Shown here one piece after another: positions 1-64,000 of a stretch of DNA of 64,000 bases. The position numbers and the translations under genes were made by a program. The stretch comes from Proteiniborus sp. MB09-C3 (GTDB taxonomy: Bacteria > Bacillota > Clostridia > Tissierellales > Proteiniboraceae). How positions within the stretch are numbered: position 1 is the stretch's first letter; each line of letters opens with the position of its first letter. Below the pieces are notes generated by a model. That model had not been told where the DNA came from and did not search any database. It was given only the letters and a program-made list of their open reading frames with translations. Where the stretch lies: contig NZ_CP127161.1 in NCBI RefSeq assembly GCF_030263895.1, positions 1,984,001 through 2,048,000 on the forward strand. Direction: 5' to 3'.

Positions 1-1
1 A

Positions 2-217
2 GAAGTTGGTCTTTTAACTGAAAGACGTGGAAGATCACAAAAACAAGGTATGAAAAAAGATAAAAATGAAATAAATATGGACTCCTTAGATAATGCTACA
101 GAAGATAAATTAATATTAGAAATCAAAAAGCTTAAAGCAGAGGTTGCCTACTTAAAAAAATCTATAGCCTTAAAGGAAGAAAAAATGAGCTTAAAAACAA
201 AGAAAAAGCACAGGTAG
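2..217 (+). CDS. IS3-family transposase OrfA (C-terminal part)
   Basis: Partial frame open from the window edge to a TAG at 215-217. The visible part is lysine- and glutamate-rich with a leucine-heptad-like stretch (LEIKKLKAEVAYLKKS), as expected for the coiled-coil C terminus of OrfA. The N-terminal helix-turn-helix would lie outside the window. OrfA normally binds the terminal repeats and, by a -1 frameshift, is fused to OrfB to make the active transposase. The overlap with the OrfB frame fits that arrangement. Confidence 0.75.
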   Translation, partial: EVGLLTERRGRSQKQGMKKDKNEINMDSLDNATEDKLILEIKKLKAEVAYLKKSIALKEEKMSLKTKKKHR

Positions 218-1056
218 TAAACTCTTTAAGGCATGAACACGATCTAAATACCCTGCTAGAAGTTGCAGGATTAAAAAGGTCAACATTTTACTACCATATG
301 AAAAGATTCGACATACCAGATAAATATGAAAAAATTAAAGAAAAGATAAGGGAAATATATGATAGCAGTAAAGGTAGATACGGCTATAGAAGAATAACTA
401 TGTCCCTAAATAGCTTTGGCTTTGTAATTAATCACAAAACTGTACAAAAACTTATGAAAGAACTAAATATCATATGCCAAGTGAGAATGAAAAAATATAA
501 ATCCTATAAAGGTGAAGTAGGAGAAGCAGCACCAAACCTATTGAAGAGAGATTTCTCAGCAGAAAAACCTAATCAAAAGTGGGTTACAGACATAACAGAG
601 TTCTCACTATTCGGGGAAAAATTATACCTATCACCAATACTAGATTTGTTTAACGGAGAGATCATTAGTTATTCTATTACAAGTAGACCACACTTCGGGC
701 AAGTAATGGAGATGCTTGATATTGCATTTGAAAAGCATAAAAACTTAGAAGGTTTAACATTTCACTCAGATCAAGGGTGGCAATACAGACACAAAAGATA
801 CAGTTATCGATTAAAACAACTAGGAATAAAGCAAAGTATGTCCAGAAAAGGAAACTGTTTGGACAATTCAGTAATTGAAAACTTTTTTGGTTTGTTAAAA
901 TCAGAATTACTATATCTTCAAAAATTTGATGATACAGATCACTTTAAGAGAGAACTAATAGATTACATAGAGTGGTATAATAAATACAGAATAAAGACCA
1001 AACTAAAAGGATTAAGCCCTATCCAATATAGAGCTCAATCCTTATCAGTAGCTTAA
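136..1056 (+). CDS. IS3-family transposase OrfB (integrase catalytic domain)
   Basis: DDE transposase subunit. The frame is open from 136 and its first ATG is at 298, but expression is most likely by -1 frameshift from OrfA. Upstream of the ATG the frame already encodes the family sequence LLEVAGLKRSTFYYH, so 298 is not a real N terminus. Catalytic residues are visible: D in KWVTDITEF, D in TFHSDQGWQY, and E in SVIENFFGLLKSE. The C terminus (KLKGLSPIQYRAQ) is the usual IS150-group ending. The gene looks intact and could be active if the left end is present outside the window. Confidence 0.9.
   Translation, partial: SRGCLLKKIYSLKGRKNELKNKEKAQVVNSLRHEHDLNTLLEVAGLKRSTFYYHMKRFDIPDKYEKIKEKIREIYDSSKGRYGYRRITMSLNSFGFVINHKTVQKLMKELNIICQVRMKKYKSYKGEVGEAAPNLLKRDFSAEKPNQKWVTDITEFSLFGEKLYLSPILDLFNGEIISYSITSRPHFGQVMEMLDIAFEKHKNLEGLTFHSDQGWQYRHKRYSYRLKQLGIKQSMSRKGNCLDNSVIENFFGLLKSELLYLQKFDDTDHFKRELIDYIEWYNKYRIKTKLKGLSPIQYRAQSLSVA
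154..160 (+). other. Probable -1 programmed frameshift site (A AAA AAA)
   Basis: In the OrfA frame the codons read TTA AAA AAA, giving the canonical A_AAA_AAA slippery heptamer at 154-160. The OrfB frame is the -1 frame and is open from 136, so slippage here yields an OrfAB fusion, as is known for the IS3 family. No downstream pseudoknot was worked out. Confidence 0.7.
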
Positions 1057-1085
1057 TTCAAAATGTCCAACTTTTTGGGGTCAGA

Positions 1086-1100
1086 TCATTCCTGTCCCCT
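1086..1100 (+). repeat. Partial RAYT-type hairpin arm
   Basis: ATTCCTGTCCCCTT here matches the right hairpin at 1701-1714, and the next bases are also similar (GATT). The first half of the hairpin (AGCCAAG) is missing and is replaced by the end of the IS3 element. Confidence 0.6.
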
Positions 1101-1260
1101 TAGATTCCCTCCCCTTGGATTCCCAGCTTTTTCCGCATTAAGCATATTTTATGCCTCCTATAAGTGTACAGTGGACATATTTTTCTTATTGCTATTATAT
1201 ACTAGATATATACATAGTGTAAATATAATCAATATTTTATATTTAGGTTTCACTAACCTA

Positions 1261-1368
1261 AAAGTTGAAATATGTAATTAAAAGAAGGAATTTACTATAA
1301 AAAATAGAATTTTTAAAGTTGAAATATGTAAATTGAAGAAGGAATTTACTATAAGAGATAGAATTTAT
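1261..1368 (+). repeat. Two 54-bp tandem repeats
   Basis: Two adjacent copies (about 1261-1314 and 1315-1368) share AAAGTTGAAATATGTAA, then GAAGGAATTTACTATAA and ATAGAATTT, with a few substitutions. No reading frame is evident. The rest of 1100-1464 shows no gene that I can support. Confidence 0.65.
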
Positions 1369-1464
1369 AATGAAAAGTATCTTTATATATTTCTAGTTTG
1401 TTTTAACTAAAGCCAGAATGTGTGCATATTACTTACGATAACTATTTCTTGTCCAATATCTTTG

Positions 1465-1716
1465 AGCCAAGGGGACAGGAACTTTGGCTTTTTAAACGAG
1501 GAGAATTGATATTACATTAACATCAAAATACAGTAAAGGGTAGATAATTGTATACAATTGCACATAAAACCTTATTTAATAGTACAAGACATAGAAATAG
1601 AATACTACAGAAATTAAGAAGCATTAAAGGTGTATCTATTAGAAAATTATAAAGAATAGCTGGTTTATCAAACAATGATAACTAAGGCATAAGAGCCAAG
1701 ATTCCTGTCCCCTTGG
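1465..1716 (+). mobile_element. Internally deleted RAYT element (non-autonomous, 252 bp)
   Basis: It begins with hairpin AGCCAAGGGGACAGGAACTT followed by TGGCTT and ends with AGCCAAGATTCCTGTCCCCT followed by TGG, the same ends as the full element at 5809-6754. The left arm (to about 1600) aligns with the untranslated leader of the RAYT element (shared TTTAAAC, a TACARTAAA-AGGGTAG-like run, CATTTAATA). The right arm (about 1608-1692) aligns with the last roughly 85 bp of the transposase gene (shared GCATTAAAGGTGTATCTATT-like stretch). The middle of the coding region is missing. It ends three bases before the response regulator ATG. Confidence 0.75.
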
Positions 1717-1719
1717 ATT

Positions 1720-2394
1720 ATGAAAACGATTTTGTTGATTGAAGATGATGAAAATTTAAGCCGTGGTATTTTGTTTGCATTTGAAAAAAACGGATACCAT
1801 GCTATTTCTGCAAGTGGAGTCACGGAAGGGAAACGGCTATTAGAACACCATGAAGTCGATCTTATCATACTGGATTTAGGACTGCCAGATGGCAATGGGA
1901 TGGATTTATGCAAAGAAATCAGGACATATTCCCAAATTCCTATTATTATGCTTACAGCCTGTGATTTGGATACGGACGAGGTTCAAGGACTTATGTCCGG
2001 CGCAGACGATTACATTACGAAGCCATTTTCGCTCTCGGTCTTACGCGCTCGTGTTGAAGTTGTATTTCGTCGATTTGAAGCAAATAATAATCATATCCTT
2101 CAATCTGGTAGATTCAGACTAGATGTGAATCTTTGCAAATTTTATCGGGCTGATGAAGAAATCCCAATCAGCGCGACAGAATTCCGGCTTTTCAATTATT
2201 GTATGAGTAATGCAGGGCACGTTTTAACTAAAGATCAGATACTCGCGCTATGGGATATGCATGGCAGTTTTGTTGATGAAAACACCTTGTCCGTGAACAT
2301 CAGCTGCTTGCGTGGAAAAATAGAAAATGACCCTAAAAATCCCAAGATAATAAAAACAATACATGGGATGGGTTACGTATGGTTAAAGGAGTGA
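1720..2394 (+). CDS. OmpR-family response regulator
   Basis: Two-component response regulator, 224 aa. The receiver domain is at about 3-115, with acidic pocket IEDDE, phosphoacceptor Asp in LIILDLGLPDG, Thr in IIMLTACD and Lys in DDYITKPF. The winged-helix Trans_reg_C domain is at about 125-222 (ENTLSVNISCLRGKIE, GMGYVW). It resembles the regulators of clostridial BceRS/VanRS-like peptide-antibiotic systems. The gene is full length, but a RAYT-derived element ends 3 bp before its ATG and there is no Shine-Dalgarno sequence in the element end, so its native leader appears to be lost. The partner kinase just downstream is broken. Base composition looks richer in G and C than in neighbouring genes. 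Probably a non-functional or weakly expressed remnant. Confidence 0.85.
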   Translation: MKTILLIEDDENLSRGILFAFEKNGYHAISASGVTEGKRLLEHHEVDLIILDLGLPDGNGMDLCKEIRTYSQIPIIMLTACDLDTDEVQGLMSGADDYITKPFSLSVLRARVEVVFRRFEANNNHILQSGRFRLDVNLCKFYRADEEIPISATEFRLFNYCMSNAGHVLTKDQILALWDMHGSFVDENTLSVNISCLRGKIENDPKNPKIIKTIHGMGYVWLKE

Positions 2395-2984
2395 TGGAAC
2401 TGACTTATTTGCCCTATATATTCGTTGGTGTGGCTATTATAGCTCTCATTATCACCATCTTTTGCTGCCGAAGGCATGTTATTAACACTTTCAATGCCGC
2501 AGATAAGGTTCTGGACCGCATTTTAACGAAAGATAACAATTTACGGTTCGAAATTACAGAAGATGACCGAATATCAAAACTTGCACACAAAGCAAACCGG
2601 ATTGTGGATCTATACATTTCCGATATAGCGCAGTCGAAAGAAGAAAAAGAAACAATACAAGGCTTCATTTTTGATATGTCCCATCAGATGAAAACTCCCT
2701 TATCGAGTATCTCGATGTATTCAGATTTGCTAATCGAAGACAATTTATCCGCAGATGAACAACAGGAATTTTTAACCCGTGTAAAGTTAGGAACGGAAAA
2801 ACTGCAATGGATGATGGACAGCCTAATTAAAATGTCAAGACTTGAAGTAGGCGCTATTCAGCTTGCTCCAATGAAAGCCAGTATCTGGCAAACTACTTCT
2901 GAAAGTATAAGTGGTGTAGTTGCTATTGCCGCCCAAAAAATATAAACATGATGGTTTCTTCATTTGATGACGTAGTGCTTGAGC
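2394..2984 (+). pseudogene. Truncated, frameshifted sensor histidine kinase
   Basis: The ATG at 2394 overlaps the regulator stop by one base and follows AAAGGAG. The product has one N-terminal transmembrane segment, a HAMP-like linker and the HisKA dimerisation helix with phosphoacceptor His in FDMSHQMKTPL. The open frame stops at 2943-2945 after a run of six A. Adding one A restores family-like sequence (NINMMVSSFDDVVLEH), which then runs into a RAYT-type hairpin at 2985. The whole HATPase domain is missing. It therefore carries two lesions, a homopolymer frameshift and a truncation, and cannot autophosphorylate. Confidence 0.85.
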
Positions 2985-3009
2985 ACCAAGGAGACAGGAA
3001 CTTTGGCTT
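2985..3009 (+). repeat. Solo RAYT-type hairpin
   Basis: CACCAAGGAGACAGGAACTT followed by TGGCTTTTA is a single left-type end of the RAYT element family. It truncates the kinase gene. No right partner was found before the next gene. Confidence 0.7.
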
Positions 3010-3028
3010 TTAAAATTTAGCTTTGCCT

Positions 3029-3622
3029 TTAATCAGCAGGAGAATAAGTAAGGGTATAATTGTTTTGTGATACTAGAGCATCAATATCATAGCCGTTAAG
3101 CCATAGAAACATTTCATCTTTGCTAAAAATCAATGGCATACGATTATGGATAGATGATACATAATCATTTGCTTCTTTTGTTATAATTGTAAAAGCTAAG
3201 AAATCTTGCCTACTATTATCTTCAAATAAGCTTAATTGTTTACTGCTTTCAGAAAAGGTGTCATAAAGACCTGCTATGTATAAGATAGAATCAAGATTTT
3301 TAAATTTATATTTTTTAATATTATTGTTATCATCTTTTTTCCATTCAAAATAAGCCGATGCAGGGATAATACAGCGTTTAGTATTTACTAAATTTTTGAA
3401 CATACTTCTTTCTGATAAACTTTCAACACGAGCGTTTATAATTACACCTCTACAATTCCATTTTGGAAAGCCCCATTTCGCTAAAATAGAACCATGTTTT
3501 GTTATTATTGGAACAAGATTTGTAGGAAATATTTCATCAGTTTTGTAGATTTCAGCAGAATTCTTTTCTATCTTATAAATAATGTCTCTAAGATTTATAT
3601 CTATAAAATATCTTCCGCACAT
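3029..3622 (-). CDS. SRAP-domain protein (HMCES/YedK family)
   Basis: 197 aa, a little shorter than typical YedK (about 220). The SRAP family protects abasic sites in single-stranded DNA by forming a thiazolidine crosslink through Cys2, and the N terminus here is MCGRYF with the required Cys2. Other family motifs are seen: NARVESLSE, RCIIPASAYFEWKK (active-site Glu) and the His in IHNRMP. It is monocistronic with its own leader. It may act in genome maintenance, which is consistent with nearby mobile DNA but not evidence of a link. The family assignment is firm. Confidence 0.92.
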   Translation of the reverse strand: MCGRYFIDINLRDIIYKIEKNSAEIYKTDEIFPTNLVPIITKHGSILAKWGFPKWNCRGVIINARVESLSERSMFKNLVNTKRCIIPASAYFEWKKDDNNNIKKYKFKNLDSILYIAGLYDTFSESSKQLSLFEDNSRQDFLAFTIITKEANDYVSSIHNRMPLIFSKDEMFLWLNGYDIDALVSQNNYTLTYSPAD

Positions 3623-3810
3623 TTAAACACCTCTATAGACTAAATTATATCTTATTATATCATAAGGACTGTATCTATAAATAGCAAAAAAATAAGCACT
3701 AATACGTGCAAACTTGATTTTTAAGCTAGCACACAGTGTCCATATTTGATGCGAGATACCTTTAAATAAGTACTTTTTCCTGCATTTATTTTGCACTAAT
3801 GAGATAAATT

Positions 3811-3866
3811 AAAAGGGAGCATCGCTAACTATTTATTCAGTAGTTTTGCAATACTCCCTTTTATAT
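3811..3866 (-). terminator. Terminator of gltX
   Basis: On the minus strand, AAAAGGGAG...CTCCCTTTT forms a long stem (AAAAGGGAGTATTGC against GCGATGCTCCCTTTT) downstream of the gltX stop. Apart from this hairpin I see nothing in 3644-3921. Confidence 0.65.
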
Positions 3867-3921
3867 TGGTTAGAATATTAAAGCTATTTTTTATATATCC
3901 TTCTTTATATTCATAGTTTTA

Positions 3922-5385
3922 TTATGACTCTGACAGCTTTTCTATTCCTCTATTAATTCTTCTCAAAGTTTCATCTTTTCCAAGAATTTCGGCTATATCC
4001 ATGGCTCCCCCTGGAGTTATCATTTTTCCTGATACAGCAATTCTTAATGCCCAGAATATTGTGTTATTCTTTAATTCTAATTTCTCAGAAAGTGAGGATA
4101 ACGTTTCAAAAAGATATGTTTCTATCCAATTTTCTTCCTTAATTTCCTTCATCAATTCTAATGAGGATCTAAGGATTACAAGTGCATTCTCCTCATTGCA
4201 TTTTGACTTTTTATTTATATAAAGTGAGTTTGTATACTCCGGAAGGTTTTCAAAAAATCCAACTACTTCTGTTATTTCAGAAAGTACGTTTATTCTGCTT
4301 TGCAGCAATTCGCTTATCTTTACAAGGTTTATTTCTTTCGTTATAACATTTTTATAATACGGAATTGCCATTTGATGAAACTCATCTAACGATAATTTTT
4401 TTATATATTCACCATTCATCCAAGCTAGTTTATCCTTGTTAAAAATTGCTGAACTTTTATTTATTCTTTTATAGTCAAAGATCTTTACTAGCTCGTCTAA
4501 AGAGAAAAGTTCCTGATTATTAGATGGAGACCAGCCTAGAAGCGCAATATAGTTAAGTATAGCTTCTTTTAAATATCCTTGAGAAACTAGATCTCCAAAG
4601 GAAGCATCGCCATTACGTTTGCTTAATTTATTCTGCTCATCTTTCATTATTGGAGAACAATGAATATATACTGGTTTTTCCCAGCCAAAATCATCATACA
4701 GCCTATTATATTTCGGGGTTGAAGATAGGTACTCATTTCCCCTAACAACATGTGTAATGCCCATAAGGTGGTCATCTACTACATTTGCAAAGTTATAAGT
4801 AGGATATCCATCTGATTTTATAAGTACCATATCTTCAAGTTCACTATTATCGACTGTTATTCTTCCGTAAATAATATCATCAAAAGATGTTGTACCTTCT
4901 GTAGGATTATTTTGCCTTATTACAAATGGCACTCCGTCTTTCAGCTTTTGCTCTATTTCTTCTTTTGAGAGATGTAGACATTTTTTATTATATCTATATA
5001 CCTTTTTAGTTGCTTCCTGCTTTTTTTTCTCTGCGCTTAACTCTTCAGGTGTACAGAAACAATAGTATGCTTTGCCTGTTTCTACAAGCTTTTTCGCATA
5101 CTCCATATATATGTTCTGAGCATTTCTTTGACTCTGAACGTATGGCCCTACGGGTCCGCCTATATCAGGCCCTTCATCATGCTTTAAACCAGTATCCTTA
5201 AGTGTATTGTAGATTATATCTATCGAATCTTCAACCAATCTTTCTTGGTCAGTGTCTTCTATTCGGAGTATAAAATCCCCGTTTTCATGTTTGCTTATTA
5301 AATAGGCATACAGTGCTGTCCTGAGATTGCCAACATGCATATATCCTGTTGGCGAAGGTGCAAACCTTGTTCTTATTTTACTCAT
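3922..5385 (-). CDS. gltX: Glutamyl-tRNA synthetase
   Basis: Class I aminoacyl-tRNA synthetase charging tRNA-Glu, 487 aa, normal length. The N-terminal Rossmann domain carries the HIGH-type motif HVGN (residues 17-20) after [15 protein letters not shown] follows at about 42, and the KMSKS-type loop reads KLSKRNG at about 250. The C-terminal helical anticodon domain is complete. The ATG is preceded by AAAAGGTGATT. It appears monocistronic, and no T-box was recognised in the short leader. Whether it is discriminating, or also charges tRNA-Gln for GatCAB, cannot be decided from the sequence by eye. Confidence 0.97.
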
Positions 5386-5506
5386 AATTTAATCACCTTT
5401 TCTTTATCTTCGTGAATTCTTTAAAGTATATTTTCAATATGTATTTCTATTATAGAAGACATTATTAATTGAATCAACATTATTTATTCCAAAAATCTAT
5501 GCAAAT

Positions 5507-5541
5507 CCAATGGAAAATTCAATAGAACAGGAACATTGGCT
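5507..5541 (+). repeat. Degenerate RAYT-type hairpin
   Basis: CCAATG ... CATTGG form the stem, and the 3' part reads ACAGGAACATTGGCT, close to the ACAGGAACTTTGGCT of the intact hairpins. It bounds the beta-lactamase fragment on the side away from the RAYT gene. Confidence 0.5.
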
Positions 5542-5583
5542 CATTTGTAGGTGTGCTATATTTGACAGGCCTACTAAAATATT

Positions 5584-5778
5584 TTAAAGTTCTACTATTA
5601 TTTCATCATGTATGTACCATCCAAGGTCCGATGCAACATCACTTTGATTTGCTAAAATAATTACTTCAACATCTTGCCCAGGATAATAAAATAATCTTGC
5701 ACTAACACCTGGATCTTCTCCTGTAAGTGCTAGACGAACTATTCTATTATCTTTAGAGATAAACCACATACCGTATCC
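5584..5778 (-). pseudogene. C-terminal fragment of a beta-lactamase-fold serine hydrolase
   Basis: About 64 residues in frame (GYGMWFISKDNRIV, then DPGVSARLFYYP and VIILANQSD), resembling the end of class C beta-lactamase/penicillin-binding-fold proteins (PF00144). The SxxK and YxN regions are absent, so it cannot be catalytic. The 10 codons upstream of GYGM are repeat DNA, not protein homology. The fragment lies between a degenerate hairpin (5507-5541) and the RAYT element's left hairpin (5809). Confidence 0.7.
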
Positions 5779-5820
5779 ATGCCAAGGGGACATCCATGCC
5801 AAGGGCATGCCAAGGGGACA
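5778..5820 (+). repeat. Triplicated CATGCCAAGGG at RAYT element edge
   Basis: CATGCCAAGGG occurs at 5778, 5795 and 5806. The first and third copies extend identically to CATGCCAAGGGGACA. It looks like slippage or repeated end-joining at the left boundary of the element. Confidence 0.7.
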
Positions 5821-6754
5821 GGAACTTTGGCTTTTTTAAACAGAAGTCATTGCTAATGCATCAGTAATAGGATACAATAAAAGGTAGTAAAACCATATAC
5901 CACAGCATATGAAGTGTCATTTAATAATAATATGAAATATCAAATTATTAGACAGGAGTGACTATTATGCCAAGAAAGGCTAGGAGAAAAAGTAAAACTG
6001 GAATTTATCATGTTATGCTAAGGGGAATAAATAGGCATTCAATATTTGAAAGTGAGAATGATAAAAGTAGATTTATTTCTATAGTAAGTGAGTATAGAGA
6101 ATCAGAAAAGTTTAGGGTTTTTGGGTATTGTTTGATGGATAATCATACACACTTATTAATTCAAGAGGGAGAAGACGATATATCTACAGTAGTAAAAAGA
6201 ATAAGCTCTAGCTATGTATATTGGTATAATAAAAAATATGAAAGAGTTGGGCATTTATTTCAAGAAAGGTTCAAAAGTGAATGTGTAGAAGATGAAAGTT
6301 ATTTCCTTGCTGTATTGAGATATATTCATCAAAACCCTGTTAAAGCTGGAATAGTAAAATCTATTGATAAGTACAATTGGTCAAGTTACGGCTGTTACAT
6401 AAAAGAAATTGATATTATAGATTATAAATATGGTCTATCAATTTTTTCGGAAAATACTTCAGAAGCAAAATCTCAATTTATAAAATACATGAGTGAAGAA
6501 AGCAAAGCAAATTTTTTAGATTATGACGATTTTTCAAAGCTTACAGATGCAGAGGTAAAGCGAGAAATATTATCTATGGGTGTAAATGAAATAGGCGATC
6601 TTAAATCAATTGAAAAAGAAAAAAGGAACTTGATACTGAAAGAGCTAAAAGGTATTAAAGGTGTATCTATTAGACAATTATCAAGAATAACAGGTCTATC
6701 TAGAACAATGATTACAGAAGCATAATAGAGCCAAGGTTCCTGTCCCCGTGGCTC
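5809..6754 (+). mobile_element. RAYT (REP-associated tyrosine transposase) element with hairpin ends
   Basis: The transposase gene is bounded by a left hairpin GCCAAGGGGACAGGAACTTT followed by GGC (5809-5831) and a right hairpin GAGCCAAGGTTCCTGTCCCC followed by GTGGCTC (6728-6754). The two are inverted copies, and each is itself a palindrome (AGCCAA...TTGGCT). This fits the Y1-transposase/REP family, where structured single-stranded ends are recognised. Confidence 0.75.
5967..6725 (+). CDS. REP-associated tyrosine (Y1, HUH) transposase
   Basis: 252 aa, taking ATG 5967 with AGGAG eight bases upstream rather than GTG 5958, which overlaps that site. This Y1_Tnp/RAYT protein has an N-terminal GIYHVMLRGINR motif, the HUH pair as H60-T-H62 in MDNHTHLL, GHLFQERF at about 95, and the likely catalytic Tyr119 in LRYIHQNPVKAG. 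The C terminus (about 225-250) is a helix-turn-helix (VSIRQLSRITGLSRTMI). RAYTs cut single-stranded DNA next to REP hairpins, and such hairpins flank this gene and are scattered over the first 6.7 kb. It appears intact. Confidence 0.9.
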   Translation: MPRKARRKSKTGIYHVMLRGINRHSIFESENDKSRFISIVSEYRESEKFRVFGYCLMDNHTHLLIQEGEDDISTVVKRISSSYVYWYNKKYERVGHLFQERFKSECVEDESYFLAVLRYIHQNPVKAGIVKSIDKYNWSSYGCYIKEIDIIDYKYGLSIFSENTSEAKSQFIKYMSEESKANFLDYDDFSKLTDAEVKREILSMGVNEIGDLKSIEKEKRNLILKELKGIKGVSIRQLSRITGLSRTMITEA

Positions 6755-6963
6755 CCATAAGGCTGGGAGAGGTGAGCAATATTTGAATGATATAATTATA
6801 CTATGTTACAAAGGAATAAAGCAATTCAATGTATCTGTTATGCTTTGAAACAAACAATATAATTATGAGGCTTTGAAACAAGCTTAAGATAAAAAATCCT
6901 TAGAAAAATTCATGGTTTAATTTTCAAAATAAGGAATAAAATAATAAACGGATAAAATTGTAG

Positions 6964-6992
6964 TTGTAATTTTATCATAAAAGGGTTATAAT
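6964..6992 (+). promoter_or_regulatory. Sigma-70-type promoter for BMP importer operon
   Basis: TTGTAA (6964-6969), 17-bp spacer, TATAAT (6987-6992), about 47 bp before the ATG. The rest of 6755-7039 has two copies of GCTTTGAAACAA (about 6842 and 6881) and no gene or riboswitch I recognise. Confidence 0.7.
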
Positions 6993-7039
6993 TTATCCGA
7001 AGGCATTAGTAATTATGAATTAAATAAGGGGGTCATTAA

Positions 7040-8173
7040 ATGAAAAAAGTACTAACGTTTTCTTTGGCAATTTTGCTACTAGCTATGAGCTTGGTAGGAT
7101 GTAATCAAAACACAAATGCTGAAATAGCACTTATTACCGATAAGGGTAATATTGATGACAAATCGTTTAACCAAGGTTCTTGGGAGGGTGTAGTTGAATT
7201 TGCAAAGGCAAATAAAATCTCACATAATTACATAAAACCTGAAGAGTATACAGATGCAGGATATTTAGCAGCAATTGATCTTGCAGTAGAGGGTGGAGCA
7301 AAAGTAGTTGTAACACCTGGATACTTATTTGAGGTTGCAGTTTATGAAGCACAAACAAAACATCCAGACGTTAAGTTTATACTACTTGATGGAGCACCAC
7401 ATCCAGCTGGAAGTCATGATGAAGTAATTAACGAAAATGTTGCAAGTATAAAATACTCTGAGGAACAATCAGGTTATCTTGCAGGTTATGCAGCAGTTAT
7501 GGATGGAATGACTAACCTTGGATTCATGGGTGGTATGGCTGTTCCAGCTGTGCAAGCTTTTGGATACGGGTATCTTCAAGGAGCTGAAGATGCTGCTAAA
7601 GAGCTAGGACTTGCTGATGGAGCAATAAAGGTAACATACCATTATACTGGTAACTTTGATGAAACTGATACAAATAAGGCAACTGCAAAAACAATGTATC
7701 AAGAAGGTACAGAAGTAATATTTGCTTGTGGCGGCTCAGTTGGTAAATCTGTTATGTCTGCAGCTAGTGAAGCAGAAGCAAAAGTTATTGGTGTTGACGT
7801 TGACCAAAGATATGACAGCGAAACAGTAATATCATCAGCTACAAAAGGTCTTGCTCCTTCAGTAGTAAGCGTTCTTGAAGCTATTTACAAAACAAATAGT
7901 TGGGATAAATTCGCTGGAACAACAACATATTTCAATGCTGCTAATGAAGGTGTTGGTCTTCCAACTATTGTAATAGGCGATAAAAAAGCAGATGCATTCG
8001 ATAGATTCCAATCTTTTAACAAGGAAACATATGATAAAGTATTTGCTCAATTAGTAGATGGAAAGGTTACTCCTATTCGTGGAATCGAAGTTGAAGATCC
8101 AGCTGGAATTGCTACTGCTGATGAGCTTACAGCTCAATTAAACCTTGTAAAAATTGTAGTTACAACAAGATAG
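7040..8173 (+). CDS. BMP-family substrate-binding lipoprotein (nucleoside ABC importer)
   Basis: 377 aa. The signal peptide ends in lipobox LVGC, so the protein is lipid-anchored outside the membrane. The BMP/PnrA domain follows (ALITDKGNIDDKSFNQGSWEG at the start, VIGVDVDQ near residue 255). Family members such as PnrA/TmpC and YufN bind purine nucleosides and feed an ABC importer, and the ATPase and two permeases follow directly. RBS AAGGGGG precedes the ATG. A hairpin in the gap to the next gene suggests that this gene is transcribed in excess over the transporter, as is usual for binding proteins. Nucleoside specificity is inferred from the family. Confidence 0.93.
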   Translation: MKKVLTFSLAILLLAMSLVGCNQNTNAEIALITDKGNIDDKSFNQGSWEGVVEFAKANKISHNYIKPEEYTDAGYLAAIDLAVEGGAKVVVTPGYLFEVAVYEAQTKHPDVKFILLDGAPHPAGSHDEVINENVASIKYSEEQSGYLAGYAAVMDGMTNLGFMGGMAVPAVQAFGYGYLQGAEDAAKELGLADGAIKVTYHYTGNFDETDTNKATAKTMYQEGTEVIFACGGSVGKSVMSAASEAEAKVIGVDVDQRYDSETVISSATKGLAPSVVSVLEAIYKTNSWDKFAGTTTYFNAANEGVGLPTIVIGDKKADAFDRFQSFNKETYDKVFAQLVDGKVTPIRGIEVEDPAGIATADELTAQLNLVKIVVTTR

Positions 8174-8236
8174 TAAAAAAGCAATAAATTTTACCTGCCA
8201 TATTAGGCTAGGCCTTATGCAAGTAAGATTCAATCA

Positions 8237-8263
8237 ATGGGAGAAGGCTTAAGTTTTCTCCCA
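8237..8263 (+). terminator. Intercistronic hairpin (partial terminator)
   Basis: ATGGGAGAA ... TTCTCCCAT stem with a short T tract, between the binding-protein gene and the ATPase gene. Probably an attenuating terminator or mRNA-stabilising hairpin. Confidence 0.6.
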
Positions 8264-8337
8264 TTTTCTGTATAGAAAATTATTTGGAAATCCTTGATAT
8301 TAGGAAGTAAAAAAATATAATAAAAGAAGAGGTTGAC

Positions 8338-9885
8338 GTGGAAAATTATATTGTTGAAATGCTTAATATTACTAAAAAATTCCCGGGTATTATTGCTAAC
8401 GACAATATTACCCTAAAACTGAAAAAAGGTGAAATACATGCACTGTTAGGAGAAAATGGTGCTGGAAAATCCACGCTTATGAGTGTACTCTTCGGGCTTT
8501 ACCAACCTGAAAACGGAGAAATAAGAAAGAATGGAGAGGTTGTCAGGATCAATAATCCTAATGATGCAAATGAGTTAGGAATCGGAATGGTCCATCAGCA
8601 CTTCAAGCTTGTGGAGATTTTTACTGTACTTGAAAACATTATTCTTGGTGTAGAGCCCAATAGAATGGGATTTATTGAAAAGAAGGAAGCCAGAAAAGAA
8701 GTTATTGAGCTTAGTGAAAAATATGGACTTATGGTTGATCCAGATGCCTTAATTGAAAATATTACAGTAGGAATGCAGCAGAGAGTGGAGATTCTCAAAA
8801 TGTTGTACAGGCATAATGAAATCTTGATTTTTGACGAGCCTACAGCGGTTTTGACTCCACAGGAGATAAAAGAGCTTCTTGAGATCATGAAAGGATTTGC
8901 AGAAGAAGGAAAATCGATTCTTTTTATTACCCATAAGCTTAATGAAATCATGGAGGTAGCAGATAGATGTACAGTTCTTAGAAAAGGCAAATACGTTGGA
9001 ACCGTAGATGTTAAGGATACTACTAAGGAAGAACTTTCCAAGATGATGGTAGGCCGTGATATAAGTTTCAATGTGGATAAAAAAGAAAGGAAAGCTGGAG
9101 AAGTGGTACTTTCAGTTAAAAACCTTACTGTAGCATCTAAAACTCATAAGAATTATGCTGTGAAAAATGTATCTTTTGACGTGAGAGCAGGGGAAATAGT
9201 ATGCCTTGCAGGAATTGATGGAAATGGACAGACAGAATTTGTTAATGCGCTTACGGGACTAGAAAAGGCAAGCTCAGGGAATATCATGCTATGCGGTCAG
9301 GATATGACAAAGGCTTCCATTAGACAGCGTTCTATAGCAGGTATGAGTCATATTCCAGAGGACAGACACAAGCATGGTCTTGTGTTGGATTATAAGCTGG
9401 AAGAAAATCTAGTACTTCAAAGATACTGGCAACCTGAGTTTCAAAAGGGTGGCTTCATCAAATTCGATGCAGTAAGAAAATATGCTGAAATGCTTATTGA
9501 AAAATTTGACATAAGAAGCGGCCAAGGACCAGTTACCATGGCAAGAAGTATGTCTGGAGGCAATCAGCAAAAAGCAATTATAGCAAGAGAAATCGACAAG
9601 GATCATGAGCTTCTAGTAGCGGTACAGCCTACAAGAGGCTTAGATGTAGGAGCTATAGAGTATGTACACAAGCAGCTTGTTGCAAGGCGGGATGCAGGTA
9701 AGGCAGTATTCCTAGTATCATTAGAGCTAGATGAAGTCATGAATGTAAGTGACCGCATTCTGGTTATATATGAAGGGGAAATTGTTGGTGAACTTGATCC
9801 AAAGGCAATAACTGTACAGGAGTTGGGACTCTACATGTCAGGAGCAAAACGTGATACCGTAAAGGAGATTAATGATGCAGGATAA
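8338..9885 (+). CDS. Nucleoside ABC transporter, duplicated ATP-binding subunit (YufO/NupO-like)
   Basis: 515 aa with two ABC domains in one chain. The first has Walker A GENGAGKST (about 40) and the atypical signature VGMQQRVEI that is characteristic of BMP-associated ATPases. The second has a degenerate Walker A (GIDGNGQTE), signature SGGNQQK and PTRGLDVGA. GTG start with AGAAGAGG upstream. The gene overlaps the next one by 14 bp. It energises import of the ligand bound by the upstream lipoprotein. The degenerate second P-loop is normal for this family. Confidence 0.93.
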   Translation: MENYIVEMLNITKKFPGIIANDNITLKLKKGEIHALLGENGAGKSTLMSVLFGLYQPENGEIRKNGEVVRINNPNDANELGIGMVHQHFKLVEIFTVLENIILGVEPNRMGFIEKKEARKEVIELSEKYGLMVDPDALIENITVGMQQRVEILKMLYRHNEILIFDEPTAVLTPQEIKELLEIMKGFAEEGKSILFITHKLNEIMEVADRCTVLRKGKYVGTVDVKDTTKEELSKMMVGRDISFNVDKKERKAGEVVLSVKNLTVASKTHKNYAVKNVSFDVRAGEIVCLAGIDGNGQTEFVNALTGLEKASSGNIMLCGQDMTKASIRQRSIAGMSHIPEDRHKHGLVLDYKLEENLVLQRYWQPEFQKGGFIKFDAVRKYAEMLIEKFDIRSGQGPVTMARSMSGGNQQKAIIAREIDKDHELLVAVQPTRGLDVGAIEYVHKQLVARRDAGKAVFLVSLELDEVMNVSDRILVIYEGEIVGELDPKAITVQELGLYMSGAKRDTVKEINDAG

Positions 9886-11071
9886 AAACAGTTCATATAC
9901 AAAAAATAAATTCGATTTTAAGAGTATTAAACAAAATATTGGGTTTTCTTCATTTTCATCTGCGTTAATGGCTATCTTCCTTGGTTTAATTTTTGGTTTT
10001 CTCGTAATGATTATTGCAAAACCAGGGAGTGCTTTAGCTGGATTTCAATACGTAGTTTTAGGAGGCTTCAATCGAGTAGGTGATGTTTTTTACTTTGCAA
10101 CACCAATACTTATGACAGGTCTAGCTGTTGGTTTTGCATTCAAGATGGGATTATTTAATATAGGGGCTTCAGGACAATACACTATGGGTATGTTTTTTGC
10201 TCTCTATGTAGGCCTTATGTGGGACTTGCCAAGTAATATACATTGGGCTGTAGCAGTTCTAGCAGGAATGGTTGGAGGTATGATCTGGGGTTTTATACCT
10301 GGAATTTTTAAAGCTCTTCTGAATGTGAACGAAGTAATCACATCAATAATGTTTAACTATATCGGAATGTACTTGGTGGATATGATAATTCAGGGAAGTT
10401 CAATTATGTATGTATCCAGTAAAACCAGAACTAATTATATACCAGCCGATGCTCAGATACCTTCCCTTGGGATTCCAGGGTCAAATGTAAATTTGGGAAT
10501 TATTCTAGCAATAATTATTGCACTTATCCTATATATTGTACTTCAAAAAACTACATTTGGCTATGAACTAAAGGCAACAGGTTTTAACAAACATGCTAGT
10601 GAATATGCTGGAATGAAAGGCAAGAAAAATATAATCATCACAATGATAATCGCAGGCGGCCTTGCAGGACTTGGAGGAGCATTTGCAATACTTGCCCCAT
10701 CTGCTATTGCAGGAAGCAGTATGACATATGAGCCTATAAATATAATTGCTCCCAATGGCTTCAATGGTATAGCTGTTGCTCTTTTGGGAAACTCTCATCC
10801 AATAGGTACAATTTTTTCAGCAGTGTTTATTTCTCATATACAGCGGGGAGGTACTTTAGCAAGTCTTGTAGGATTTAAGCCAGAAATAATAGATGTTGTC
10901 ATAGCTGTTATTATTTATTTCTCAGCCTTTGCAATGATAATGAGTTCTGCATTAGGCAAGTTTGTTAAAGGGAGATTTAGAAAAACACATACTTCTAATG
11001 AATTAGAAAATGAATTAATACAGACTGATTTTGACCAAGCTTCTGATAATAATACAAGGGAGGCAGAATGA
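9872..11071 (+). CDS. Nucleoside ABC transporter permease (YufP/NupP-like)
   Basis: 399 aa integral membrane protein of the BPD_transp_2 (branched-chain amino acid/ribose type) permease family. It has about eight to ten hydrophobic helices and the family motif LMTGLAVGFAFKMGLFNIGASGQ-like region near residue 85. A hydrophilic tail of about 35 residues ends the protein. The start overlaps the ATPase gene and its stop overlaps the next permease start (ATGA), so the genes are translationally coupled. It forms the membrane channel as a heterodimer with the next gene product. Confidence 0.92.
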   Translation: MMQDKNSSYTKNKFDFKSIKQNIGFSSFSSALMAIFLGLIFGFLVMIIAKPGSALAGFQYVVLGGFNRVGDVFYFATPILMTGLAVGFAFKMGLFNIGASGQYTMGMFFALYVGLMWDLPSNIHWAVAVLAGMVGGMIWGFIPGIFKALLNVNEVITSIMFNYIGMYLVDMIIQGSSIMYVSSKTRTNYIPADAQIPSLGIPGSNVNLGIILAIIIALILYIVLQKTTFGYELKATGFNKHASEYAGMKGKKNIIITMIIAGGLAGLGGAFAILAPSAIAGSSMTYEPINIIAPNGFNGIAVALLGNSHPIGTIFSAVFISHIQRGGTLASLVGFKPEIIDVVIAVIIYFSAFAMIMSSALGKFVKGRFRKTHTSNELENELIQTDFDQASDNNTREAE

Positions 11072-12036
11072 TGGATACTGTTTATTATTTAATTCAAAAT
11101 ATGCTTCCTGTAGCAATGCCATTGCTTCTTGTAGCGCTAGGAGGTATGTTCAGTGAGATAGGCGGTGTTGTAAACATTGCACTTGAAGGAATAATGCTTT
11201 TTGGAGCTTTCTTTGGAGCTTTGTTTGTTTACTTTGTTCAAGGACTAGGTATGGATCCACAGACGGTTTTACTTTTAGGGATGCTGATTGCTGCAGTTGC
11301 AGGTTTAATATATTCATTACTTTTATCTTTTGCAGCAGTTACTATGAAAGCAAATCAGGTTATCACTGGTACTTCCCTTAATATGCTCATACCAGCAGCA
11401 ATATTGCTATTCTCAAAGATGTTCTTTAATAGTGACGGTATTACTACAAATATGAACTTTTACATTCGAGAAATGCCTATTTTAGGAAAAATACCTGTGC
11501 TAGGTCAGATGTTTTTTCAAAAAACTTATCTGACCGTAATAATTAGTCTTATATTTCTTGTAATAGCGGTAATCGTATTCTATAAGACTAAATTTGGGCT
11601 ACGACTTAGAGCTTGTGGAGAGCATCCTCATGCAGCTGATTCTGTAGGGATAAATGTGCAAAAGATGAGATATGCGGGTGCTAGCATTTCAGGTGTTTTA
11701 GGTGGAATAGGAGGATTCTTCTACTCAGTTGGAGTTATGGACGGCAATGTAAATGGACATACAGGAGTGGCAGGATTTGGATTTCTAGCTTTGGCAGTAA
11801 TGATTTTTGGTCAATGGAAGCCTATAAAGATTCTTTTTGCGGCAATGTTCTTTGCATTCCTTAGAACCTTAGCATACTCTGTAGCTTTGATACCATTTTT
11901 GCATAAACTAGGAATCAATCAAAATTATTATAAGATGTTGCCATATTTGGCTACTATGGTAGTGCTCGCATTTACATCAAAGAAATCAAGGGCGCCAAAG
12001 GCAGAAGGTATTCCATACGACAAATCACAGAGATAG
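11068..12036 (+). CDS. Nucleoside ABC transporter permease (YufQ/NupQ-like)
   Basis: 322 aa, second BPD_transp_2 permease. The motif GGMFSEIGGVVNIALEGIMLFGAF lies near residue 25 and LRACGEHPHAADSVGI at about 180. GGAGG precedes the start within the previous gene. It is the last gene of the four-gene importer operon and is followed by a terminator region. Together the operon is the standard bmpA-yufOPQ arrangement, with guanosine or other purine nucleosides as probable cargo. Confidence 0.92.
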   Translation: MMDTVYYLIQNMLPVAMPLLLVALGGMFSEIGGVVNIALEGIMLFGAFFGALFVYFVQGLGMDPQTVLLLGMLIAAVAGLIYSLLLSFAAVTMKANQVITGTSLNMLIPAAILLFSKMFFNSDGITTNMNFYIREMPILGKIPVLGQMFFQKTYLTVIISLIFLVIAVIVFYKTKFGLRLRACGEHPHAADSVGINVQKMRYAGASISGVLGGIGGFFYSVGVMDGNVNGHTGVAGFGFLALAVMIFGQWKPIKILFAAMFFAFLRTLAYSVALIPFLHKLGINQNYYKMLPYLATMVVLAFTSKKSRAPKAEGIPYDKSQR

Positions 12037-12062
12037 ATTAACATATAAAATTAATTATACTA

Positions 12063-12135
12063 GAGACTGTTTTGAGTCTCTGCAATAAAAAGCTTTGATT
12101 AGATACAATGTTTAGTCAGGGTTTTTTATTTTTTT
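12063..12135 (+). terminator. Terminator region after nucleoside importer operon
   Basis: A small hairpin GAGACTGTTTTGAGTCTC (12064-12081) is followed by a second, imperfect AAAAAGCTTTGATTAGA ... TAGTCAGGGTTTTTTA stem with a long T tract. Confidence 0.65.
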
Positions 12136-12231
12136 GCAGATAAGATACTACATTAGTTCAAGCAGAATCAACATTCAAACAATAGAAACATATAATATTA
12201 TAAACACTTCTGTATGAAGGGAGAATGTGTT

Positions 12232-13518
12232 ATGCAGATACATGTAGTACAAGAAGGACAAACAATATATGGTATAGCTCAGGCATATAATACAACTGCT
12301 CAAGAGATTATTACTTCAAATGAAATCAGCAACCCTAATCAGCTTGTAGTAGGGCAGGCATTAGTAATTCCTATTGTAGGAAGCTTTTATTGGGTTCAGC
12401 CGGGAGATAGTCTGTACAGCATTGGAAGAAGATTTGGCATAAGTTATCAAACTCTTGCGAGAGTGAATAATATTTCTGTAGAACAACCTCTTATTATAGG
12501 ACAGCGATTGTATATTCCACCTCAAATAAGAAGCAAAGCAGAGGTCAATGCGTATGTAGAGCCAACTGGGGGAACTGTAAGCCCTTACTTAGAGCAGTCT
12601 ACCAGAGAAAGTGCCCCTCTTCTAACTTATTTGGCTCCATTTAGCTATCAAATTCAAAGAGATGGCACATTAAAAGCTCCACCACTAAATAGCTTTCCAC
12701 AAATTGCACAGGAAAATGGAGTTGCTTTAATGATGGTGCTAACAAACATAGAAGAAGGACGCTTTAGCGATGAGTTAGGAAGGATAATTTTAACTGATGA
12801 AAATGTACAGAACAATTTATTGGATAATATTGTAAAATCAGCGAATGAAGTAGGCTTTAGGGATATTCATTTTGATATGGAATTTCTGCCTCCAGAAAAT
12901 CGAGAAGATTATAATAGATTTTTAAGAAAGGCAAAGGATAGACTTTCTAGGGAAGGATTTTTAATGTCTACAGCTCTTGCGCCAAAAACTAGTTCTGAGC
13001 AGGTAGGTGCTTGGTATGAAGCACATGACTATAGAGCCCATGGAGAAATAGCTGATTTTGTAGTCTTAATGACATATGAGTGGGGTTATAGTGGTGGGCC
13101 TCCAATGCCTGTTTCACCTATTGGACCAGTCAGAAGCGTAGTAGAATATGCCTTATCAGTAATGCCAGCAAATAAAATTATGCTTGGTCAAAACCTATAT
13201 GGATATGACTGGACACTACCTTTTGTTCCTGGTGGACAATATGCAAGAGCCATAAGTCCTCAACAGGCAATTGATATAGCACGAGCTAACAATGTGCCTA
13301 TACAATACGATTATATAGCTCAAGCTCCTCATTTTAACTATACAGCTACTGATGGAAAAGAACATGAAGTATGGTTTGAAGATGCTAGATCTATTCAAGC
13401 TAAATTTGATTTAATAAAGGAATTGGGACTTCGAGGAATCAGCTATTGGAAGCTGGGGCTTGACTTTCCACAGAATTGGCTATTATTAAGCTCAAATTTC
13501 AACGTGGTAAAACGATAA
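12232..13518 (+). CDS. yaaH: Spore peptidoglycan hydrolase, LysM-LysM-GH18 (YaaH/SleL-like)
   Basis: 428 aa from ATG 12232, chosen because GAAGGGAG sits eight bases upstream; an in-frame ATG at 12214 lies before that site. Two LysM domains occupy about 1-47 and 48-93. A GH18 domain (about 105-428) has the catalytic D-x-x-D-x-D/E type motif as DIHFDMEF. Family members (B. subtilis YaaH, B. cereus SleL) are coat-associated N-acetylglucosaminidases that degrade cortex fragments during germination. Length matches YaaH closely, with no signal peptide, as in those proteins. Evidence that the host forms spores. Confidence 0.93.
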   Translation: MQIHVVQEGQTIYGIAQAYNTTAQEIITSNEISNPNQLVVGQALVIPIVGSFYWVQPGDSLYSIGRRFGISYQTLARVNNISVEQPLIIGQRLYIPPQIRSKAEVNAYVEPTGGTVSPYLEQSTRESAPLLTYLAPFSYQIQRDGTLKAPPLNSFPQIAQENGVALMMVLTNIEEGRFSDELGRIILTDENVQNNLLDNIVKSANEVGFRDIHFDMEFLPPENREDYNRFLRKAKDRLSREGFLMSTALAPKTSSEQVGAWYEAHDYRAHGEIADFVVLMTYEWGYSGGPPMPVSPIGPVRSVVEYALSVMPANKIMLGQNLYGYDWTLPFVPGGQYARAISPQQAIDIARANNVPIQYDYIAQAPHFNYTATDGKEHEVWFEDARSIQAKFDLIKELGLRGISYWKLGLDFPQNWLLLSSNFNVVKR

Positions 13519-13531
13519 ATAAAGAATGATG

Positions 13532-13557
13532 CAGTGATATTAAATTTAATATCACTG
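13532..13557 (+). terminator. Terminator after yaaH
   Basis: Perfect palindrome CAGTGATATTAAATTTAATA then TCACTG, followed by a short T-rich stretch. Confidence 0.65.
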
Positions 13558-13701
13558 TATGCTTTTGTTTAATGAAAATATGGACTATTTGACATTTATC
13601 TAGTCTTTATATGTGGAGATTTTTTGTTGCTTTTTTTGGTATATGTAGCTGTAATAAAAAGCTGTAATAAAAACTAGATTTATACAAATATTATATGGGA
13701 A

Positions 13702-13730
13702 TTGAATATTTGCTAAATAAGTGCTATGAT
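13702..13730 (+). promoter_or_regulatory. Sigma-70-type promoter for phosphate transporter
   Basis: TTGAAT (13702-13707), 17-bp spacer, TATGAT (13725-13730), about 70 bp before the pit start. No Pho-box was recognised. Confidence 0.6.
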
Positions 13731-13803
13731 AGATGTGGTCAAAGACGATTTTATGATTATTTATTAAGTAAAATGACGAAATCCTTAAGAAAAGAGGTGT
13801 AAA

Positions 13804-14856
13804 ATGACTGTTACACTTTTAGATTATTTAAATCAGCTTGTTTCTAATCCAACCCTTGTGATAACTGCTATTTTAACCTTAGGCGTAGTATTGGTTAATG
13901 GCTGGACAGACGCTCCTAACGCCATTGCTACCTGTGTATCTACTCGCTCTATGACTCCACGTGCAGCTATTATTATGGCAGCTATTTTTAATTTCCTTGG
14001 TGTTTTGTTCATGACTATGTTTAATGCAACAGTGGCGATGACTATTTATAAGATGGTTGATTTTGGTGGAGACCCTTATAATGCTTTGGTAGCACTTTGT
14101 GCTGCACTTTTTGCTATTGTTATTTGGGCTACGGCAGCTTGGTGGTTTGGTATTCCAACTAGCGAGAGCCATGCACTAATAGCAGGCATATCTGGTGCAG
14201 CTATTGCTCTTCAAGGGGGAATAAAAGGAATCAATCCTGCTGAATGGATTAAAGTCCTTTATGGATTAGCTCTTTCAACTATAATGGGTTTTATATTAGG
14301 TGCTTTAGTAGTAAAGGCAATAGAAATGATTTTTAGGGGATTTGATAGGAGAAAGACCTTTGTTTTTTTTAAGAATGCCCAGATTGTAGGTGGCGCTGGA
14401 ATGGCATTTATGCATGGTGCACAGGATGGCCAAAAATTCATGGGGGTATTTATGCTGAGTATGTTTTTAGCACAAGGGCAAGCAACAGTGACAGAGTTTG
14501 TTATTCCAATTTGGTTGATTGTCCTTTGTTCTGCAGTGATGGCCCTAGGTACTTCCATAGGGGGATATCGAATTATAAAGGCAGTAGGAATGGATATGGT
14601 GAAGTTAAGTACATATCAAGGCTTTTCTGCCGATTTGGCTGCGGTTATTTGCTTATTTACAGCATCAATTTTAGGCTTTCCTGTCAGTACAACTCACACG
14701 AAGACAACTGCTATTATGGGCGTAGGTGCAGCAAAGCGTGTATCATCTGTAAACTGGGGAATAGTTGGCGAAATGGTACTTGCTTGGATATTGACATTCC
14801 CAGGCTGTGGATTAATAGGATACCTTATGGCTTTGTTATTTATGAGAATATTTTAA
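13804..14856 (+). CDS. pit: Low-affinity inorganic phosphate transporter (PiT family)
   Basis: 350 aa membrane protein with about ten helices. The PiT signature is at about residue 33 (NGWTDAPNAIATCVSTRSM) and is repeated in the second half (FPVSTTHTKTTAIMGVG), with FMHGAQDGQKFMG in between. It moves phosphate, probably as a metal-phosphate complex, with H+ or Na+. RBS AGAGGTG precedes the start. It is followed 31 bp later by a PhoU-like DUF47 gene, the usual partner. Ion specificity cannot be read from the sequence. Confidence 0.93.
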   Translation: MTVTLLDYLNQLVSNPTLVITAILTLGVVLVNGWTDAPNAIATCVSTRSMTPRAAIIMAAIFNFLGVLFMTMFNATVAMTIYKMVDFGGDPYNALVALCAALFAIVIWATAAWWFGIPTSESHALIAGISGAAIALQGGIKGINPAEWIKVLYGLALSTIMGFILGALVVKAIEMIFRGFDRRKTFVFFKNAQIVGGAGMAFMHGAQDGQKFMGVFMLSMFLAQGQATVTEFVIPIWLIVLCSAVMALGTSIGGYRIIKAVGMDMVKLSTYQGFSADLAAVICLFTASILGFPVSTTHTKTTAIMGVGAAKRVSSVNWGIVGEMVLAWILTFPGCGLIGYLMALLFMRIF

Positions 14857-14887
14857 AATAATATAATCGATGAAAAGAGGATAGAAT

Positions 14888-15511
14888 ATGGCTCGTAAAA
14901 AGGATATAAATTATTTTAGTACCTTTGTGGAACTAGCAGAATATTCCTGTCAGGCTGCAAATTTATTGAATGAAATTGTAAATAATTTTAAAGCAGATGA
15001 GTTACATGATAGAATGGAAGAAATGCACGCTATAGAGCATAGTGGAGACGAAGCTAGACACATGATGATAAAAATGCTTGCAAAAGAATTTATCACTCCA
15101 ATAGAACGAGAAGATATTATGGCTATGGCAGACTCAATAGATGAAGTGACAGATACTATTGAAGATGTATTGATGTGTATGTATATGTATAATGTTTCAT
15201 ACGTACGGGATCATGCATTAAAGATGACAGAAGTTGTTGTAAAGTGCTGCAATGCATTAAAGCTGGCGTTAAATGAGTTTCATAATTTTAGAAAATCTCA
15301 GACCTTACATGAATTAATTGTAGAAATCAATCATTTGGAGGAAAAGGCAGATAAACTCTTTATGGAGGCAATAAGACAACTATTTGTAACCTGCAAGGAT
15401 GTTCTAGAAATTACAGCATGGGATAAAATATTCAATTACTTAGAAAAGTGTTGCGATGTTTGTGAAAATGTATCTAGTTTAATTGAAAGCGTCATTATGA
15501 AAAATTCATAA
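14888..15511 (+). CDS. DUF47/PhoU-like Pit accessory protein
   Basis: 207 aa, all helical, with the PhoU_div (DUF47) family features: EMHAIEHSGDEARHMM with conserved acidic residues near 48-62, FITPIEREDIMAMADSIDEVTD at about 72-95, and a second E/D-rich cluster (EINHLEEKADKLF). PhoU-like proteins bind metal clusters through such acidic motifs. DUF47 proteins are typically encoded beside PiT transporters and modulate their activity. Same operon as pit; an attenuator-type terminator follows. Confidence 0.9.
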   Translation: MARKKDINYFSTFVELAEYSCQAANLLNEIVNNFKADELHDRMEEMHAIEHSGDEARHMMIKMLAKEFITPIEREDIMAMADSIDEVTDTIEDVLMCMYMYNVSYVRDHALKMTEVVVKCCNALKLALNEFHNFRKSQTLHELIVEINHLEEKADKLFMEAIRQLFVTCKDVLEITAWDKIFNYLEKCCDVCENVSSLIESVIMKNS

Positions 15512-15525
15512 TAAGCATATAAATT

Positions 15526-15572
15526 AAAAAGCACAGAGTATAGATGATAAATCTGTACCCTGTGCTTTTTTT
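15526..15572. terminator. Shared terminator of pit operon and aspA
   Basis: AAAAAGCACAG ... CTGTGCTTTTTTT stem, T-rich on the plus strand and A-rich on its left flank, between convergent genes, so it can serve both directions. Confidence 0.8.
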
Positions 15573-15586
15573 ATATTCTATATTAA

Positions 15587-17035
15587 TTATAGGTCGATTT
15601 TTTTATGATTAATTAAATATTTTGCTGAAATTCCTGGTTCTGTCATATTAATTGGGTCTAATACATCATTAAGCTCTGCTTCATTTAAAATATTATTATT
15701 TAGTATAATATTTCTTATAGGCTCACTAGTACTCATAGCTATTTTTGCAATTTCAGCAGCTTTTTTATATCCTACATGTGGACAAATAGCTGTAACAATT
15801 CCTATACTATTTTCCACTAAATCCTTACATCTTTCTTTATTTGCAGTGATACCTTTGATACAATTTTCTGTAAAGGTATTTATTCCGTTAGCAAGCATTT
15901 CTATAGACTGGAATAGGTTAAAGAATATTAGTGGTTCAAAAGCGTTTAGTTCTAATTGTCCTGCTTCTGCAGCCATAGTTACTGCAACATCATTACCTAT
16001 AATCTTAAAGGCTACCTGACTCATTACTTCTGGTATAACAGGATTAACTTTTCCTGGCATTATTGAAGAACCATTTTGTTTTGGAGGAAGATTAATCTCT
16101 CCAAAGCCAGTTCTTGGTCCAGAAGACATAAGTCTTAGGTCATTTGCTATTTTTGATAAGCTCACAGCACATGTTTTAATAGCAGAGGATACAGATACAA
16201 AGCAATCTAGGTTTTGTGTTGAGTCTATTAGATCTTCTGCTTGATGTAGATCAAAACCTGTTACAAGACTAAGATTAGGTACTACTCTATCAAAATATTC
16301 GTCATCTGCATTTACACCTGTACCTATTGCAGTTCCGCCCATATTTACAACCTTTAGCTCTTCTTGTACTTTTGAAAGCCTTGCAATATCTCTTTTTATT
16401 ACTGAACTATAGGCTTTAAACTCTTGCCCTAGTCTAATAGGAACTGCATCCTGCATCTGAGTTCTTCCCATTTTTATTACATCATTAAATTCTAATGATT
16501 TTTCTAAAAAAGCTGCATGCAATCTTTCTAATTCCTTGATAACTTTAGGAAGTAGCTTTAGAATAGTAATTTTACCTGCAGTAGGAATAACATCATTTGT
16601 AGATTGGCCCATATTTACGTGATCATTAGGATGAACAAAATTGTAAACCCCTTTTTCTCCTCCTAATATTTCATTGGCTCTATTCGCAATAACTTCGTTT
16701 ACATTCATATTTGCTGAAGTTCCCGCTCCACCTTGAATAGGATCTATAATAAACTGCTCGTGTAGATTTCCAATAAGTAATTCATCACATGCTTGAATAA
16801 TTGCACTTTCAATCTTTTTAGTTAAAAGGCTAACCTCTCTATTTGTTATAGCAGATGCTTTTTTTACAAGAGCAAGGCTATTTATAAATTCACTATGCAA
16901 CTTAAGTCCTGTTATATTAAAATTCTCAGCTGCTCTTAAGGTTTGCACACCGTAGTATGCATCTATAGGAACCTGCTTTGTGCCTATAGAATCACTTTCC
17001 TCTCTAAAATTGGTGAAATTATCTGTTGAACTCAT
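15587..17035 (-). CDS. aspA: Aspartate ammonia-lyase (aspartase)
   Basis: 482 aa, fumarase/aspartase superfamily. It releases ammonia from aspartate to give fumarate. Aspartase rather than fumarase is indicated by GGAGTSANMNVNEVIANRA (fumarases read GSGTQSNMN), by YGVQTLRAAENF, and by the signature loop GSSIMPGKVNPVIPEV with the catalytic Ser. HPNDHVNMGQSTND is also present. RBS AAGGGGG. Divergent from the fumarase-malic enzyme operon, so its product fumarate can be hydrated to malate and oxidised to pyruvate by the neighbours. Confidence 0.93.
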   Translation of the reverse strand: MSSTDNFTNFREESDSIGTKQVPIDAYYGVQTLRAAENFNITGLKLHSEFINSLALVKKASAITNREVSLLTKKIESAIIQACDELLIGNLHEQFIIDPIQGGAGTSANMNVNEVIANRANEILGGEKGVYNFVHPNDHVNMGQSTNDVIPTAGKITILKLLPKVIKELERLHAAFLEKSLEFNDVIKMGRTQMQDAVPIRLGQEFKAYSSVIKRDIARLSKVQEELKVVNMGGTAIGTGVNADDEYFDRVVPNLSLVTGFDLHQAEDLIDSTQNLDCFVSVSSAIKTCAVSLSKIANDLRLMSSGPRTGFGEINLPPKQNGSSIMPGKVNPVIPEVMSQVAFKIIGNDVAVTMAAEAGQLELNAFEPLIFFNLFQSIEMLANGINTFTENCIKGITANKERCKDLVENSIGIVTAICPHVGYKKAAEIAKIAMSTSEPIRNIILNNNILNEAELNDVLDPINMTEPGISAKYLINHKKIDL

Positions 17036-17098
17036 ACTATTTGTCCCCCTTATAGATGATTTATATTGAAACTATAGTCTGTAGAATGAAATTGAAAC

Positions 17099-17290
17099 TA
17101 CATGACTAAATGTCCAGACGGAGTTAAAGGCCCTACCTGAACATCCAGTATTTAATGAATCTTTATACTATCCATGGACTAATTATGACAAAAAACATCA
17201 TTCAAGCTAATTATAGTCCTTTTACTCAGAATAATCAACAGACTGCCAAGCTGCATCCCGCTTGTGCAGTTGTAAACCTTCATTTCATGG
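17099..17290 (-). promoter_or_regulatory. Structured leader upstream of aspA (unidentified)
   Basis: The 485-bp gap between aspA and the fumarase gene contains dyads, notably ATGTCCAG (17110-17117) against CTGAACAT (17137-17144) and CTGCA (17251-17255) against TGCAG (17265-17269). The segment is less AT-rich than typical spacer DNA here. It matches no riboswitch class I know. Nothing else is seen in 17291-17512. Confidence 0.35.
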
Positions 17291-17521
17291 CAATACTCTT
17301 AGAATATTGAAATATAAAGAATATTTAACAAATTACGTTTTATTCAAATAGTGTATTAAATAAGATAAGTATCATACTATAATTGATATAGCTTGCTAAA
17401 TAAATAATCTTTTTTGTCGATAAAGAAGGATTTTGCAATTGCTCATAGAATCATGAATAAGGGTAAATTTTAACTGGATACAATAATAATAGATTTTTAA
17501 TATTTTAAAGAGGTGAAAATA

Positions 17522-18364
17522 GTGCGAGAAGTAGATGTAAGCATTGTACAAGAATTAGTATCAGAAAGATGTATTTCTTCTAATCTATTTATAGAAGAAG
17601 ATATAATGAAAGCTTTTGTAAATGCAAAGGATAAAGAAAGCTCATCAGTGGGAAATATGATACTAGACATGCTGATTAAAAATGCTGAGGTTGCTAAGAA
17701 AGAGGAAATACCATTATGTCAGGATACAGGAATGGTAGTGGCTTTTGTTGAAGTAGGACAAGAGGTTCACTTTGTAAATGGCAATATAACTGATGCCATA
17801 AATAAGGGTGTAATAGATGGATATAGAGATGGATATTTAAGAAAATCTGTTGTTGATGATCCGCTTCTGAGAAATAACACTAAGGACAATTCTCCTGCAA
17901 TTATATATTACAATATAGTGCCTGGAGACAAGGTAAAAATTGAGCTTATGTTTAAAGGATTTGGCAGTGAAAATATGAGTCAAATAAAAATGTTAAAGCC
18001 ATCAGATGGAGAAGAAGGAGTATTTGACTTTGTTATAAAGGCAGTTAAGGATGCTGGCCCAAATCCATGCCCACCTATAATAGTAGGAGTAGGAATAGGC
18101 GGTACAATGGATAAGGCAGCTAATCTAGCGAAATATTCCTTAATTAGACCAATAGGATCTAGAAACAAATCAGAGCATTTAGCAAGATTAGAAGAAAAAT
18201 TGCTTGAAAAAATAAACACATTAGGAATAGGGCCTCAAGGATTAGGAGGAGTCACTACTGCATTAGATGTGCATATAGAAGCTTACCCTACACATATTGC
18301 AGGATTGCCAGTAGCAGTAAATATTAACTGCCACTCTTCAAGACATAGTACAATAGTTTTATAG
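17522..18364 (+). CDS. Class I fumarate hydratase, alpha subunit
   Basis: 280 aa from GTG 17522, chosen because AAGAGGTGA lies just upstream; an earlier in-frame GTG at 17513 overlaps that site. This is the N-terminal (TtdA/FumA-N) half of an oxygen-sensitive [4Fe-4S] hydratase. Three cysteines expected to hold the cluster are visible in LCQDTGM, NPCPP and NINCHSS. GIGGTMDKAANLAKYSL is a family motif. The beta subunit follows after 29 bp. L-tartrate dehydratase is the main alternative, but the malic enzyme next door favours fumarase. Confidence 0.9.
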   Translation: MREVDVSIVQELVSERCISSNLFIEEDIMKAFVNAKDKESSSVGNMILDMLIKNAEVAKKEEIPLCQDTGMVVAFVEVGQEVHFVNGNITDAINKGVIDGYRDGYLRKSVVDDPLLRNNTKDNSPAIIYYNIVPGDKVKIELMFKGFGSENMSQIKMLKPSDGEEGVFDFVIKAVKDAGPNPCPPIIVGVGIGGTMDKAANLAKYSLIRPIGSRNKSEHLARLEEKLLEKINTLGIGPQGLGGVTTALDVHIEAYPTHIAGLPVAVNINCHSSRHSTIVL

Positions 18365-18393
18365 ATTATATTTAATACTAGGGGTGAACAAAA

Positions 18394-18930
18394 ATGACTG
18401 TAAAATCAATAAACACTCCATTAACTAAGGATGTGTTAAGGGAACTAAAAGCAGGAGATGTAGTGTCCTTAACAGGGACAATATATACAGGAAGAGATGC
18501 TGCACATAAACGTTTAATAGAAACAATAAAAAATAATGAAGAGCTACCATTTGATATAAAGGATGCAGTAATATTTTATGTGGGGCCTAGTCCTGCAAAG
18601 CCAGGAAAGGCAATAGGTTCAGCTGGGCCAACAACTAGCTATAGGATGGATAGCATGACTGTACCACTATTAGAGCTAGGATTATCAGCCATGATTGGAA
18701 AAGGCCTAAGAAGTGATGAAGTCATAGAAAGCATGAAAAATAAGGGGGCAGTATATTTTGCAGCCGTTGGTGGCGCAGGAGCCTTGATAGCAAGCTCTGT
18801 TAAAGAATCAGAAGTGATAGCCTATGATGATTTGGGACCAGAGGCTATTAGAAAACTAAGGGTAGAAAATATGCCTTTGATTGTATGCATAGATGTACAT
18901 GGAAACAATCTATACGACAATATAAAATAA
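18394..18930 (+). CDS. Class I fumarate hydratase, beta subunit
   Basis: 178 aa, matching the TtdB/FumA C-terminal domain: GDVVSLTGTIYTGRDAAHKR near the N terminus, GPTTSYRMDSM at about 90 and GGAGALIASS at about 127. It works with the preceding alpha subunit to interconvert fumarate and malate. GGTG-containing RBS. Twenty bases separate it from the malic enzyme gene, indicating one operon. Confidence 0.9.
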   Translation: MTVKSINTPLTKDVLRELKAGDVVSLTGTIYTGRDAAHKRLIETIKNNEELPFDIKDAVIFYVGPSPAKPGKAIGSAGPTTSYRMDSMTVPLLELGLSAMIGKGLRSDEVIESMKNKGAVYFAAVGGAGALIASSVKESEVIAYDDLGPEAIRKLRVENMPLIVCIDVHGNNLYDNIK

Positions 18931-18950
18931 TTTGAGGAGGATGGTCAATT

Positions 18951-20126
18951 ATGAAAGACTATAATGAATTATCATTGCAAATGCATAGAGAAAATAAAGG
19001 TAAAGTTGCTATACAAAGTAAGGTTAAGGTGGAAACTAGAGACGATTTGTCTATAGCTTATACACCCGGAGTAGCTCAGCCTTGTAAGGAAATTGCAAAA
19101 TGTAAAGATAAAGTATATGAATATACATTTAAAGGCAATTCTGTTGCAGTAGTAAGCGATGGTACATCAGTACTAGGGTTAGGAGATATAGGACCTTATG
19201 GAGCAATTCCAGTAATGGAAGGCAAATCAATATTATTTAAGACGTATGCAGATGTAGATGCATTTCCTATATGTTTAAATACAACAGATATAGAAGAGAT
19301 AATCAGAACTGTAAAACTATTAGAGCCTGTATTTGGAGGTATAAACCTAGAGGACATAGCTGCGCCAAAATGCTTTGAAATCGAAAAGAGATTAGACGAA
19401 GAGCTAGATATACCAGTTTTCCATGATGACCAACACGGAACAGCTATAGTAGTGCTAGCTGGTCTTATTAATGGATTAAAAATAGCAGGAAAAGAATTTA
19501 AAGACTTAGAGGTTGTTATAAATGGTTCAGGTGCCGCAGGTATTGCAATAGCAAAGCTTCTATTAAGCGCTGGAGTAAAGGATGTAATTCTATGTGATAG
19601 AAAAGGAGCTATATCAAAGGATAGACAGGATTTAAATCCAATTAAAAAGGAAATGGCTGAAATAACCAATAAAAATTCGCAAAATGGTGGATTAAAGGAT
19701 GTAATAGTAAATAAAAATGTATTCATAGGAGTATCTTCAGCAAATTGTTTAACAAAAGATATGGTTAAAACAATGGGTGATAAATCTATGATCTTTGCTA
19801 TGGCAAATCCTATTCCAGAGATTATGCCAGATGATGCTAAGGAAGCAGGTGCATTTATAGTAGGAACAGGCAGATCAGATTTTGCTAATCAAATAAATAA
19901 TGTTTTAGCATTCCCAGGAATTTTTAGGGGAGCACTAGATGTAAGAGCAAGCAGAATAACTGATAATATGAAAATTCAAGCTGCATATGGTATTGCAAAT
20001 ATAGTTAAAGAACATGAACTAAGTGTTGATATGATAATACCTAGTCCATTTAACAAGGAAGTTGCAATAGCAGTAGCTGAAGCAGTTAAAAAAGCCGCTA
20101 TTGAAGACGGAGTAGCTAGGATATAA
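18951..20126 (+). CDS. NAD(P)-dependent malic enzyme
   Basis: 391 aa, short-form bacterial malic enzyme without the phosphotransacetylase domain. It oxidatively decarboxylates malate to pyruvate. Motifs: SIAYTPGVAQPCKEIA with the catalytic Tyr, metal-binding LEDIAAPKCFEIE and PVFHDDQHGTA, and NAD(P)-binding NGSGAAGIAIAKLL. AGGAGG RBS. It completes fumarate to malate to pyruvate with the two fumarase subunits. Cofactor preference cannot be assigned by eye. Confidence 0.94.
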   Translation: MKDYNELSLQMHRENKGKVAIQSKVKVETRDDLSIAYTPGVAQPCKEIAKCKDKVYEYTFKGNSVAVVSDGTSVLGLGDIGPYGAIPVMEGKSILFKTYADVDAFPICLNTTDIEEIIRTVKLLEPVFGGINLEDIAAPKCFEIEKRLDEELDIPVFHDDQHGTAIVVLAGLINGLKIAGKEFKDLEVVINGSGAAGIAIAKLLLSAGVKDVILCDRKGAISKDRQDLNPIKKEMAEITNKNSQNGGLKDVIVNKNVFIGVSSANCLTKDMVKTMGDKSMIFAMANPIPEIMPDDAKEAGAFIVGTGRSDFANQINNVLAFPGIFRGALDVRASRITDNMKIQAAYGIANIVKEHELSVDMIIPSPFNKEVAIAVAEAVKKAAIEDGVARI

Positions 20127-20133
20127 TTGTTAA

Positions 20134-20178
20134 AAATAAGCCCTAAATAGACTTATAGTTTATTTAGGGCTTTATTTT
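20134..20178 (+). terminator. Terminator after malic enzyme
   Basis: AAATAAGCCCTAAATA ... TATTTAGGGCTTTATTTTT, a long perfect-looking stem with a T tract. Confidence 0.85.
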
Positions 20179-20193
20179 TGGCTTAGGCTCTAT

Positions 20194-20221
20194 TTGTAAT
20201 AAATCAAACATTTGGTATAAT
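20194..20221 (+). promoter_or_regulatory. Sigma-70-type promoter of the sigma-54 activator gene
   Basis: TTGTAA (20194-20199), 16-bp spacer, TATAAT (20216-20221). The activator palindromes found downstream of this gene are not present here, so autoregulation at this promoter is not evident. Confidence 0.6.
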
Positions 20222-20263
20222 AGTGTTTAAATAAATCTAAAAAATTCTTGGGGTGATAAAAGA

Positions 20264-21727
20264 ATGAAAGATTTGACAGATGGAGCTTTAGATATTGAAC
20301 GTGAATTTACCGATATAACTCTTCAGCAATTTAAGGAAATAGTCAAAAACTCTTATGATGGAATATTTGTAACAGACAGGAATGGAGATATTGTTTTTAC
20401 AAATCCAGCAGCAGCCCTTTATTTAGATAGATCGCCTAATTATATATTAGGTAAAAATATAACGGAACTTTTAGATGAGGGTATATATAATAAAAGCGTA
20501 ATCCTTGAGGCAATACAAAAAAAACGACAGGTTACAGGCATAGTTAATATTGCTTCTGGTGGAACGGTAATGTCTACTTGTACTCCAATATTTGATGCCA
20601 ATAATGAATTGATTTTAACTGTAACTAATGTAAGGGTGGATAGTTTACTTGACACATATATCAATGCACTGGAAGCAGAAAGAAAAAAAGTCAGCAAATA
20701 CAAGTCCATAGTAAATTATCTAGGTGAAGTAGAAAATGCAAATAAAAAGCCTATAGCCGAAAGCGCCGAGATGAAAAATATAATAAAATATGCAGATAGA
20801 ATTTCAAAAACAGATACTAGCATATTACTTTTAGGCGAGTCTGGTACTGGTAAAGACGTATTTGCAAGATATATTCATAATATAAGCTATAGGTCTAATG
20901 AGCCTTATATACCAGTTAACTGTGCTGCAATTCCTCAGAATTTAATGGAATCAGAGTTCTTTGGTTATGAAAAAGGAGCTTTTTCTGGAGCTATTAATAC
21001 AGGAAAGCCAGGGTATTTTGAACTTGCGGATAAGGGAACATTGTTTTTAGATGAAATAGGAGATATGTCTCTATCTTTACAATCTAAGCTTTTAAGAGTA
21101 TTAGAGACAGGAGAAGTTCTGAGATTAGGAGGAACTAAGCCTATTAAAACAAATGTGAGAATAATCGCAGCAACTAATAAGGATCTATATAAAATGGTCA
21201 ATAATAATGAGTTCAGGGGAGATTTGTATTATAGACTTAATATTATTCCTTTAAGGTTGCCGCCCCTTAGAGAAAGAAAAGAGGATATTATTGCTTTATC
21301 TAATTATTTTTTGGAGATATATAATAAAAAATACGGAGCTGACAAAAAACTTACTCAAGACACAATAGATAAGTTTATTAATTACTCATGGCCGGGAAAT
21401 ATAAGAGAGTTAAAAAACGTGGTAGAAAGAATATCCATAGTATCCGAAGACGAAAAACTAGAATTATTTGACGTAGGCACTAATAGAAGTATCAAAACTG
21501 CAATAAATGATAATGAGGAAAAGGAGCAGTTCGTAAAACAAAAAATTGGTGTAGATATTGATGGGGCGGTTATAAAAAGTGAAAACCTTAAGGATTTCAT
21601 GGATAAGGTGGAAAAGGATTATATCTATAGGATAATTGAAAAATGTGATGGTAAGATATCCGATGCTGCTGATGTTTTAGGTATTCATAAAACGATGCTT
21701 TATAGAAAGATAAAAAAATATAAATAA
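20264..21727 (+). CDS. Sigma-54-dependent transcriptional activator, PAS-AAA-Fis
   Basis: 487 aa. N-terminal PAS sensor domain at about 20-125, a short coiled linker, and an AAA+ domain at about 165-395 with Walker A GESGTGKD, the sigma-54 contact loop as GAFSGA (consensus GAFTGA) and Walker B LFLDEIGD. The C-terminal Fis-type helix-turn-helix is at about 440-487 (ISDAADVLGIHKTMLYRKIK). There is no receiver domain, so it probably senses a metabolite or redox state directly through PAS. Its gene precedes two operons with -24/-12 promoters and shared palindromic upstream sites, which are its likely targets. Confidence 0.95.
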   Translation: MKDLTDGALDIEREFTDITLQQFKEIVKNSYDGIFVTDRNGDIVFTNPAAALYLDRSPNYILGKNITELLDEGIYNKSVILEAIQKKRQVTGIVNIASGGTVMSTCTPIFDANNELILTVTNVRVDSLLDTYINALEAERKKVSKYKSIVNYLGEVENANKKPIAESAEMKNIIKYADRISKTDTSILLLGESGTGKDVFARYIHNISYRSNEPYIPVNCAAIPQNLMESEFFGYEKGAFSGAINTGKPGYFELADKGTLFLDEIGDMSLSLQSKLLRVLETGEVLRLGGTKPIKTNVRIIAATNKDLYKMVNNNEFRGDLYYRLNIIPLRLPPLRERKEDIIALSNYFLEIYNKKYGADKKLTQDTIDKFINYSWPGNIRELKNVVERISIVSEDEKLELFDVGTNRSIKTAINDNEEKEQFVKQKIGVDIDGAVIKSENLKDFMDKVEKDYIYRIIEKCDGKISDAADVLGIHKTMLYRKIKKYK

Positions 21728-21742
21728 AACTGATTTCTAAAA

Positions 21743-21787
21743 AATAGACTTTCATCTACAAAATTGTAGACGAAAGTCTATTTTTTT
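21743..21787 (+). terminator. Terminator of activator gene, overlapping activator sites
   Basis: AATAGACTTTCATCTACA ... TGTAGACGAAAGTCTATT with a run of seven T forms a near-perfect intrinsic terminator. The same DNA contains two of the three 14-bp palindromes proposed as activator binding sites. Confidence 0.75.
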
Positions 21788-21800
21788 AGACAAAAATCTA
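21745..21800 (+). promoter_or_regulatory. Upstream activator sites for hbd operon, three 14-bp palindromes
   Basis: TAGACTTTCATCTA (21745), TAGACGAAAGTCTA (21767) and TAGACAAAAATCTA (21787), consensus TAGAY-N4-RTCTA, spaced 22 and 20 bp centre to centre. They lie about 150 bp before the -24 element, a normal distance for an enhancer. The same three-site array occurs at 30384-30439. Confidence 0.75.
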
Positions 21801-21946
21801 CAAATTATAATAGTATGTAGAGTATAAAAAAGCTATTAATCTATAAAATAAAAATTCTTATTGTTTAAATAAATTAGATTCAAAGTATTTAAAAATACAG
21901 AAGGATGTATTCTCCTTAATAAAAAAAATCATCTAATAATAAACTT

Positions 21947-21962
21947 TGGCACAAGATTTGCT
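21947..21962 (+). promoter_or_regulatory. Sigma-54 (-24/-12) promoter of hbd operon
   Basis: TGGCAC-AAGAT-TTGCT matches the consensus TGGCAC-N5-TTGCW exactly, and lies 47 bp before the hbd ATG. Confidence 0.85.
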
Positions 21963-22008
21963 CTTATAAGTAATCGTAAGAAAACGATTTTTAAAGGAGG
22001 ATATTATA

Positions 22009-22863
22009 ATGGAAATAAAAACATTAGGAGTAGTTGGAGCTGGAGCTATGGGAACTGGTATAGCGCATGTAGCAGCTCAAAATGGATATTCAGTCATATT
22101 GTGTGATTTAACAGAGGAGGTATTAGTTAAATCTAAGTCTAATATTAGCAAGGTTTTTGAAAAGTCTATTGCCAGGGGAAAAACAACAGAAGAGGAAAAG
22201 AACAAGACTCTTGAAAATATCAAAACTACCACTGATTTAAATGAATTAGCTAATGCCGATTTAGTTATTGAGGCTATAGTTGAAAAGCTTGATATTAAAA
22301 TGGAATTGTTCTCTAAATTAGAATCCATTTGTTCACCAAAGACTATATTAGCTTCAAATACTTCAACCATGTCTATAACGAAGCTAGCGACAGCAACTAA
22401 AAGGCCAGATAAATTTGCTGGGGCTCATTTCTTTAACCCAGCTCCTGTTATGAGACTTGTAGAGATTATCAGAGGATACTATACAAGCGACGAAACAGTA
22501 AAAGCCTTAATGGATTTTGTTAAGGGCTTAGGTAAAGAAGGCATAGAAGTTAAAAAGGATACTCCTGGTTTTGTAGTAAACAGGCTAATGCTACCACAAT
22601 TCAGAGAAGCTTATCTTGTATATGAGGAGGGAGTAGCTTCAATAGAAGATATCGATAAAGCTATGACTTTAGGGCTGAATCACCCTATGGGACCATTTAC
22701 ACTAATGGATTTTACAGGAATAGATATAGCTTATGATTCATTAGTATATTTATATGAAGAATTTGGACAATCACATTGGGCACCACCAACTGTCTTGAAA
22801 AGAATGATTAATGCAGGAAGATTAGGAAAGAAAACAAATGCTGGATGGTACGATTACGAATAA
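22009..22863 (+). CDS. hbd: 3-hydroxybutyryl-CoA dehydrogenase
   Basis: 284 aa, the normal length. It reduces acetoacetyl-CoA to 3-hydroxybutyryl-CoA with NAD(P)H. N-terminal Rossmann fold with GVVGAGAMGTGIAHVAAQNG; the catalytic His is in GAHFFNPAPVM (about residue 139), and GFVVNRLMLP and NHPMGPFTLMDFTG mark the C-terminal dimer domain. AAAGGAGG RBS. It is the first gene after a near-perfect sigma-54 promoter, so it is expected to be induced by the upstream PAS activator. Confidence 0.96.
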   Translation: MEIKTLGVVGAGAMGTGIAHVAAQNGYSVILCDLTEEVLVKSKSNISKVFEKSIARGKTTEEEKNKTLENIKTTTDLNELANADLVIEAIVEKLDIKMELFSKLESICSPKTILASNTSTMSITKLATATKRPDKFAGAHFFNPAPVMRLVEIIRGYYTSDETVKALMDFVKGLGKEGIEVKKDTPGFVVNRLMLPQFREAYLVYEEGVASIEDIDKAMTLGLNHPMGPFTLMDFTGIDIAYDSLVYLYEEFGQSHWAPPTVLKRMINAGRLGKKTNAGWYDYE

Positions 22864-22952
22864 TACTAAATAAATCTATAAGGATAAGTTCTTTATTCTA
22901 GATTACATCAAATAAAAGAAGTCTGACTAGGGTAATTAAGGAGGCATTTGTG

Positions 22953-24521
22953 ATGAATAAATTATATAAAATAGACGATGCTATTAATCTTATAAAGGAT
23001 GGAGATTTTGTAGCAGCATCTGGATTCATGTTAGCAACTTGTGCAGAGGAATTATTCTTTAAACTTGAAGAAAAGTTTTTAAGAGAAGGAACTCCAAGAA
23101 ATCTTACATTTATGCAGGCAGCTGGTCTTGGAAATACACGTGATCAAGGTACCTATCATATTAGCCACGAAGGACTGATAAAAAGATATATAACCGGACA
23201 TTTTGCAAGCAACCAAAGAATGATAGATTTAGTAAATCAAAACAAGGTTGAGGCTTATAATTTCCCACAAGGAGTCATTTGCCATCTGTACAGAGCTGCA
23301 GCAGCAGGAAAAAGCGGGGAGCTTACAAGAATAGGGTTAAAAACATATGTAGATCCTAGATTAGAAGGCGGAAAAATGAACAGCATAACAACAGAAGACT
23401 TAGTTCAGGCAGTCAATGTTGCGGGTGAAGAACTACTGTTTTATAAATCTCCTAAGATAGATGTGGCTATTATAAGAGGTACTACATCAGATGAATATGG
23501 AAACATAACTATGGAAGATGAGTCTGCATGTATTGATGCATTAGATGTGGCATTAGCTGCAAAAAATAATGGTGGTAAAGTAATTGTACAGGTTAAAAAT
23601 TATGTGAAATCAAGTTCAGTAGATAGAACAAAAGTTGTTATTCCGGGAAATTTAGTTGATGCAGTTGTAATAACAAGTGATGCTGAGAGATTTCATAGAC
23701 AAACACCAGGTGAATTTTATAGCCCTGTATTAGCAGGATATTATAAACTTGATAATGTAGGCTTTGGCAATATCGAACTAAATGAAAGAAAAATTATCGC
23801 AAGAAGAGCAGCAATGGAATTAAAGCCTCGTTCAGTAGTAAATTTAGGGATAGGTATTCCAGAAGGAATTGCCTCAATTGCAGCAGAGGAAGGTATTGGA
23901 GAAGAATTAACATTGACTATTGAATCCGGACTGATTGGAGGTGTTCCAACTGGTGGACCGAACTTTGGTTCAGCAATAAATGCTTGGGCAGCACTTCCCA
24001 TGACATCTCAATTTGATCTTTACAATGGCGGGGGATTAAACATGACTTTTTTAGGATTTGCAGAAGTAAATTCTAAGGGAGATATAAATGTCAGTAAATT
24101 TGGAACAAAGATTGCGGGCTGCGGAGGATTTATAGACATTAGTCAATCAACTAAAAAAATTGTTTTTTGCGGAACATTCACAGCAGGAAAATTTGAAATG
24201 ACTGTTGAAAAAGGACAAGTTAAAATTATTAAAGAAGGCGTGAGAAAGAAATTTATTGACAGTATTGAACAGATTACATTTAGCTCTGAATTCGTATCAA
24301 AATACGATCAAGACGTTATGTTTATTACAGAGAGGTGTGTATTTAGGCTTACGGATGAAGGTCTTGTTCTTATAGAAGTTGCACCAGGCATCGATGTTGA
24401 AAAGGATATAATTTCTCATATGGAATATAGACCGATTATATCTAAGGATTTAAAGCTCATGGATGAAAAAATATTTAAAGAAGAAAAAATAGGTTTAGAG
24501 TCTATTGTAATGTCAAAATAA
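22953..24521 (+). CDS. Acyl-CoA:acetate CoA-transferase (family I, fused alpha-beta)
   Basis: 522 aa from ATG 22953 (AGGAGG eight bases upstream; a GTG at 22950 is closer). It resembles YdiF/propionate CoA-transferase: alpha-type N-terminal half (DPRLEGGKMN, IIRGTTSDEYGN) and beta-type C-terminal half (RRAAMELKPRSVVNLGIGIPEG) with the likely catalytic Glu in LTIESGLIGG. It would exchange CoA between butyryl-CoA or another acyl-CoA and acetate, ending fermentation without loss of the thioester bond. A paralogue lies at 30710. Its exact acyl preference is unknown. Confidence 0.88.
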   Translation: MNKLYKIDDAINLIKDGDFVAASGFMLATCAEELFFKLEEKFLREGTPRNLTFMQAAGLGNTRDQGTYHISHEGLIKRYITGHFASNQRMIDLVNQNKVEAYNFPQGVICHLYRAAAAGKSGELTRIGLKTYVDPRLEGGKMNSITTEDLVQAVNVAGEELLFYKSPKIDVAIIRGTTSDEYGNITMEDESACIDALDVALAAKNNGGKVIVQVKNYVKSSSVDRTKVVIPGNLVDAVVITSDAERFHRQTPGEFYSPVLAGYYKLDNVGFGNIELNERKIIARRAAMELKPRSVVNLGIGIPEGIASIAAEEGIGEELTLTIESGLIGGVPTGGPNFGSAINAWAALPMTSQFDLYNGGGLNMTFLGFAEVNSKGDINVSKFGTKIAGCGGFIDISQSTKKIVFCGTFTAGKFEMTVEKGQVKIIKEGVRKKFIDSIEQITFSSEFVSKYDQDVMFITERCVFRLTDEGLVLIEVAPGIDVEKDIISHMEYRPIISKDLKLMDEKIFKEEKIGLESIVMSK

Positions 24522-24567
24522 GATACAAGTAGTCTAGAAATTCTGCAATAAAAAAAGGAGGAGAAGT

Positions 24568-25884
24568 ATGAGTCTAGTAGGTGTAATTGGATTATTAGTC
24601 GGTCTTGCAGTCTTGATTATATTAACATATAAAGGAATGCACGTAATTCCTGTATCATTAATAGCTTCGTTAATTGTCATACTGTCCAATAACGTTGATA
24701 TATGGGGAGTACTTTCAGGGGATTACGCAGTATCAATGAAGAACTTCGTTGGGAATTATTTAATTATGTTTTTCCTTGGTTCATTGTTAGGAGAATTGCT
24801 TTCATTAAGTGGTGCAGCTAGATCCATAGCTTATAAGCTTGCAGATGTTTTTGGAGCCAAAAGAAGTATTTTGATTGTAGTGTTGGCTTCAGCAATATTA
24901 TCCTACGGTGGTGTTTCCGTATTCGTTATAGTGTTTTCAGTTTACCCTTTAACATTGTTTTTATTTAGTGAGGCAGATATACCAAAAAAATTAATACCTG
25001 CAACAATATTATTAGGAGCAGGTACATTTACGATGACAGCCTTACCAGGAAGTCCATCATTACCTAATATTATACCTACCACTTATTTAGGAACAACACC
25101 TACATCAGCTCCTGTCATTGGCGTTATTACAGCAATAGTGATGTTCATAGTAGGATATTTGTATCTAATGAGCAGGGTAAAGAAATATAAAGAGATGGGG
25201 CTTCATTTCGTCCCAGGAAAAAATGATAGGGTTGAAAAGCTATCTGATGAAGAAATAGCAAAATTACCTCATTGGGGAATTGCTTTGCTACCTATCCTGT
25301 CTATCTTTGTGGTAATATTTGCTCTTAAAGGAAAAGTAGATTCTGTATTTGCTGTTTGTATTGCATTATTTGCAGGAGTGACATTAGGATATATATTATT
25401 CTGGAATAAGATAAATGGAAAGCTGGAAATAACAAATAAAAGTGCTTCTGGAAGCATTGGTGCTCTTCTAAATACAGCTTCAATAGTAGGCTTCGGAGGA
25501 ACAGTACGAGCAGTACCAGCATTTCAGAGCTTTGTAAATTTTGCATTAGGGTTATCTTTTAATCCTATTATATCAGCAGTTTTAGCTGTTAACGTAATAG
25601 CAGGTATAACAGGTTCATCATCAGGTGGTATAACAATATTTATGGAAGCTATGGCACAGCATTATCTTGCTATGGGTATCAATCCACAAGTATTTCACAG
25701 AATTTCCACCATTGCATCAGGTGTTCTTGACTCGCTTCCACATGCTGGACCGAATGTAACATTTTTAGCAGTAACAAGTTTAACCTATAAGGAAGCTTAT
25801 CCTCATATGTTCTTTATAACATGCGTAGTACCTTTTGTCGGAACTGTATCAGCAATATTATTGTCTCTAGTAGGACTTGTTTAA
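24568..25884 (+). CDS. GntP-family permease (short-chain organic acid transporter)
   Basis: 438 aa, very hydrophobic, about 12-14 helices, with GntP/ion-transporter family features (GAGTFTMTALPGSPSLPNIIPT, NVIAGITGSSSGGITIFMEA, HAGPNVTF). Relatives carry gluconate, 3-hydroxybutyrate or other carboxylates with protons. Lying between a CoA-transferase and crotonase genes and behind the sigma-54 promoter, it may take up or export butyrate, 3-hydroxybutyrate or a related acid. This substrate is inferred from context only. AAAGGAGG RBS. Confidence 0.85.
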   Translation: MSLVGVIGLLVGLAVLIILTYKGMHVIPVSLIASLIVILSNNVDIWGVLSGDYAVSMKNFVGNYLIMFFLGSLLGELLSLSGAARSIAYKLADVFGAKRSILIVVLASAILSYGGVSVFVIVFSVYPLTLFLFSEADIPKKLIPATILLGAGTFTMTALPGSPSLPNIIPTTYLGTTPTSAPVIGVITAIVMFIVGYLYLMSRVKKYKEMGLHFVPGKNDRVEKLSDEEIAKLPHWGIALLPILSIFVVIFALKGKVDSVFAVCIALFAGVTLGYILFWNKINGKLEITNKSASGSIGALLNTASIVGFGGTVRAVPAFQSFVNFALGLSFNPIISAVLAVNVIAGITGSSSGGITIFMEAMAQHYLAMGINPQVFHRISTIASGVLDSLPHAGPNVTFLAVTSLTYKEAYPHMFFITCVVPFVGTVSAILLSLVGLV

Positions 25885-25928
25885 TAAAATAAGTTTTTTA
25901 GTTAGCAGTATAATTAGAGATTAACAAA

Positions 25929-25979
25929 ATAAGTGGCCTTACTAGGATTATAGCTTTATGCTCAGTTGAGGTCACTTAT
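25929..25979 (+). terminator. Hairpin after GntP gene
   Basis: ATAAGTGGCCT ... AGGTCACTTAT stem without a strong T tract. It may end or attenuate the hbd operon before crt. No sigma-54 promoter is seen in the 236-bp gap. Confidence 0.45.
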
Positions 25980-26120
25980 ACAATATACAAATATGTGAAA
26001 ATTATAACTATACAAAGTTTTCTTTTTATTTACATTAAATGAACACTTAATAAAAGAAGTATTTTTCTAGGTTGTTTGTTTTAGATACTAGAACAAAATA
26101 GTTTATTAGGAGGCAGACAG

Positions 26121-26882
26121 ATGGTTTTAACAGAAAAGAAAGGCAATATAGGTATTATCACATTTCACAGGCCAGAAGCCCTAAATGCGCTTAATTCTAA
26201 GGTCATTGAAGCTCTTGATGAAGCTGTTACTAGCTTTGAGTCAGACGAAGCAATCAAGGTGATTGTATTTATGGGAAGTGGAAGAGCATTTATTTCAGGT
26301 GCAGATATTTCTGAGATGGAAAATTTGAGAGGTCTTGATGCCGTAAGATTTACTACAAAGGGAAGAGACTTATTTAGAAAAATTGAATTTATGAGTAAGC
26401 CAACGATTTGTGCAATAAATGGGTATGCCTTTGGCGGAGGGTTTGAATTTGCGTTATGTACTGACATAAGGATTGCTGGAGAGAAAGCTTCTTTTGCATT
26501 TCCAGAAGCAGGTCTTGGTGTAATTCCAGGTTTTTCTGGAACTCAAAGATTACCAAGATTGATTGGAGCCTCAAAGACGAAGGAATTAATGTTTACAGGC
26601 AGGGTAATAAAAGCTGATGAGGCATTGCAATTAGGAATTGTGAATCAGGTTGTTCCTCAAGATAGCTTGATAGATGAAGTACATTCTCTAGCAAAACAAA
26701 TTGCTGAAAAATCAACTATGGCAATCGAATTTATTAAGAAATCAATAAATTTAGGGCTAGAAATTAACATAGATTCAGCCTTAGAAATAGAAACAGGTTT
26801 TGTTACAGCATGCTTTGGTTCACATGACCAAATTGAAGGAATGTCAGCTTTTAGAGAAAAAAGAAAACCTAAGTTTGATTAA
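26121..26882 (+). CDS. crt: Enoyl-CoA hydratase (crotonase)
   Basis: 253 aa, crotonase superfamily. It dehydrates (S)-3-hydroxybutyryl-CoA to crotonyl-CoA. The oxyanion-hole motif SGADISEM is at about 60, GGGFEFALCTDIRIA holds the first catalytic Glu, and FPEAGLGVIPGFSGTQRLPR holds the second. Both Glu residues are present, so it is a true hydratase. RBS TTAGGAGG. Nineteen bases separate it from bcd. Confidence 0.93.
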   Translation: MVLTEKKGNIGIITFHRPEALNALNSKVIEALDEAVTSFESDEAIKVIVFMGSGRAFISGADISEMENLRGLDAVRFTTKGRDLFRKIEFMSKPTICAINGYAFGGGFEFALCTDIRIAGEKASFAFPEAGLGVIPGFSGTQRLPRLIGASKTKELMFTGRVIKADEALQLGIVNQVVPQDSLIDEVHSLAKQIAEKSTMAIEFIKKSINLGLEINIDSALEIETGFVTACFGSHDQIEGMSAFREKRKPKFD

Positions 26883-26900
26883 ATGAAAGGAGACTAGCAA

Positions 26901-28040
26901 ATGGTTTTAAAACTAAACAATGAACAAGAAATGGTAGTAAAATTTGCAAGGGATTTTGCTGAAAAAGAAATAGCTCCCATTGCAGCAGAAATTGACAAAA
27001 CAGGAGTTTATCCTGAAGAACTATTAAATAAATTGAAAAAAGCAGGCTTTTTCGGCATGAATTTTCCTAGGGAATATGGTGGAGCTGGAATCGACTACTT
27101 AACTTATATAATGGTTTGTGAAGAAATTGGCAAGGCCTGTGCTTCTACAGCAGTTATTCTAGGAGGGAACAATTCACTTTCTGCTTGGCCTATATATCAA
27201 TATGGAACACCTGAGCAGAAGGAAAAGTACTTAAAGCTTTTATGTACAGGAGAAAAAATAGGAGCATTTGCGCTTACTGAACCAAATGCAGGCAGTGATG
27301 CTGCAAGTCAGCAGACAACAGCAGTTCTTGACGGAGATGAATGGGTGCTGAATGGAACTAAAATCTTCATTACAAATGGTGGATTAGCAGAAACCTATAT
27401 AGTAATTGCAATGACTGATAAAAATCAAGGAACAAAAGGAATTTCGGCATTTATTGTAGAGTATCCTACAGCAGGTTTTACTATTGGTAAAAAAGAAGAA
27501 AAAATGGGCTTACATGGTTCATCAACTACAGAACTAATATTTGAAAATTGTCGTATTCCTAAGGAAAATCTATTGGGCAAAGTAGGTAAAGGGTTTAATA
27601 TTGCCATGGCCACCCTTGATGGCGGACGTATAGGTGTAGCAATCGATGCTGTAGCCATTGCTCAAAGGGCTATAGATGAAAGCGTTAAATATGTTAAGCA
27701 AAGAGTTCAGTTCGGGAAACCAATTGCAAGAAATCAAGCTATCCAATTTATGCTGGCAGATATGGAAACAAGAACTTCTGCGGCAAGACTTTTAACTTAT
27801 GATGCAGCAATAAAGAAAATGAATAATATACCTTGCACAAAGGAATCCGCAATGGCGAAATTATATGCTGCTGAGGTAGCCATGTGGGTAACAACAAAGG
27901 CAGTACAACTTTTTGGCGGCTATGGATATACAACAGATTATCCTGTTGAACGCTTAATGAGAGAAGCTAAGATACAGGAAATATTTGAAGGAACTTCAGA
28001 AGTTCAAAGAATGGTAATAGCAGGACAGATTTTAAGGTAG
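26901..28040 (+). CDS. bcd: Butyryl-CoA (short-chain acyl-CoA) dehydrogenase
   Basis: 379 aa FAD enzyme that reduces crotonyl-CoA to butyryl-CoA together with EtfAB. Acyl-CoA dehydrogenase signatures are present: ALTEPNAGSDAA (about 130), KIFITNGG, and the catalytic base Glu in IQEIFEGTSEVQRMVIAGQ near the C terminus. Adjacent etfB and etfA make this the classical clostridial Bcd-Etf module. In several Clostridia the complex is electron-bifurcating (NADH, crotonyl-CoA, ferredoxin), but that cannot be established here. Confidence 0.95.
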   Translation: MVLKLNNEQEMVVKFARDFAEKEIAPIAAEIDKTGVYPEELLNKLKKAGFFGMNFPREYGGAGIDYLTYIMVCEEIGKACASTAVILGGNNSLSAWPIYQYGTPEQKEKYLKLLCTGEKIGAFALTEPNAGSDAASQQTTAVLDGDEWVLNGTKIFITNGGLAETYIVIAMTDKNQGTKGISAFIVEYPTAGFTIGKKEEKMGLHGSSTTELIFENCRIPKENLLGKVGKGFNIAMATLDGGRIGVAIDAVAIAQRAIDESVKYVKQRVQFGKPIARNQAIQFMLADMETRTSAARLLTYDAAIKKMNNIPCTKESAMAKLYAAEVAMWVTTKAVQLFGGYGYTTDYPVERLMREAKIQEIFEGTSEVQRMVIAGQILR

Positions 28041-28053
28041 GAGGAAAAATAAT

Positions 28054-28842
28054 ATGAAAATAGTTGTTTGCGTAAAACAGGTACCTGATACTACGGAAGT
28101 AAGAATAGATCCTATAAAGGGAACATTGATACGTGAAGGTGTACCAAGTATATTAAACCCAGATGATAGAAGCGCTTTAGAGGAAGCATTAAAAATAAAA
28201 GATAATAATGCAAATACACATATTACAGTACTGACAATGGGACCGCCTTCTGCTGAAGCAGTTTTAAGAGAATGCTTCGGCATGGGAGCAGATGAGGCAA
28301 TATTACTTACAGATAGAGTTTTTGGAGGTTCTGATACTTGGGCAACAGCCAATGTTATTTCTGCTGCAATTAAAAAAATTGGTGACTACGACATAATATT
28401 TGCAGGACGTCAGGCAATAGATGGCGATACAGCTCAAGTTGGCCCACAGATAGCAGAAAAGCTTGGAGTGACACAGGTAACTTATGTTCAAAAGCTTGAA
28501 GTAGGTGAAGAAGAGCTAACAATTCAAAGGGCATTAGAGGATGGATATGAAGTTATAAAAGCTAAAACACCAATACTTCTAACAGCTATTAAAGAGTTAA
28601 ATGAACCAAGACATATGACTTTACACAAATTAGTTGATGCTTTTAGAGAAAAGACTATTACTACATGGACAAATGAAGATTTAAATATTTCTGCAGATAA
28701 AATTGGTCTGAAGTCCTCTCCTACAAATGTAAAAAAGACCTTTACGCCAGAGGTTAAATCAAAAGGTACGATGATACAAGGAGATGAAGTAAAGGCTGCA
28801 GCGCAGTTAGTAAAAATCTTGAAGGAAGAACATCTATTATAA
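28054..28842 (+). CDS. etfB: Electron transfer flavoprotein, beta subunit
   Basis: 262 aa, matching EtfB: MKIVVCVKQVPDTTEVRIDP at the N terminus, NPDDRSALEEALK, GMGADEAILLTDR and the signature FAGRQAIDGDTAQVGPQIAEKL. It holds FAD or AMP and passes electrons between NADH, ferredoxin and Bcd with EtfA. It starts 13 bp after the bcd stop with AGGAGG. Confidence 0.96.
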   Translation: MKIVVCVKQVPDTTEVRIDPIKGTLIREGVPSILNPDDRSALEEALKIKDNNANTHITVLTMGPPSAEAVLRECFGMGADEAILLTDRVFGGSDTWATANVISAAIKKIGDYDIIFAGRQAIDGDTAQVGPQIAEKLGVTQVTYVQKLEVGEEELTIQRALEDGYEVIKAKTPILLTAIKELNEPRHMTLHKLVDAFREKTITTWTNEDLNISADKIGLKSSPTNVKKTFTPEVKSKGTMIQGDEVKAAAQLVKILKEEHLL

Positions 28843-28860
28843 AAGGAAGGAAGGCTAATA

Positions 28861-29868
28861 ATGAGACTTACAGGAAATAAAGATGAATTTAAAAATGTAT
28901 GGGTTTTTATAGAGCAAAGGCAGGGTGTTTTGCAGAATGTTTCAATCGAGCTTTTAGGAGAAGGACGTAAAATTGCGGATACGCTTGGGGTAGAACTATG
29001 TGGAGTTTTATTAGGCAATAATGTTTTAAAGCTTTCGAAGGAATTGATTGAATATGGAGCAGATAAAGTATATGTAGCCGAAGACATACTCCTAGAAAAA
29101 TATACTACTGATGGGTATGCAACAGTCATAAGCAATATGATTAACGAATTTAAGCCTGAAATAGTTCTAGTCGGAGCTACAAATATAGGAAGAGATTTGG
29201 CTCCAAGAATTTCTGCAAGAGTAGATACAGGTTTAACAGCTGACTGTACGCAGCTGGAAGTTGACATTGAGACTAGGACTCTTTTACAGACAAGACCAGC
29301 CTTTGGTGGCAACCTCATGGCAACAATCGTCACAACAGAATTTAGGCCGCAAATGTCAACAGTAAGACCTGGAGTCATGAAAAAAGCAGATAGGCAAGCA
29401 GGCAGAACAGGTGAAGTTATAGTTGTTGAACCAAAGCTAATGAAAGAACATGTAAGAACAGAAGTAATAGAAGTAATTAAAGCTGCAAAAAAGGGAGTGG
29501 CTATTGAAGAAGCTGATATAATAGTTGCTGGTGGAAGAGGATTAGGAAAGGCAGAGGGATTTGAACTGATTAAAAAGCTTGCAGATAAACTAGGCGGAGA
29601 AGTAGGAGCATCAAGAGCCTGTGTTGATAATGGCTGGATAGATCAAAGTCATCAGGTGGGACAAACAGGAAAAACTGTACGTCCCAGAATATACATTGCT
29701 TGTGGTATCTCAGGTGCTATTCAGCATGTGGCGGGAATGCATGATTCAGATGTAATCATTGCAATCAACAAAAATCCAGAAGCATTAATATTTAAAACAG
29801 CACATTATGGAATAGTAGGAGATCTATATAAGGTTATACCTGCTATTATCGATGAAATTGATTCATAA
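28861..29868 (+). CDS. etfA: Electron transfer flavoprotein, alpha subunit
   Basis: 335 aa. N-terminal EtfA domain; C-terminal FAD-binding domain with [21 protein letters not shown], and the FAD signature region [20 protein letters not shown]. It forms a heterodimer with EtfB. There are no extra N-terminal ferredoxin-type Cys motifs, unlike some longer clostridial EtfA proteins. Its stop lies 25 bp before the MaoC start. Confidence 0.96.
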
Positions 29869-29893
29869 TAGTAAGAAAAGAGGAGGCTTCATT

Positions 29894-30355
29894 GTGGGAT
29901 ATATAAATAGAGGAATTTATTTTGAAGATATTGAAATAGATAAAGAAATATATACTGCAAGAAGAACTATACTTGACTGTGATGTGGCTAATTTCGCAGG
30001 ATTATCTGGCGATTATAATCCACTTCATATAGATGATGAATATGCTAAGACAAATATTTTTGGAAAGAGAATTGCACATGGAACTTTAGGTATAGCTATT
30101 ATGACAGGACAAGTAAATCAACTTGGTATATTTGAAGGCACAACTATTGCTTTAATTGAAATGCAGAATAAATTTAAAAAACCAATAATGATTGGAGATA
30201 CAGTTCATTCAGTGATTATTCCTATAAAAAAAATATCTAGCAAAAATCCTTCAAGGGGAATAGTTGAATGTGATGTTTTCTTAGTAAATCAAGATGATAA
30301 GATATTAATAGAAGCGAAATGGACACTAATGATAGCTTGCAAGAATGTAGCTTAA
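29894..30355 (+). CDS. MaoC-like hydratase/thioesterase (hotdog fold)
   Basis: 153 aa from GTG 29894, preceded by AGAGGAGG; an earlier ATG inside etfA lacks such a site. MaoC dehydratase motif AGLSGDYNPLHIDDEYA carries the catalytic Asp and His, followed by RIAHGTLG. Family members hydrate enoyl-CoA to (R)-3-hydroxyacyl-CoA. Next to an (S)-specific crotonase it offers a parallel or epimerising route, possibly (R)-3-hydroxybutyrate metabolism. Last gene of the operon; a UAS/terminator palindrome follows. Confidence 0.85.
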   Translation: MGYINRGIYFEDIEIDKEIYTARRTILDCDVANFAGLSGDYNPLHIDDEYAKTNIFGKRIAHGTLGIAIMTGQVNQLGIFEGTTIALIEMQNKFKKPIMIGDTVHSVIIPIKKISSKNPSRGIVECDVFLVNQDDKILIEAKWTLMIACKNVA

Positions 30356-30383
30356 AGGACAATCTAAAGCAATTATTTGAAAA

Positions 30384-30439
30384 TAGACTTTTATCTATAC
30401 ATTTGTAGATGAAAGTCTATTTTTTTAGACAAAAGTCTA
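30384..30439 (+). promoter_or_regulatory. Upstream activator sites for the second CoA-transferase operon
   Basis: TAGACTTTTATCTA (30384), TAGATGAAAGTCTA (30406) and TAGACAAAAGTCTA (30426), with the same consensus and 22/20-bp spacing as at 21745-21800. The first two sites also form a stem with a T tract, a possible terminator for the maoC end of the preceding operon. They lie about 160 bp before the -24 element. Confidence 0.75.
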
Positions 30440-30597
30440 CAATTTTAGATTCCATAAAGCAATAGCAATTATATCAATCAAGTAATTATAGATTTACGAA
30501 TATAAGCTATTCCCTAGAACAAGGTAATTACACAGCTTTCAAATAATTCATAGGATATTAAAAGAACAAAAAATACATTTTGCAATTGAACTTTTTT

Positions 30598-30613
30598 TGG
30601 CATGATGCTTGCT
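30598..30613 (+). promoter_or_regulatory. Sigma-54 (-24/-12) promoter of second CoA-transferase operon
   Basis: TGGCAT-GATGC-TTGCT, one mismatch from the sigma-54 consensus, 97 bp before the ATG. The remainder of 30440-30709 holds no gene. Confidence 0.8.
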
Positions 30614-30709
30614 ATTATATATTGTTGAGAAAATGATACCCAAGGAAAATTAAGGGAAGTTAAGAGACTATAAGCAGTTGATTTAATCATTGAAAGGAGG
30701 CAAGTATTA

Positions 30710-32269
30710 ATGTCTAAAGTAATTTCAGTTGAAATGGTGCCAGAATTAGTCAAGAATAATTCAGCTATTGTTTGGACAACTGCCGGATTGTGCGGGTTTG
30801 CTGAAGAGATTGCCATTGAGTTGGAGAAAAACTATCTAGAAAAAGGATTTCCTAGAGATTTGACTATTATACACAGTTGTGGATGTGGTGATGGAAAGAC
30901 AAGAGGAATGAATCATTTAGGGCATGAAGGCTTGGTTAAGAGATTGATTAGCGGTCATACGGGTCAAGCGCCTAAAATGGGAGAGTTAATATTAAAGGAA
31001 GCTATAGAGGCATATCTACTACCTCAAGGGGTATTGGCTCATCTATTTAGACATATTGCAGGTAAAAAGATGGGTGTAATTACAAAGGTAGGCTTAGGAA
31101 CCTATGTTGACCCAAGATTAGAGGGAGGAAAAGTCACTAAAAAAACTAAGGAAGATTTAGTTAAAGTAATTAATCTTGAGGACGAGGAATGGCTGCTATA
31201 TAAAACTTTTCCAATAGATGTGGCTATTATAAGGGGAACAACAGCTGATGAAAGAGGAAATCTTACTATGGATAGAGAGCCAATATTTTTAGAAGCTATA
31301 TCTATGGCTCAAGCTGCTAAAAACAATGGTGGAATAGTAATAGCCCAAGTAGAGTATTTATCACTTGAAAAAACGCTCCATCCTCAAAAGGTAAAGGTCC
31401 CAGGAGATTTAATAGACTATATAGTAGTTGCAAAGCCAGAGAATCACATGCAGACTCAAGGAACATATTTTAATCCTGCTTTAAATGGAGATGTGAAAAT
31501 TCCGTTAAAAAGTATACAACCAATGGGGCTTGAGCCAAGAAAAGTTATTGCTAGAAGAGCAGCAATGGAACTAGTTCCAAACTCAGTAATTAATTTAGGA
31601 ATTGGTATGCCAGAAGGTGTTGCCAGCGTTGCAGCAGAAGAGGGGGTAAGTGATTTATTGACACTCACTACAGAATTAGGGACATATGGCGGTGTTCCAG
31701 CTTCTGGAGTGGATTTTGCTACTGCTTATAATGCAGAAGCAATAATAGATCACACTTATCAATTTGATTTCTATGATGGTGGGGGATTAAGCGGTGCATT
31801 TTTAGGACTAGCTCAGGTAGATAAAGAAGGAAACCTCAATGTGAGCAAATTTGGTTCGAAGGTCGTAGGGCCAGGTGGTTTTATAAATATTTCTCAGAGT
31901 TCAAAAAAAGTGATTTTCTGCGGAACATTTACAAATGGTGCTGAAATTCAAATATCTAATGGAAAGGTTAACATTTTGAAGGAAGGTAACAGAAAAAAAT
32001 TTGTAGATAAAGTAGATCAAATTACTTTTAGTGGTAAGTATGCTGAGGAATCAAAAAAGCCAGTATTGTTTGTGACTGAAAGAGCAGTATTTACTATTGA
32101 AGAGGGAGAGATTACTCTTATAGAAATAGCACCTGGCGTGGATATAGATAAAGACATTTTTGCAGCTATGGAATTTAGACCGAGAGTATCAGAAAATCTT
32201 AAAGAAATGCCAGCAGAAATATTCGAGGAAGCTTGGGGAAACTTGAAAAACATACTTTCAAATAAATAA
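30710..32269 (+). CDS. Acyl-CoA:acetate/acetoacetate CoA-transferase paralogue (family I, fused)
   Basis: 519 aa, collinear with the transferase at 22953: it shares DPRLEGGK, AIIRGTT-DE-GN, VIARRAAMEL and NLGIGMPEGVAS. The likely catalytic Glu is in LTTELGTYGG. The residues around it (ELGTYGG instead of ESGLIGG) and elsewhere differ enough to suggest a different acyl partner. It is placed before thiolase, so acetoacetyl-CoA or another 3-oxoacid ester is a reasonable substrate guess. RBS GGAGG; under its own sigma-54 promoter and activator sites. Confidence 0.87.
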   Translation: MSKVISVEMVPELVKNNSAIVWTTAGLCGFAEEIAIELEKNYLEKGFPRDLTIIHSCGCGDGKTRGMNHLGHEGLVKRLISGHTGQAPKMGELILKEAIEAYLLPQGVLAHLFRHIAGKKMGVITKVGLGTYVDPRLEGGKVTKKTKEDLVKVINLEDEEWLLYKTFPIDVAIIRGTTADERGNLTMDREPIFLEAISMAQAAKNNGGIVIAQVEYLSLEKTLHPQKVKVPGDLIDYIVVAKPENHMQTQGTYFNPALNGDVKIPLKSIQPMGLEPRKVIARRAAMELVPNSVINLGIGMPEGVASVAAEEGVSDLLTLTTELGTYGGVPASGVDFATAYNAEAIIDHTYQFDFYDGGGLSGAFLGLAQVDKEGNLNVSKFGSKVVGPGGFINISQSSKKVIFCGTFTNGAEIQISNGKVNILKEGNRKKFVDKVDQITFSGKYAEESKKPVLFVTERAVFTIEEGEITLIEIAPGVDIDKDIFAAMEFRPRVSENLKEMPAEIFEEAWGNLKNILSNK

Positions 32270-32391
32270 AACAAAGAGTAAGCAATATGTAGTGAATCTA
32301 AGTACTATTCTTTAAAAAAGAATGGATTAGCAGTTATATGCTATGAAAAAATGTTGATAATATTTGAATTAATATGAAAGGGATGAAGACT

Positions 32392-33603
32392 TTGAAAAGA
32401 TGTGTAATTACTAGCTATGCAAGAACTCCAATAGGAGCTTTTTTAGGAGATTTAAAGGAAGTACCGGTAGAAGAATTGGCAACTATAGCAGTTAAAGAGG
32501 CAATTAAGAGATCAAATCTAAAAAATGATGAAGTTGAAGAAGTGGTGTTAGGCCATGTTATTTCTTCAGCGGATGTGGCTAATTTAGGTAGATTTGTTGC
32601 CTTAAATGCTGGTCTCGATATAAAAACTACGGGATTTGCTGTCAATAGAATCTGTGGCTCAGGTATTCAGGCAGTAATCTCTGCCGCACAAGAAATACAA
32701 ACTGGTATATTTGATGTAGTAGTAGCAGGAGGAGCTGAAAGCTTATCTAGAGTACCTTATTACCTTCCACTTAGTGCAAGATATCAAGGCTTTAAGAATG
32801 GAAATCAAAAATTAATATGTTCAAATGAAGAACATGCAAGAACTACTGCACCTCGAGATCAATATCCAATTGAAACAATGGGGGAGACAGCAGAAAATAT
32901 AGTAGAGAGATATGGTATTTCAAGAGAAGCTCAGGATAGATTTGCATTTGATAGTCAGAGAAAAGCGAAATTTGCCATAGAAAGTGGTAGGTTTGCACAG
33001 GAAATAGTTCCCGTTGAAATTAAAACTAAGAAAGGAACTATTGTGGTTGATACGGATGGACATCCTAGATTCAATACTACACTTGAAGCTTTATCAAAAT
33101 TAAAACCTGTTTTTAAGAAAGATGGTACTGTCACTGCTGGAAATTCTTCAGGTATGAATGATGGGGCCGCAGCATTAGTTCTGATGTCAGAAGAGAAATG
33201 CTTGGAATTAGGCCTGAAACCATTGGCCTATATAGATGTCTATGCTTTTGATGGTGTAGACCCAAATGTAATGGGATTAGGACCAGTAGGAGCAATCAAA
33301 AAGATTCTTAATAAAAAAGGGCTCACTCTTGAGGATATAGATATACTTGAAATAAACGAAGCCTTTGCAGGTCAAGTATTAGGATGCTGCAAGGAGTTAG
33401 ACAATTATTTAGATACTCCATTATATGAGCGATTAAATCCTAATGGTGGGGCTGTTGCATTGGGTCATCCTTTAGGTATGTCAGGGGCGAGATTAGTAGG
33501 CTCTGCAGCTCTAGAATTAAATAACAAGAATAAGAAATATGCAATTGCCAGTGCTTGTATAGGTGGAGGACAAGGTATAGCTGTTTTATTAGAGAAAAAA
33601 TAA
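32392..33603 (+). CDS. thlA: Acetyl-CoA C-acetyltransferase (thiolase)
   Basis: 403 aa from TTG 32392 (MKRCVITSYARTPIG alignment, AAAGGG upstream), although an in-frame ATG at 32374 would add six residues. Active-site Cys in NRICGSGIQAV (about 89), His in GGAVALGHPLGMSGAR and the second Cys in ACIGGGQG are all present. It condenses two acetyl-CoA to acetoacetyl-CoA, or cleaves it. With hbd, crt, bcd and etfBA it completes the C4 pathway. Same transcription unit as the CoA-transferase upstream. Confidence 0.95.
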   Translation: MKRCVITSYARTPIGAFLGDLKEVPVEELATIAVKEAIKRSNLKNDEVEEVVLGHVISSADVANLGRFVALNAGLDIKTTGFAVNRICGSGIQAVISAAQEIQTGIFDVVVAGGAESLSRVPYYLPLSARYQGFKNGNQKLICSNEEHARTTAPRDQYPIETMGETAENIVERYGISREAQDRFAFDSQRKAKFAIESGRFAQEIVPVEIKTKKGTIVVDTDGHPRFNTTLEALSKLKPVFKKDGTVTAGNSSGMNDGAAALVLMSEEKCLELGLKPLAYIDVYAFDGVDPNVMGLGPVGAIKKILNKKGLTLEDIDILEINEAFAGQVLGCCKELDNYLDTPLYERLNPNGGAVALGHPLGMSGARLVGSAALELNNKNKKYAIASACIGGGQGIAVLLEKK

Positions 33604-33716
33604 ATTAGCTCCATACAGAAGCACGCTTACAATTTCTAAGCATTGTAGCATAGCAATTGTTATTGACTAGCATAGCAGATTAAGTTAATATTATATAGTT
33701 AAGTATTTAAAGCTAG

Positions 33717-33753
33717 TTAGTGCAATTCAACTTATTAAGTTGGATTGCACTAA
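33717..33753 (+). terminator. Terminator after thiolase
   Basis: TTAGTGCAATTCAAC ... GTTGGATTGCACTAA stem (one mismatch) followed by TATTTG. Confidence 0.7.
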
Positions 33754-33797
33754 TATTTGCCAATATCGCAGTTAATATTATTATTTAGGAGAAAAAC

Positions 33798-35141
33798 ATG
33801 TATAAGAAGTGGTTTTTAATAATTATTTTTCCAATTTTAATTTTACTTTTAAGGCCTTTAGGAATAGATTTAAATCAGAGTATTATTCTATCAACCCTTA
33901 TTTTTGTTATAATACTTTGGGTGACAGGGATTGTCAGTAAAACATATGCTTCTATATTTCTGCTGATTATCTTTTCTATATTTGGGAAGACACCAATTGA
34001 TAAAATATTTCAATTCCCTTTATCAGAAAGCTTTTTGATGTTTGTTTTATCATTTATATTTTCACAAGGGATTGCTAACAGTAAAATAGCTGAAAAAATT
34101 ATTGAACCTATATTTAAAAGGTTTGGAACAAATTATATTTCACTGATCATTACAATAGTGATCACACAATTAGTTATGATATTTGTTATTCCTCAGCCTT
34201 TTTCAAGGATTATAATTATTGCCATGATATTTAAAAGCTTTTTAAATAAAATAAAAGTAGATAATTCATTGGAGGAAGTGCTTTTATTTGGTGTTTTTGC
34301 TTTTTCTGTAATAGTAAATTTAATGTTTAAACGCGGAGATATTATTATTAGCACTGCATTAACCACAATTGGCAATATCCAAATTAGTGAAATTCAATGG
34401 ATTCAATATATGACAGTTCCAACTACTATATTATGTTTATTGTGTATTATTTTATATATTTTTATTTTTAAGAAAGAATTAGTGACGTATAATCAGATTA
34501 AGAAAGATTCTTTTGAAGTAAATAGAAAGTTTGATAAAAAAGAAAAAATAAATGGATTATTGATATTAGTTATTATTTTATTCTGGGCTACAGAAGCCCT
34601 TCACAATATCAATGAAATATATATAGTATCAGCCGGAATAATAATAATGTTTGCTTTGAAGATATTAACAATAAAGGATTATAAGGCTGTGAACCTAGAG
34701 CTTTTAGTATTTTTAACAGCAGCTTTTTCCATAGGTCAGGTTATGAAATTTAGTGGAATAGCAGACCTTTTGTTTTCAAAATTTATAGTACTATTCCCAG
34801 ACGATTTTAATTTGATATACATGCTCATAGTTGTACTTATTTCTTTAATTCTCCATATGATTATAGGCAGCAATGTAGCTACTATGTCAGTTGTCATACC
34901 AGGAATTTTGGCTATCAGCGCTGGGGGAATAAATAATATTCCATTATTGTTTATAATTTTGATAACTGTATGTACTCATTATATTTTACCATTTCACAAT
35001 GTCATATTATTAGTTGGAAACGGAAACAACTATTATTCTTCAAAAACGGTTTCTAGATTTGGAGTAGTATACACAGTAATATTGTTTATAAGCATCTGCA
35101 CATTATATTATGTTTGGTGGAATATTGTAGGTTTGATTTAG
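33798..35141 (+). CDS. DASS/SLC13-type anion transporter
   Basis: 447 aa, about 11-12 hydrophobic helices. It has the DASS-family-like SNVATMSVVIPGILAIS stretch near residue 360 (SNT-type substrate motif), and an LSFIFSQGIANSKIAEKI region in the first half that resembles the other SNT/G-rich loop. Relatives import di- and tricarboxylates with Na+. It could supply malate or fumarate to the nearby enzymes, but that is contextual inference. RBS TTAGGAG. Own transcription unit between two terminators. Confidence 0.7.
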   Translation: MYKKWFLIIIFPILILLLRPLGIDLNQSIILSTLIFVIILWVTGIVSKTYASIFLLIIFSIFGKTPIDKIFQFPLSESFLMFVLSFIFSQGIANSKIAEKIIEPIFKRFGTNYISLIITIVITQLVMIFVIPQPFSRIIIIAMIFKSFLNKIKVDNSLEEVLLFGVFAFSVIVNLMFKRGDIIISTALTTIGNIQISEIQWIQYMTVPTTILCLLCIILYIFIFKKELVTYNQIKKDSFEVNRKFDKKEKINGLLILVIILFWATEALHNINEIYIVSAGIIIMFALKILTIKDYKAVNLELLVFLTAAFSIGQVMKFSGIADLLFSKFIVLFPDDFNLIYMLIVVLISLILHMIIGSNVATMSVVIPGILAISAGGINNIPLLFIILITVCTHYILPFHNVILLVGNGNNYYSSKTVSRFGVVYTVILFISICTLYYVWWNIVGLI

Positions 35142-35186
35142 GAAATAAGCAATAATAGGAATTTCAAAAGTAAGTGAAAATCATTG

Positions 35187-35320
35187 CCCTGGGACTGTAT
35201 AAAAGCTCGGGAGCAAAATAATATTAAGCTTGGTAATACGATCTACTAGTAAAGTATCCTTGGGACTTATATAATGAAGCCTGAGAGATAATTTATTGCA
35301 TCCTATGACCAAGCTGAACT
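35187..35320 (+). promoter_or_regulatory. Candidate structured leader with tandem motif upstream of ridA
   Basis: Two related blocks, at about 35188-35235 (CCTGGGACTGTATAAA then AGCTCGGGAG) and 35258-35305 (CTTGGGACTTATATAATGAA then GCCTGAGAG), occur in tandem. AAGCTTGG after copy 1 can pair with CCAAGCT after copy 2. Resembles a duplicated RNA aptamer layout, but I cannot match it to a known class. No gene is seen in 35142-35475. Confidence 0.4.
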
Positions 35321-35475
35321 ATTTTTTGAGTATTGAATAACGTATCTACTGTTATAGGCTAACCTTCAAATATTTATTTTCTAATAAAAAAGAAGGAAAA
35401 AAACATTTAAAAAAGAATCTTATGAACATAGAGATTTAATTGCCAACCTATATTGAAAAGAAGAGGGGGATTTTA

Positions 35476-35856
35476 GTGTCGAGAAAAGCTTTTAATGCTA
35501 AGGATGCGGTAGCTGTTGGACCATATTCACATGCTGTTGAATTAGGGGATACAGTCTATTTTTCAGGACAGACTCCTATTGACTCAAATACAGGAAAAAT
35601 TGTAGAAGGTAGTATTATTAAACAAACTGAGCAATGCTTTAAGAACTTATTTAATGTACTTGAAGCTGCTGGATTAAGCTCAGATGACGTAATTAAAGTA
35701 AATGTATTTCTTACTAATATGGAGAATTTTTCAGCTATGAATCAAGTATATGAAAAGCAATTTTCTAATCCATACCCTGCTAGAACCACAATAGGAGTTG
35801 CTTCATTGCCATTAGGGGCACAGGTTGAAATAGAAATGATAGCTAGAAAAAAGTAA
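35476..35856 (+). CDS. ridA: RidA family reactive-imine deaminase
   Basis: 126 aa from GTG 35476 with AGAGGGG upstream; an ATG at 35440 lies before the RBS. YjgF/YER057c/UK114 fold: GPYSHAVELGDTVYFSGQTPID, and near the C terminus PARTTIGVASLPLGAQVEIE with the catalytic Arg that binds the imine carboxylate. RidA hydrolyses 2-aminoacrylate and related imines produced by PLP enzymes. Forms trimers in the cytosol. It is separated from the AP endonuclease gene by 38 bp and may be co-transcribed with it. Confidence 0.93.
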   Translation: MSRKAFNAKDAVAVGPYSHAVELGDTVYFSGQTPIDSNTGKIVEGSIIKQTEQCFKNLFNVLEAAGLSSDDVIKVNVFLTNMENFSAMNQVYEKQFSNPYPARTTIGVASLPLGAQVEIEMIARKK

Positions 35857-35894
35857 AAATTATATAGTAGTAAAATATCAAATATGGAGGTCAA

Positions 35895-36656
35895 ATGATG
35901 AAGCTTGTTTCTTGGAATGTAAATGGACTTAGGGCCTGCGTAAGCAAAGGATTTTTGGATTATTTCAATGAGGTAGATGCAGATATATTCTGTGTTCAGG
36001 AGACCAAATTGCAAGAAGGACAGATAGAGCTAAATCTAGAAGAATATCATCAGTATTGGAATTATGCAGTTAAAAAGGGCTATTCTGGAACAGCAATTTT
36101 TACTAAGAAAGAACCCTTATCTGTAAGATATGGGTTGGATATTGAAGAGCATGATCAGGAGGGAAGGGTAATAGCATTAGAATTTGAAGAATTCTTTTTT
36201 GTTAATGTATATACTCCAAATTCTCAAAGAGAGCTTGCAAGATTAGATTATAGGATGACCTGGGAAGATGCCTTTAGAAATTATCTTAAGGAGCTTGATT
36301 CTATAAAACCAGTTATTTTATGTGGAGACTTAAATGTAGCCCATAAGGAAATAGACCTAAAAAATCCAAGCTCCAATAGAAAAAATGCTGGTTTCACAGA
36401 TGAAGAGCGAGAAAAGATGACTGAACTGCTTAACAATGGTTTCATAGATACATTTAGATACTTTTATCCAGACAAGGAGGATGCCTATTCCTGGTGGTCA
36501 TATATGGGAAAAGCTAGAGAGAGGAATGTGGGCTGGAGAATTGACTATTTTATTGTATCTGAAAGATTGAAGGACAAGTTAAAGGATTCCATGATTTGTC
36601 CAGACATAATGGGTAGTGACCATTGCCCTGTATTGCTAGAAATTTATTTTGACTAG
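35895..36656 (+). CDS. xth: Exodeoxyribonuclease III / AP endonuclease
   Basis: 253 aa, exonuclease III family of the endonuclease-exonuclease-phosphatase fold. Motifs in order: KLVSWNVNGLRA, CVQETKLQ (metal-binding Glu), VNVYTPNSQ, CGDLNVAHKEIDL (catalytic Asp and Asn), WRIDYFIVS, and the terminal GSDHCPVLLEI with Asp-His pair. It incises DNA at abasic sites in base-excision repair. RBS ATGGAGG. A strong bidirectional terminator separates it from convergent sleB. Confidence 0.96.
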   Translation: MMKLVSWNVNGLRACVSKGFLDYFNEVDADIFCVQETKLQEGQIELNLEEYHQYWNYAVKKGYSGTAIFTKKEPLSVRYGLDIEEHDQEGRVIALEFEEFFFVNVYTPNSQRELARLDYRMTWEDAFRNYLKELDSIKPVILCGDLNVAHKEIDLKNPSSNRKNAGFTDEEREKMTELLNNGFIDTFRYFYPDKEDAYSWWSYMGKARERNVGWRIDYFIVSERLKDKLKDSMICPDIMGSDHCPVLLEIYFD

Positions 36657-36663
36657 ATAACAA

Positions 36664-36710
36664 GAGGCGGTTATCCATCATCCTTGTCATTAGGTGATGA
36701 AACCGTCTCT
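36664..36710. terminator. Bidirectional terminator between xth and sleB
   Basis: GAGGCGGTTATCCATCA ... TGATGAAACCGTCTC stem between convergent genes with T-rich right flank. Confidence 0.75.
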
Positions 36711-36736
36711 GTCATTTTTAATTTTTCTTAATCTTA

Positions 36737-37459
36737 CTATTTGTAAAACACGTGATCTCCAATACGTGTTACATATGTCTTGTTATTTACAATCCATTTG
36801 CCTTCTGCTTTATCTGGATTGAAAAAATAAGTTGAATTTCCTACTGGTTTAACACCATTTAATGCATCTTTAGCTGCTTGTACACTTTCTTCTGATGGAG
36901 TATTGTAGATAGTTCCTTCCGCGACAGGACTAAACTGAGGAATACCATTATAGTACTCAAATATTACATCCTTTATCGTGTTAGGAAATTCGCTTGAAAC
37001 GACTCTATTTAAGATAACACTTCCTACAGCTACTTTTCCCCTATATGGTTCAGATCCAGCCTCAGCATGGATTATTCTTGAAAGCCAATACACATTTGTA
37101 GTTTCTGCACTGCTGCCTGAGCTTGTTCCACGTGATACTTGAGTAGATGCTGAAGTTCCATATAATAAGGACTGAGTTTGTTTACCAGCTATACCATCAA
37201 TAGTTATCTTGTTAGCTTTCTGAAAAGCAATTACTGCATTTTCAGTTTTTGGTCCAAAAATACCATCAACATTTCCCGCCCAGAAGCCTTTGTTATTTAG
37301 AGCCTGCTGTAATTTAGATACTTCAGGGCCTCTGCTTCTAAACTTTAATACTACATAAGAATTTGTGCTATTTCCAGCGGCATAGACACTTGTTATGTTC
37401 AGTAAGATTAATACTAGTACTAGGATTGATACAACAATCCTTTTTTGATGTATTTTCAT
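36737..37459 (-). CDS. sleB: Spore cortex-lytic enzyme SleB
   Basis: 240 aa. N-terminal signal peptide (cut near VYA-AGN), peptidoglycan-binding PG_binding_1 domain at about 40-95 ([17 protein letters not shown] ... [16 protein letters not shown]), short Ser/Thr linker, and C-terminal Hydrolase_2 lytic transglycosylase domain at about 125-240 with the catalytic Glu in [10 protein letters not shown]. SleB cuts muramic-delta-lactam cortex during germination. AAGGAAGGAG RBS. It is preceded by a c-di-AMP riboswitch, which is typical of wall-hydrolase genes. Confidence 0.93.
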
Positions 37460-37479
37460 TAGAAAACACTCCTTCCTTT

Positions 37480-37600
37480 TTTGCTTCCGAAGTTAGCTGA
37501 CGGGTTCGGGACAGAAGGCTCCCTACCATGAGATCATGGATTAACCCCTTAATTGGTTCCTCCGTACCTAGAAATCTAGGATTCAGCAAGTATAGTGTTT
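37480..37600 (-). promoter_or_regulatory. ydaO/yuaA-type c-di-AMP riboswitch
   Basis: Read on the minus strand, it contains the conserved blocks GGTACGGAGGAACCA, GGGGTTAATCC, ATGGTAGGG and CCCGTCAGCTAACTTCGG followed by AAGC. These match the ydaO aptamer consensus in order and spacing. It ends about 20 bp before the sleB ATG. The known class is an OFF switch that binds two c-di-AMP. No terminator stem was resolved by eye. Confidence 0.9.
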
Positions 37601-37797
37601 TTGCATAGTAATTATTATACAGACCTTAAATTATTATGTCAACCAATATTCGAAATAAGGAATAAATTGCCGCTGCATCCATACTAAGCTGATATGGCCT
37701 TATTATCATATAAAACAGTGTCAAGCTATATAATAGTATAGAGATATGTTATAAAATAAAAATAGCAGCAAAAGTAATTATTGAATAGGAGGACAAG

Positions 37798-38589
37798 ATG
37801 ATTAAAAGTAGTAAGGTTATCAATAGCATCAAGATTATATCCTTAGTAGCGATAGTCATATTAATGTCCTTATTAATAATAAAAGAAAAAAACCATAGGA
37901 ATATTCAGGGCATAGATGAAGAACCATCATTGCCTAATAATAGCCTACTAGCTTTCAACACTCCTTATGAAGAATATGATGATACAAAGAATGATGAGAA
38001 TACCGCACCGGTTTTTATGTATAGCATTTTATCAGAGGAGATTACAGAAAAAATAGTAGGGGTATCTTGGAGGGAAAATACACCTGTAAAGCTAGATGAG
38101 CTTTCATATATAAAAGTTACATATTGGGGATTTGATGATAATGAATGTATGGGAGAGATGGTAGTTCATAAGAAATTAGCACAAGAGGTTATCGACATAT
38201 TTAAAGAGCTCTATGATAAGAAATTTCCCATAGGGAAGATTAGGCTAATTGATGACTACGATGCAAATGATGAGCTATCAATGGCAGATAACAATACATC
38301 TGCTTTCTGCTCAAGAGAAGTAACTGGAAAAAAAGAAGTGTTTTCAAACCATAGCTATGGTATAGCCATAGATATAAATCCAATTCAAAATCCCTATGTA
38401 AAAGGAGATATAGTACTTCCAGAAGAAGGCAGTATGTATCTAGATAGGGGCAATGTACGAAAAGGTATGATAACGAGAGATGATACATGCTATAATGCAT
38501 TTAAAAGTAGAGGCTGGACTTGGGGAGGAGAATGGAATGGTTTAAAAGATTATCAGCATTTTGAAAAGGACATAGAAATCACTAGATAA
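37798..38589 (+). CDS. M15-family peptidase (VanY/CwlK-like), membrane-anchored
   Basis: 263 aa. One N-terminal membrane anchor (residues about 10-30), then a roughly 100-residue linker, then a peptidase M15_4 domain. Zinc ligands fit NHSYGIAIDINP (His and Asp) and DYQHFE (His), and the family tail MITRDDTCYNAFKSRGWTWGGEW is clear. Such enzymes are L,D- or D,D-endo/carboxypeptidases acting on peptidoglycan stem peptides outside the cell. Exact cleavage specificity is not readable. AGGAGG RBS; single-gene unit ended by a terminator interrupted by a MITE. Confidence 0.9.
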   Translation: MIKSSKVINSIKIISLVAIVILMSLLIIKEKNHRNIQGIDEEPSLPNNSLLAFNTPYEEYDDTKNDENTAPVFMYSILSEEITEKIVGVSWRENTPVKLDELSYIKVTYWGFDDNECMGEMVVHKKLAQEVIDIFKELYDKKFPIGKIRLIDDYDANDELSMADNNTSAFCSREVTGKKEVFSNHSYGIAIDINPIQNPYVKGDIVLPEEGSMYLDRGNVRKGMITRDDTCYNAFKSRGWTWGGEWNGLKDYQHFEKDIEITR

Positions 38590-38601
38590 TAATCAAAGAA
38601 G

Positions 38602-38760
38602 CCCCATGTTTAAAAGAGACCACTGAAAAAGTCTGTTTTTTTGATTGTCATTCTGAGACGTAGTTGAAGAATCTTATGTTTTCAATGCATGAGAGATCCT
38701 TCGCTGACACTCAGGATGACAAAAGGATTTTTTCAGTGGTCTCGTTTAAAACGGGGTTTT
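38602..38760 (+). terminator. Terminator split by a MITE insertion
   Basis: GCCCC (38601-38605) and CGGGGTTTTT (38752 on) would form an ordinary terminator with loop ATGTTTAAAA. The loop now holds the 128-bp element at 38616-38743. The insert is itself a long hairpin, so the terminator may still fold. Confidence 0.7.
38616..38743 (+). mobile_element. MITE-like element with 8-bp target duplication
   Basis: Terminal inverted repeats GAGACCACTGAAAAA and TTTTTCAGTGGTCTC are perfect. The interior has TGTCATTCTGAGACGTAGTT, then GAAGAATCT on the left arm and its partner AGAGATCCTTCGCT...CAGGATGACA on the right. Perfect 8-bp direct repeats GTTTAAAA (38608-38615 and 38744-38751) flank it. No coding capacity. 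Confidence 0.85.
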
Positions 38761-38926
38761 TCAATATCTTGACACATGTACTAAAGCTTTTGTGCTGAAA
38801 ATAAAAAATTTAAACCTATTAATTTGATTTAAAATCAATTATAATATCATAGATAGTGTGATTACAGGCAATAAATTAATATGATGGAAGAAAAATAATT
38901 CACTTACTAGATTAGGAGTTTTAACA

Positions 38927-40171
38927 ATGGAAAAATATTTTTTTGATTGGAAAGAATATACATTAGAAAATGGATTTAAAATAGTTTCTATAAAAAAAGA
39001 TACAGAGCTTTGCTCTATACAATTAGGAATTGATGTAGGTGCTGTAAATGAAGAGGAAAATGAAAAAGGTCTTTGTCATTTTATTGAGCATATGCTTTTT
39101 AAAGGCACAAAATCTAGAACAAATATTGATATAGATCAGGATTTAGAAGATAGGGCAGGTTCCTATAATGCTTATACAACTTATACATCTACAGTATTTT
39201 CAATTACAGCTCTTTTTCAAGAGTTTGATCCATCTATAGAAATATTATCAGATATTATTAAAAATTCTACCTTTCCTTCTGAAGAAATAGAAAAGGAAAG
39301 AGGAGTTATATTAGCTGAATTTAGAAACAGCTACGATGATGTGGAGCATTTTAGCTTTAATAAAGTAAACAGCATAGGCTTTGAAAAAAGCCCATTGAGA
39401 TATGATATATTAGGGAAAGAAAGCATTATTAAAAATGTTACGAGAAATGAAATAATGTCATTTTATAATAAATATTACATTCCGAATAATACTGTTATAA
39501 GCATAGTGTCTCCATTAGAGCATGAGGAAGTTCTTGAAAAGGTAAAGGGATATTTTAGCCATTGGCAGGGCAAAGAACTAATGAAGAAAGATGTTATAGT
39601 TGAAAAAAATCGTGGCATTGAAGTCACCTCACGCAAGAAAGAAATTGAGCAGAATACCATTGTATATCTTTATACCTTTTATAGCCTTACGAGAGACGAA
39701 GAACTTGCATTAGAGATACTAAATCATAAACTTGGTGAAAGTGCTAATTCAATCCTTTTTAGGGCTTTAAGAGAGGAGAAAGGTATATCATATGACATAT
39801 ATTCAGAAATAGATGTTACTGACTATATGAAGACTTTATATATCTACTGCTCAGCATCAGAGGATGACATTTTAGAAGCTAAGAAAACAATAGATAATTG
39901 CATAGAAAATATAGTAGGCAAACATATAATGATAGATGAGAGGAATATAAATTTAATGAAAAAAGTGATGAAGACGGGAATAGCTTCAATTCTCGAAGAC
40001 TCTGAAGGACTATGTAATTATGCACTTCATCAGAAGCTAATGAAAAGAAAAATAGATGGATTTTCCGAGGACTTAGAGGCATTAGACAATATCAAAGCAG
40101 AAGATGTATATAAAGCAGCAGAGAAAGTTTTGTCTAATCCTACTATTCATATACTTGTCAATCAAGGCTGA
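38927..40171 (+). CDS. M16-family zinc peptidase (pitrilysin/processing-peptidase-like)
   Basis: 414 aa. Inverted zinc motif HFIEHMLFKGT (HxxEH, about residue 46), with the third ligand Glu in EKERGVILAEF about 75 residues on. Two M16 halves are recognisable (GYYIPNNTV-like loop IPNNTVISIV, and the C-terminal LREEKGISYDIYSEI motif). Clostridial relatives near polynucleotide phosphorylase are annotated as processing peptidases, but here it stands alone. Cytosolic, no signal peptide. Substrate unknown. Confidence 0.92.
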   Translation: MEKYFFDWKEYTLENGFKIVSIKKDTELCSIQLGIDVGAVNEEENEKGLCHFIEHMLFKGTKSRTNIDIDQDLEDRAGSYNAYTTYTSTVFSITALFQEFDPSIEILSDIIKNSTFPSEEIEKERGVILAEFRNSYDDVEHFSFNKVNSIGFEKSPLRYDILGKESIIKNVTRNEIMSFYNKYYIPNNTVISIVSPLEHEEVLEKVKGYFSHWQGKELMKKDVIVEKNRGIEVTSRKKEIEQNTIVYLYTFYSLTRDEELALEILNHKLGESANSILFRALREEKGISYDIYSEIDVTDYMKTLYIYCSASEDDILEAKKTIDNCIENIVGKHIMIDERNINLMKKVMKTGIASILEDSEGLCNYALHQKLMKRKIDGFSEDLEALDNIKAEDVYKAAEKVLSNPTIHILVNQG

Positions 40172-40228
40172 TAAAAATCATGCCAGTACATGTGCCTCTG
40201 AGAGCCACTAGAATGTTTCAAATTCATT

Positions 40229-40350
40229 ATTTGTCATATTGAAGCACAATCGAAGAATCTCATGTTTTCGACACATAGAGATTCTTCGACAACCTTAGTA
40301 TCTGTCCGTTAGGACAAAAATTAGGGATGTTCCTTGGACCAACTTAAATT
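40229..40350 (+). repeat. Degenerate copies of two dispersed repeats
   Basis: 40231-40292 contains TTGTCATATTGAAG ... CGAAGAATCTC ... GAGATTCTTCG, a decayed relative of the 38616 MITE interior. 40301-40345 (CTGTCCGTTAGGACA then AAATTAGGGATGTTCCTT) matches 62471-62515 in inverted orientation. No gene in 40172-40407. Confidence 0.6.
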
Positions 40351-40407
40351 TTTATCTGTAAAGATAATATTTAAGAGTGCTCTTTGAGCTAATGCTCAAT
40401 ATGATAA

Positions 40408-40446
40408 AATAGGACTTTTTAGTAGATCTAGAAGAACCCTATTTTT
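40408..40446. terminator. Terminator between M16 peptidase and asd
   Basis: AAAATAGG ... CCCTATTTTTTAT stem between convergent genes. Confidence 0.65.
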
Positions 40447-41438
40447 TATAAATTTACTGCTACCAATTCTGCTATCTGTACCGCATTTGTGGCAGCACCT
40501 TTCCTGACATTGTCAGCAACAACCCACATATTTATTCCATTTTCAACACTAAAATCTCTTCTTATTCTACCTACATATACTAGATCAGTTCCATCTGCAT
40601 TTATTGGCATAGGATACATGTTGTTTGCGACTTCATCTTGAACAATTATACCTTTGCTATTATTTAGAATTTTATAGATATCATCTATTTCAAATGGATT
40701 TTCAAATTCGAGATTTGCAGATACACTATGGCAATTTCTCACAGGGACCCTAACTGTTGTGGCAGTTATTCGCAGAGTATCATCATTTAATATTTTTTGT
40801 GTTTCCTCAATCATTTTTATCTCTTCTTTTGTATAACCATTATCCATAAAAGTATCTATATGCGGAATGCAATTATAGGCAATAGGATGAGGATATTTTT
40901 TATTTGGAAGACACTTTAATCCATTCTCTAAATCCATAATTCCACCAACACCTGAGCCAGAAACAGCTTGATAAGTTGAATATACTATTCTCTTTATTTT
41001 ATAGGCATCATGAAGTGGCTTTAAAGGTACTACTACTTGTATTGTGGAGCAGTTGGGATTTGAGATAATCCCCTTATGCCATTTTACATCTTGGGGATTT
41101 ACCTCGGGTACAATAAGAGGCACATCTTTTTCCATTCTCCATGCACTGCTATTATCTATTACGACTATATCACTTTCCTTGGCTATTGGAGCATATTTTT
41201 TACTTATGTCGCCACCAGCAGAGAAAAGCGCAATATCTATATCCTTGCTGAAGGAAGAGTCATTTAATTCTTCAACAATATATTCTGCATTGTTAAATAT
41301 TACTTTAGTATCCTTAGATTTAGATGAGGCATAAAGATATAAATTGTTTATAGGAAAAGCTCTTTCCTCTAGTATCTTAAGAATTGTTCTCCCTACCATT
41401 CCTGTAGCGCCTACAACTGCCACATTTAGTTTTTTCAA
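40446..41438 (-). CDS. asd: Aspartate-semialdehyde dehydrogenase
   Basis: 330 aa. NADPH-dependent enzyme converting aspartyl phosphate to aspartate semialdehyde for lysine, DAP, methionine and threonine synthesis. NADP-binding AVVGATGMVGRTI at the N terminus, catalytic Cys in SNPNCSTIQ (about 129), substrate Arg/His in VRVPVRNCHS. TTG start preceded by GGAGGTGG. Not next to dapA or lysC, unlike many Clostridia. No lysine riboswitch was found in its leader. Confidence 0.95.
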   Translation of the reverse strand: MKKLNVAVVGATGMVGRTILKILEERAFPINNLYLYASSKSKDTKVIFNNAEYIVEELNDSSFSKDIDIALFSAGGDISKKYAPIAKESDIVVIDNSSAWRMEKDVPLIVPEVNPQDVKWHKGIISNPNCSTIQVVVPLKPLHDAYKIKRIVYSTYQAVSGSGVGGIMDLENGLKCLPNKKYPHPIAYNCIPHIDTFMDNGYTKEEIKMIEETQKILNDDTLRITATTVRVPVRNCHSVSANLEFENPFEIDDIYKILNNSKGIIVQDEVANNMYPMPINADGTDLVYVGRIRRDFSVENGINMWVVADNVRKGAATNAVQIAELVAVNL

Positions 41439-41578
41439 ATAAAACCACCTCCATAAAGTCCTTTAATCTAAAAAAATCTATTTATAAATTCATTTTTTAA
41501 AGAAAATCCTCTAAGCATATAGATATATTATACTGTAAAATACAGGTATTGATAAATGCTTTCTAAATTTGAAAATTA

Positions 41579-41622
41579 ACTAAAGAGAGGACCATATGTA
41601 GCCCTCTCTTTAGTTTTTCAGC
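41579..41622. terminator. Terminator hairpin between asd leader and small ORF
   Basis: AACTAAAGAGAGG ... CCCTCTCTTTAGTTTTT, an excellent stem with a T tract on the plus strand. The A-rich left flank (AAATTAACTAAAG) is only a weak T tract for the minus-strand small gene at 41679-41804. Confidence 0.7.
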
Positions 41623-41678
41623 TGCTTCATAAGTGACTTGCACGAAATTAAAGACTTTAGTAATCTGATTAAAGTAGT

Positions 41679-41804
41679 TTAGTATTTACCGAATCCATCA
41701 CCAAATAAGAAGAATATAACTACTATTATAAGTATGATAAATATTAGACTATCATCGGATTCGCCGCCAAGTAGCCCACTAAATAGACTCTTGTTTTCCG
41801 CCAT
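41679..41804 (-). CDS. Small hydrophobic protein, 41 aa
   Basis: ATG at 41804 (minus strand) with AGGAGG about seven bases upstream. The product begins MAENKSLFSGLLGGESDDS and is followed by one strongly hydrophobic helix of about 16 residues (IFIILIIVVIFFLF), ending GDGFGKY. It resembles in style the short YjcZ/membrane-anchored sporulation peptides common in Firmicutes, but I cannot assign a family. The strong RBS and a downstream hairpin support a real gene. Confidence 0.7.
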   Translation of the reverse strand: MAENKSLFSGLLGGESDDSLIFIILIIVVIFFLFGDGFGKY

Positions 41805-42006
41805 GTACTTAACCTCCTAATAAAAAATAATATATGTAATATTATCTTATGAAAAAGTAATTTTTTGGTGCAAATAATATTTTTTTAAATACTTTCAAGT
41901 ACAAGATATTTATGATATCATTGTAATAATAATATTTAGACACCTTTTTTATTCTAAAAATATAAAATCAAATATGAATATAGATTATGTTTAAGGAGGT
42001 TAAAGG

Positions 42007-42576
42007 ATGGATCTGCTAAAGAAGAAAATATTAGAAGAAGGCAGTGTTGAAGAAGGCAATATTTTAAAAGTCGATAGCTTTTTAAATCATCAATTAGACA
42101 TTGCTTTTTTAAATGAAGCTGGAAAAGAGTTTAAAAGACTTTTTGCTGATAGAAAAATCACAAAAATACTCACTCTTGAAACATCAGGAATAGCCATAGC
42201 AAGCATAGCAGCACAATATTTTAATGTACCAGTAGTATTTGCAAAAAAAATTGCAACAAAGAATCTTGATAGGGAAACTTATGAAAGTGATGTTTTTTCT
42301 TATACTAAGGGTAGGACATATAAGATTAAGGTATCAAAAAAATATATAAATAAGGACGATCATATCCTTATTATTGATGATTTCTTAGCAAATGCGCAGG
42401 CAGCATTAGGACTTATGGATATTATTAATAAAGGTGGAGCTACTCTAGAGGGTATAGGAATAGTTATAGAAAAAGGCTTTCAGGATGGAGGACAGCTTTT
42501 AAGAGAACAGGGTGTTAATTTAAAATCCCTAGTTATAATAGACTCATTTGAAAATGGTAAAGTAAAATTTAGATAA
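42007..42576 (+). CDS. xpt: Xanthine phosphoribosyltransferase
   Basis: 189 aa, normal for Xpt. It salvages xanthine to XMP using PRPP. N-terminal MDLLKKKILEEG and KVDSFLNHQLD are Xpt-specific; TLETSGIAIA and the PRPP loop HILIIDDFLANAQA (about 118-131) are present. RBS AAGGAGG. No purine riboswitch is visible in the 200-bp leader, unlike B. subtilis xpt. Followed directly by a terminator. Confidence 0.95.
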   Translation: MDLLKKKILEEGSVEEGNILKVDSFLNHQLDIAFLNEAGKEFKRLFADRKITKILTLETSGIAIASIAAQYFNVPVVFAKKIATKNLDRETYESDVFSYTKGRTYKIKVSKKYINKDDHILIIDDFLANAQAALGLMDIINKGGATLEGIGIVIEKGFQDGGQLLREQGVNLKSLVIIDSFENGKVKFR

Positions 42577-42603
42577 AAAATCAGAGATTTCTCTGATTTT
42601 TTT
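42575..42603 (+). terminator. Terminator of xpt
   Basis: AAAAAATCAGAGATTTCTCT then GATTTTTTT: short GC-poor stem with long T tract, right after the stop. Confidence 0.8.
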
Positions 42604-42650
42604 GCTTTAAAATGCCTTGTCTTTAGATTATCATAGTATCATAAGGTGAG

Positions 42651-42680
42651 TTGATTTATCTAGCTGATAAGTAGTATAAT
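42651..42680 (+). promoter_or_regulatory. Sigma-70-type promoter for alarmone synthetase gene
   Basis: TTGATT (42651-42656), 18-bp spacer, TATAAT (42675-42680), about 100 bp before the start. Confidence 0.55.
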
Positions 42681-42782
42681 ATTTTTAGAGTTTATAAATA
42701 CCTATTAAATAAATGTTTGCTAGTTAGGTAATATGCTTTTATACAGTGGGAATAATAAGGCAGAAGGTAGGGGAGAGATATT

Positions 42783-43562
42783 ATGATATTTTATTGGGAA
42801 AAAATTTTGATACCATATGAACAAGCTGTAGAGGAGCTTAAGGTCAAATTTAAAGGTATAAGAAATGAATATAGAAGACTTGATGAATATTCTCCTATTG
42901 AATTTGTTACTGGTAGAGTAAAGGCTATTTCTAGTATCTTAGATAAGGCCAGACGAAGAAATGTACCCCTAGAAAGAGTTGAAGAAGAGATTGAGGATAT
43001 TGCTGGGATACGTATCATGTGTCAGCTAGTAGATGACATTGAAAAGGTTGTTGAGCTTATAAGGAGCAGAGATGGCAAGGATTTAAGAATTGTAGAGGAA
43101 AGAGATTACATAACTAATATTAAAGAAAGTGGATATAGAAGCTATCACATTATCATTAAATATAAAGTTCATACTGTTTTTGGTGAGAAGGAAATATTAG
43201 CAGAAATACAAATAAGAACATTGGCTATGAACTTTTGGGCTACTATTGAACATTCCCTAAATTATAAGTTTTCTAGAAATATACCAGAGGATGTAAAGGA
43301 ACGGCTTAAAAATGCAGCCGAGGCAGCATTTTTACTTGATCAAGAGATGTCTGAAATTAAAGATGAGATTACTGATGCTCAAGAAATTTTTCAGCTAAAA
43401 TCATCATTGATTGTCGATATATTGAAAAAGATTCAAAACCTTTATTTTACTGGAAAGATTAAGGAAATAGAGGGTATTCAAGAAAGATTCCTTGTGCTTC
43501 AGGAGCATGGAAGTGTAGCTGAACTGAGAAGGTTTAGCAAAGAACTAGATGAGATGCTCTAA
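42783..43562 (+). CDS. Small alarmone synthetase (RelA/SpoT synthetase domain, RelQ/YjbM-like)
   Basis: 259 aa. A single RelA_SpoT nucleotidyltransferase domain: FVTGRVKAISSILDKARRR, DIAGIRIMCQLVDDI, ESGYRSYHIIIKY and ILAEIQIRTLAMNFWATIEHSLNYKF. There is no HD hydrolase, TGS or ACT domain. It makes (p)ppGpp from ATP and GTP or GDP. It is about 45 residues longer at the C terminus than B. subtilis YjbM (SasB), with a helical extension after the conserved domain. Own promoter. Confidence 0.92.
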   Translation: MIFYWEKILIPYEQAVEELKVKFKGIRNEYRRLDEYSPIEFVTGRVKAISSILDKARRRNVPLERVEEEIEDIAGIRIMCQLVDDIEKVVELIRSRDGKDLRIVEERDYITNIKESGYRSYHIIIKYKVHTVFGEKEILAEIQIRTLAMNFWATIEHSLNYKFSRNIPEDVKERLKNAAEAAFLLDQEMSEIKDEITDAQEIFQLKSSLIVDILKKIQNLYFTGKIKEIEGIQERFLVLQEHGSVAELRRFSKELDEML

Positions 43563-43646
43563 TATTTAATATTTTTTAGCATGTTTTGGTTAATATTTTG
43601 TTTTTAGGGTAACATAATAGAAAATATTAATATTGGGGGAAAGACA

Positions 43647-43970
43647 ATGGATAGAATTGAAAAGAATTTTAAGTATTTTTTAGATAAGTATGGAGATATA
43701 TACGAGGCATATGAAAATTATGGACAAAAGGTACATAATGACGGTGGACCCCTTGATGAAAAGACTCGCTGGCTAATAAAGACAGCAATTTCAGCAGCGT
43801 GTAAGCATCATTATTCCGTAAGAACTCATATTAGAAAGGCTCTAAAAAATGGATGTACAAGAGATGAAATCGAACATGCACTTATGCTAGTAGCACCAAC
43901 AGCAGGCTTTCCTGCATTTATGGAAGCGCTTATGTGTCTAAGAGAAGAACTTGATGAGGATGCATTATAA
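43647..43970 (+). CDS. Carboxymuconolactone decarboxylase (AhpD-like) family protein
   Basis: 107 aa CMD-domain protein. The helix that carries ExxxCxxC...H in AhpD reads AISAACKHHYSVRTHIRKAL here: one Cys and the His are kept, but the second redox Cys is replaced by a residue of KHHYS. So a classical AhpD disulfide-reductase role is doubtful. Family members also include gamma-carboxymuconolactone decarboxylases and uncharacterised redox proteins. GGGGGA RBS. Followed by a terminator that houses a MITE. Confidence 0.85.
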   Translation: MDRIEKNFKYFLDKYGDIYEAYENYGQKVHNDGGPLDEKTRWLIKTAISAACKHHYSVRTHIRKALKNGCTRDEIEHALMLVAPTAGFPAFMEALMCLREELDEDAL

Positions 43971-43985
43971 GAACGGCAAATTAGA

Positions 43986-44116
43986 AAGCTACTGAAAAAG
44001 TCTATTTATGTCATTCTGAGCGTTAGCGAAGGATCTCTCTTATATTGGAAACATAAGATTCTTCGACTGCGTTTCAGAATGACAGGCAATAGAATTAAAG
44101 TTTTTCAGTAGTCTTC
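43986..44116 (+). mobile_element. MITE-like element, second copy, inside a terminator
   Basis: Same architecture as 38616-38743: terminal repeats CTACTGAAAAAGTC and TTTTTCAGTAGTC, interior TGTCATTCTGAGCGTTAGCG then GAAGGATCT and partner GATTCTTCGACTGCGTTTCA. It lies between AACGGC (43972-43977) and GCCGTTTTT (44123 on), which together form a terminator stem. The target duplication is degraded (AATTAG against ATTTAG). Confidence 0.75.
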
Positions 44117-44119
44117 GAT

Positions 44120-45178
44120 TTAGCCGTTTTTATTTTTAATAGTATATATTATATTCATAGCAAAATCCTTAGCGTATTCTTCAATATTGGGCAGCTTTAT
44201 AATAGAGCCTTTATCATTTGCAGTAGCCATCAGGGAAAAATAAGGTGGAAGTCTGAAGGTTTTATTTATATTTAATGCGCTGATCAGCTGTTTTGCAACT
44301 GAATCGCTGCCAGAGTTTCCTGATACTATAATACTAAAAATACTTTTATCGTAAAACTTAGTTTTTCTGAAAAGAGCTGTTAATCGATTGATTACAGCAG
44401 AAAGATTTGCAGAGATAGCATCGTTATAATTAGGACAAATCCAGATTATAATATCTGAATGCAGTATAGAGGGATACACCTCTTCTACCATAATTCCTCC
44501 GTAAAAACAGCTAGTTTGCTGTCCATAGTGCTTGCAAACCTTATATGGACATCCGATACAATCCTTTACTGTACCATTTTCTATATGTATTTCATTGATA
44601 GGATAGTCCACTAAATGTTTTTTTACCATATCCCAAAGCATTAAGGTATTTGACGTTTTTCTATTACTTGCATGAAGAACTAATATCTTTGGATTTTCCA
44701 AAGGTATAGGCTTATAATCATTTAATCTCATGCTGAGGGCCTTGCAGCTTTCAATGCATACATCAATAAGTGGCTTTTTAGATACCTTCTGTACAGTTAA
44801 AAAATTTCTTAATGATCCTGTTGCCTCTACTAAAGGTCTTCCAAGAAAACTGAGACCCATTTGATTAGATAAAAAAATAATGTCTTGAGCGACTGTTTTA
44901 GTGTATAATTCGGTGTCACTATGTATTAATATACTTCCCGTGGAGTCATGTAATGCTTGCTTCCCTTTATTGAATATTTCAGTAAGTATTTTATCTAGTC
45001 CTAGGCTTATTCCAGCACCATTAAGCTCTACAGCAAAAACAATTTTCTTGCTTCTTAAATCAGGAATATTGTGTTCATCTTCAATTATGATTGGATTCCA
45101 GTCTGCACTTACTGCATTAATCATTTTATCAAGTATATCTGAAGGCTTTTCAGGAACTATTATATAGAGGTCCTTCAT
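44120..45178 (-). CDS. NADPH-dependent FMN reductase-like flavoprotein with extra N-terminal domain
   Basis: 352 aa. Residues about 165-345 resemble the FMN_red/iron-sulfur flavoprotein fold (ILVLHASNRKTSNTLMLWDMV phosphate loop, DCIGCPYKVCKHYG with Cys spaced CxxCxxxC, IIWICPNYNDAISANLSAVINR). The N-terminal 160 residues are unfamiliar. The start overlaps the stop of the preceding LDH-like gene (ATGA), so the pair is translationally coupled. Third gene of the operon led by the 1627-aa protein. It probably transfers electrons from NAD(P)H, target unknown. Confidence 0.65.
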   Translation of the reverse strand: MKDLYIIVPEKPSDILDKMINAVSADWNPIIIEDEHNIPDLRSKKIVFAVELNGAGISLGLDKILTEIFNKGKQALHDSTGSILIHSDTELYTKTVAQDIIFLSNQMGLSFLGRPLVEATGSLRNFLTVQKVSKKPLIDVCIESCKALSMRLNDYKPIPLENPKILVLHASNRKTSNTLMLWDMVKKHLVDYPINEIHIENGTVKDCIGCPYKVCKHYGQQTSCFYGGIMVEEVYPSILHSDIIIWICPNYNDAISANLSAVINRLTALFRKTKFYDKSIFSIIVSGNSGSDSVAKQLISALNINKTFRLPPYFSLMATANDKGSIIKLPNIEEYAKDFAMNIIYTIKNKNG

Positions 45179-46416
45179 ATGGTTGCCAACCTTTCAAAGG
45201 TTTCTTCCAATTTCTTATACAATGTTACATGAAGATTTAGACGTTCAAGCTCTGTACCTGAAGGAGTTAGTCTATTTTTGGCTCCCATATAGACACCGCC
45301 CATAAAGGTAGCACTATAGTGCCAATTGCCTTTTATAGTATTTAGAATTGATAGTGCACCAGAGGATAGGGCAGGTGCTACAAAAGGCTTATATCCAGCT
45401 TCTCTAACCTCTAAATTTGCATATAGTGTTTTTTTAGTTAGATAATTTGATAGCTCTTCATCATAATTTTCTATACTATTAGCTATAACTAATCCTTGAC
45501 CATGAGGTCCAAAGGCTCTCCCTTCGGTGATATAAGATGCTGTCATTGGATTTTTAGAAGCATAATACGCTGCTCTTGCATTCATAACACCAAGCCCATA
45601 TCCTCTTATTTGCTCTGGTGCAAGTCCACCATAATCCATAATTCCTTGTGAATTTTTATTGCTTTCTATAAGAGCTGCTTTACATAGCAAATCTACAGGA
45701 TCAGAGACTACAGCAAATATTCCCTTAAAATTATTTTTTCTTGCCATAATAGCATATTTTTTAATAATTTCTGAATTTCCCTCAAACTGATAAAGCCTTA
45801 CATCTCCAACATCTTCTCCTATCTTAGGTACATTTTTTGAAGCACAAAATACAAACATGTCACAGCTAAATAATTCTTCTTCTGAGATTCCTTTAATTAG
45901 AGGGTATTCATTGCAATTGAAAGCATCTAATATCTGGTTTGCCTCTAGTTCCCATCTAATTACAGATTCTGCTGATCTTGAATATATGCCAATTTCAGAT
46001 ATACAGCTTCCTCCTAGAAGACGAAGTCCGGTTAAAAGAGTTCCGCCTACGTCGCCAAGTCCTACGAGGTTCACCTTCCACTTAGAAGGTGGGATATAAT
46101 ACAATACACTTCTCCAATTCTGATAGCTTGTATTTATAGCCATGATCTCTCTAGAGCTAATTTTATAAAGTAACCAGTCCTTTAAATTATAATTCCCTTC
46201 ATCAGGCTTTACTAACAATCTTAAATCTTCATTTTTTAGGTATAACAGCGAAGAATCAGAAACAGAGAAGCTTCTTCTTGAAGAATTAGGCACTAAAGCT
46301 GTGAGAAAAAATATTAATCCTCTTTCTTTAGCGGCTTCGCTTTCATGAATTTCATTAAGCTCATCATATTTATTATAAGAAAATGCGATTTTGTTTCCTA
46401 TTTTATAAAAAAACAT
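45175..46416 (-). CDS. Lactate/malate dehydrogenase-like NAD-binding protein
   Basis: 413 aa, longer than LDH (about 315) because of an N-terminal domain of about 115 residues. From about 115 it has a Rossmann fold (WKVNLVGLGDVGGTLLTGLRLLGG), then VVSDPVDLLCKAAL, GYGLGVMNARAAYYA (aligned with the GTVLDSAR motif of LDH) and FGPHGQGLVIANS (aligned with the catalytic GEHGDS). The His is kept, but the Asp of the catalytic dyad appears replaced. It may be a non-canonical 2-hydroxyacid or sugar-acid dehydrogenase. Thirty bases after the large gene; GGAGAGG RBS. Confidence 0.65.
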   Translation of the reverse strand: MFFYKIGNKIAFSYNKYDELNEIHESEAAKERGLIFFLTALVPNSSRRSFSVSDSSLLYLKNEDLRLLVKPDEGNYNLKDWLLYKISSREIMAINTSYQNWRSVLYYIPPSKWKVNLVGLGDVGGTLLTGLRLLGGSCISEIGIYSRSAESVIRWELEANQILDAFNCNEYPLIKGISEEELFSCDMFVFCASKNVPKIGEDVGDVRLYQFEGNSEIIKKYAIMARKNNFKGIFAVVSDPVDLLCKAALIESNKNSQGIMDYGGLAPEQIRGYGLGVMNARAAYYASKNPMTASYITEGRAFGPHGQGLVIANSIENYDEELSNYLTKKTLYANLEVREAGYKPFVAPALSSGALSILNTIKGNWHYSATFMGGVYMGAKNRLTPSGTELERLNLHVTLYKKLEETFERLATI

Positions 46417-46446
46417 TTAACCTCTCCTAACCTAAATAATATTCTA

Positions 46447-49400
46447 TTATCTGACTATATTTCTAATTCTATTCAATCTCTCAATATCGTTCTTAAGGTA
46501 TTCCGAAGGCTTGAGATTCAGGTCATATTCTATGTTTCTTCCTAATTCAGGACATCTAGGATAAGTGAATACTTCACCTAAATGCTTAAGAGTAAAATTT
46601 CTTTCCTCAGCTAATAAATACTCTCTTTCAATAGTTTGAAGTATGTCTATAGAATTTAATATGCATATTTCTGATAAATTGATAATAGCCTCTCCAGTTG
46701 TATTTTTTATGAACTTAGGATACATGTAAGGCATTATTAAGTTGATTGATGGAATCATATACCTTTTAGGCTGATCTCCTGTCCATACCGAATCCCCTCC
46801 CATAAAAGGATAAAGCAAGCTTTCATTAAACCACACCCTTAAATTAGGGATAAAATATGCAGAATCGACCTGATTTCCATGAGCATCCATCAATTCTTTT
46901 CCTCTTCCAGAAAGTATACCTACTATTGTTTTTTCTACAGTTATACCTTCTTGATTAAGAAGTGGACTAATTGCGTTCATTCTATAGCCTTTATGAAGCA
47001 AGTCGTCAATTAATATTACAGGTCTATTAAAGGAGTGTAATAGTTTAATTTGATTCTCCAAATTCATATAGTATTGAGAAGGAACAATGGTTGAGCTTTT
47101 TAAGTCTGATTCAAATCTTTTTTCAGTATGCATTGACTTAGTAACAGTATTAGGTATTATAGAGCCTTTTAATATGGAGCCAAAGGGTACACACATAAAG
47201 CCTCCAAGAGTTCTGGGCTCCATTACTTGGGTAGGCACAACATTGGTTTCACATATCTTGTTAATTAATTTTTTATGCAAAATATCTATATCAAATGGCA
47301 AGACCAAATTGCCTGGATATAATCTTGTCAATGCCAATTGGAGTCTTTTTCTTGCTCTATTTATTGAGCCTATAACATTTTCGTTACTTTTGAATGGCTC
47401 CTTAATCACTGTTTTGATATCAAGGCTCAAAGTACATGGATTAGTCATATTCACTGCATAAATAGGATTTTTTTCATCACTAAATGGTATCAGCTGAAAG
47501 CCTTGGAGCTCAAGGGTTTCATATATATCAGGCTGTAAATAAGTATCTATAGAGCTCTTAAAAACTGCATAGGTATAATCCTTAGCTAGACAAAATGAGA
47601 GAGTTTCTGTAAGCAGGACTTGATTTAGATTACTAAATCGGGAGGAATGGTCAATATATATTCCATCTACTAATAAAACTCTTCCTACAGCATTCTGCCT
47701 TATATATTCAGATACATTTTGGTTTTCAAATTCACCGTAGAACATACCTGACCTAATCCAGTGGAACATGGAGAAACCAAGTATTTTTCTGTCATCATCC
47801 TTATCTCTAAGTAATATTATACGAGGACTGAATTTTGTTTTTAAGTTGAATATTCTCTCATAGGCCTTCTCATTATTATTAAAAAATAATTGGCACAGAC
47901 TAGAAATCAAGGTTTCATCTATTTTTTCAATTACTTCAATATCTATAGAGGTAGTTTGAAATAAAGTCTTATATTGAGGTTCTTTTCTATATACTCCATA
48001 TTCATAAATATATTTTTGAGCTAATGGGTCTATTAGCTGGGATATATCCCTATTTTCATCTATATAGGTTCTAATTTGTGTTGAGCTTATATCCTCGTAC
48101 TGGGGAGGTAGAGTAAGTCTTATGATTTTTCCGCTAATATTTTGTATTGCTTTTTCTAATTTCTTATCATCATGTTCAGTAGAAACAAAGCTCCTTCTAT
48201 CAAAGATAATATGAGGGAAGCTATGTATTGAACTTTCAGTTTCCTTATTTTTATAGCTTGAAGCATTAAGTATTACATCACTTCCAGCAACCATATGTAC
48301 ATTAGAGTTAGGGAAGCAATCCCTTAAGGCTTTCAAATCATAATCATTAGTAATATTGACTTGTATATCCTCGGGGAACAAATGTATCCCAAGCTCATCA
48401 GCTATGGACATATTTATTATTTCTCGCCTTAATAAGTTCGGCTGAGTTCTTTTTGACCAGGAAAACTCATCAACTGCTAAGTAAACTTCAAAGCCTAAAT
48501 TCCTTATTGCCTTTGCTATTTCCTTATGACCAAGAGAAAAAGGATCAAAGGTACCTGGGTAAAAGGCCACATTAGAATTATGACTGATGTCAAATTCTCC
48601 ATAGAAAAACACATAATCAGATATAAATCTATAGATATGATTTAATGCAGCTGAATTACTTAAAAAAGTAAGCTTATCTCTGTCGATTTTGACTAGCAAT
48701 GTGAGAATCTTTTTTAGAATAAGCTTAAATATGTCTCCTTTTTCTTTTAGTGAAAGCTCAGACGAGCCAAATATTTCTTTTCCTATAACTCTAAAGGCCT
48801 CGTGATTAATCTGATAATCATAATTTACCAGTCCATTTAATAATATTCCTAGCATTTTTTTCAGCCTTTGAATATTTCTATCTGTATCCTCATTAAATCT
48901 TTCTTTATATTGCGGGTAATTTGAAATAGTACTTCCTATGGTTCGGAGCAAAAGAAAAGTAACCTGTGAACTAGACTGTTTAATTTTTTCAATAAAATCA
49001 TCTATTATTTCATCCAGTTCCACAGGATGTAGGTAGAGCAGCATTCTCCCTAAATATGGTGGTATATACTTAGTAAATTGAAAGCCTTGCATTTCAAGGG
49101 CACGTAAAAGCTCAACACTTACATCATTTTTCTCATCTAGAGTAAGGTAAGGAAATAGGTGAAGCAATGCTAAACCAGCATGAGTTCTTACATTTTCAGT
49201 TGCACTTACCTTTATTAGATTACAGTAATGCATAGCAGTATGTAATCCGTTTTTTCTTGGGGATTCTATCCCTAGCTCAAGAAGAAAATCAATAGATGTT
49301 TTCTTTATTATCCAGCTTGTTGCTGTTTTTAGGTTTTTAAGAAATACATCGCCTATTTTCTCATAATCACCTAAGAAGTAGCTTTTAAACAAAGCTTTAG

Positions 49401-51330
49401 TATTTTCATCAAAGCTTAATACCTCAGATATCTTATATTTCAAATAATTTATTGCAGGAATATCAGGGTAACTAGCGTTATCTGATAGCTTAAGGATTAC
49501 TTCATTAAAATATTTTTTATCGATTTGAAAGGATAAGTAGTAAATGCTTTCTAAAGCAGAAAGCTCAATGTCTAAGTTATAGCTATCAGTCATTTTCCCG
49601 ATGAAGCTTAGTACCCTATCAAGCTCTAGATCATCAAATTTATTAAAGGGTATGCATTTGACAGTTTGTATTAAATAAAGTATGGCCTCCCATTCAAAGC
49701 TGTATGCAGCTTCATAGTATTTAAAGAGAACATTTATATAATCTTTTCCTTGTTCTTTATTGCAATGCTTAAATAGGGATGTTATCATATCTCCTAAGCT
49801 AAAACCAATCCATTTCCTATGGGCTTCAATTATTTTATGATCAGGAGATAGAAATAAGCCAATATACTTATCAAGAAGTTCACTACTAGTCACTTCTGGT
49901 GATGCTATATTTACATCATCGGGAACTTCTTTTCTATATACCTCATCAAATATGGCTATGAAGCTGCCAATTAGCTGTGCGCATTGTTTTCTAACATCTT
50001 CTTCCTTATGAGTTAAAAAATCATAAAGAAAGTTCAGGGTTATGAGTTTTTGTCTTTGAGTTAAGAAAGCTGAATATTCCTCGAAAATATTTATATATCC
50101 GCGAAGCTTCTTCCAATCAGTTTCTCCTGCAGCCATTTCTAAAATGGAATTCAAAGATGCTTCATTTCTAAATATATTCATGACATGAATGTTATGCTCA
50201 ATAGCTTTATATTTAATGTTTTCTATTATTTCCTGTCCTTGCATAAAAGAGATATGTCTTTTAACTTTATTAGGTTCTGCAACACTATTATCTAAATTAA
50301 CGTTTACTCCAGCGTTTGTAATAAAGTCTTCAAAGTCTTTGAGCTTAGAATATACTCGCCTATATCTTTTTTCCTTTTCTGAATCCACATTGTCTAGCTT
50401 ATTTAATATGATGTTAAAGGATTCTCTTAGCGAATAAATGTGCATTATTCTACTGCCATCAGGGAGTTCTTTATTTTTTACTCTAAAGTCTGAATATATT
50501 AGAACAAGAGATTCTATCGGCAGGTTTTCTAGCTCTAAATCCCAAGTAGAATGGTAAGTGGCAATGTGACCGATATAGGGGATATCATGCTTCTTATACC
50601 ATAAATCCGTATAATAATAATGCAGATATGGAACTCTTTTATACTCACTTCGGCTGCAACCATACTTACCTATATCATGGCCGGCAGCTGCACCAGACAA
50701 TTTACCTAGATCAATTGGAAGCCCATAATTCTTAATTTGTCTTCCTATAAATAATGATAAATGATGAACTCCACAAACGTGATCAAGAGTATTATGGTTA
50801 GTTATTTCCTGATGAAGCTTCATCATTTCATAAGCATAACTATTGTTAAATATATTTTTAAATTGTCTATATTCAGCTAAGCTTGCGGAGCTCTTCTCTT
50901 CCTCAGCATTGAGAAAGTTTAAAGGATATTTACTTTGACAAGTACTAGTATTTATATTTTTTTCAAATTCAGATAATACTCTAAGAGCTTTCAGATAAAA
51001 GATTATAGCAGCACTGTATTTTGATTCTGTATTTATGTCAATTGCATTAGGAAATGATTTATTAAGGGTAAATTGATAGACATAGTATAGCCAATTGTCG
51101 GGGAGTTCAGTACCACATACTTGTTTAAGTAAATTTTTACAAAGGCTATAAACTGCCTTACAGCTAAAGTCTTTTTCATCTGTCATTTCATTAACTTTAT
51201 TTATAAATGAAGCCTCCGATATATTTTCCCTGATAATTTTTATATCTAATGAAAGTTCATTTATAAAACTTTCATTCATTAAGGAATGTATCAATTTGTT
51301 ATGTATCTTTTGTGACAATGAACTATTCAT
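46447..51330 (-). CDS. 1627-aa multidomain protein: HD, helical repeats, NadD-like nucleotidyltransferase, GNAT-like, PRTase-like
   Basis: ATG at 51330 with AGGAGG. Domain order read from motifs: HD metal-phosphohydrolase region about 180-265 (H184, HHxxLF at 189, HDIGK at 218-222, HxxxYH around 254-260), similar in style to YqeK. HEAT/ARM-like helical repeats at about 360-900. NadD/cytidylyltransferase-like domain about 920-1115 with YPGTFDPFSLGHKEIAK (TxGH-type motif ends at H935) and ISSTQIR at 1081-1087. GNAT-like region about 1130-1290 (VGRVLLVDGIYIDHSSR). PRTase-like region about 1330-1560 with VILIDDLLHKGYR at 1438-1450. I know no characterised protein with this order. In most bacteria NadD and YqeK are separate adjacent genes, so a nucleotide or NAD-linked role is a reasonable guess, not more. 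Confidence 0.8.
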   Translation of the reverse strand: MNSSLSQKIHNKLIHSLMNESFINELSLDIKIIRENISEASFINKVNEMTDEKDFSCKAVYSLCKNLLKQVCGTELPDNWLYYVYQFTLNKSFPNAIDINTESKYSAAIIFYLKALRVLSEFEKNINTSTCQSKYPLNFLNAEEEKSSASLAEYRQFKNIFNNSYAYEMMKLHQEITNHNTLDHVCGVHHLSLFIGRQIKNYGLPIDLGKLSGAAAGHDIGKYGCSRSEYKRVPYLHYYYTDLWYKKHDIPYIGHIATYHSTWDLELENLPIESLVLIYSDFRVKNKELPDGSRIMHIYSLRESFNIILNKLDNVDSEKEKRYRRVYSKLKDFEDFITNAGVNVNLDNSVAEPNKVKRHISFMQGQEIIENIKYKAIEHNIHVMNIFRNEASLNSILEMAAGETDWKKLRGYINIFEEYSAFLTQRQKLITLNFLYDFLTHKEEDVRKQCAQLIGSFIAIFDEVYRKEVPDDVNIASPEVTSSELLDKYIGLFLSPDHKIIEAHRKWIGFSLGDMITSLFKHCNKEQGKDYINVLFKYYEAAYSFEWEAILYLIQTVKCIPFNKFDDLELDRVLSFIGKMTDSYNLDIELSALESIYYLSFQIDKKYFNEVILKLSDNASYPDIPAINYLKYKISEVLSFDENTKALFKSYFLGDYEKIGDVFLKNLKTATSWIIKKTSIDFLLELGIESPRKNGLHTAMHYCNLIKVSATENVRTHAGLALLHLFPYLTLDEKNDVSVELLRALEMQGFQFTKYIPPYLGRMLLYLHPVELDEIIDDFIEKIKQSSSQVTFLLLRTIGSTISNYPQYKERFNEDTDRNIQRLKKMLGILLNGLVNYDYQINHEAFRVIGKEIFGSSELSLKEKGDIFKLILKKILTLLVKIDRDKLTFLSNSAALNHIYRFISDYVFFYGEFDISHNSNVAFYPGTFDPFSLGHKEIAKAIRNLGFEVYLAVDEFSWSKRTQPNLLRREIINMSIADELGIHLFPEDIQVNITNDYDLKALRDCFPNSNVHMVAGSDVILNASSYKNKETESSIHSFPHIIFDRRSFVSTEHDDKKLEKAIQNISGKIIRLTLPPQYEDISSTQIRTYIDENRDISQLIDPLAQKYIYEYGVYRKEPQYKTLFQTTSIDIEVIEKIDETLISSLCQLFFNNNEKAYERIFNLKTKFSPRIILLRDKDDDRKILGFSMFHWIRSGMFYGEFENQNVSEYIRQNAVGRVLLVDGIYIDHSSRFSNLNQVLLTETLSFCLAKDYTYAVFKSSIDTYLQPDIYETLELQGFQLIPFSDEKNPIYAVNMTNPCTLSLDIKTVIKEPFKSNENVIGSINRARKRLQLALTRLYPGNLVLPFDIDILHKKLINKICETNVVPTQVMEPRTLGGFMCVPFGSILKGSIIPNTVTKSMHTEKRFESDLKSSTIVPSQYYMNLENQIKLLHSFNRPVILIDDLLHKGYRMNAISPLLNQEGITVEKTIVGILSGRGKELMDAHGNQVDSAYFIPNLRVWFNESLLYPFMGGDSVWTGDQPKRYMIPSINLIMPYMYPKFIKNTTGEAIINLSEICILNSIDILQTIEREYLLAEERNFTLKHLGEVFTYPRCPELGRNIEYDLNLKPSEYLKNDIERLNRIRNIVR

Positions 51331-51578
51331 AAGAATCCTCCTGTAGAGTGTAAAATCGATGTATACTTTTTCTTTATTTTACCATTCTATATTATTATAG
51401 TAAAGAAATCCTTAGATAAAAGGTTTCAATCTATTACTGACATATATGTACAGACGTATTTTTATCTTCATTGTATAGAAATCATTATTTATGTTACATA
51501 TTACCCTTAAAATCATATTTTCAGTACTCATTTTTGATTTGATTTTCTTCTAATGATATTTATTTTATTATACATAAA

Positions 51579-51625
51579 AATACCCTACAAAATAGACCTT
51601 AAAAAATCTATCTTATAGGGTACAC
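51579..51625 (-). terminator. Terminator of the pspC/liaF-like operon
   Basis: TACCCTACAAAATAGA ... TCTATCTTATAGGGTA stem with T-rich 3' side on the minus strand. The rest of 51331-51578 shows no gene and no promoter I can defend. Confidence 0.75.
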
Positions 51626-51652
51626 TTTAAAGCGACAAATGTCTGGATATTT

Positions 51653-52543
51653 TTATTCAATATTCAAATCAAAGTTTCCTACTCCCATATCAACATTAAT
51701 GCTTGCTTTTGATATAGATGATTCATAGTTAGGAGACATATACCAGTCATTTACAAGCTTCCAGTTCAAATCTTTAAGATTGCTGTGCTTCAATCCTCCA
51801 TCTAGTTTAACTCTCACTCCTAAGTTCTCTGGAACGGTAACACTAATGTTTGTAGCTCCGGCCTCAATATCTACATTTAAATTTTCAACATTGTTTCCAA
51901 ACAATAGGTTTATATCGCCAGCACCAAAATCAAAATCAACATTAGTTACTCTAATATTCCTAAAATCCATATTGCCGCTTACAGCACCAATATCTCCATC
52001 AATGTCCCAATACACTTTATCAGAAAGATAAAGATTGCTTTCATAGCCTTTGTTTCCCTTAAAGTTAATTCCCTTAGTTCTTTCTTTTAAGATAATCTGT
52101 GCATTCTCACCGTTATTAAGATAGTCTATTTTTTTATCTACATTTGGGTTTTCTACATACCCATCAAACAAGTTTATATCAGATGATGAGTTGATTTTTA
52201 AATTAACAGCAGATAAATCTAAATCAAGGGTAGCTGTTTTCAATTTATCATTAAGCTCGTAGGTCATATTTGGAGTATTATTTACTGGTGGTAACTGATA
52301 TCTGCTGTATTGCAGATAAAAACCATAAGCAATGATTATTACGAAAAAAACAATCCATATTAGAGTCTTTATGGTTTTATTATCATTAAAGACTATGGAA
52401 GCACCTACTGCAATAAGTATTAAGGGCCATAAGTCAAAGGCTACTTCAAATATAGACCATCTTATGAAATCAAGATTGTAGAGTAATAAAAATATGCCGA
52501 TAAATACTATAATTACTCCCAAAATGATATTATTTTTTTTCAC
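51653..52543 (-). CDS. LiaF/DUF5668-like membrane protein
   Basis: 296 aa from GTG 52543, since GGGAGGG lies eight bases upstream; the earlier ATG at 52561 precedes that site. Three to four N-terminal helices (ILGVIIVFIGIFLLLYNLDFI is the DUF5668 signature), then a region of about 190 residues with repeated short beta strands (LDLSAVNLKIN, DFGAGDINLLFG, VDMGVGNFDLN), the cell-wall-active antibiotic response/LiaF C-terminal type, outside the membrane. It overlaps pspC. LiaF-like proteins tune envelope-stress two-component systems, but no such system is adjacent. Confidence 0.8.
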   Translation of the reverse strand: MKKNNIILGVIIVFIGIFLLLYNLDFIRWSIFEVAFDLWPLILIAVGASIVFNDNKTIKTLIWIVFFVIIIAYGFYLQYSRYQLPPVNNTPNMTYELNDKLKTATLDLDLSAVNLKINSSSDINLFDGYVENPNVDKKIDYLNNGENAQIILKERTKGINFKGNKGYESNLYLSDKVYWDIDGDIGAVSGNMDFRNIRVTNVDFDFGAGDINLLFGNNVENLNVDIEAGATNISVTVPENLGVRVKLDGGLKHSNLKDLNWKLVNDWYMSPNYESSISKASINVDMGVGNFDLNIE

Positions 52544-52970
52544 TGTTTTTTTCCCTCCCATTAACTATTATATACACACCAGCTAAAACAAGTATTATTC
52601 CACCAAAATTCACAAAATCAAACCAATAAAATAATTTTTTAGCAAAAATAAGAGCTCCTAAACCAATTAAGGTTACTCCAAGTATCATTTTATTTCTTTC
52701 ATCTTTATTTTCTGTATTAGCATTGTCATAAGTATATTCTGGATCAGGACCATCATTTAAATTTTCTTCGTTTTTTCTATAGCCAAAAGGCGCCTCAGGA
52801 ATGATAATCATACATACAATATATGCAATAACTCCTATGGCTTTCGCAAAAAATAGTAGAACACATACTAATCTTACGATTACAGGATCGACATCAAGAT
52901 ACTCTGCCAATCCACCACAAACTCCACCTATAACCTTATTTTCTCGCGAACGATAAAGCTGCTTGCTCAT
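52530..52970 (-). CDS. PspC-domain protein
   Basis: 146 aa. N-terminal PspC domain (KQLYRSRENKVIGGVCGGLAEYLDVDPVIVRLV, one helix), acidic linker at about 65-95, then two more helices of the DUF5668 type. PspC proteins respond to envelope stress. AAGGAAGGAG RBS. First gene of a two-gene operon with the LiaF-like protein, whose start it overlaps. Confidence 0.9.
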   Translation of the reverse strand: MSKQLYRSRENKVIGGVCGGLAEYLDVDPVIVRLVCVLLFFAKAIGVIAYIVCMIIIPEAPFGYRKNEENLNDGPDPEYTYDNANTENKDERNKMILGVTLIGLGALIFAKKLFYWFDFVNFGGIILVLAGVYIIVNGREKNSEKK

Positions 52971-53283
52971 TTTAATTCTCCTTCCTTTTTCTTGAATTAA
53001 TACTTCTAGTCATATAAATGATATTATTCCAATATTGTTTTAATATTGATATAGAAGTAAGACGTTGCTTTTTTTTATTATACTTCATTTTACTCTAAAA
53101 ATATTTAAAAGTTCAGACAGCAAGAAGAGTATAACGAACTTTTAGGGCAATAATCATTACTAGACAATAATATTATAACAAAATAAGGGAATCCGGTAAG
53201 TATTTTCAATTAAGTATTTTCAATATTTATAGTTTATGGTAGTCTATTAACATAGGTTGATTATTATTTATGGTGGTGATTTA

Positions 53284-53715
53284 GTGTTTAATGTGCTTTC
53301 ATTAATATTTAGATATATTTTCATATTTCTAATCTATCTTTTTATGATAGGAATAATAAGAATGATTTACCTAGATATTAAGAGTATGGGAGGTTCAATT
53401 AGCGATGGCTCCTCATATTTAAAGTTGCTGAATAGAAAAGATACATTGCATTTTAAAATAAAGGAAGTATATGTACTAGAGGATGACGTCACAATTGGAA
53501 GAGGAATTCAAAATGATATTGTTCTAAAAGATCCTTATATTTCGAAAGACCATGCTAAAATAATTCTTGATGAGGGCGAATATTTCCTAGAGGACTTAAA
53601 AAGTGCCAATGGAACCCTTGTAAATGATTCAAGAGTTCTAGATGTTGTAAAACTAAGGGATGGTGATAGAATTAAATTTGGACAGGTAGAATTCCTTTTC
53701 ATAGAAGGGGATTAA
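53284..53715 (+). CDS. Membrane-anchored FHA-domain protein
   Basis: 143 aa from GTG 53284 (GGTGGTGAT upstream); an earlier ATG lies before this site. One N-terminal helix of about 25 residues, then a C-terminal FHA domain (about 55-140): VTIGRGIQNDIVLKDPYISKDHAKI with phosphothreonine-binding Arg and Ser, followed by LEDLKSANGTLVND. It would bind phosphothreonine peptides at the membrane. The next genes encode a SEDS protein and a PBP, an arrangement common in Clostridia, which suggests Ser/Thr-kinase control of wall synthesis. Gap 52971-53283 shows nothing else. Confidence 0.9.
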   Translation: MFNVLSLIFRYIFIFLIYLFMIGIIRMIYLDIKSMGGSISDGSSYLKLLNRKDTLHFKIKEVYVLEDDVTIGRGIQNDIVLKDPYISKDHAKIILDEGEYFLEDLKSANGTLVNDSRVLDVVKLRDGDRIKFGQVEFLFIEGD

Positions 53716-53727
53716 GGAGTGTTTATA

Positions 53728-54975
53728 ATGACTAAAAAACTACTTGGAATCAGATCACCTCAGAGTCTTTTAATGCTTATAAATATTTTGGCTTTGCTGC
53801 TTTTAATAACCTTTAATACAGAACTTGAGAGAAATATCATATACTCAGCAATAGTATTGATTCTCACAATTTCTCTATCTAGTTTTGTATTATATAAGAT
53901 TTCTAGTGGTGATAATTACATTTTTTTAATCGTAACTATGCTTATTAGCATAGGAATAATTATGATTTATAGAATAAATCCAGCACTTGGCTTTAAACAA
54001 ATCCTATGGTTTGGAATAGGTATAATAGTATTTTTTATATCTTATTTTACTATTAAAAATATAAAGTATTGGGATAAGCTCCTTTACTTTTATTTAGGGT
54101 TATCTTTAGTATTATTCTTAGCTACTTTAATATTTGGAACTAAGAATAAAGGAGCTACAAACTGGATAATAATCTTTGGTTCCAGCTTTCAACCAGCGGA
54201 GCTGATTAAGATATTATTCATTTTTTCTCTGGCTTCTTATTACACAAATAAAGATAAATACAATAATAAGCTAATATTCTTGGCTGTGGTTTATGCACAT
54301 ATAGGTTTTTTATTTATACAAAAGGATTTAGGAACTGCAATGCTATTTTTCCTTTTATTTATTTCCATCCTATATGTCTATGAAGAAGATAGAAGATTGA
54401 TACTATATAATATGGCAAGTGCAGTGGTATTAGGGGTATTGGGCTATTTTATGTTTAATCATGTTAGAGTTAGAGTAGAGACATGGATAAATCCTTGGGC
54501 TGATATTGATGGTAAAGGATATCAAATAACACAGTCATTGTTTGCAATTGCATCAGGAGGCTTTTTTGGAACTGGAATTGGACTTGGACATCCTGAATTT
54601 ATTCCAGAGGTTCACAATGATTTTATATTTTCTGCAATATGTGAGGAAATGGGGGTATTTACTGGTATAGCAGTAATTTTCTTATTTCTGATTATTGTAT
54701 ATAGGGGTGTAAAAATAGCTTTACAGCAACAAAATCAATTTTTTAGAATTATTGCTTTAGGTATAACACTGATGTTTGGATATCAAGCTTTCATCATACT
54801 AGGAGGAGTTACTAAAATGATTCCACTAACAGGTATTACTTTACCTTTTGTGAGCTATGGTGGCAGTTCATTAGTATCCAGCTTTGCTGCTCTTGGGATT
54901 TTACAGGTAGCTTCTGAAGAACTTGATTTAGAACAGGAGGAAGAAGATGAACACAGAATCCAAGAGGATAATTAG
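53728..54975 (+). CDS. FtsW/RodA/SpoVE-family (SEDS) peptidoglycan glycosyltransferase
   Basis: 415 aa from ATG 53728 (AAGGAG nine bases upstream). Ten or so helices with SEDS motifs: NKGATNWIIIFGSSFQPAELIKI, QKDLGTAMLFFLLF, GTGIGLGHPEFIPEVHNDFIFSAICEE and PFVSYGGSSLVSSF. It polymerises lipid II glycan strands in partnership with a class B PBP, here encoded by the overlapping next gene. FtsW, RodA and SpoVE cannot be told apart by eye; the FHA-SEDS-PBP set is typical of the clostridial FtsW/RodA-like pair. Confidence 0.93.
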   Translation: MTKKLLGIRSPQSLLMLINILALLLLITFNTELERNIIYSAIVLILTISLSSFVLYKISSGDNYIFLIVTMLISIGIIMIYRINPALGFKQILWFGIGIIVFFISYFTIKNIKYWDKLLYFYLGLSLVLFLATLIFGTKNKGATNWIIIFGSSFQPAELIKILFIFSLASYYTNKDKYNNKLIFLAVVYAHIGFLFIQKDLGTAMLFFLLFISILYVYEEDRRLILYNMASAVVLGVLGYFMFNHVRVRVETWINPWADIDGKGYQITQSLFAIASGGFFGTGIGLGHPEFIPEVHNDFIFSAICEEMGVFTGIAVIFLFLIIVYRGVKIALQQQNQFFRIIALGITLMFGYQAFIILGGVTKMIPLTGITLPFVSYGGSSLVSSFAALGILQVASEELDLEQEEEDEHRIQEDN

Positions 54976-56353
54976 AATACTCATTTCTTTATGTGGATTA
55001 TTTATTTGTCTAGTTTTATATATTAGTTATTTCCAAATATTTACAGCAGATAAAATTGTAACTAGCAACTATAATAAGAGACAATGGATTAATGAAGAAA
55101 ATATATTAAGAGGAGAAATTACTGATAGAAGAGGAACTATACTAGTAAATAGTGTAAAAACAGATAAAGGACAGATTAGAGATTACAAATATGGAAAAAC
55201 ATATAGCCATATAATTGGGTACAGCTCTAGAGAATATGGAAAATCTGGAATAGAGGCTGTGTATAATAAAGAGCTATTAGATTTGAATGATTCAAATCCT
55301 ATAGGAGAGCTGAAGAATATATTAAGTGACGGAGAAACAGTTGGAAACAATGTAGTATTAACAGTTGACCATGAAATCCAGAGCTATGCATACAAATTGC
55401 TAGGTAATAGAAAAGGCTCAATTGTACTAATGAATCCTAAAACAGGGGAGATATACGCAATGATAAGCAACCCTTCATTTAACCCCTCTACTTTAAAAGA
55501 AAACTGGGAAGATATTGTAGCAAACGAAGATAGTCCTCTACTAAATAGAGCGACTATGGGTATGTATGCTCCAGGGTCAATATTTAAGCTAATCACAGCT
55601 ACGGCAGCCATAGAAAACAGAGAAACAGATGAGGTTTTCAATTGTGAAGGCTCAATTAAAATAGATGGATATGTGCTTAAGGATTATAAAGGAGAGGCTC
55701 ATGGACAGGTAGATTTAAACGAAGCATTGGCAAAATCCTGTAATGTCGCTTTTAGTCAAATCGGGCTTGAAATTGGAGATTCTAAGCTTAGAAATGCAGC
55801 AGAAAAATATATGTTCAATAGCAGTATACCTTTTGACCTACGTACAGCAAAATCTACTTTTCCAGGGAAAATTGACTCTAAACCAGAACTAGGTGCTTCC
55901 GCTATAGGACAGGGCAAGGTTCTTGTAACTCCTCTAAATATGGCAATGGTTGCTTCTGCAATAGGTAATAAAGGTGAAATGGTAAAGCCGATTCTAATGA
56001 AGGAAATAATTAATAGTAACAGTAGGGTTTTAAAGAAGAATAGAACTGAGCTTTTGTCTAGAGTAACTAGTCCTGAAATAGCAGAACGGTTAAAATCTAT
56101 GATGATTGATGTTGTAGAAAAAGGCACAGGGAAAAATGCTAGAATAAGCAATATTAGAGTTGCAGGGAAAACAGGGACTGCGGAAAACGAGACTGGCAAA
56201 GAACATGCATGGTTTATTGGCTTTGCACCAGCAGATGATGCACAAGTAGCAGTAGCAGTTATAGTTGAAAACAGTGGAAAGACCGGAGGAACAGAAGCAG
56301 CACCAATAGCTAGAGATTTAATGAGAAAAGCAATGCAAGTTTTAAGCAAGTAG
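54947..56353 (+). CDS. pbpA: Class B penicillin-binding protein (PbpA-like transpeptidase)
   Basis: 468 aa, short for a class B PBP. One N-terminal membrane helix, a reduced dimerisation region, and a transpeptidase domain at about 155-468 with SxxK as GSIFKL (about 208), SxN as KSCNVAF and KTG as GKTGTAEN. It crosslinks peptidoglycan outside the membrane. It overlaps the SEDS gene by 29 bp, consistent with a coupled SEDS-bPBP pair. AGGAGGAAG RBS inside the upstream gene. Confidence 0.93.
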   Translation: MNTESKRIIRILISLCGLFICLVLYISYFQIFTADKIVTSNYNKRQWINEENILRGEITDRRGTILVNSVKTDKGQIRDYKYGKTYSHIIGYSSREYGKSGIEAVYNKELLDLNDSNPIGELKNILSDGETVGNNVVLTVDHEIQSYAYKLLGNRKGSIVLMNPKTGEIYAMISNPSFNPSTLKENWEDIVANEDSPLLNRATMGMYAPGSIFKLITATAAIENRETDEVFNCEGSIKIDGYVLKDYKGEAHGQVDLNEALAKSCNVAFSQIGLEIGDSKLRNAAEKYMFNSSIPFDLRTAKSTFPGKIDSKPELGASAIGQGKVLVTPLNMAMVASAIGNKGEMVKPILMKEIINSNSRVLKKNRTELLSRVTSPEIAERLKSMMIDVVEKGTGKNARISNIRVAGKTGTAENETGKEHAWFIGFAPADDAQVAVAVIVENSGKTGGTEAAPIARDLMRKAMQVLSK

Positions 56354-56403
56354 TAAGTTTAAAATATTTTGGTATTATTTAGGGATATATTTGTGAATAA
56401 GTT

Positions 56404-56438
56404 GGGGACATTTCTGCGTATTTTGCAGATGTGTCCCT
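56404..56438 (+). terminator. Terminator hairpin after pbpA
   Basis: GGGGACATTTCTGC ... GCAGATGTGTCCC stem with two mismatches, followed by TTAATTTTTTATTT. Confidence 0.6.
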
Positions 56439-56471
56439 TAATTTTTTATTTCCTTTAGTTCTAATTATTTT

Positions 56472-56493
56472 GCATTTGCGATGTAGCAAATGC
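56472..56493 (+). promoter_or_regulatory. Perfect hairpin/dyad upstream of cwlJ
   Basis: GCATTTGC-GATGTA-GCAAATGC, an 8-bp perfect dyad about 55 bp before the cwlJ start. Could be an operator or part of the leader; no binding protein is assigned. Confidence 0.4.
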
Positions 56494-56545
56494 GCATCAT
56501 CTTAAATATATTAGTAGTAGCAAAAGACAAGGGAGGTATGCCATA

Positions 56546-56989
56546 ATGGCTTATTCAGACAGGGAGCTATTTGCACGAATCATAAAATGTGAGGCTGGTG
56601 GAGAAGGCGAAACAGGAATGAAGGCTGTGGCTACAGTAATAATGAATCGAGTAAATGTAGCAGATGGTGAGTATAGAAGAGTATGTCAAGGTGATTTAAG
56701 AAAAGTAATAAACCAAGAAGGTCAATTTGACTGTATGAGAGGAGTACTTGGAGGTGTAACTAACCCACAGACTATTTGGGCTAATCCTCCAGAGGATATA
56801 CACTATCAGATAGCTGACTGGGCCATAGCAGGCAATAAACTATGGAATATTGGTAGGACATTATGGTATATGAATCCTTTTGTTCCAACCTGTCCTCCAA
56901 CTTTCCCATATAATGGCTCAGGAACTATAAATTCAAGAATAGGTGATCACTGCTTTTATGATCCAACTGAGCTTTATAGCGACACTTAA
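56546..56989 (+). CDS. cwlJ: Spore cortex hydrolase CwlJ-like
   Basis: 147 aa, a Hydrolase_2 (SleB catalytic-type) domain without signal peptide or peptidoglycan-binding domain, like CwlJ. Catalytic Glu16 in IIKCEAGGEG; downstream family motifs VATVIMNRV, GQFDCM and IGDHCFY. CwlJ sits in the spore coat and responds to Ca-dipicolinate in germination. The next gene encodes GerQ, which in Bacillus is needed to place CwlJ, so the identity as cwlJ rather than another wall hydrolase is well supported. GGGAGG RBS. Confidence 0.9.
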   Translation: MAYSDRELFARIIKCEAGGEGETGMKAVATVIMNRVNVADGEYRRVCQGDLRKVINQEGQFDCMRGVLGGVTNPQTIWANPPEDIHYQIADWAIAGNKLWNIGRTLWYMNPFVPTCPPTFPYNGSGTINSRIGDHCFYDPTELYSDT

Positions 56990-57006
56990 AAATGAGGAGG
57001 GATTTT

Positions 57007-57738
57007 ATGCGAAGACTACAAAATGATGATAACAATAGGTATATGGTTCCGGCAATGCCGCCTGTATCACCAATTACGCAGCCAAACATGCCACCAACAT
57101 CACCGATTACGCGGCCAAATATGCCAAACGTACCACCAACATCACCGATTACGCGACCAAATATGCCAAACGTACCACCGATATCACCGATTACACAGCC
57201 AAATATGCCAAATGTACCGCCGACATCACCGATTACGCAGCCTAAAATGCCAAATGTACCGCCAACATCACCGATTACACAGCCTAAAATGCCAAATATA
57301 CCATCGACATCACCAATTACGCAGCCAACAATGCCCATGATGCCGCCATGTACTTTTCCGCCATCATGTAAGTTTCCACCGCCTGGAACTGCTTTTAATC
57401 CAATAGGTGTTCCACCATGGGCTGCTCAACCAAGCATGCCGTCTACAGGTGGGCCAACTACTCAACCATCTGTAACACCACCATCTACATCAATGCCTGC
57501 TACACGTCGACCAGCTCCTCCAGTATTGGTGGGTAATGATTATATGCAGGGACAATTAAAAGAATTTATTGGAAGACCTGTTAAAGTTGAGTTTATTCTT
57601 GGAACAAATATGTTCATAGATAGAGAAGGTACTCTTGTAGATGTGGGAATAGATCATATCGTATTAAGAGAAACAAGAACAGATGATTTACTTTTAGCTG
57701 ATTTATATTCAATAAAGTTTGTAACTGTACTCTTATAA
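57007..57738 (+). CDS. gerQ: Spore coat protein GerQ with proline-rich repeat N-terminus
   Basis: 243 aa from ATG 57007 (AGGAGG at 56995-57000; an earlier ATG overlaps it). C-terminal GerQ domain about 175-243 (YMQGQLKEFIGRPVKVEFIL ... LLLADLYSIKFV). The N-terminal half carries seven units of a 14-residue repeat of the form SPITQPNMPNVPPT, then a Pro/Thr-rich linker. In Bacillus GerQ anchors CwlJ and is crosslinked by transglutaminase; the Gln- and Lys-bearing repeats could be crosslinking sites, which is inference. Longer than B. subtilis GerQ (181 aa) because of the repeats. Confidence 0.88.
   Translation: MRRLQNDDNNRYMVPAMPPVSPITQPNMPPTSPITRPNMPNVPPTSPITRPNMPNVPPISPITQPNMPNVPPTSPITQPKMPNVPPTSPITQPKMPNIPSTSPITQPTMPMMPPCTFPPSCKFPPPGTAFNPIGVPPWAAQPSMPSTGGPTTQPSVTPPSTSMPATRRPAPPVLVGNDYMQGQLKEFIGRPVKVEFILGTNMFIDREGTLVDVGIDHIVLRETRTDDLLLADLYSIKFVTVLL
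57067..57348 (+). repeat. 42-bp coding tandem repeat in gerQ
   Basis: Seven units (first one short, 33 bp, last one 39 bp) encoding SPIT(Q/R)P(N/K/T)MP(N)xPP(T). Third-position differences are few (CCGATTACGCAGCC-type core conserved), suggesting recent expansion or homogenisation. Confidence 0.85.
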
Positions 57739-57765
57739 TTAACAATCAAAAATGAAGAATTTTTA

Positions 57766-57802
57766 AAGGAGATTAAAGTAAAATTTAATCTTCTTTTTTT
57801 AG
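57766..57802 (+). terminator. Terminator after gerQ
   Basis: GGAGATTAAA ... TTTAATCTTC stem and a run of T. Confidence 0.75.
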
Positions 57803-57853
57803 TTTTTTTGGGCATTATAAAATAGAGAGAATATATATTATGAGGAAGATAGT

Positions 57854-58558
57854 ATGAAAACTATAGAACTATATTATGGGAAAGCATTTAGGAGTATTTT
57901 AAAAGCAATAAATCCATTTAAGAAGACGATAATAAAAACAGAGGCAAAGGTTCATCAGTTCATTAATAATTATGCTCTTAATATACTTAAAGAAAATGAG
58001 TATAGTGTAGAATTCAATGAATTTGAAAGACATATAGATACAATAAATAAGGGAGCTGTATGGGCAGATCAGGATTTTAAGAGTATAAATCATTTCTACA
58101 ATCCTACAAAGAAAAAAGGATTATATGGTCATGGAAATGCTCTAAAGCTAACAAAAAAATATTATAAAATTGCTGTAAATAGCTATAAAGAAAATGATAT
58201 TGAAAAATCTATGTTCTATTTAGGAGCAAGTGTTCACATAATACAAGATCTTACTATTCCTCAACATGTGAATATAAGACTTTTAGATAATCATAGACAA
58301 TACGAAAATTTCGTGAAGACGGCATATAATAAAGTTAAGGATTTTGGGACTTTAGATAAACCTGTAATATTTGATGATATTGAAGAATTTGTAAGATTTA
58401 ATACTAAAGTCGCATTGAGGATACACAAGCAATTTAAGATAATAAAAGATGATAGTACTAGATTTTATAAAATAACACGCTGCTCACTTCCACTTGCACA
58501 AAGAACTACAGCAGGTTGCTTAATCATGTTTATTAAAGACATATCTAAAAGCTCTTAG
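57854..58558 (+). CDS. Zinc-dependent phospholipase C family protein
   Basis: 234 aa of the Zn_dep_PLPC (PF00882) fold: KVHQFINNYAL, GAVWADQDFKSINHFYNPT, YGHGNAL, and MFYLGASVHIIQDLTIPQHVN, carrying the His/Asp ligands expected for a trinuclear zinc site. The N-terminal Trp that is zinc ligand 1 after signal cleavage in C. perfringens alpha-toxin is not seen, and no signal peptide is evident. So it may act inside the cell or mother cell. It lies between the coat gene gerQ and pepF. Weak RBS GAGGAAG. Confidence 0.82.
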   Translation: MKTIELYYGKAFRSILKAINPFKKTIIKTEAKVHQFINNYALNILKENEYSVEFNEFERHIDTINKGAVWADQDFKSINHFYNPTKKKGLYGHGNALKLTKKYYKIAVNSYKENDIEKSMFYLGASVHIIQDLTIPQHVNIRLLDNHRQYENFVKTAYNKVKDFGTLDKPVIFDDIEEFVRFNTKVALRIHKQFKIIKDDSTRFYKITRCSLPLAQRTTAGCLIMFIKDISKSS

Positions 58559-58735
58559 AAAGAAAATTCCTTTTTATACAAACTTTATCTAAAGTAAAAC
58601 TTTAAGTATAAAACTGAGGGTTAATCAGATTTATCGATGTTAATCTTAAACATTAACTTTAATTACAAAACCTAATGTGGAAAAAAGTTCTGAAAAAGTG
58701 TAGAATGTATATATACAAAATGGGGAGGGATAATC

Positions 58736-60541
58736 GTGGAGAATAATTTAAGAAAACCAAAAGAAAGAAAAGATGTTGATACAAAATACCTATGGAATCT
58801 AGAGACATTATACGTAAATGATGATGCCTGGGAGGATGATTTTAAAAAGGCAAAGGAGCTTTCAAAGAAAATAAAGAAGTACAAAGAGCAAATTGAAAAT
58901 AGCAGCAAGACTTTACTAGAGGTATTAACTCTACAAGATGAATTATCTAGAATTACTGGAAACATATATACATATGCAAAGATGAAGCAAGATGAAGATA
59001 CTAGAAATAGTACATATCAAGCCTTAACTGATAGGGCCACAGGATTAATGGTAGAGGTTGAAGAAAGCTTATCATTTATAGTACCTGAACTTCTTATGTT
59101 GGATGAAGAAAAGATAAATAGATACTTAAATGAAACAAAAGGGCTGGCAGTTTATTCTCATTATCTAGACAACATAATGAGGAGGAAAAATCATATTCTT
59201 ACTCCAAGAGAAGAAGCAATATTAGCCCAAACTGGCGATATAGCAACAGTATCAGAAAATACCTTTGGAATGCTTAATAATGCTGACTTAAAATTCCCTA
59301 CAATTAAAGATGAGAATGGACATGAAGTAGAAATTACACATGGAAGCTATATACCTTTAATGGAGAGTAAGGATAGAAAAGTAAGACAGGATGCTTTTAA
59401 AGCCCTTTATGATACATATTACAGTTATAAAAATACCTTCGCATCAACCTTAAGTGGAAATGTAAAGAAAAATATTTTTTATTCAAAGCTTAGAAATTAT
59501 AACAGTGCATTAGAGGCTTCATTGGACGCAAATAACATACCAACTGAGGTTTATCATAATCTAATAAAAACAGTTGGAGATAATCTTAGCTCTTTACATA
59601 AATATGTAGCTTTGAGGAAAAAAGCATTAGGACTTGACGAGCTTCATATGTACGATTTATATACTCCTATAGTAAAAGATATAGATATGAAAATACATTA
59701 TGAAGAAGGAGAGCAGATAGTATTAAAGGGCTTAGCAAAGCTTGGAGATGAGTATGTAAATATAGTTAATGAAGGCTTAAATTCTAGATGGGTAGATGTA
59801 TATGAAAATAGAGGAAAGAGAAGCGGAGCATATTCATGGGGAACTTATGATTCAAATCCATTTATACTTTTAAATTATCAAGATACCCTAGATAATGTAT
59901 TTACACTAGCCCATGAACTAGGTCATTCTCTTCATAGCTATTATTCTAAAAAGAATCAGCCTTATATATATGGAGGCTATAGCATATTTTTAGCTGAGGT
60001 TGCTTCTACTACTAATGAAGCGTTACTTATGGACTATTTACTTAAGAACGTTAAAACTAAGGAAGAAAAGCTGTATCTTCTTAATCATTATCTAGAGCAA
60101 TTTAGGGGAACTGTTTATCGTCAAACTATGTTTGCTGAGTTCGAGCTTGCAATACACCAGCATGTAGAGAAGGGAGAATCTCTTACTGCAGATTGGCTAT
60201 GTGAAACTTATAAAGCTTTAAATGTAAAATATTATGGTTCAGATATTATAATAGATGATGATATTGCAATAGAATGGGCAAGAATTCCTCATTTCTACTA
60301 CAATTTCTATGTATTTCAATATGCAACTGGTTTTTCAGCAGCTACTGCATTATCTCAGAAGATAATAGATGAGGGCGAAAGTGCCATCCAAAAGTATATA
60401 GGGTATTTGAAGAGCGGAAGCTCAGATTATCCAATAAATGTACTTAAAAAGGCTGGCTTAGATATGACCACACCTGAGCCAATAGAAGAAGCACTTAAGC
60501 TTTTCGGAGAGCTTGTAGATAAAATGGAAGAGCTTATTTAG
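58736..60541 (+). CDS. pepF: Oligoendopeptidase F (M3 family)
   Basis: 601 aa, full length. Cytosolic zinc metallopeptidase for peptides of about 7-17 residues. N-terminal oligopeptidase F domain, then the M3 catalytic domain with HEXXH as AHELGHSLHSYYS (about 395-407) and the third ligand Glu in FLAEVASTTNEALL. C-terminal HFYYNFYVFQYATGFSAA motif is typical. GTG start with GGGAGGG upstream. Followed by a terminator. Confidence 0.96.
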   Translation: MENNLRKPKERKDVDTKYLWNLETLYVNDDAWEDDFKKAKELSKKIKKYKEQIENSSKTLLEVLTLQDELSRITGNIYTYAKMKQDEDTRNSTYQALTDRATGLMVEVEESLSFIVPELLMLDEEKINRYLNETKGLAVYSHYLDNIMRRKNHILTPREEAILAQTGDIATVSENTFGMLNNADLKFPTIKDENGHEVEITHGSYIPLMESKDRKVRQDAFKALYDTYYSYKNTFASTLSGNVKKNIFYSKLRNYNSALEASLDANNIPTEVYHNLIKTVGDNLSSLHKYVALRKKALGLDELHMYDLYTPIVKDIDMKIHYEEGEQIVLKGLAKLGDEYVNIVNEGLNSRWVDVYENRGKRSGAYSWGTYDSNPFILLNYQDTLDNVFTLAHELGHSLHSYYSKKNQPYIYGGYSIFLAEVASTTNEALLMDYLLKNVKTKEEKLYLLNHYLEQFRGTVYRQTMFAEFELAIHQHVEKGESLTADWLCETYKALNVKYYGSDIIIDDDIAIEWARIPHFYYNFYVFQYATGFSAATALSQKIIDEGESAIQKYIGYLKSGSSDYPINVLKKAGLDMTTPEPIEEALKLFGELVDKMEELI

Positions 60542-60546
60542 TAATC

Positions 60547-60579
60547 AAGGCTTTCTCAATAAAATTGGGGAAGCCTTTA
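60547..60579 (+). terminator. Terminator of pepF
   Basis: AAGGCTTTCTCAAT ... ATTGGGGAAGCCTTT stem. Confidence 0.7.
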
Positions 60580-60637
60580 CTATTGATTTAATCTTAGATT
60601 AATAATAAAATAATGTACATAGGAGAGTAATAAAAGG

Positions 60638-61834
60638 ATGAAGCTGAACAAAATTATCGTCTATCTAATATTTATTATATTGATACTAGGGGCCTTGCTA
60701 CCAGTTGCATCGTATCTACTTATGGGAATATTGATTGCTTTGTTGGTAGCATTTAGACAGGAGAAAATTATTTGGAATCATTTGCTGCATAATAGGATAC
60801 TTTTAGTGATGATTATTTCAACAGTTTTATCGTCCTTGTTTTCAGATTTGTGGTATATAAGTATCTTTTTTTCAATTTTATATATAATGAAAATATTGTT
60901 TTGTTCAATAATAAGCTGTTATTTAGATGAAGAACATGTAGATAAGATAATTTTTCTGTTAATGTGTTTAGGAATAATTGTTTCCGCCATAGGTATTTTT
61001 CAGTATTTTTATTTCAATGGAGACATGCCTAAAAGCTGGGTAGATAGCAATGTATATGATATTGATTTTAGAGCATATTCAACCTTTTTTAATCCAAATA
61101 TATTAGCAGGATTCTTAAACCTTACCTTACTGGTTGGCATAGTACAATTTGAATCAAATAAAAATAATAGAAATATGATTATAGCCATCTTATGCAGCGT
61201 ATTATCAACATCATGTTTATTATTAACTTATTCTCGAAATGGATGGCTATCTCTTTGTATATCTTTTGTAGCTCTGTCTATTATTAATAGAAAATATATA
61301 AAGTATGCAGTACTTTTTCCAGTTATTTTTGTAATATTTGATTTTTTAGGAGATACTGGCAGATTACTTCCTCGGAATATTGTGGCTGATTCAAGTATAG
61401 AATATAGAATTAAAATCTGGATAGCGGCTATAAAAATTCTAAAGGATAATTTAGTATTAGGAATAGGTCCAGGTACTATATGGGAGCAAATTCCACTATA
61501 TTCAAATGATTTAAAAGCCTATATATCCCATGTGCATAATATTTATCTGCAGAGACTAGTAGACACAGGTATAATAGGTCTGTTTTGTTTTGTTTGGTTT
61601 ATAAAATATCTATGGAGTAGAATAAGAGAAGACGTTTTTAACAATCTAGATATTAGTATTATTTCCCTTGGATTTTATGTAACATTATTAGGGAATGGTT
61701 TTTTTGATGCAATTTGTTTTCAGGAGCAGATATCAGTTTATGTATGGACACTTATTGGGATAAATCTTGCGAAGACGAAGTCCAATAGAACAGTCAATGA
61801 AAAGCATGAGGAAATACAAGAAAAAACATGCTGA
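60638..61834 (+). CDS. O-antigen ligase/polymerase-like membrane protein (Wzy_C family)
   Basis: 398 aa, about 10-12 helices. The central family motif TYSRNGWLSLCISFVAL (about 195-210) and the large loop with GIGPGTIWEQIPLY, HVHNIYLQRLVDTGIIGL and a conserved His match Wzy_C/O-antigen ligases. In a Gram-positive host, such proteins attach or polymerise surface polysaccharide or teichoic-type glycans. GGAGAG RBS. It is followed 25 bp on by an unknown gene, probably co-transcribed. No glycosyltransferase genes lie nearby. Confidence 0.85.
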   Translation: MKLNKIIVYLIFIILILGALLPVASYLLMGILIALLVAFRQEKIIWNHLLHNRILLVMIISTVLSSLFSDLWYISIFFSILYIMKILFCSIISCYLDEEHVDKIIFLLMCLGIIVSAIGIFQYFYFNGDMPKSWVDSNVYDIDFRAYSTFFNPNILAGFLNLTLLVGIVQFESNKNNRNMIIAILCSVLSTSCLLLTYSRNGWLSLCISFVALSIINRKYIKYAVLFPVIFVIFDFLGDTGRLLPRNIVADSSIEYRIKIWIAAIKILKDNLVLGIGPGTIWEQIPLYSNDLKAYISHVHNIYLQRLVDTGIIGLFCFVWFIKYLWSRIREDVFNNLDISIISLGFYVTLLGNGFFDAICFQEQISVYVWTLIGINLAKTKSNRTVNEKHEEIQEKTC

Positions 61835-61859
61835 GTGAATAAGCAGGAAAGGTGATAGT

Positions 61860-62447
61860 ATGAGGAATACAATAAAAGTAGTAAAAAGACTTGTAAGTGA
61901 AATGGAATCATATATATATTGTAATAATTGCAATAAAGTAAATCAGCTAGCAGATGAATTACTTAAAGCAACTAATATGATAAAAGAACAATGTGCTAAT
62001 ACTAATAAGTATGGGAATAATTATACTAATAAAGTGACTTTTAATGAGTACCCTGGTTTTTCACTGATAAGCACATTACCTTTCTTATATAAACCTATAG
62101 AAGTAAAAAATTATTATGATGGAGATTATTTGGAAAAATTCAGTGGAAGACGGACAGATGATTTAAAAAGGGCAGGAGCTTTAGAGTTACATAATAAGTT
62201 TTGGATGTCGAATAATGTGGAAGGTGGAAATATTTTCGGCTCAGTACCTTTAGAATTGATTAGAAAGGATTCAGCTAAAACATTGCTTTCCTATGGCTGG
62301 AAAAAAGCAGATGTGTCAATTTATGAGATAGAAGAAGGAATAAGTCTTAGAGAACTAGATAGGATTTGTTCAATAAATTTTAAAAATTATATTATTGCTA
62401 CGGAAATGAGAAACAGTACAAAGCTTGTATTAAACTTTGATATATAG
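61860..62447 (+). CDS. Protein of unknown function, 195 aa
   Basis: Not recognised. Start ATG with AAAGGTGAT upstream. No signal peptide or membrane helix. The N-terminal 45 residues contain a CNNCNKVNQLADELLKATN stretch (CxxC, amphipathic helix). The middle is rich in Asn, Tyr and Phe; the C-terminal part (about 125-195) looks like a compact alpha-beta domain (ELIRKDSAKTLLSYGWKKADVSIYEI). It may belong with the O-antigen-ligase-like gene upstream by position only. Confidence 0.6.
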   Translation: MRNTIKVVKRLVSEMESYIYCNNCNKVNQLADELLKATNMIKEQCANTNKYGNNYTNKVTFNEYPGFSLISTLPFLYKPIEVKNYYDGDYLEKFSGRRTDDLKRAGALELHNKFWMSNNVEGGNIFGSVPLELIRKDSAKTLLSYGWKKADVSIYEIEEGISLRELDRICSINFKNYIIATEMRNSTKLVLNFDI

Positions 62448-62470
62448 GATTTATACAGCTGTTTTTAGTA

Positions 62471-62520
62471 CTTACTAAGGACACTCCTAATTATTGTCCT
62501 ATGGACAGAAATTAAAGTTG
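62471..62520 (+). repeat. Dispersed repeat, inverted copy of 40301-40350
   Basis: Reverse complement reads TCTGTCCATAGGACA then ATAATTAGGAGTGTCCTT, close to 40301-40338. The core can form a TGTCC...GGACA hairpin. Confidence 0.6.
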
Positions 62521-62546
62521 GAAAAGAACATGAAGTTTTTTAGAAA

Positions 62547-62581
62547 CGCTTAGTATGACACAGTCTATGTCATACTGAGCG
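62547..62581 (-). repeat. Palindrome related to the TGTCATnCTGAG repeat; possible nadK terminator
   Basis: CGCTTAGTATGACA-CAGTCTA-TGTCATACTGAGCG is a 14-bp near-perfect stem, 11 bp beyond the nadK stop. The TGTCATACTGAGCG arm resembles the interior of the 38616 and 43986 elements. Confidence 0.6.
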
Positions 62582-62591
62582 CAGTAAAATA

Positions 62592-63410
62592 CTATATAAA
62601 TCTATCTCTAACCTTAGACCAGAAGTTTTGGCTATGAAAGGTGAGTTTTCTTAATGTCATATCAGAAAGCTTGATTATAATCTCTACCACATTATCATAT
62701 TTTAGTTGATTTCCATCTACTACAATTAGGACAGTATTCTCATCCCTGTACTCAGGGTTGATTTTTATAGCCATTCCATCAGGTATGATTGCACTATTTT
62801 GTAAAGACCTATAAGCTTTTGAGTTTATTGGACAAAGGGGAGTCAACTGTAAAGTTTTTAGTGTGGGATAAACTATACTACCTCCTGCTGAAAGATTATA
62901 GGCAGTACTTCCACTGGGAGTAGATATTATTAATCCATCTCCACTAAAGCATTCTAAGTGATCATCATCTATTGAAACATTTAGATGTATGACTTTTGAT
63001 TCTATACCTTTTATAACTATTTCATTGACGCCTATAAGCTCAATACAGCTAGTTCTTGTACATACGATAGCTTCAACAAGATAAATATCTTCTATATTAT
63101 ATTTTCCCTTAGAATAATTCTCAACAAATTTATTGATATTCTCAGGGGTTATTTCATGGAAGAAACCTAAATGGCCTGTATTAACTCCAACAAAGGGCAT
63201 ATATGGGAAATTGTACTTATGAACAGCCCTTAAAAAAGCTCCATCTCCACCAATACATATACTTAACTCTGCATTATAGTCGAATTCACTTGAAATAATA
63301 TAACCATATTGTTTTAATTTGTTTTCTAAAAGCTCAGAAGTTTCTTTAGAACGTATATTATCATTATGAATAATGTTTATTATTTTTTTTCCTTGCAGTC
63401 CATTTTCCAA
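62592..63410 (-). CDS. nadK: NAD kinase
   Basis: 272 aa from TTG 63410, chosen because GGAGGG lies about seven bases upstream; a TTG at 63431 precedes that site. It phosphorylates NAD to NADP. Motifs: ICIGGDGAFLRAVH (catalytic GGDG), VGVNTGHLGFF, VNEIVIKG and STPSGSTAYNLSAGG. It stands divergent to an RluA gene rather than in the xseA/recN cluster frequent in Clostridia. Confidence 0.95.
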   Translation of the reverse strand: MENGLQGKKIINIIHNDNIRSKETSELLENKLKQYGYIISSEFDYNAELSICIGGDGAFLRAVHKYNFPYMPFVGVNTGHLGFFHEITPENINKFVENYSKGKYNIEDIYLVEAIVCTRTSCIELIGVNEIVIKGIESKVIHLNVSIDDDHLECFSGDGLIISTPSGSTAYNLSAGGSIVYPTLKTLQLTPLCPINSKAYRSLQNSAIIPDGMAIKINPEYRDENTVLIVVDGNQLKYDNVVEIIIKLSDMTLRKLTFHSQNFWSKVRDRFI

Positions 63411-63503
63411 AGTAGCTCCCTCCAAATTCAATTTGCAAAAATAGCAGGAATAGTATATGTATATTATACACTAATTGTATTAAATATAAAACGGAGGAAA
63501 AAC

Positions 63504-64000
63504 ATGAAAGAAAGCGAAAACGTAATAATATTTGATATAAAGTCATCAGGTTTGACAATAGAGGAAGTGTTAAAACAGAACTATGGAATTTCGGGAAGAT
63601 TATTTAGAAGACTTCAAAAAAACCAGCAAATATATCTTAATAGTAAGATGGCAAAAAGCAATGCAACTGTGAAAAAAGGCGATAAGGTTACAATACATAT
63701 GGAAGATGAAGTAGAGAATAGTATACCAGTAGATATTCCTATAGATATAATTTATGAGGATTTAGATTTTGTGATTTTGAATAAGCAACCTAATATAGTA
63801 GTTCATCCTACTAAGAGCCATCAAGATGACACTATAGCAAATGGCGTAGCCTATTATTTTAATAAAAACAATATTAATAAGAAGGTAAGGTTTATAAATA
63901 GGCTAGACATGGGAACGTCGGGAGTACTGGTTATAGCAAAAAACTCTTTTACTCATCAACAAATGTCAAAGCAAATGGAAGAGGGAACAATAGAAAAGAA
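63504..64000 (+). CDS. RluA-family pseudouridine synthase (3' end outside window)
   Basis: Open from ATG 63504 (ACGGAGG seven bases upstream) to the window end, 165 codons. N-terminal S4 RNA-binding region (LTIEEVLKQNYGISGRLFRRLQKN, NGKMAK-like loop), then the catalytic domain with YEDLDFVILNKQPNIVVHPT and the RluA motif RFINRLDMGTSGVLVIAKN, whose Asp is the nucleophile. It modifies uridines in rRNA or tRNA; target not assignable. The family usually reads HRLD where this has NRLD. Confidence 0.9.
   Translation, partial: MKESENVIIFDIKSSGLTIEEVLKQNYGISGRLFRRLQKNQQIYLNSKMAKSNATVKKGDKVTIHMEDEVENSIPVDIPIDIIYEDLDFVILNKQPNIVVHPTKSHQDDTIANGVAYYFNKNNINKKVRFINRLDMGTSGVLVIAKNSFTHQQMSKQMEEGTIEK

Follow-up and report, generated by a model that had tools for sequence, protein, structure and literature searches.

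The window, by which we mean the whole stretch of 64,000 nucleotides that was analysed, contains an operon of three genes on its minus strand. The first gene (46447..51330), referred to as the giant gene, comprises 1,627 codons with an ATG start, and the ribosome-binding site AGGAGG (51337..51342) is located 6 bases upstream of this start. The second gene (45175..46416) encodes a protein of 413 aa, identified by family match, alignment and adjacency, in which an N-terminal region of about 110 residues is followed by a Rossmann dehydrogenase of the lactate/malate dehydrogenase (LDH/MDH) type. The third gene (44120..45178) encodes a protein of 352 aa and was assigned by family match, alignment and co-occurrence; here an N-terminal region of about 160 residues precedes a flavodoxin-fold domain of the FMN_red family. 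Genes 2 and 3 overlap by 4 bases in the window. The giant frame had been noticed previously in a sequence-only reading, which left its strand unstated and overlooked the operon. The list of open reading frames and the full-length homologues demonstrated that this frame is real and complete with 1,627 aa, and the motifs quoted in that reading are located at the quoted residues: HDIGK at 218-222, YPGTFDPFSLGH at 924-935, ISSTQIR at 1081-1087 and VILIDDLLHKG at 1438-1448.

Of 60 genomes from the same order, 40 contain a homologue of the giant protein free of internal stops, in most cases as one frame. The full-length homologues have a size of about 1,570-1,640 aa and are 31-78% identical. Contig ends interrupted the gene in only four genomes, either by splitting it over contigs (G007 and G021) or by cutting it at the contig end (G020 and G059). 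The giant frame is neither a chance reading frame nor a contig artefact. Outside its own order the distribution within the phylum is patchy: the gene was found in 8 of 21 genomes of one further order, and among 398 sampled genomes from the phylum there were 8 carriers, 6 of these outside the order. A scan of genome contigs with exact patterns revealed only two giant loci. The carriers include Acetoanaerobium noterae (Filifactoraceae, Peptostreptococcales), which belongs to a genus of amino-acid fermenters. A phage origin was rejected, as there was no phage match and the matches in viral contigs were short NadD-like stretches. A plasmid origin was rejected as well; the sole match in a plasmid collection was a 2.6-Mb Acetoanaerobium record. 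The 2.63-Mb A. noterae record NZ_CP154629.1 (locus L182) is classed as a plasmid and has just 4 features annotated, but it contains housekeeping genes and looks like the chromosome. Assignment to a defence system was dismissed because PADLOC gave no match. The curated libraries that we searched do not name a function for the giant, and searches of an open literature library found no paper on its architecture.

For analysis of the domain structure, alignments of both halves of the giant were built from 41 genomes, and the structure of each half was predicted with a pLDDT of 88.6 and 89.4, respectively. Five modules are supported, namely a helical N-terminus, an HD domain, a HEAT solenoid, a NadD-fold domain and a phosphoribosyltransferase (PRTase)-like domain, together with a weak GNAT-like segment. 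All of them are encoded on the minus strand. According to the predicted model, residues 1-138 (50917..51330) form an all-helical region, which is poorly conserved (0 of 138 columns at >=97% conservation). At the opposite end of the protein, the model and the alignment delimit a C-terminal tail (residues 1501-1627, 46450..46830) with the conserved motif YPFxGGD.

The HD domain comprises residues 139-345 (50296..50916). The HD domain that had been recognized from the HDIGK motif is supported by Pfam, which identified HD in 22 of the 41 members (best value 6.4e-7), and by the invariance of the six ligands H184, H218, D219, H237, H260 and D281 in all 43 homologues. The pattern H...HD...H...H...D formed by these residues marks a dinuclear HD site (PMC8177086). 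HD phosphohydrolases commonly have an Arg at the third position ahead of the first His (PMC8177086), whereas the giant contains T181 there; Thr is found in 34 of 43 homologues and Arg is not among the four commonest residues. In profile comparisons the domain matched HD-GYP domains from the same genomes with an E-value of 9.5e-6 and YqeK with 3.7e-4, both values being single comparisons that are to be weighed against unrelated families run as controls. The YqeK model of NCBIfam (TIGR00488) did not match the giant at E-values up to 1. The GYP motif is absent after the HHE segment of the giant, where the sequence reads DLELENL. Judged by these profiles, the HD domain of the giant is closer to HD-GYP domains than to YqeK.

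The approximately 550 residues of helical repeats noted between HD and transferase proved to be a solenoid of the HEAT/ARM type (residues 346-910, 48601..50295). This assignment is based on Pfam HEAT matches in 26 of 41 members, the AF2 model of this half (pLDDT 88.6), and matches to HEAT/ARM proteins obtained with both Foldseek and VIA.

Residues 919-1118 (47977..48576) constitute a nucleotidyltransferase domain with the motifs PGTFDPFxxxH935, SWSK960, GSDV (1016-1019), Y1026 and SSTxIR (1082-1087). The proposed NadD type holds for the fold, and NadD is also the closest family. Superposition of residues 919-1115 with NadD from M. tuberculosis using VIA resulted in a Z score of 19.6 with 2.5 A over 187 residues, the Foldseek E-value was 1e-9, Pfam matched 41 of 41 members and the profile-profile comparison yielded 1.4e-16. 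The residues H935, S1082, S1083, I1086 and R1087 are present in 43 of 43 homologues. Two positions deviate from NadD: the first His of the HxGH motif is Ser or Thr in the giant, and a motif alignment with real NadD places the invariant Tyr1026 at the position of the stacking Trp, which in NadD lies against the pyridine ring. In addition, the giant did not reach the equivalog cut-offs for NadD in NCBIfam (41.9 versus 150 bits and 41.4 versus 112 bits). Around nadD or yqeK of some relatives we also observed open frames of 396, 380 and 323 codons (G030:C7:44935-45495, G058:C1:1989312-1989890 and G022:C1:650855-651364). These frames suggest NadD-YqeK fusions, which would be an independent instance of the two domains being joined.

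The structure searches were performed with the whole C-terminal half, and the matches listed were exclusively of the NadD/CoaD type, with none separately for the GNAT or the PRTase part. The acetyltransferase-like segment of the sequence-only reading (residues 1122-1300, 47431..47967) is weakly supported, by its topology and a weak profile match to one GNAT protein. The predicted model shows the order b-a-a-b-b-(2 helices)-b-a-b-a-b, which corresponds to the GNAT order with two extra helices. An acetyl-CoA pyrophosphate loop (Q/RxxGxG/A) is not conserved in this segment, and a PDB profile search with it gave chance matches only. With 5 of 179 columns at >=97% it is the least conserved folded module, and we consider it probably structural and non-catalytic.

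The PRTase-like domain (residues 1303-1500, 46831..47424) was delimited by Pfam, profiles and conservation. It contains the motif NTxTKxxHTE (1394-1403) and the phosphate loop VILIDDLLHKGYR (1438-1450). The resemblance to a PRPP loop that had been pointed out extends to the module as a whole, which is PRTase-like at the sequence level. Pfam matched 12 of 41 members, and among the family controls the PRTase set was the best match (7e-5). Like the E-values for the HD domain, this value and the profile-profile value of the NadD-fold domain come from single comparisons and are to be weighed against the unrelated control families. By profile the domain is of the hypoxanthine/adenine kind (type I), the top PDB profile match was a hypoxanthine PRTase (E 0.18), and the order of secondary structure elements in the predicted model fits a type I PRTase. 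The substitution of Lys-Gly for Thr-Gly was described correctly and is conserved (K1447 in 37 and G1448 in 42 of 43 homologues). In the loop DDLLHKGYR, R1450 is found in 42 of 43 homologues where Thr is usual; thus a TGxT phosphate loop is absent and most of the 43 homologues possess KGxR. Since the loop lacks TGxT, this module may not react.

The residues whose conservation the sequence-only reading had wanted checked are conserved: H184, H218, D219 and H935 occur in 43 of 43 homologues, D1442 and D1443 in 42 of 43. Three features are kept in the alignments: the HD metal site, the active-site motifs of the NadD-fold module, and the acidic pair in the PRTase-like one. The strict maintenance of the HD metal site and of the NadD-fold active site, while the GNAT-like part and the N-terminus drift, favours catalysis over mere binding.

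At nearly every locus with enough flanking sequence the LDH-like gene comes next after the giant gene, in the same orientation and no more than about 100 bases away, and the flavoprotein gene comes after that. The LDH-like gene was found at position +1 in 38 loci and the flavoprotein gene at position +2 in 33. The single clear exception is locus L058/L078 (genome G383), where a giant of 1,622 aa is followed by an unrelated frame of 330 aa on the other strand. The flavoprotein gene was present in 39 of the 40 giant-bearing genomes of the order and in 0 of the 20 genomes without the giant (Fisher 5e-15, ignoring relatedness). In the single carrier without it, the giant ends at a contig edge. The pairwise distances of the three proteins correlate with r of about 0.91, as expected for co-inherited genes. 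These data show that the giant heads an ancient and conserved, obligately linked three-gene system together with an LDH-like dehydrogenase and a four-cysteine flavoprotein. The fixed order, the co-occurrence and the correlated distances argue that the two redox proteins are part of the function of the giant.

Within the LDH-like protein, Ldh_1_N was detected in 39 of 39 members, with the copy in the window below the cut-off (23.1 versus 27). R207, N214, R281 and H305 are invariant, and R281, the carboxylate Arg, and H305, the catalytic His, were found in 42 of 42 sequences. According to a motif alignment, the position of the catalytic Asp of LDH (D168) is occupied by M278 in 42 of 42. Because of this Met, ordinary 2-hydroxyacid dehydrogenation by the gene 2 product is not assured. 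For Rossmann dehydrogenases it is an established rule that NAD(H) is bound where strand 2 ends in an acidic residue; such a residue is present in 34 of 42 sequences, which suggests that the gene 2 product binds NAD(H). The gene 3 product exceeds the FMN_red cut-off (73.1 versus 24 bits; 35 of 35 members), contains the invariant cysteines C207, C210, C215 and C224, and has no sequence match in the PDB. No family match was obtained for the N-terminal regions of gene 2 (residues 1-110) and gene 3 (residues 1-160), which could be docking domains for the giant. A distant carrier possesses an LDH-like gene of just 328 aa (L083:6926-7912) in which the additional N-terminal region is largely missing; this region of the LDH-like protein may therefore be dispensable.

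Beyond the three operon genes there is no fixed neighbour, and the neighbours differ between families; the following counts are not independent, since the loci share ancestry. In 12 loci (including L020:14398-15036) a short paralogue of polyprenyl diphosphate synthase (UppS), about 213 aa long, is encoded upstream of the giant in the same orientation. Another 11-locus set (L020, L022, L023, L032, L037, L039, L040, L043 and L049-L051) has genes of iron-sulfur L-serine dehydratase (sdaB, sdaA) upstream of the giant and on its strand; in 8 of these loci they overlap or abut it. A flavin amine oxidase of about 550-576 aa is encoded on the same strand in 8 loci, either upstream (including L020, L022, L026, L027 and L053) or downstream (including L021 and L024), and an indolepyruvate oxidoreductase lies near the operon in one family. 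In the window, a NAD kinase gene (62592-63431, minus strand) is located upstream of the giant. The same arrangement, on the same strand and at a distance of 2-11 kb, was detected in 7 further loci from several families (L027, L039, L042, L044, L045, L057 and L182). Just downstream of the operon and on the opposite, plus strand, the window contains genes for a xanthine phosphoribosyltransferase (42007-42576) and an adjacent small alarmone synthetase of the RelQ/YjbM type (42783-43562); 14 loci have a RelQ gene close to the operon. A search for a riboswitch or leader upstream of the giant revealed nothing credible and no NAD-type riboswitch.

The canonical enzymes of NAD metabolism were found in addition to the giant. 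NadD is encoded in 60 of 60 genomes of the order, YqeK in 26 of 26 genomes searched, and a nicotinate or quinolinate PRTase (nadC or pncB type) in 38 of 40 giant-bearing genomes. A nadC gene is rarer in giant carriers (10 of 40) than in genomes without the giant (13 of 20; p 0.004, ignoring relatedness). Several carriers without nadC contain a short nicotinate PRTase-like gene (about 350 aa) that is below the family cut-off, for example at G000:C1:2124411-2125244. Replacement of the NadD, NadC or PncB of the genome by the giant was rejected in general due to the presence of the canonical genes; the weak negative link with nadC remains. The earlier suggestion of an elaborated YqeK-NadD device for NAD is only partly supported: the module assignments largely hold, but the canonical genes and the closer relationship of the HD domain to HD-GYP speak against it.

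In our tentative interpretation, which we regard as possible, the giant is an active multienzyme and would serve as a hub where an adenylylated nucleotide is made and broken down; the two redox partners would use or modify this nucleotide. The NadD-fold domain would transfer AMP from ATP onto a phosphorylated acceptor by means of H935, K960 and SSTxIR. The invariant Tyr1026, which takes the place of the ring-stacking Trp of NadD, makes it probable that this acceptor is a mononucleotide carrying an aromatic ring. The PRTase-like domain may supply or bind a ribose-phosphate partner, and its more basic KGxR loop may suit a substrate other than PRPP. The dinuclear HD domain would hydrolyse the product or an intermediate, and synthesis and turnover would thus be combined on one chain. 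The HEAT solenoid would act as a spacer between the sites and may also be where the two redox proteins dock to form a complex. These proteins would use or reduce the resulting nucleotide, and the GNAT-like part would probably be structural. Since the canonical NAD enzymes are also present, the product would be one additional to NAD. In favour of the hub are the invariant catalytic residues of the HD and NMNAT domains, the agreement with NadD in fold and motifs, the tight coupling to the two redox genes, the suggested NAD(H) binding by gene 2, the occurrence of canonical nadD, yqeK and nadC/pncB independently of the giant, and the NAD kinase gene upstream in the window and in 7 loci. A more far-reaching proposal, of which we are rather doubtful, has the three genes producing and consuming a redox cofactor or signal of the nucleotide type other than NAD. 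The PRTase-like and NadD-fold domains would assemble it, the HD domain would degrade it, HEAT would be the scaffold and the redox partners would be dedicated to it, in what would be a previously unknown pathway of amino-acid-fermenting anaerobes. Several observations argue against the hub: the distance to the NadD cut-offs, the missing TGxT, the Met in gene 2, the neighbours from amino-acid catabolism and the lack of a NAD-type riboswitch.

The main rival, in our view unlikely, is a redox or nucleotide sensor-scaffold. Here the domains would bind NAD metabolites, ATP or phosphoribosyl compounds, and the HEAT repeats would relay this state to the redox partners and steer amino-acid fermentation, with minor or no catalysis. 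The degenerate PRTase loop and GNAT-like segment, the long solenoid, the strict coupling to two redox proteins and the amino-acid-catabolism neighbours in several families are consistent with such a role. It does not readily account for the six HD ligands and NMNAT catalytic motifs, which do not vary among 43 sequences with identities as low as about 31%, a degree of conservation beyond what binding alone should require. Improbable in our opinion is an accessory NAD salvage function, with the giant as a second NaMN/NMN adenylyltransferase carrying a phosphoribosyl-handling domain and the redox genes as NAD users. NadD is indeed the closest fold and family, nadC is rarer in carriers and NAD kinase is nearby in some loci, but every genome already contains a canonical NadD and nearly all a nicotinate or quinolinate PRTase. 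Moreover, the PRTase-like domain is of type I by profile and not a nicotinate PRTase, and the nicotinate-stacking Trp is Tyr in the giant.

We would also give little credit to a direct role in amino-acid fermentation, in which the LDH-like protein and the flavoprotein act on a 2-oxo or 2-hydroxy acid derived from an amino acid, and this acid is activated or carried by the giant in the form of an adenylate or a nucleotide conjugate. The serine dehydratase, flavin amine oxidase and indolepyruvate oxidoreductase genes and the presence of the operon in an Acetoanaerobium point in this direction. On the other hand, the neighbours vary by family with only three genes fixed, fermenters are rich in such genes anyway, and the neighbour counts come without a background rate. 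A sporulation or spore-cofactor function appears most improbable: SpoIVA is present in 27 of 40 giant carriers and missing from 13, with a Fisher p of 1.0, and this distribution refutes sporulation as a general role.

Apart from the assembly lines known for polyketides, peptides and fatty acids, conserved multienzymes of 1,600 residues are rare in bacteria. The giant, which keeps two nucleotide sites that are apparently active by their motifs and, at nearly every locus with a readable flank, is accompanied by the same two redox genes, would mark a self-contained biochemical function. If its product is a new adenylylated cofactor or messenger, gut and sludge anaerobes would have one more pathway than is known today. 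Targets for single-residue mutants are given by the motifs H184/H218-D219/H260/D281, H935/SSTxIR and DD...KGxR.

A comparison with known systems shows likenesses for several parts of the operon. YqeK, an HD-domain Ap4A hydrolase often encoded beside nadD, shares the six-residue dinuclear ligand set but differs by the Thr181 exchange at the Arg position and a weaker profile match than HD-GYP, and it is also encoded separately in these genomes. HD-GYP phosphodiesterases provide the best profile match and share HDIGKxG and the aligned HxxWD, whereas the giant contains HSTWDLELENL where the GYP motif is expected. NadD has the fold, GTFDP...H, Lys960 and SSTxIR in common with the giant, in which the first His of HxGH and the stacking Trp are replaced, the score is far below the NadD cut-offs, and the domain resides within a chain of 1,627 residues. 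NadR and other NMNAT fusions likewise join an NMNAT domain to other nucleotide domains; NadR consists of NMNAT, kinase and DNA-binding domain without HD, HEAT or PRTase. The type I PRTases (HPRT/APRT group) resemble the giant in the acidic pair, the order of strands and helices and the weak Pfam and PDB profile matches, and differ by TGxT in place of KGxR; NTxTKxxHTE and YPFxGGD of the giant are not covered by the matched family models. L-lactate/malate dehydrogenases share the Rossmann domain, the carboxylate Arg281 and the catalytic His305 with the gene 2 product, which differs by Met278 at the Asp position and by its extra N-terminal region. FMN_red and iron-sulfur flavoproteins share the FMN_red domain and a compact cysteine cluster with the gene 3 product, which differs by its additional N-terminal region of about 160 residues. 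Taken together, all parts of the giant are known folds; what is new is the NMNAT-containing fusion that they form, which belongs to a hitherto undescribed system of three genes.
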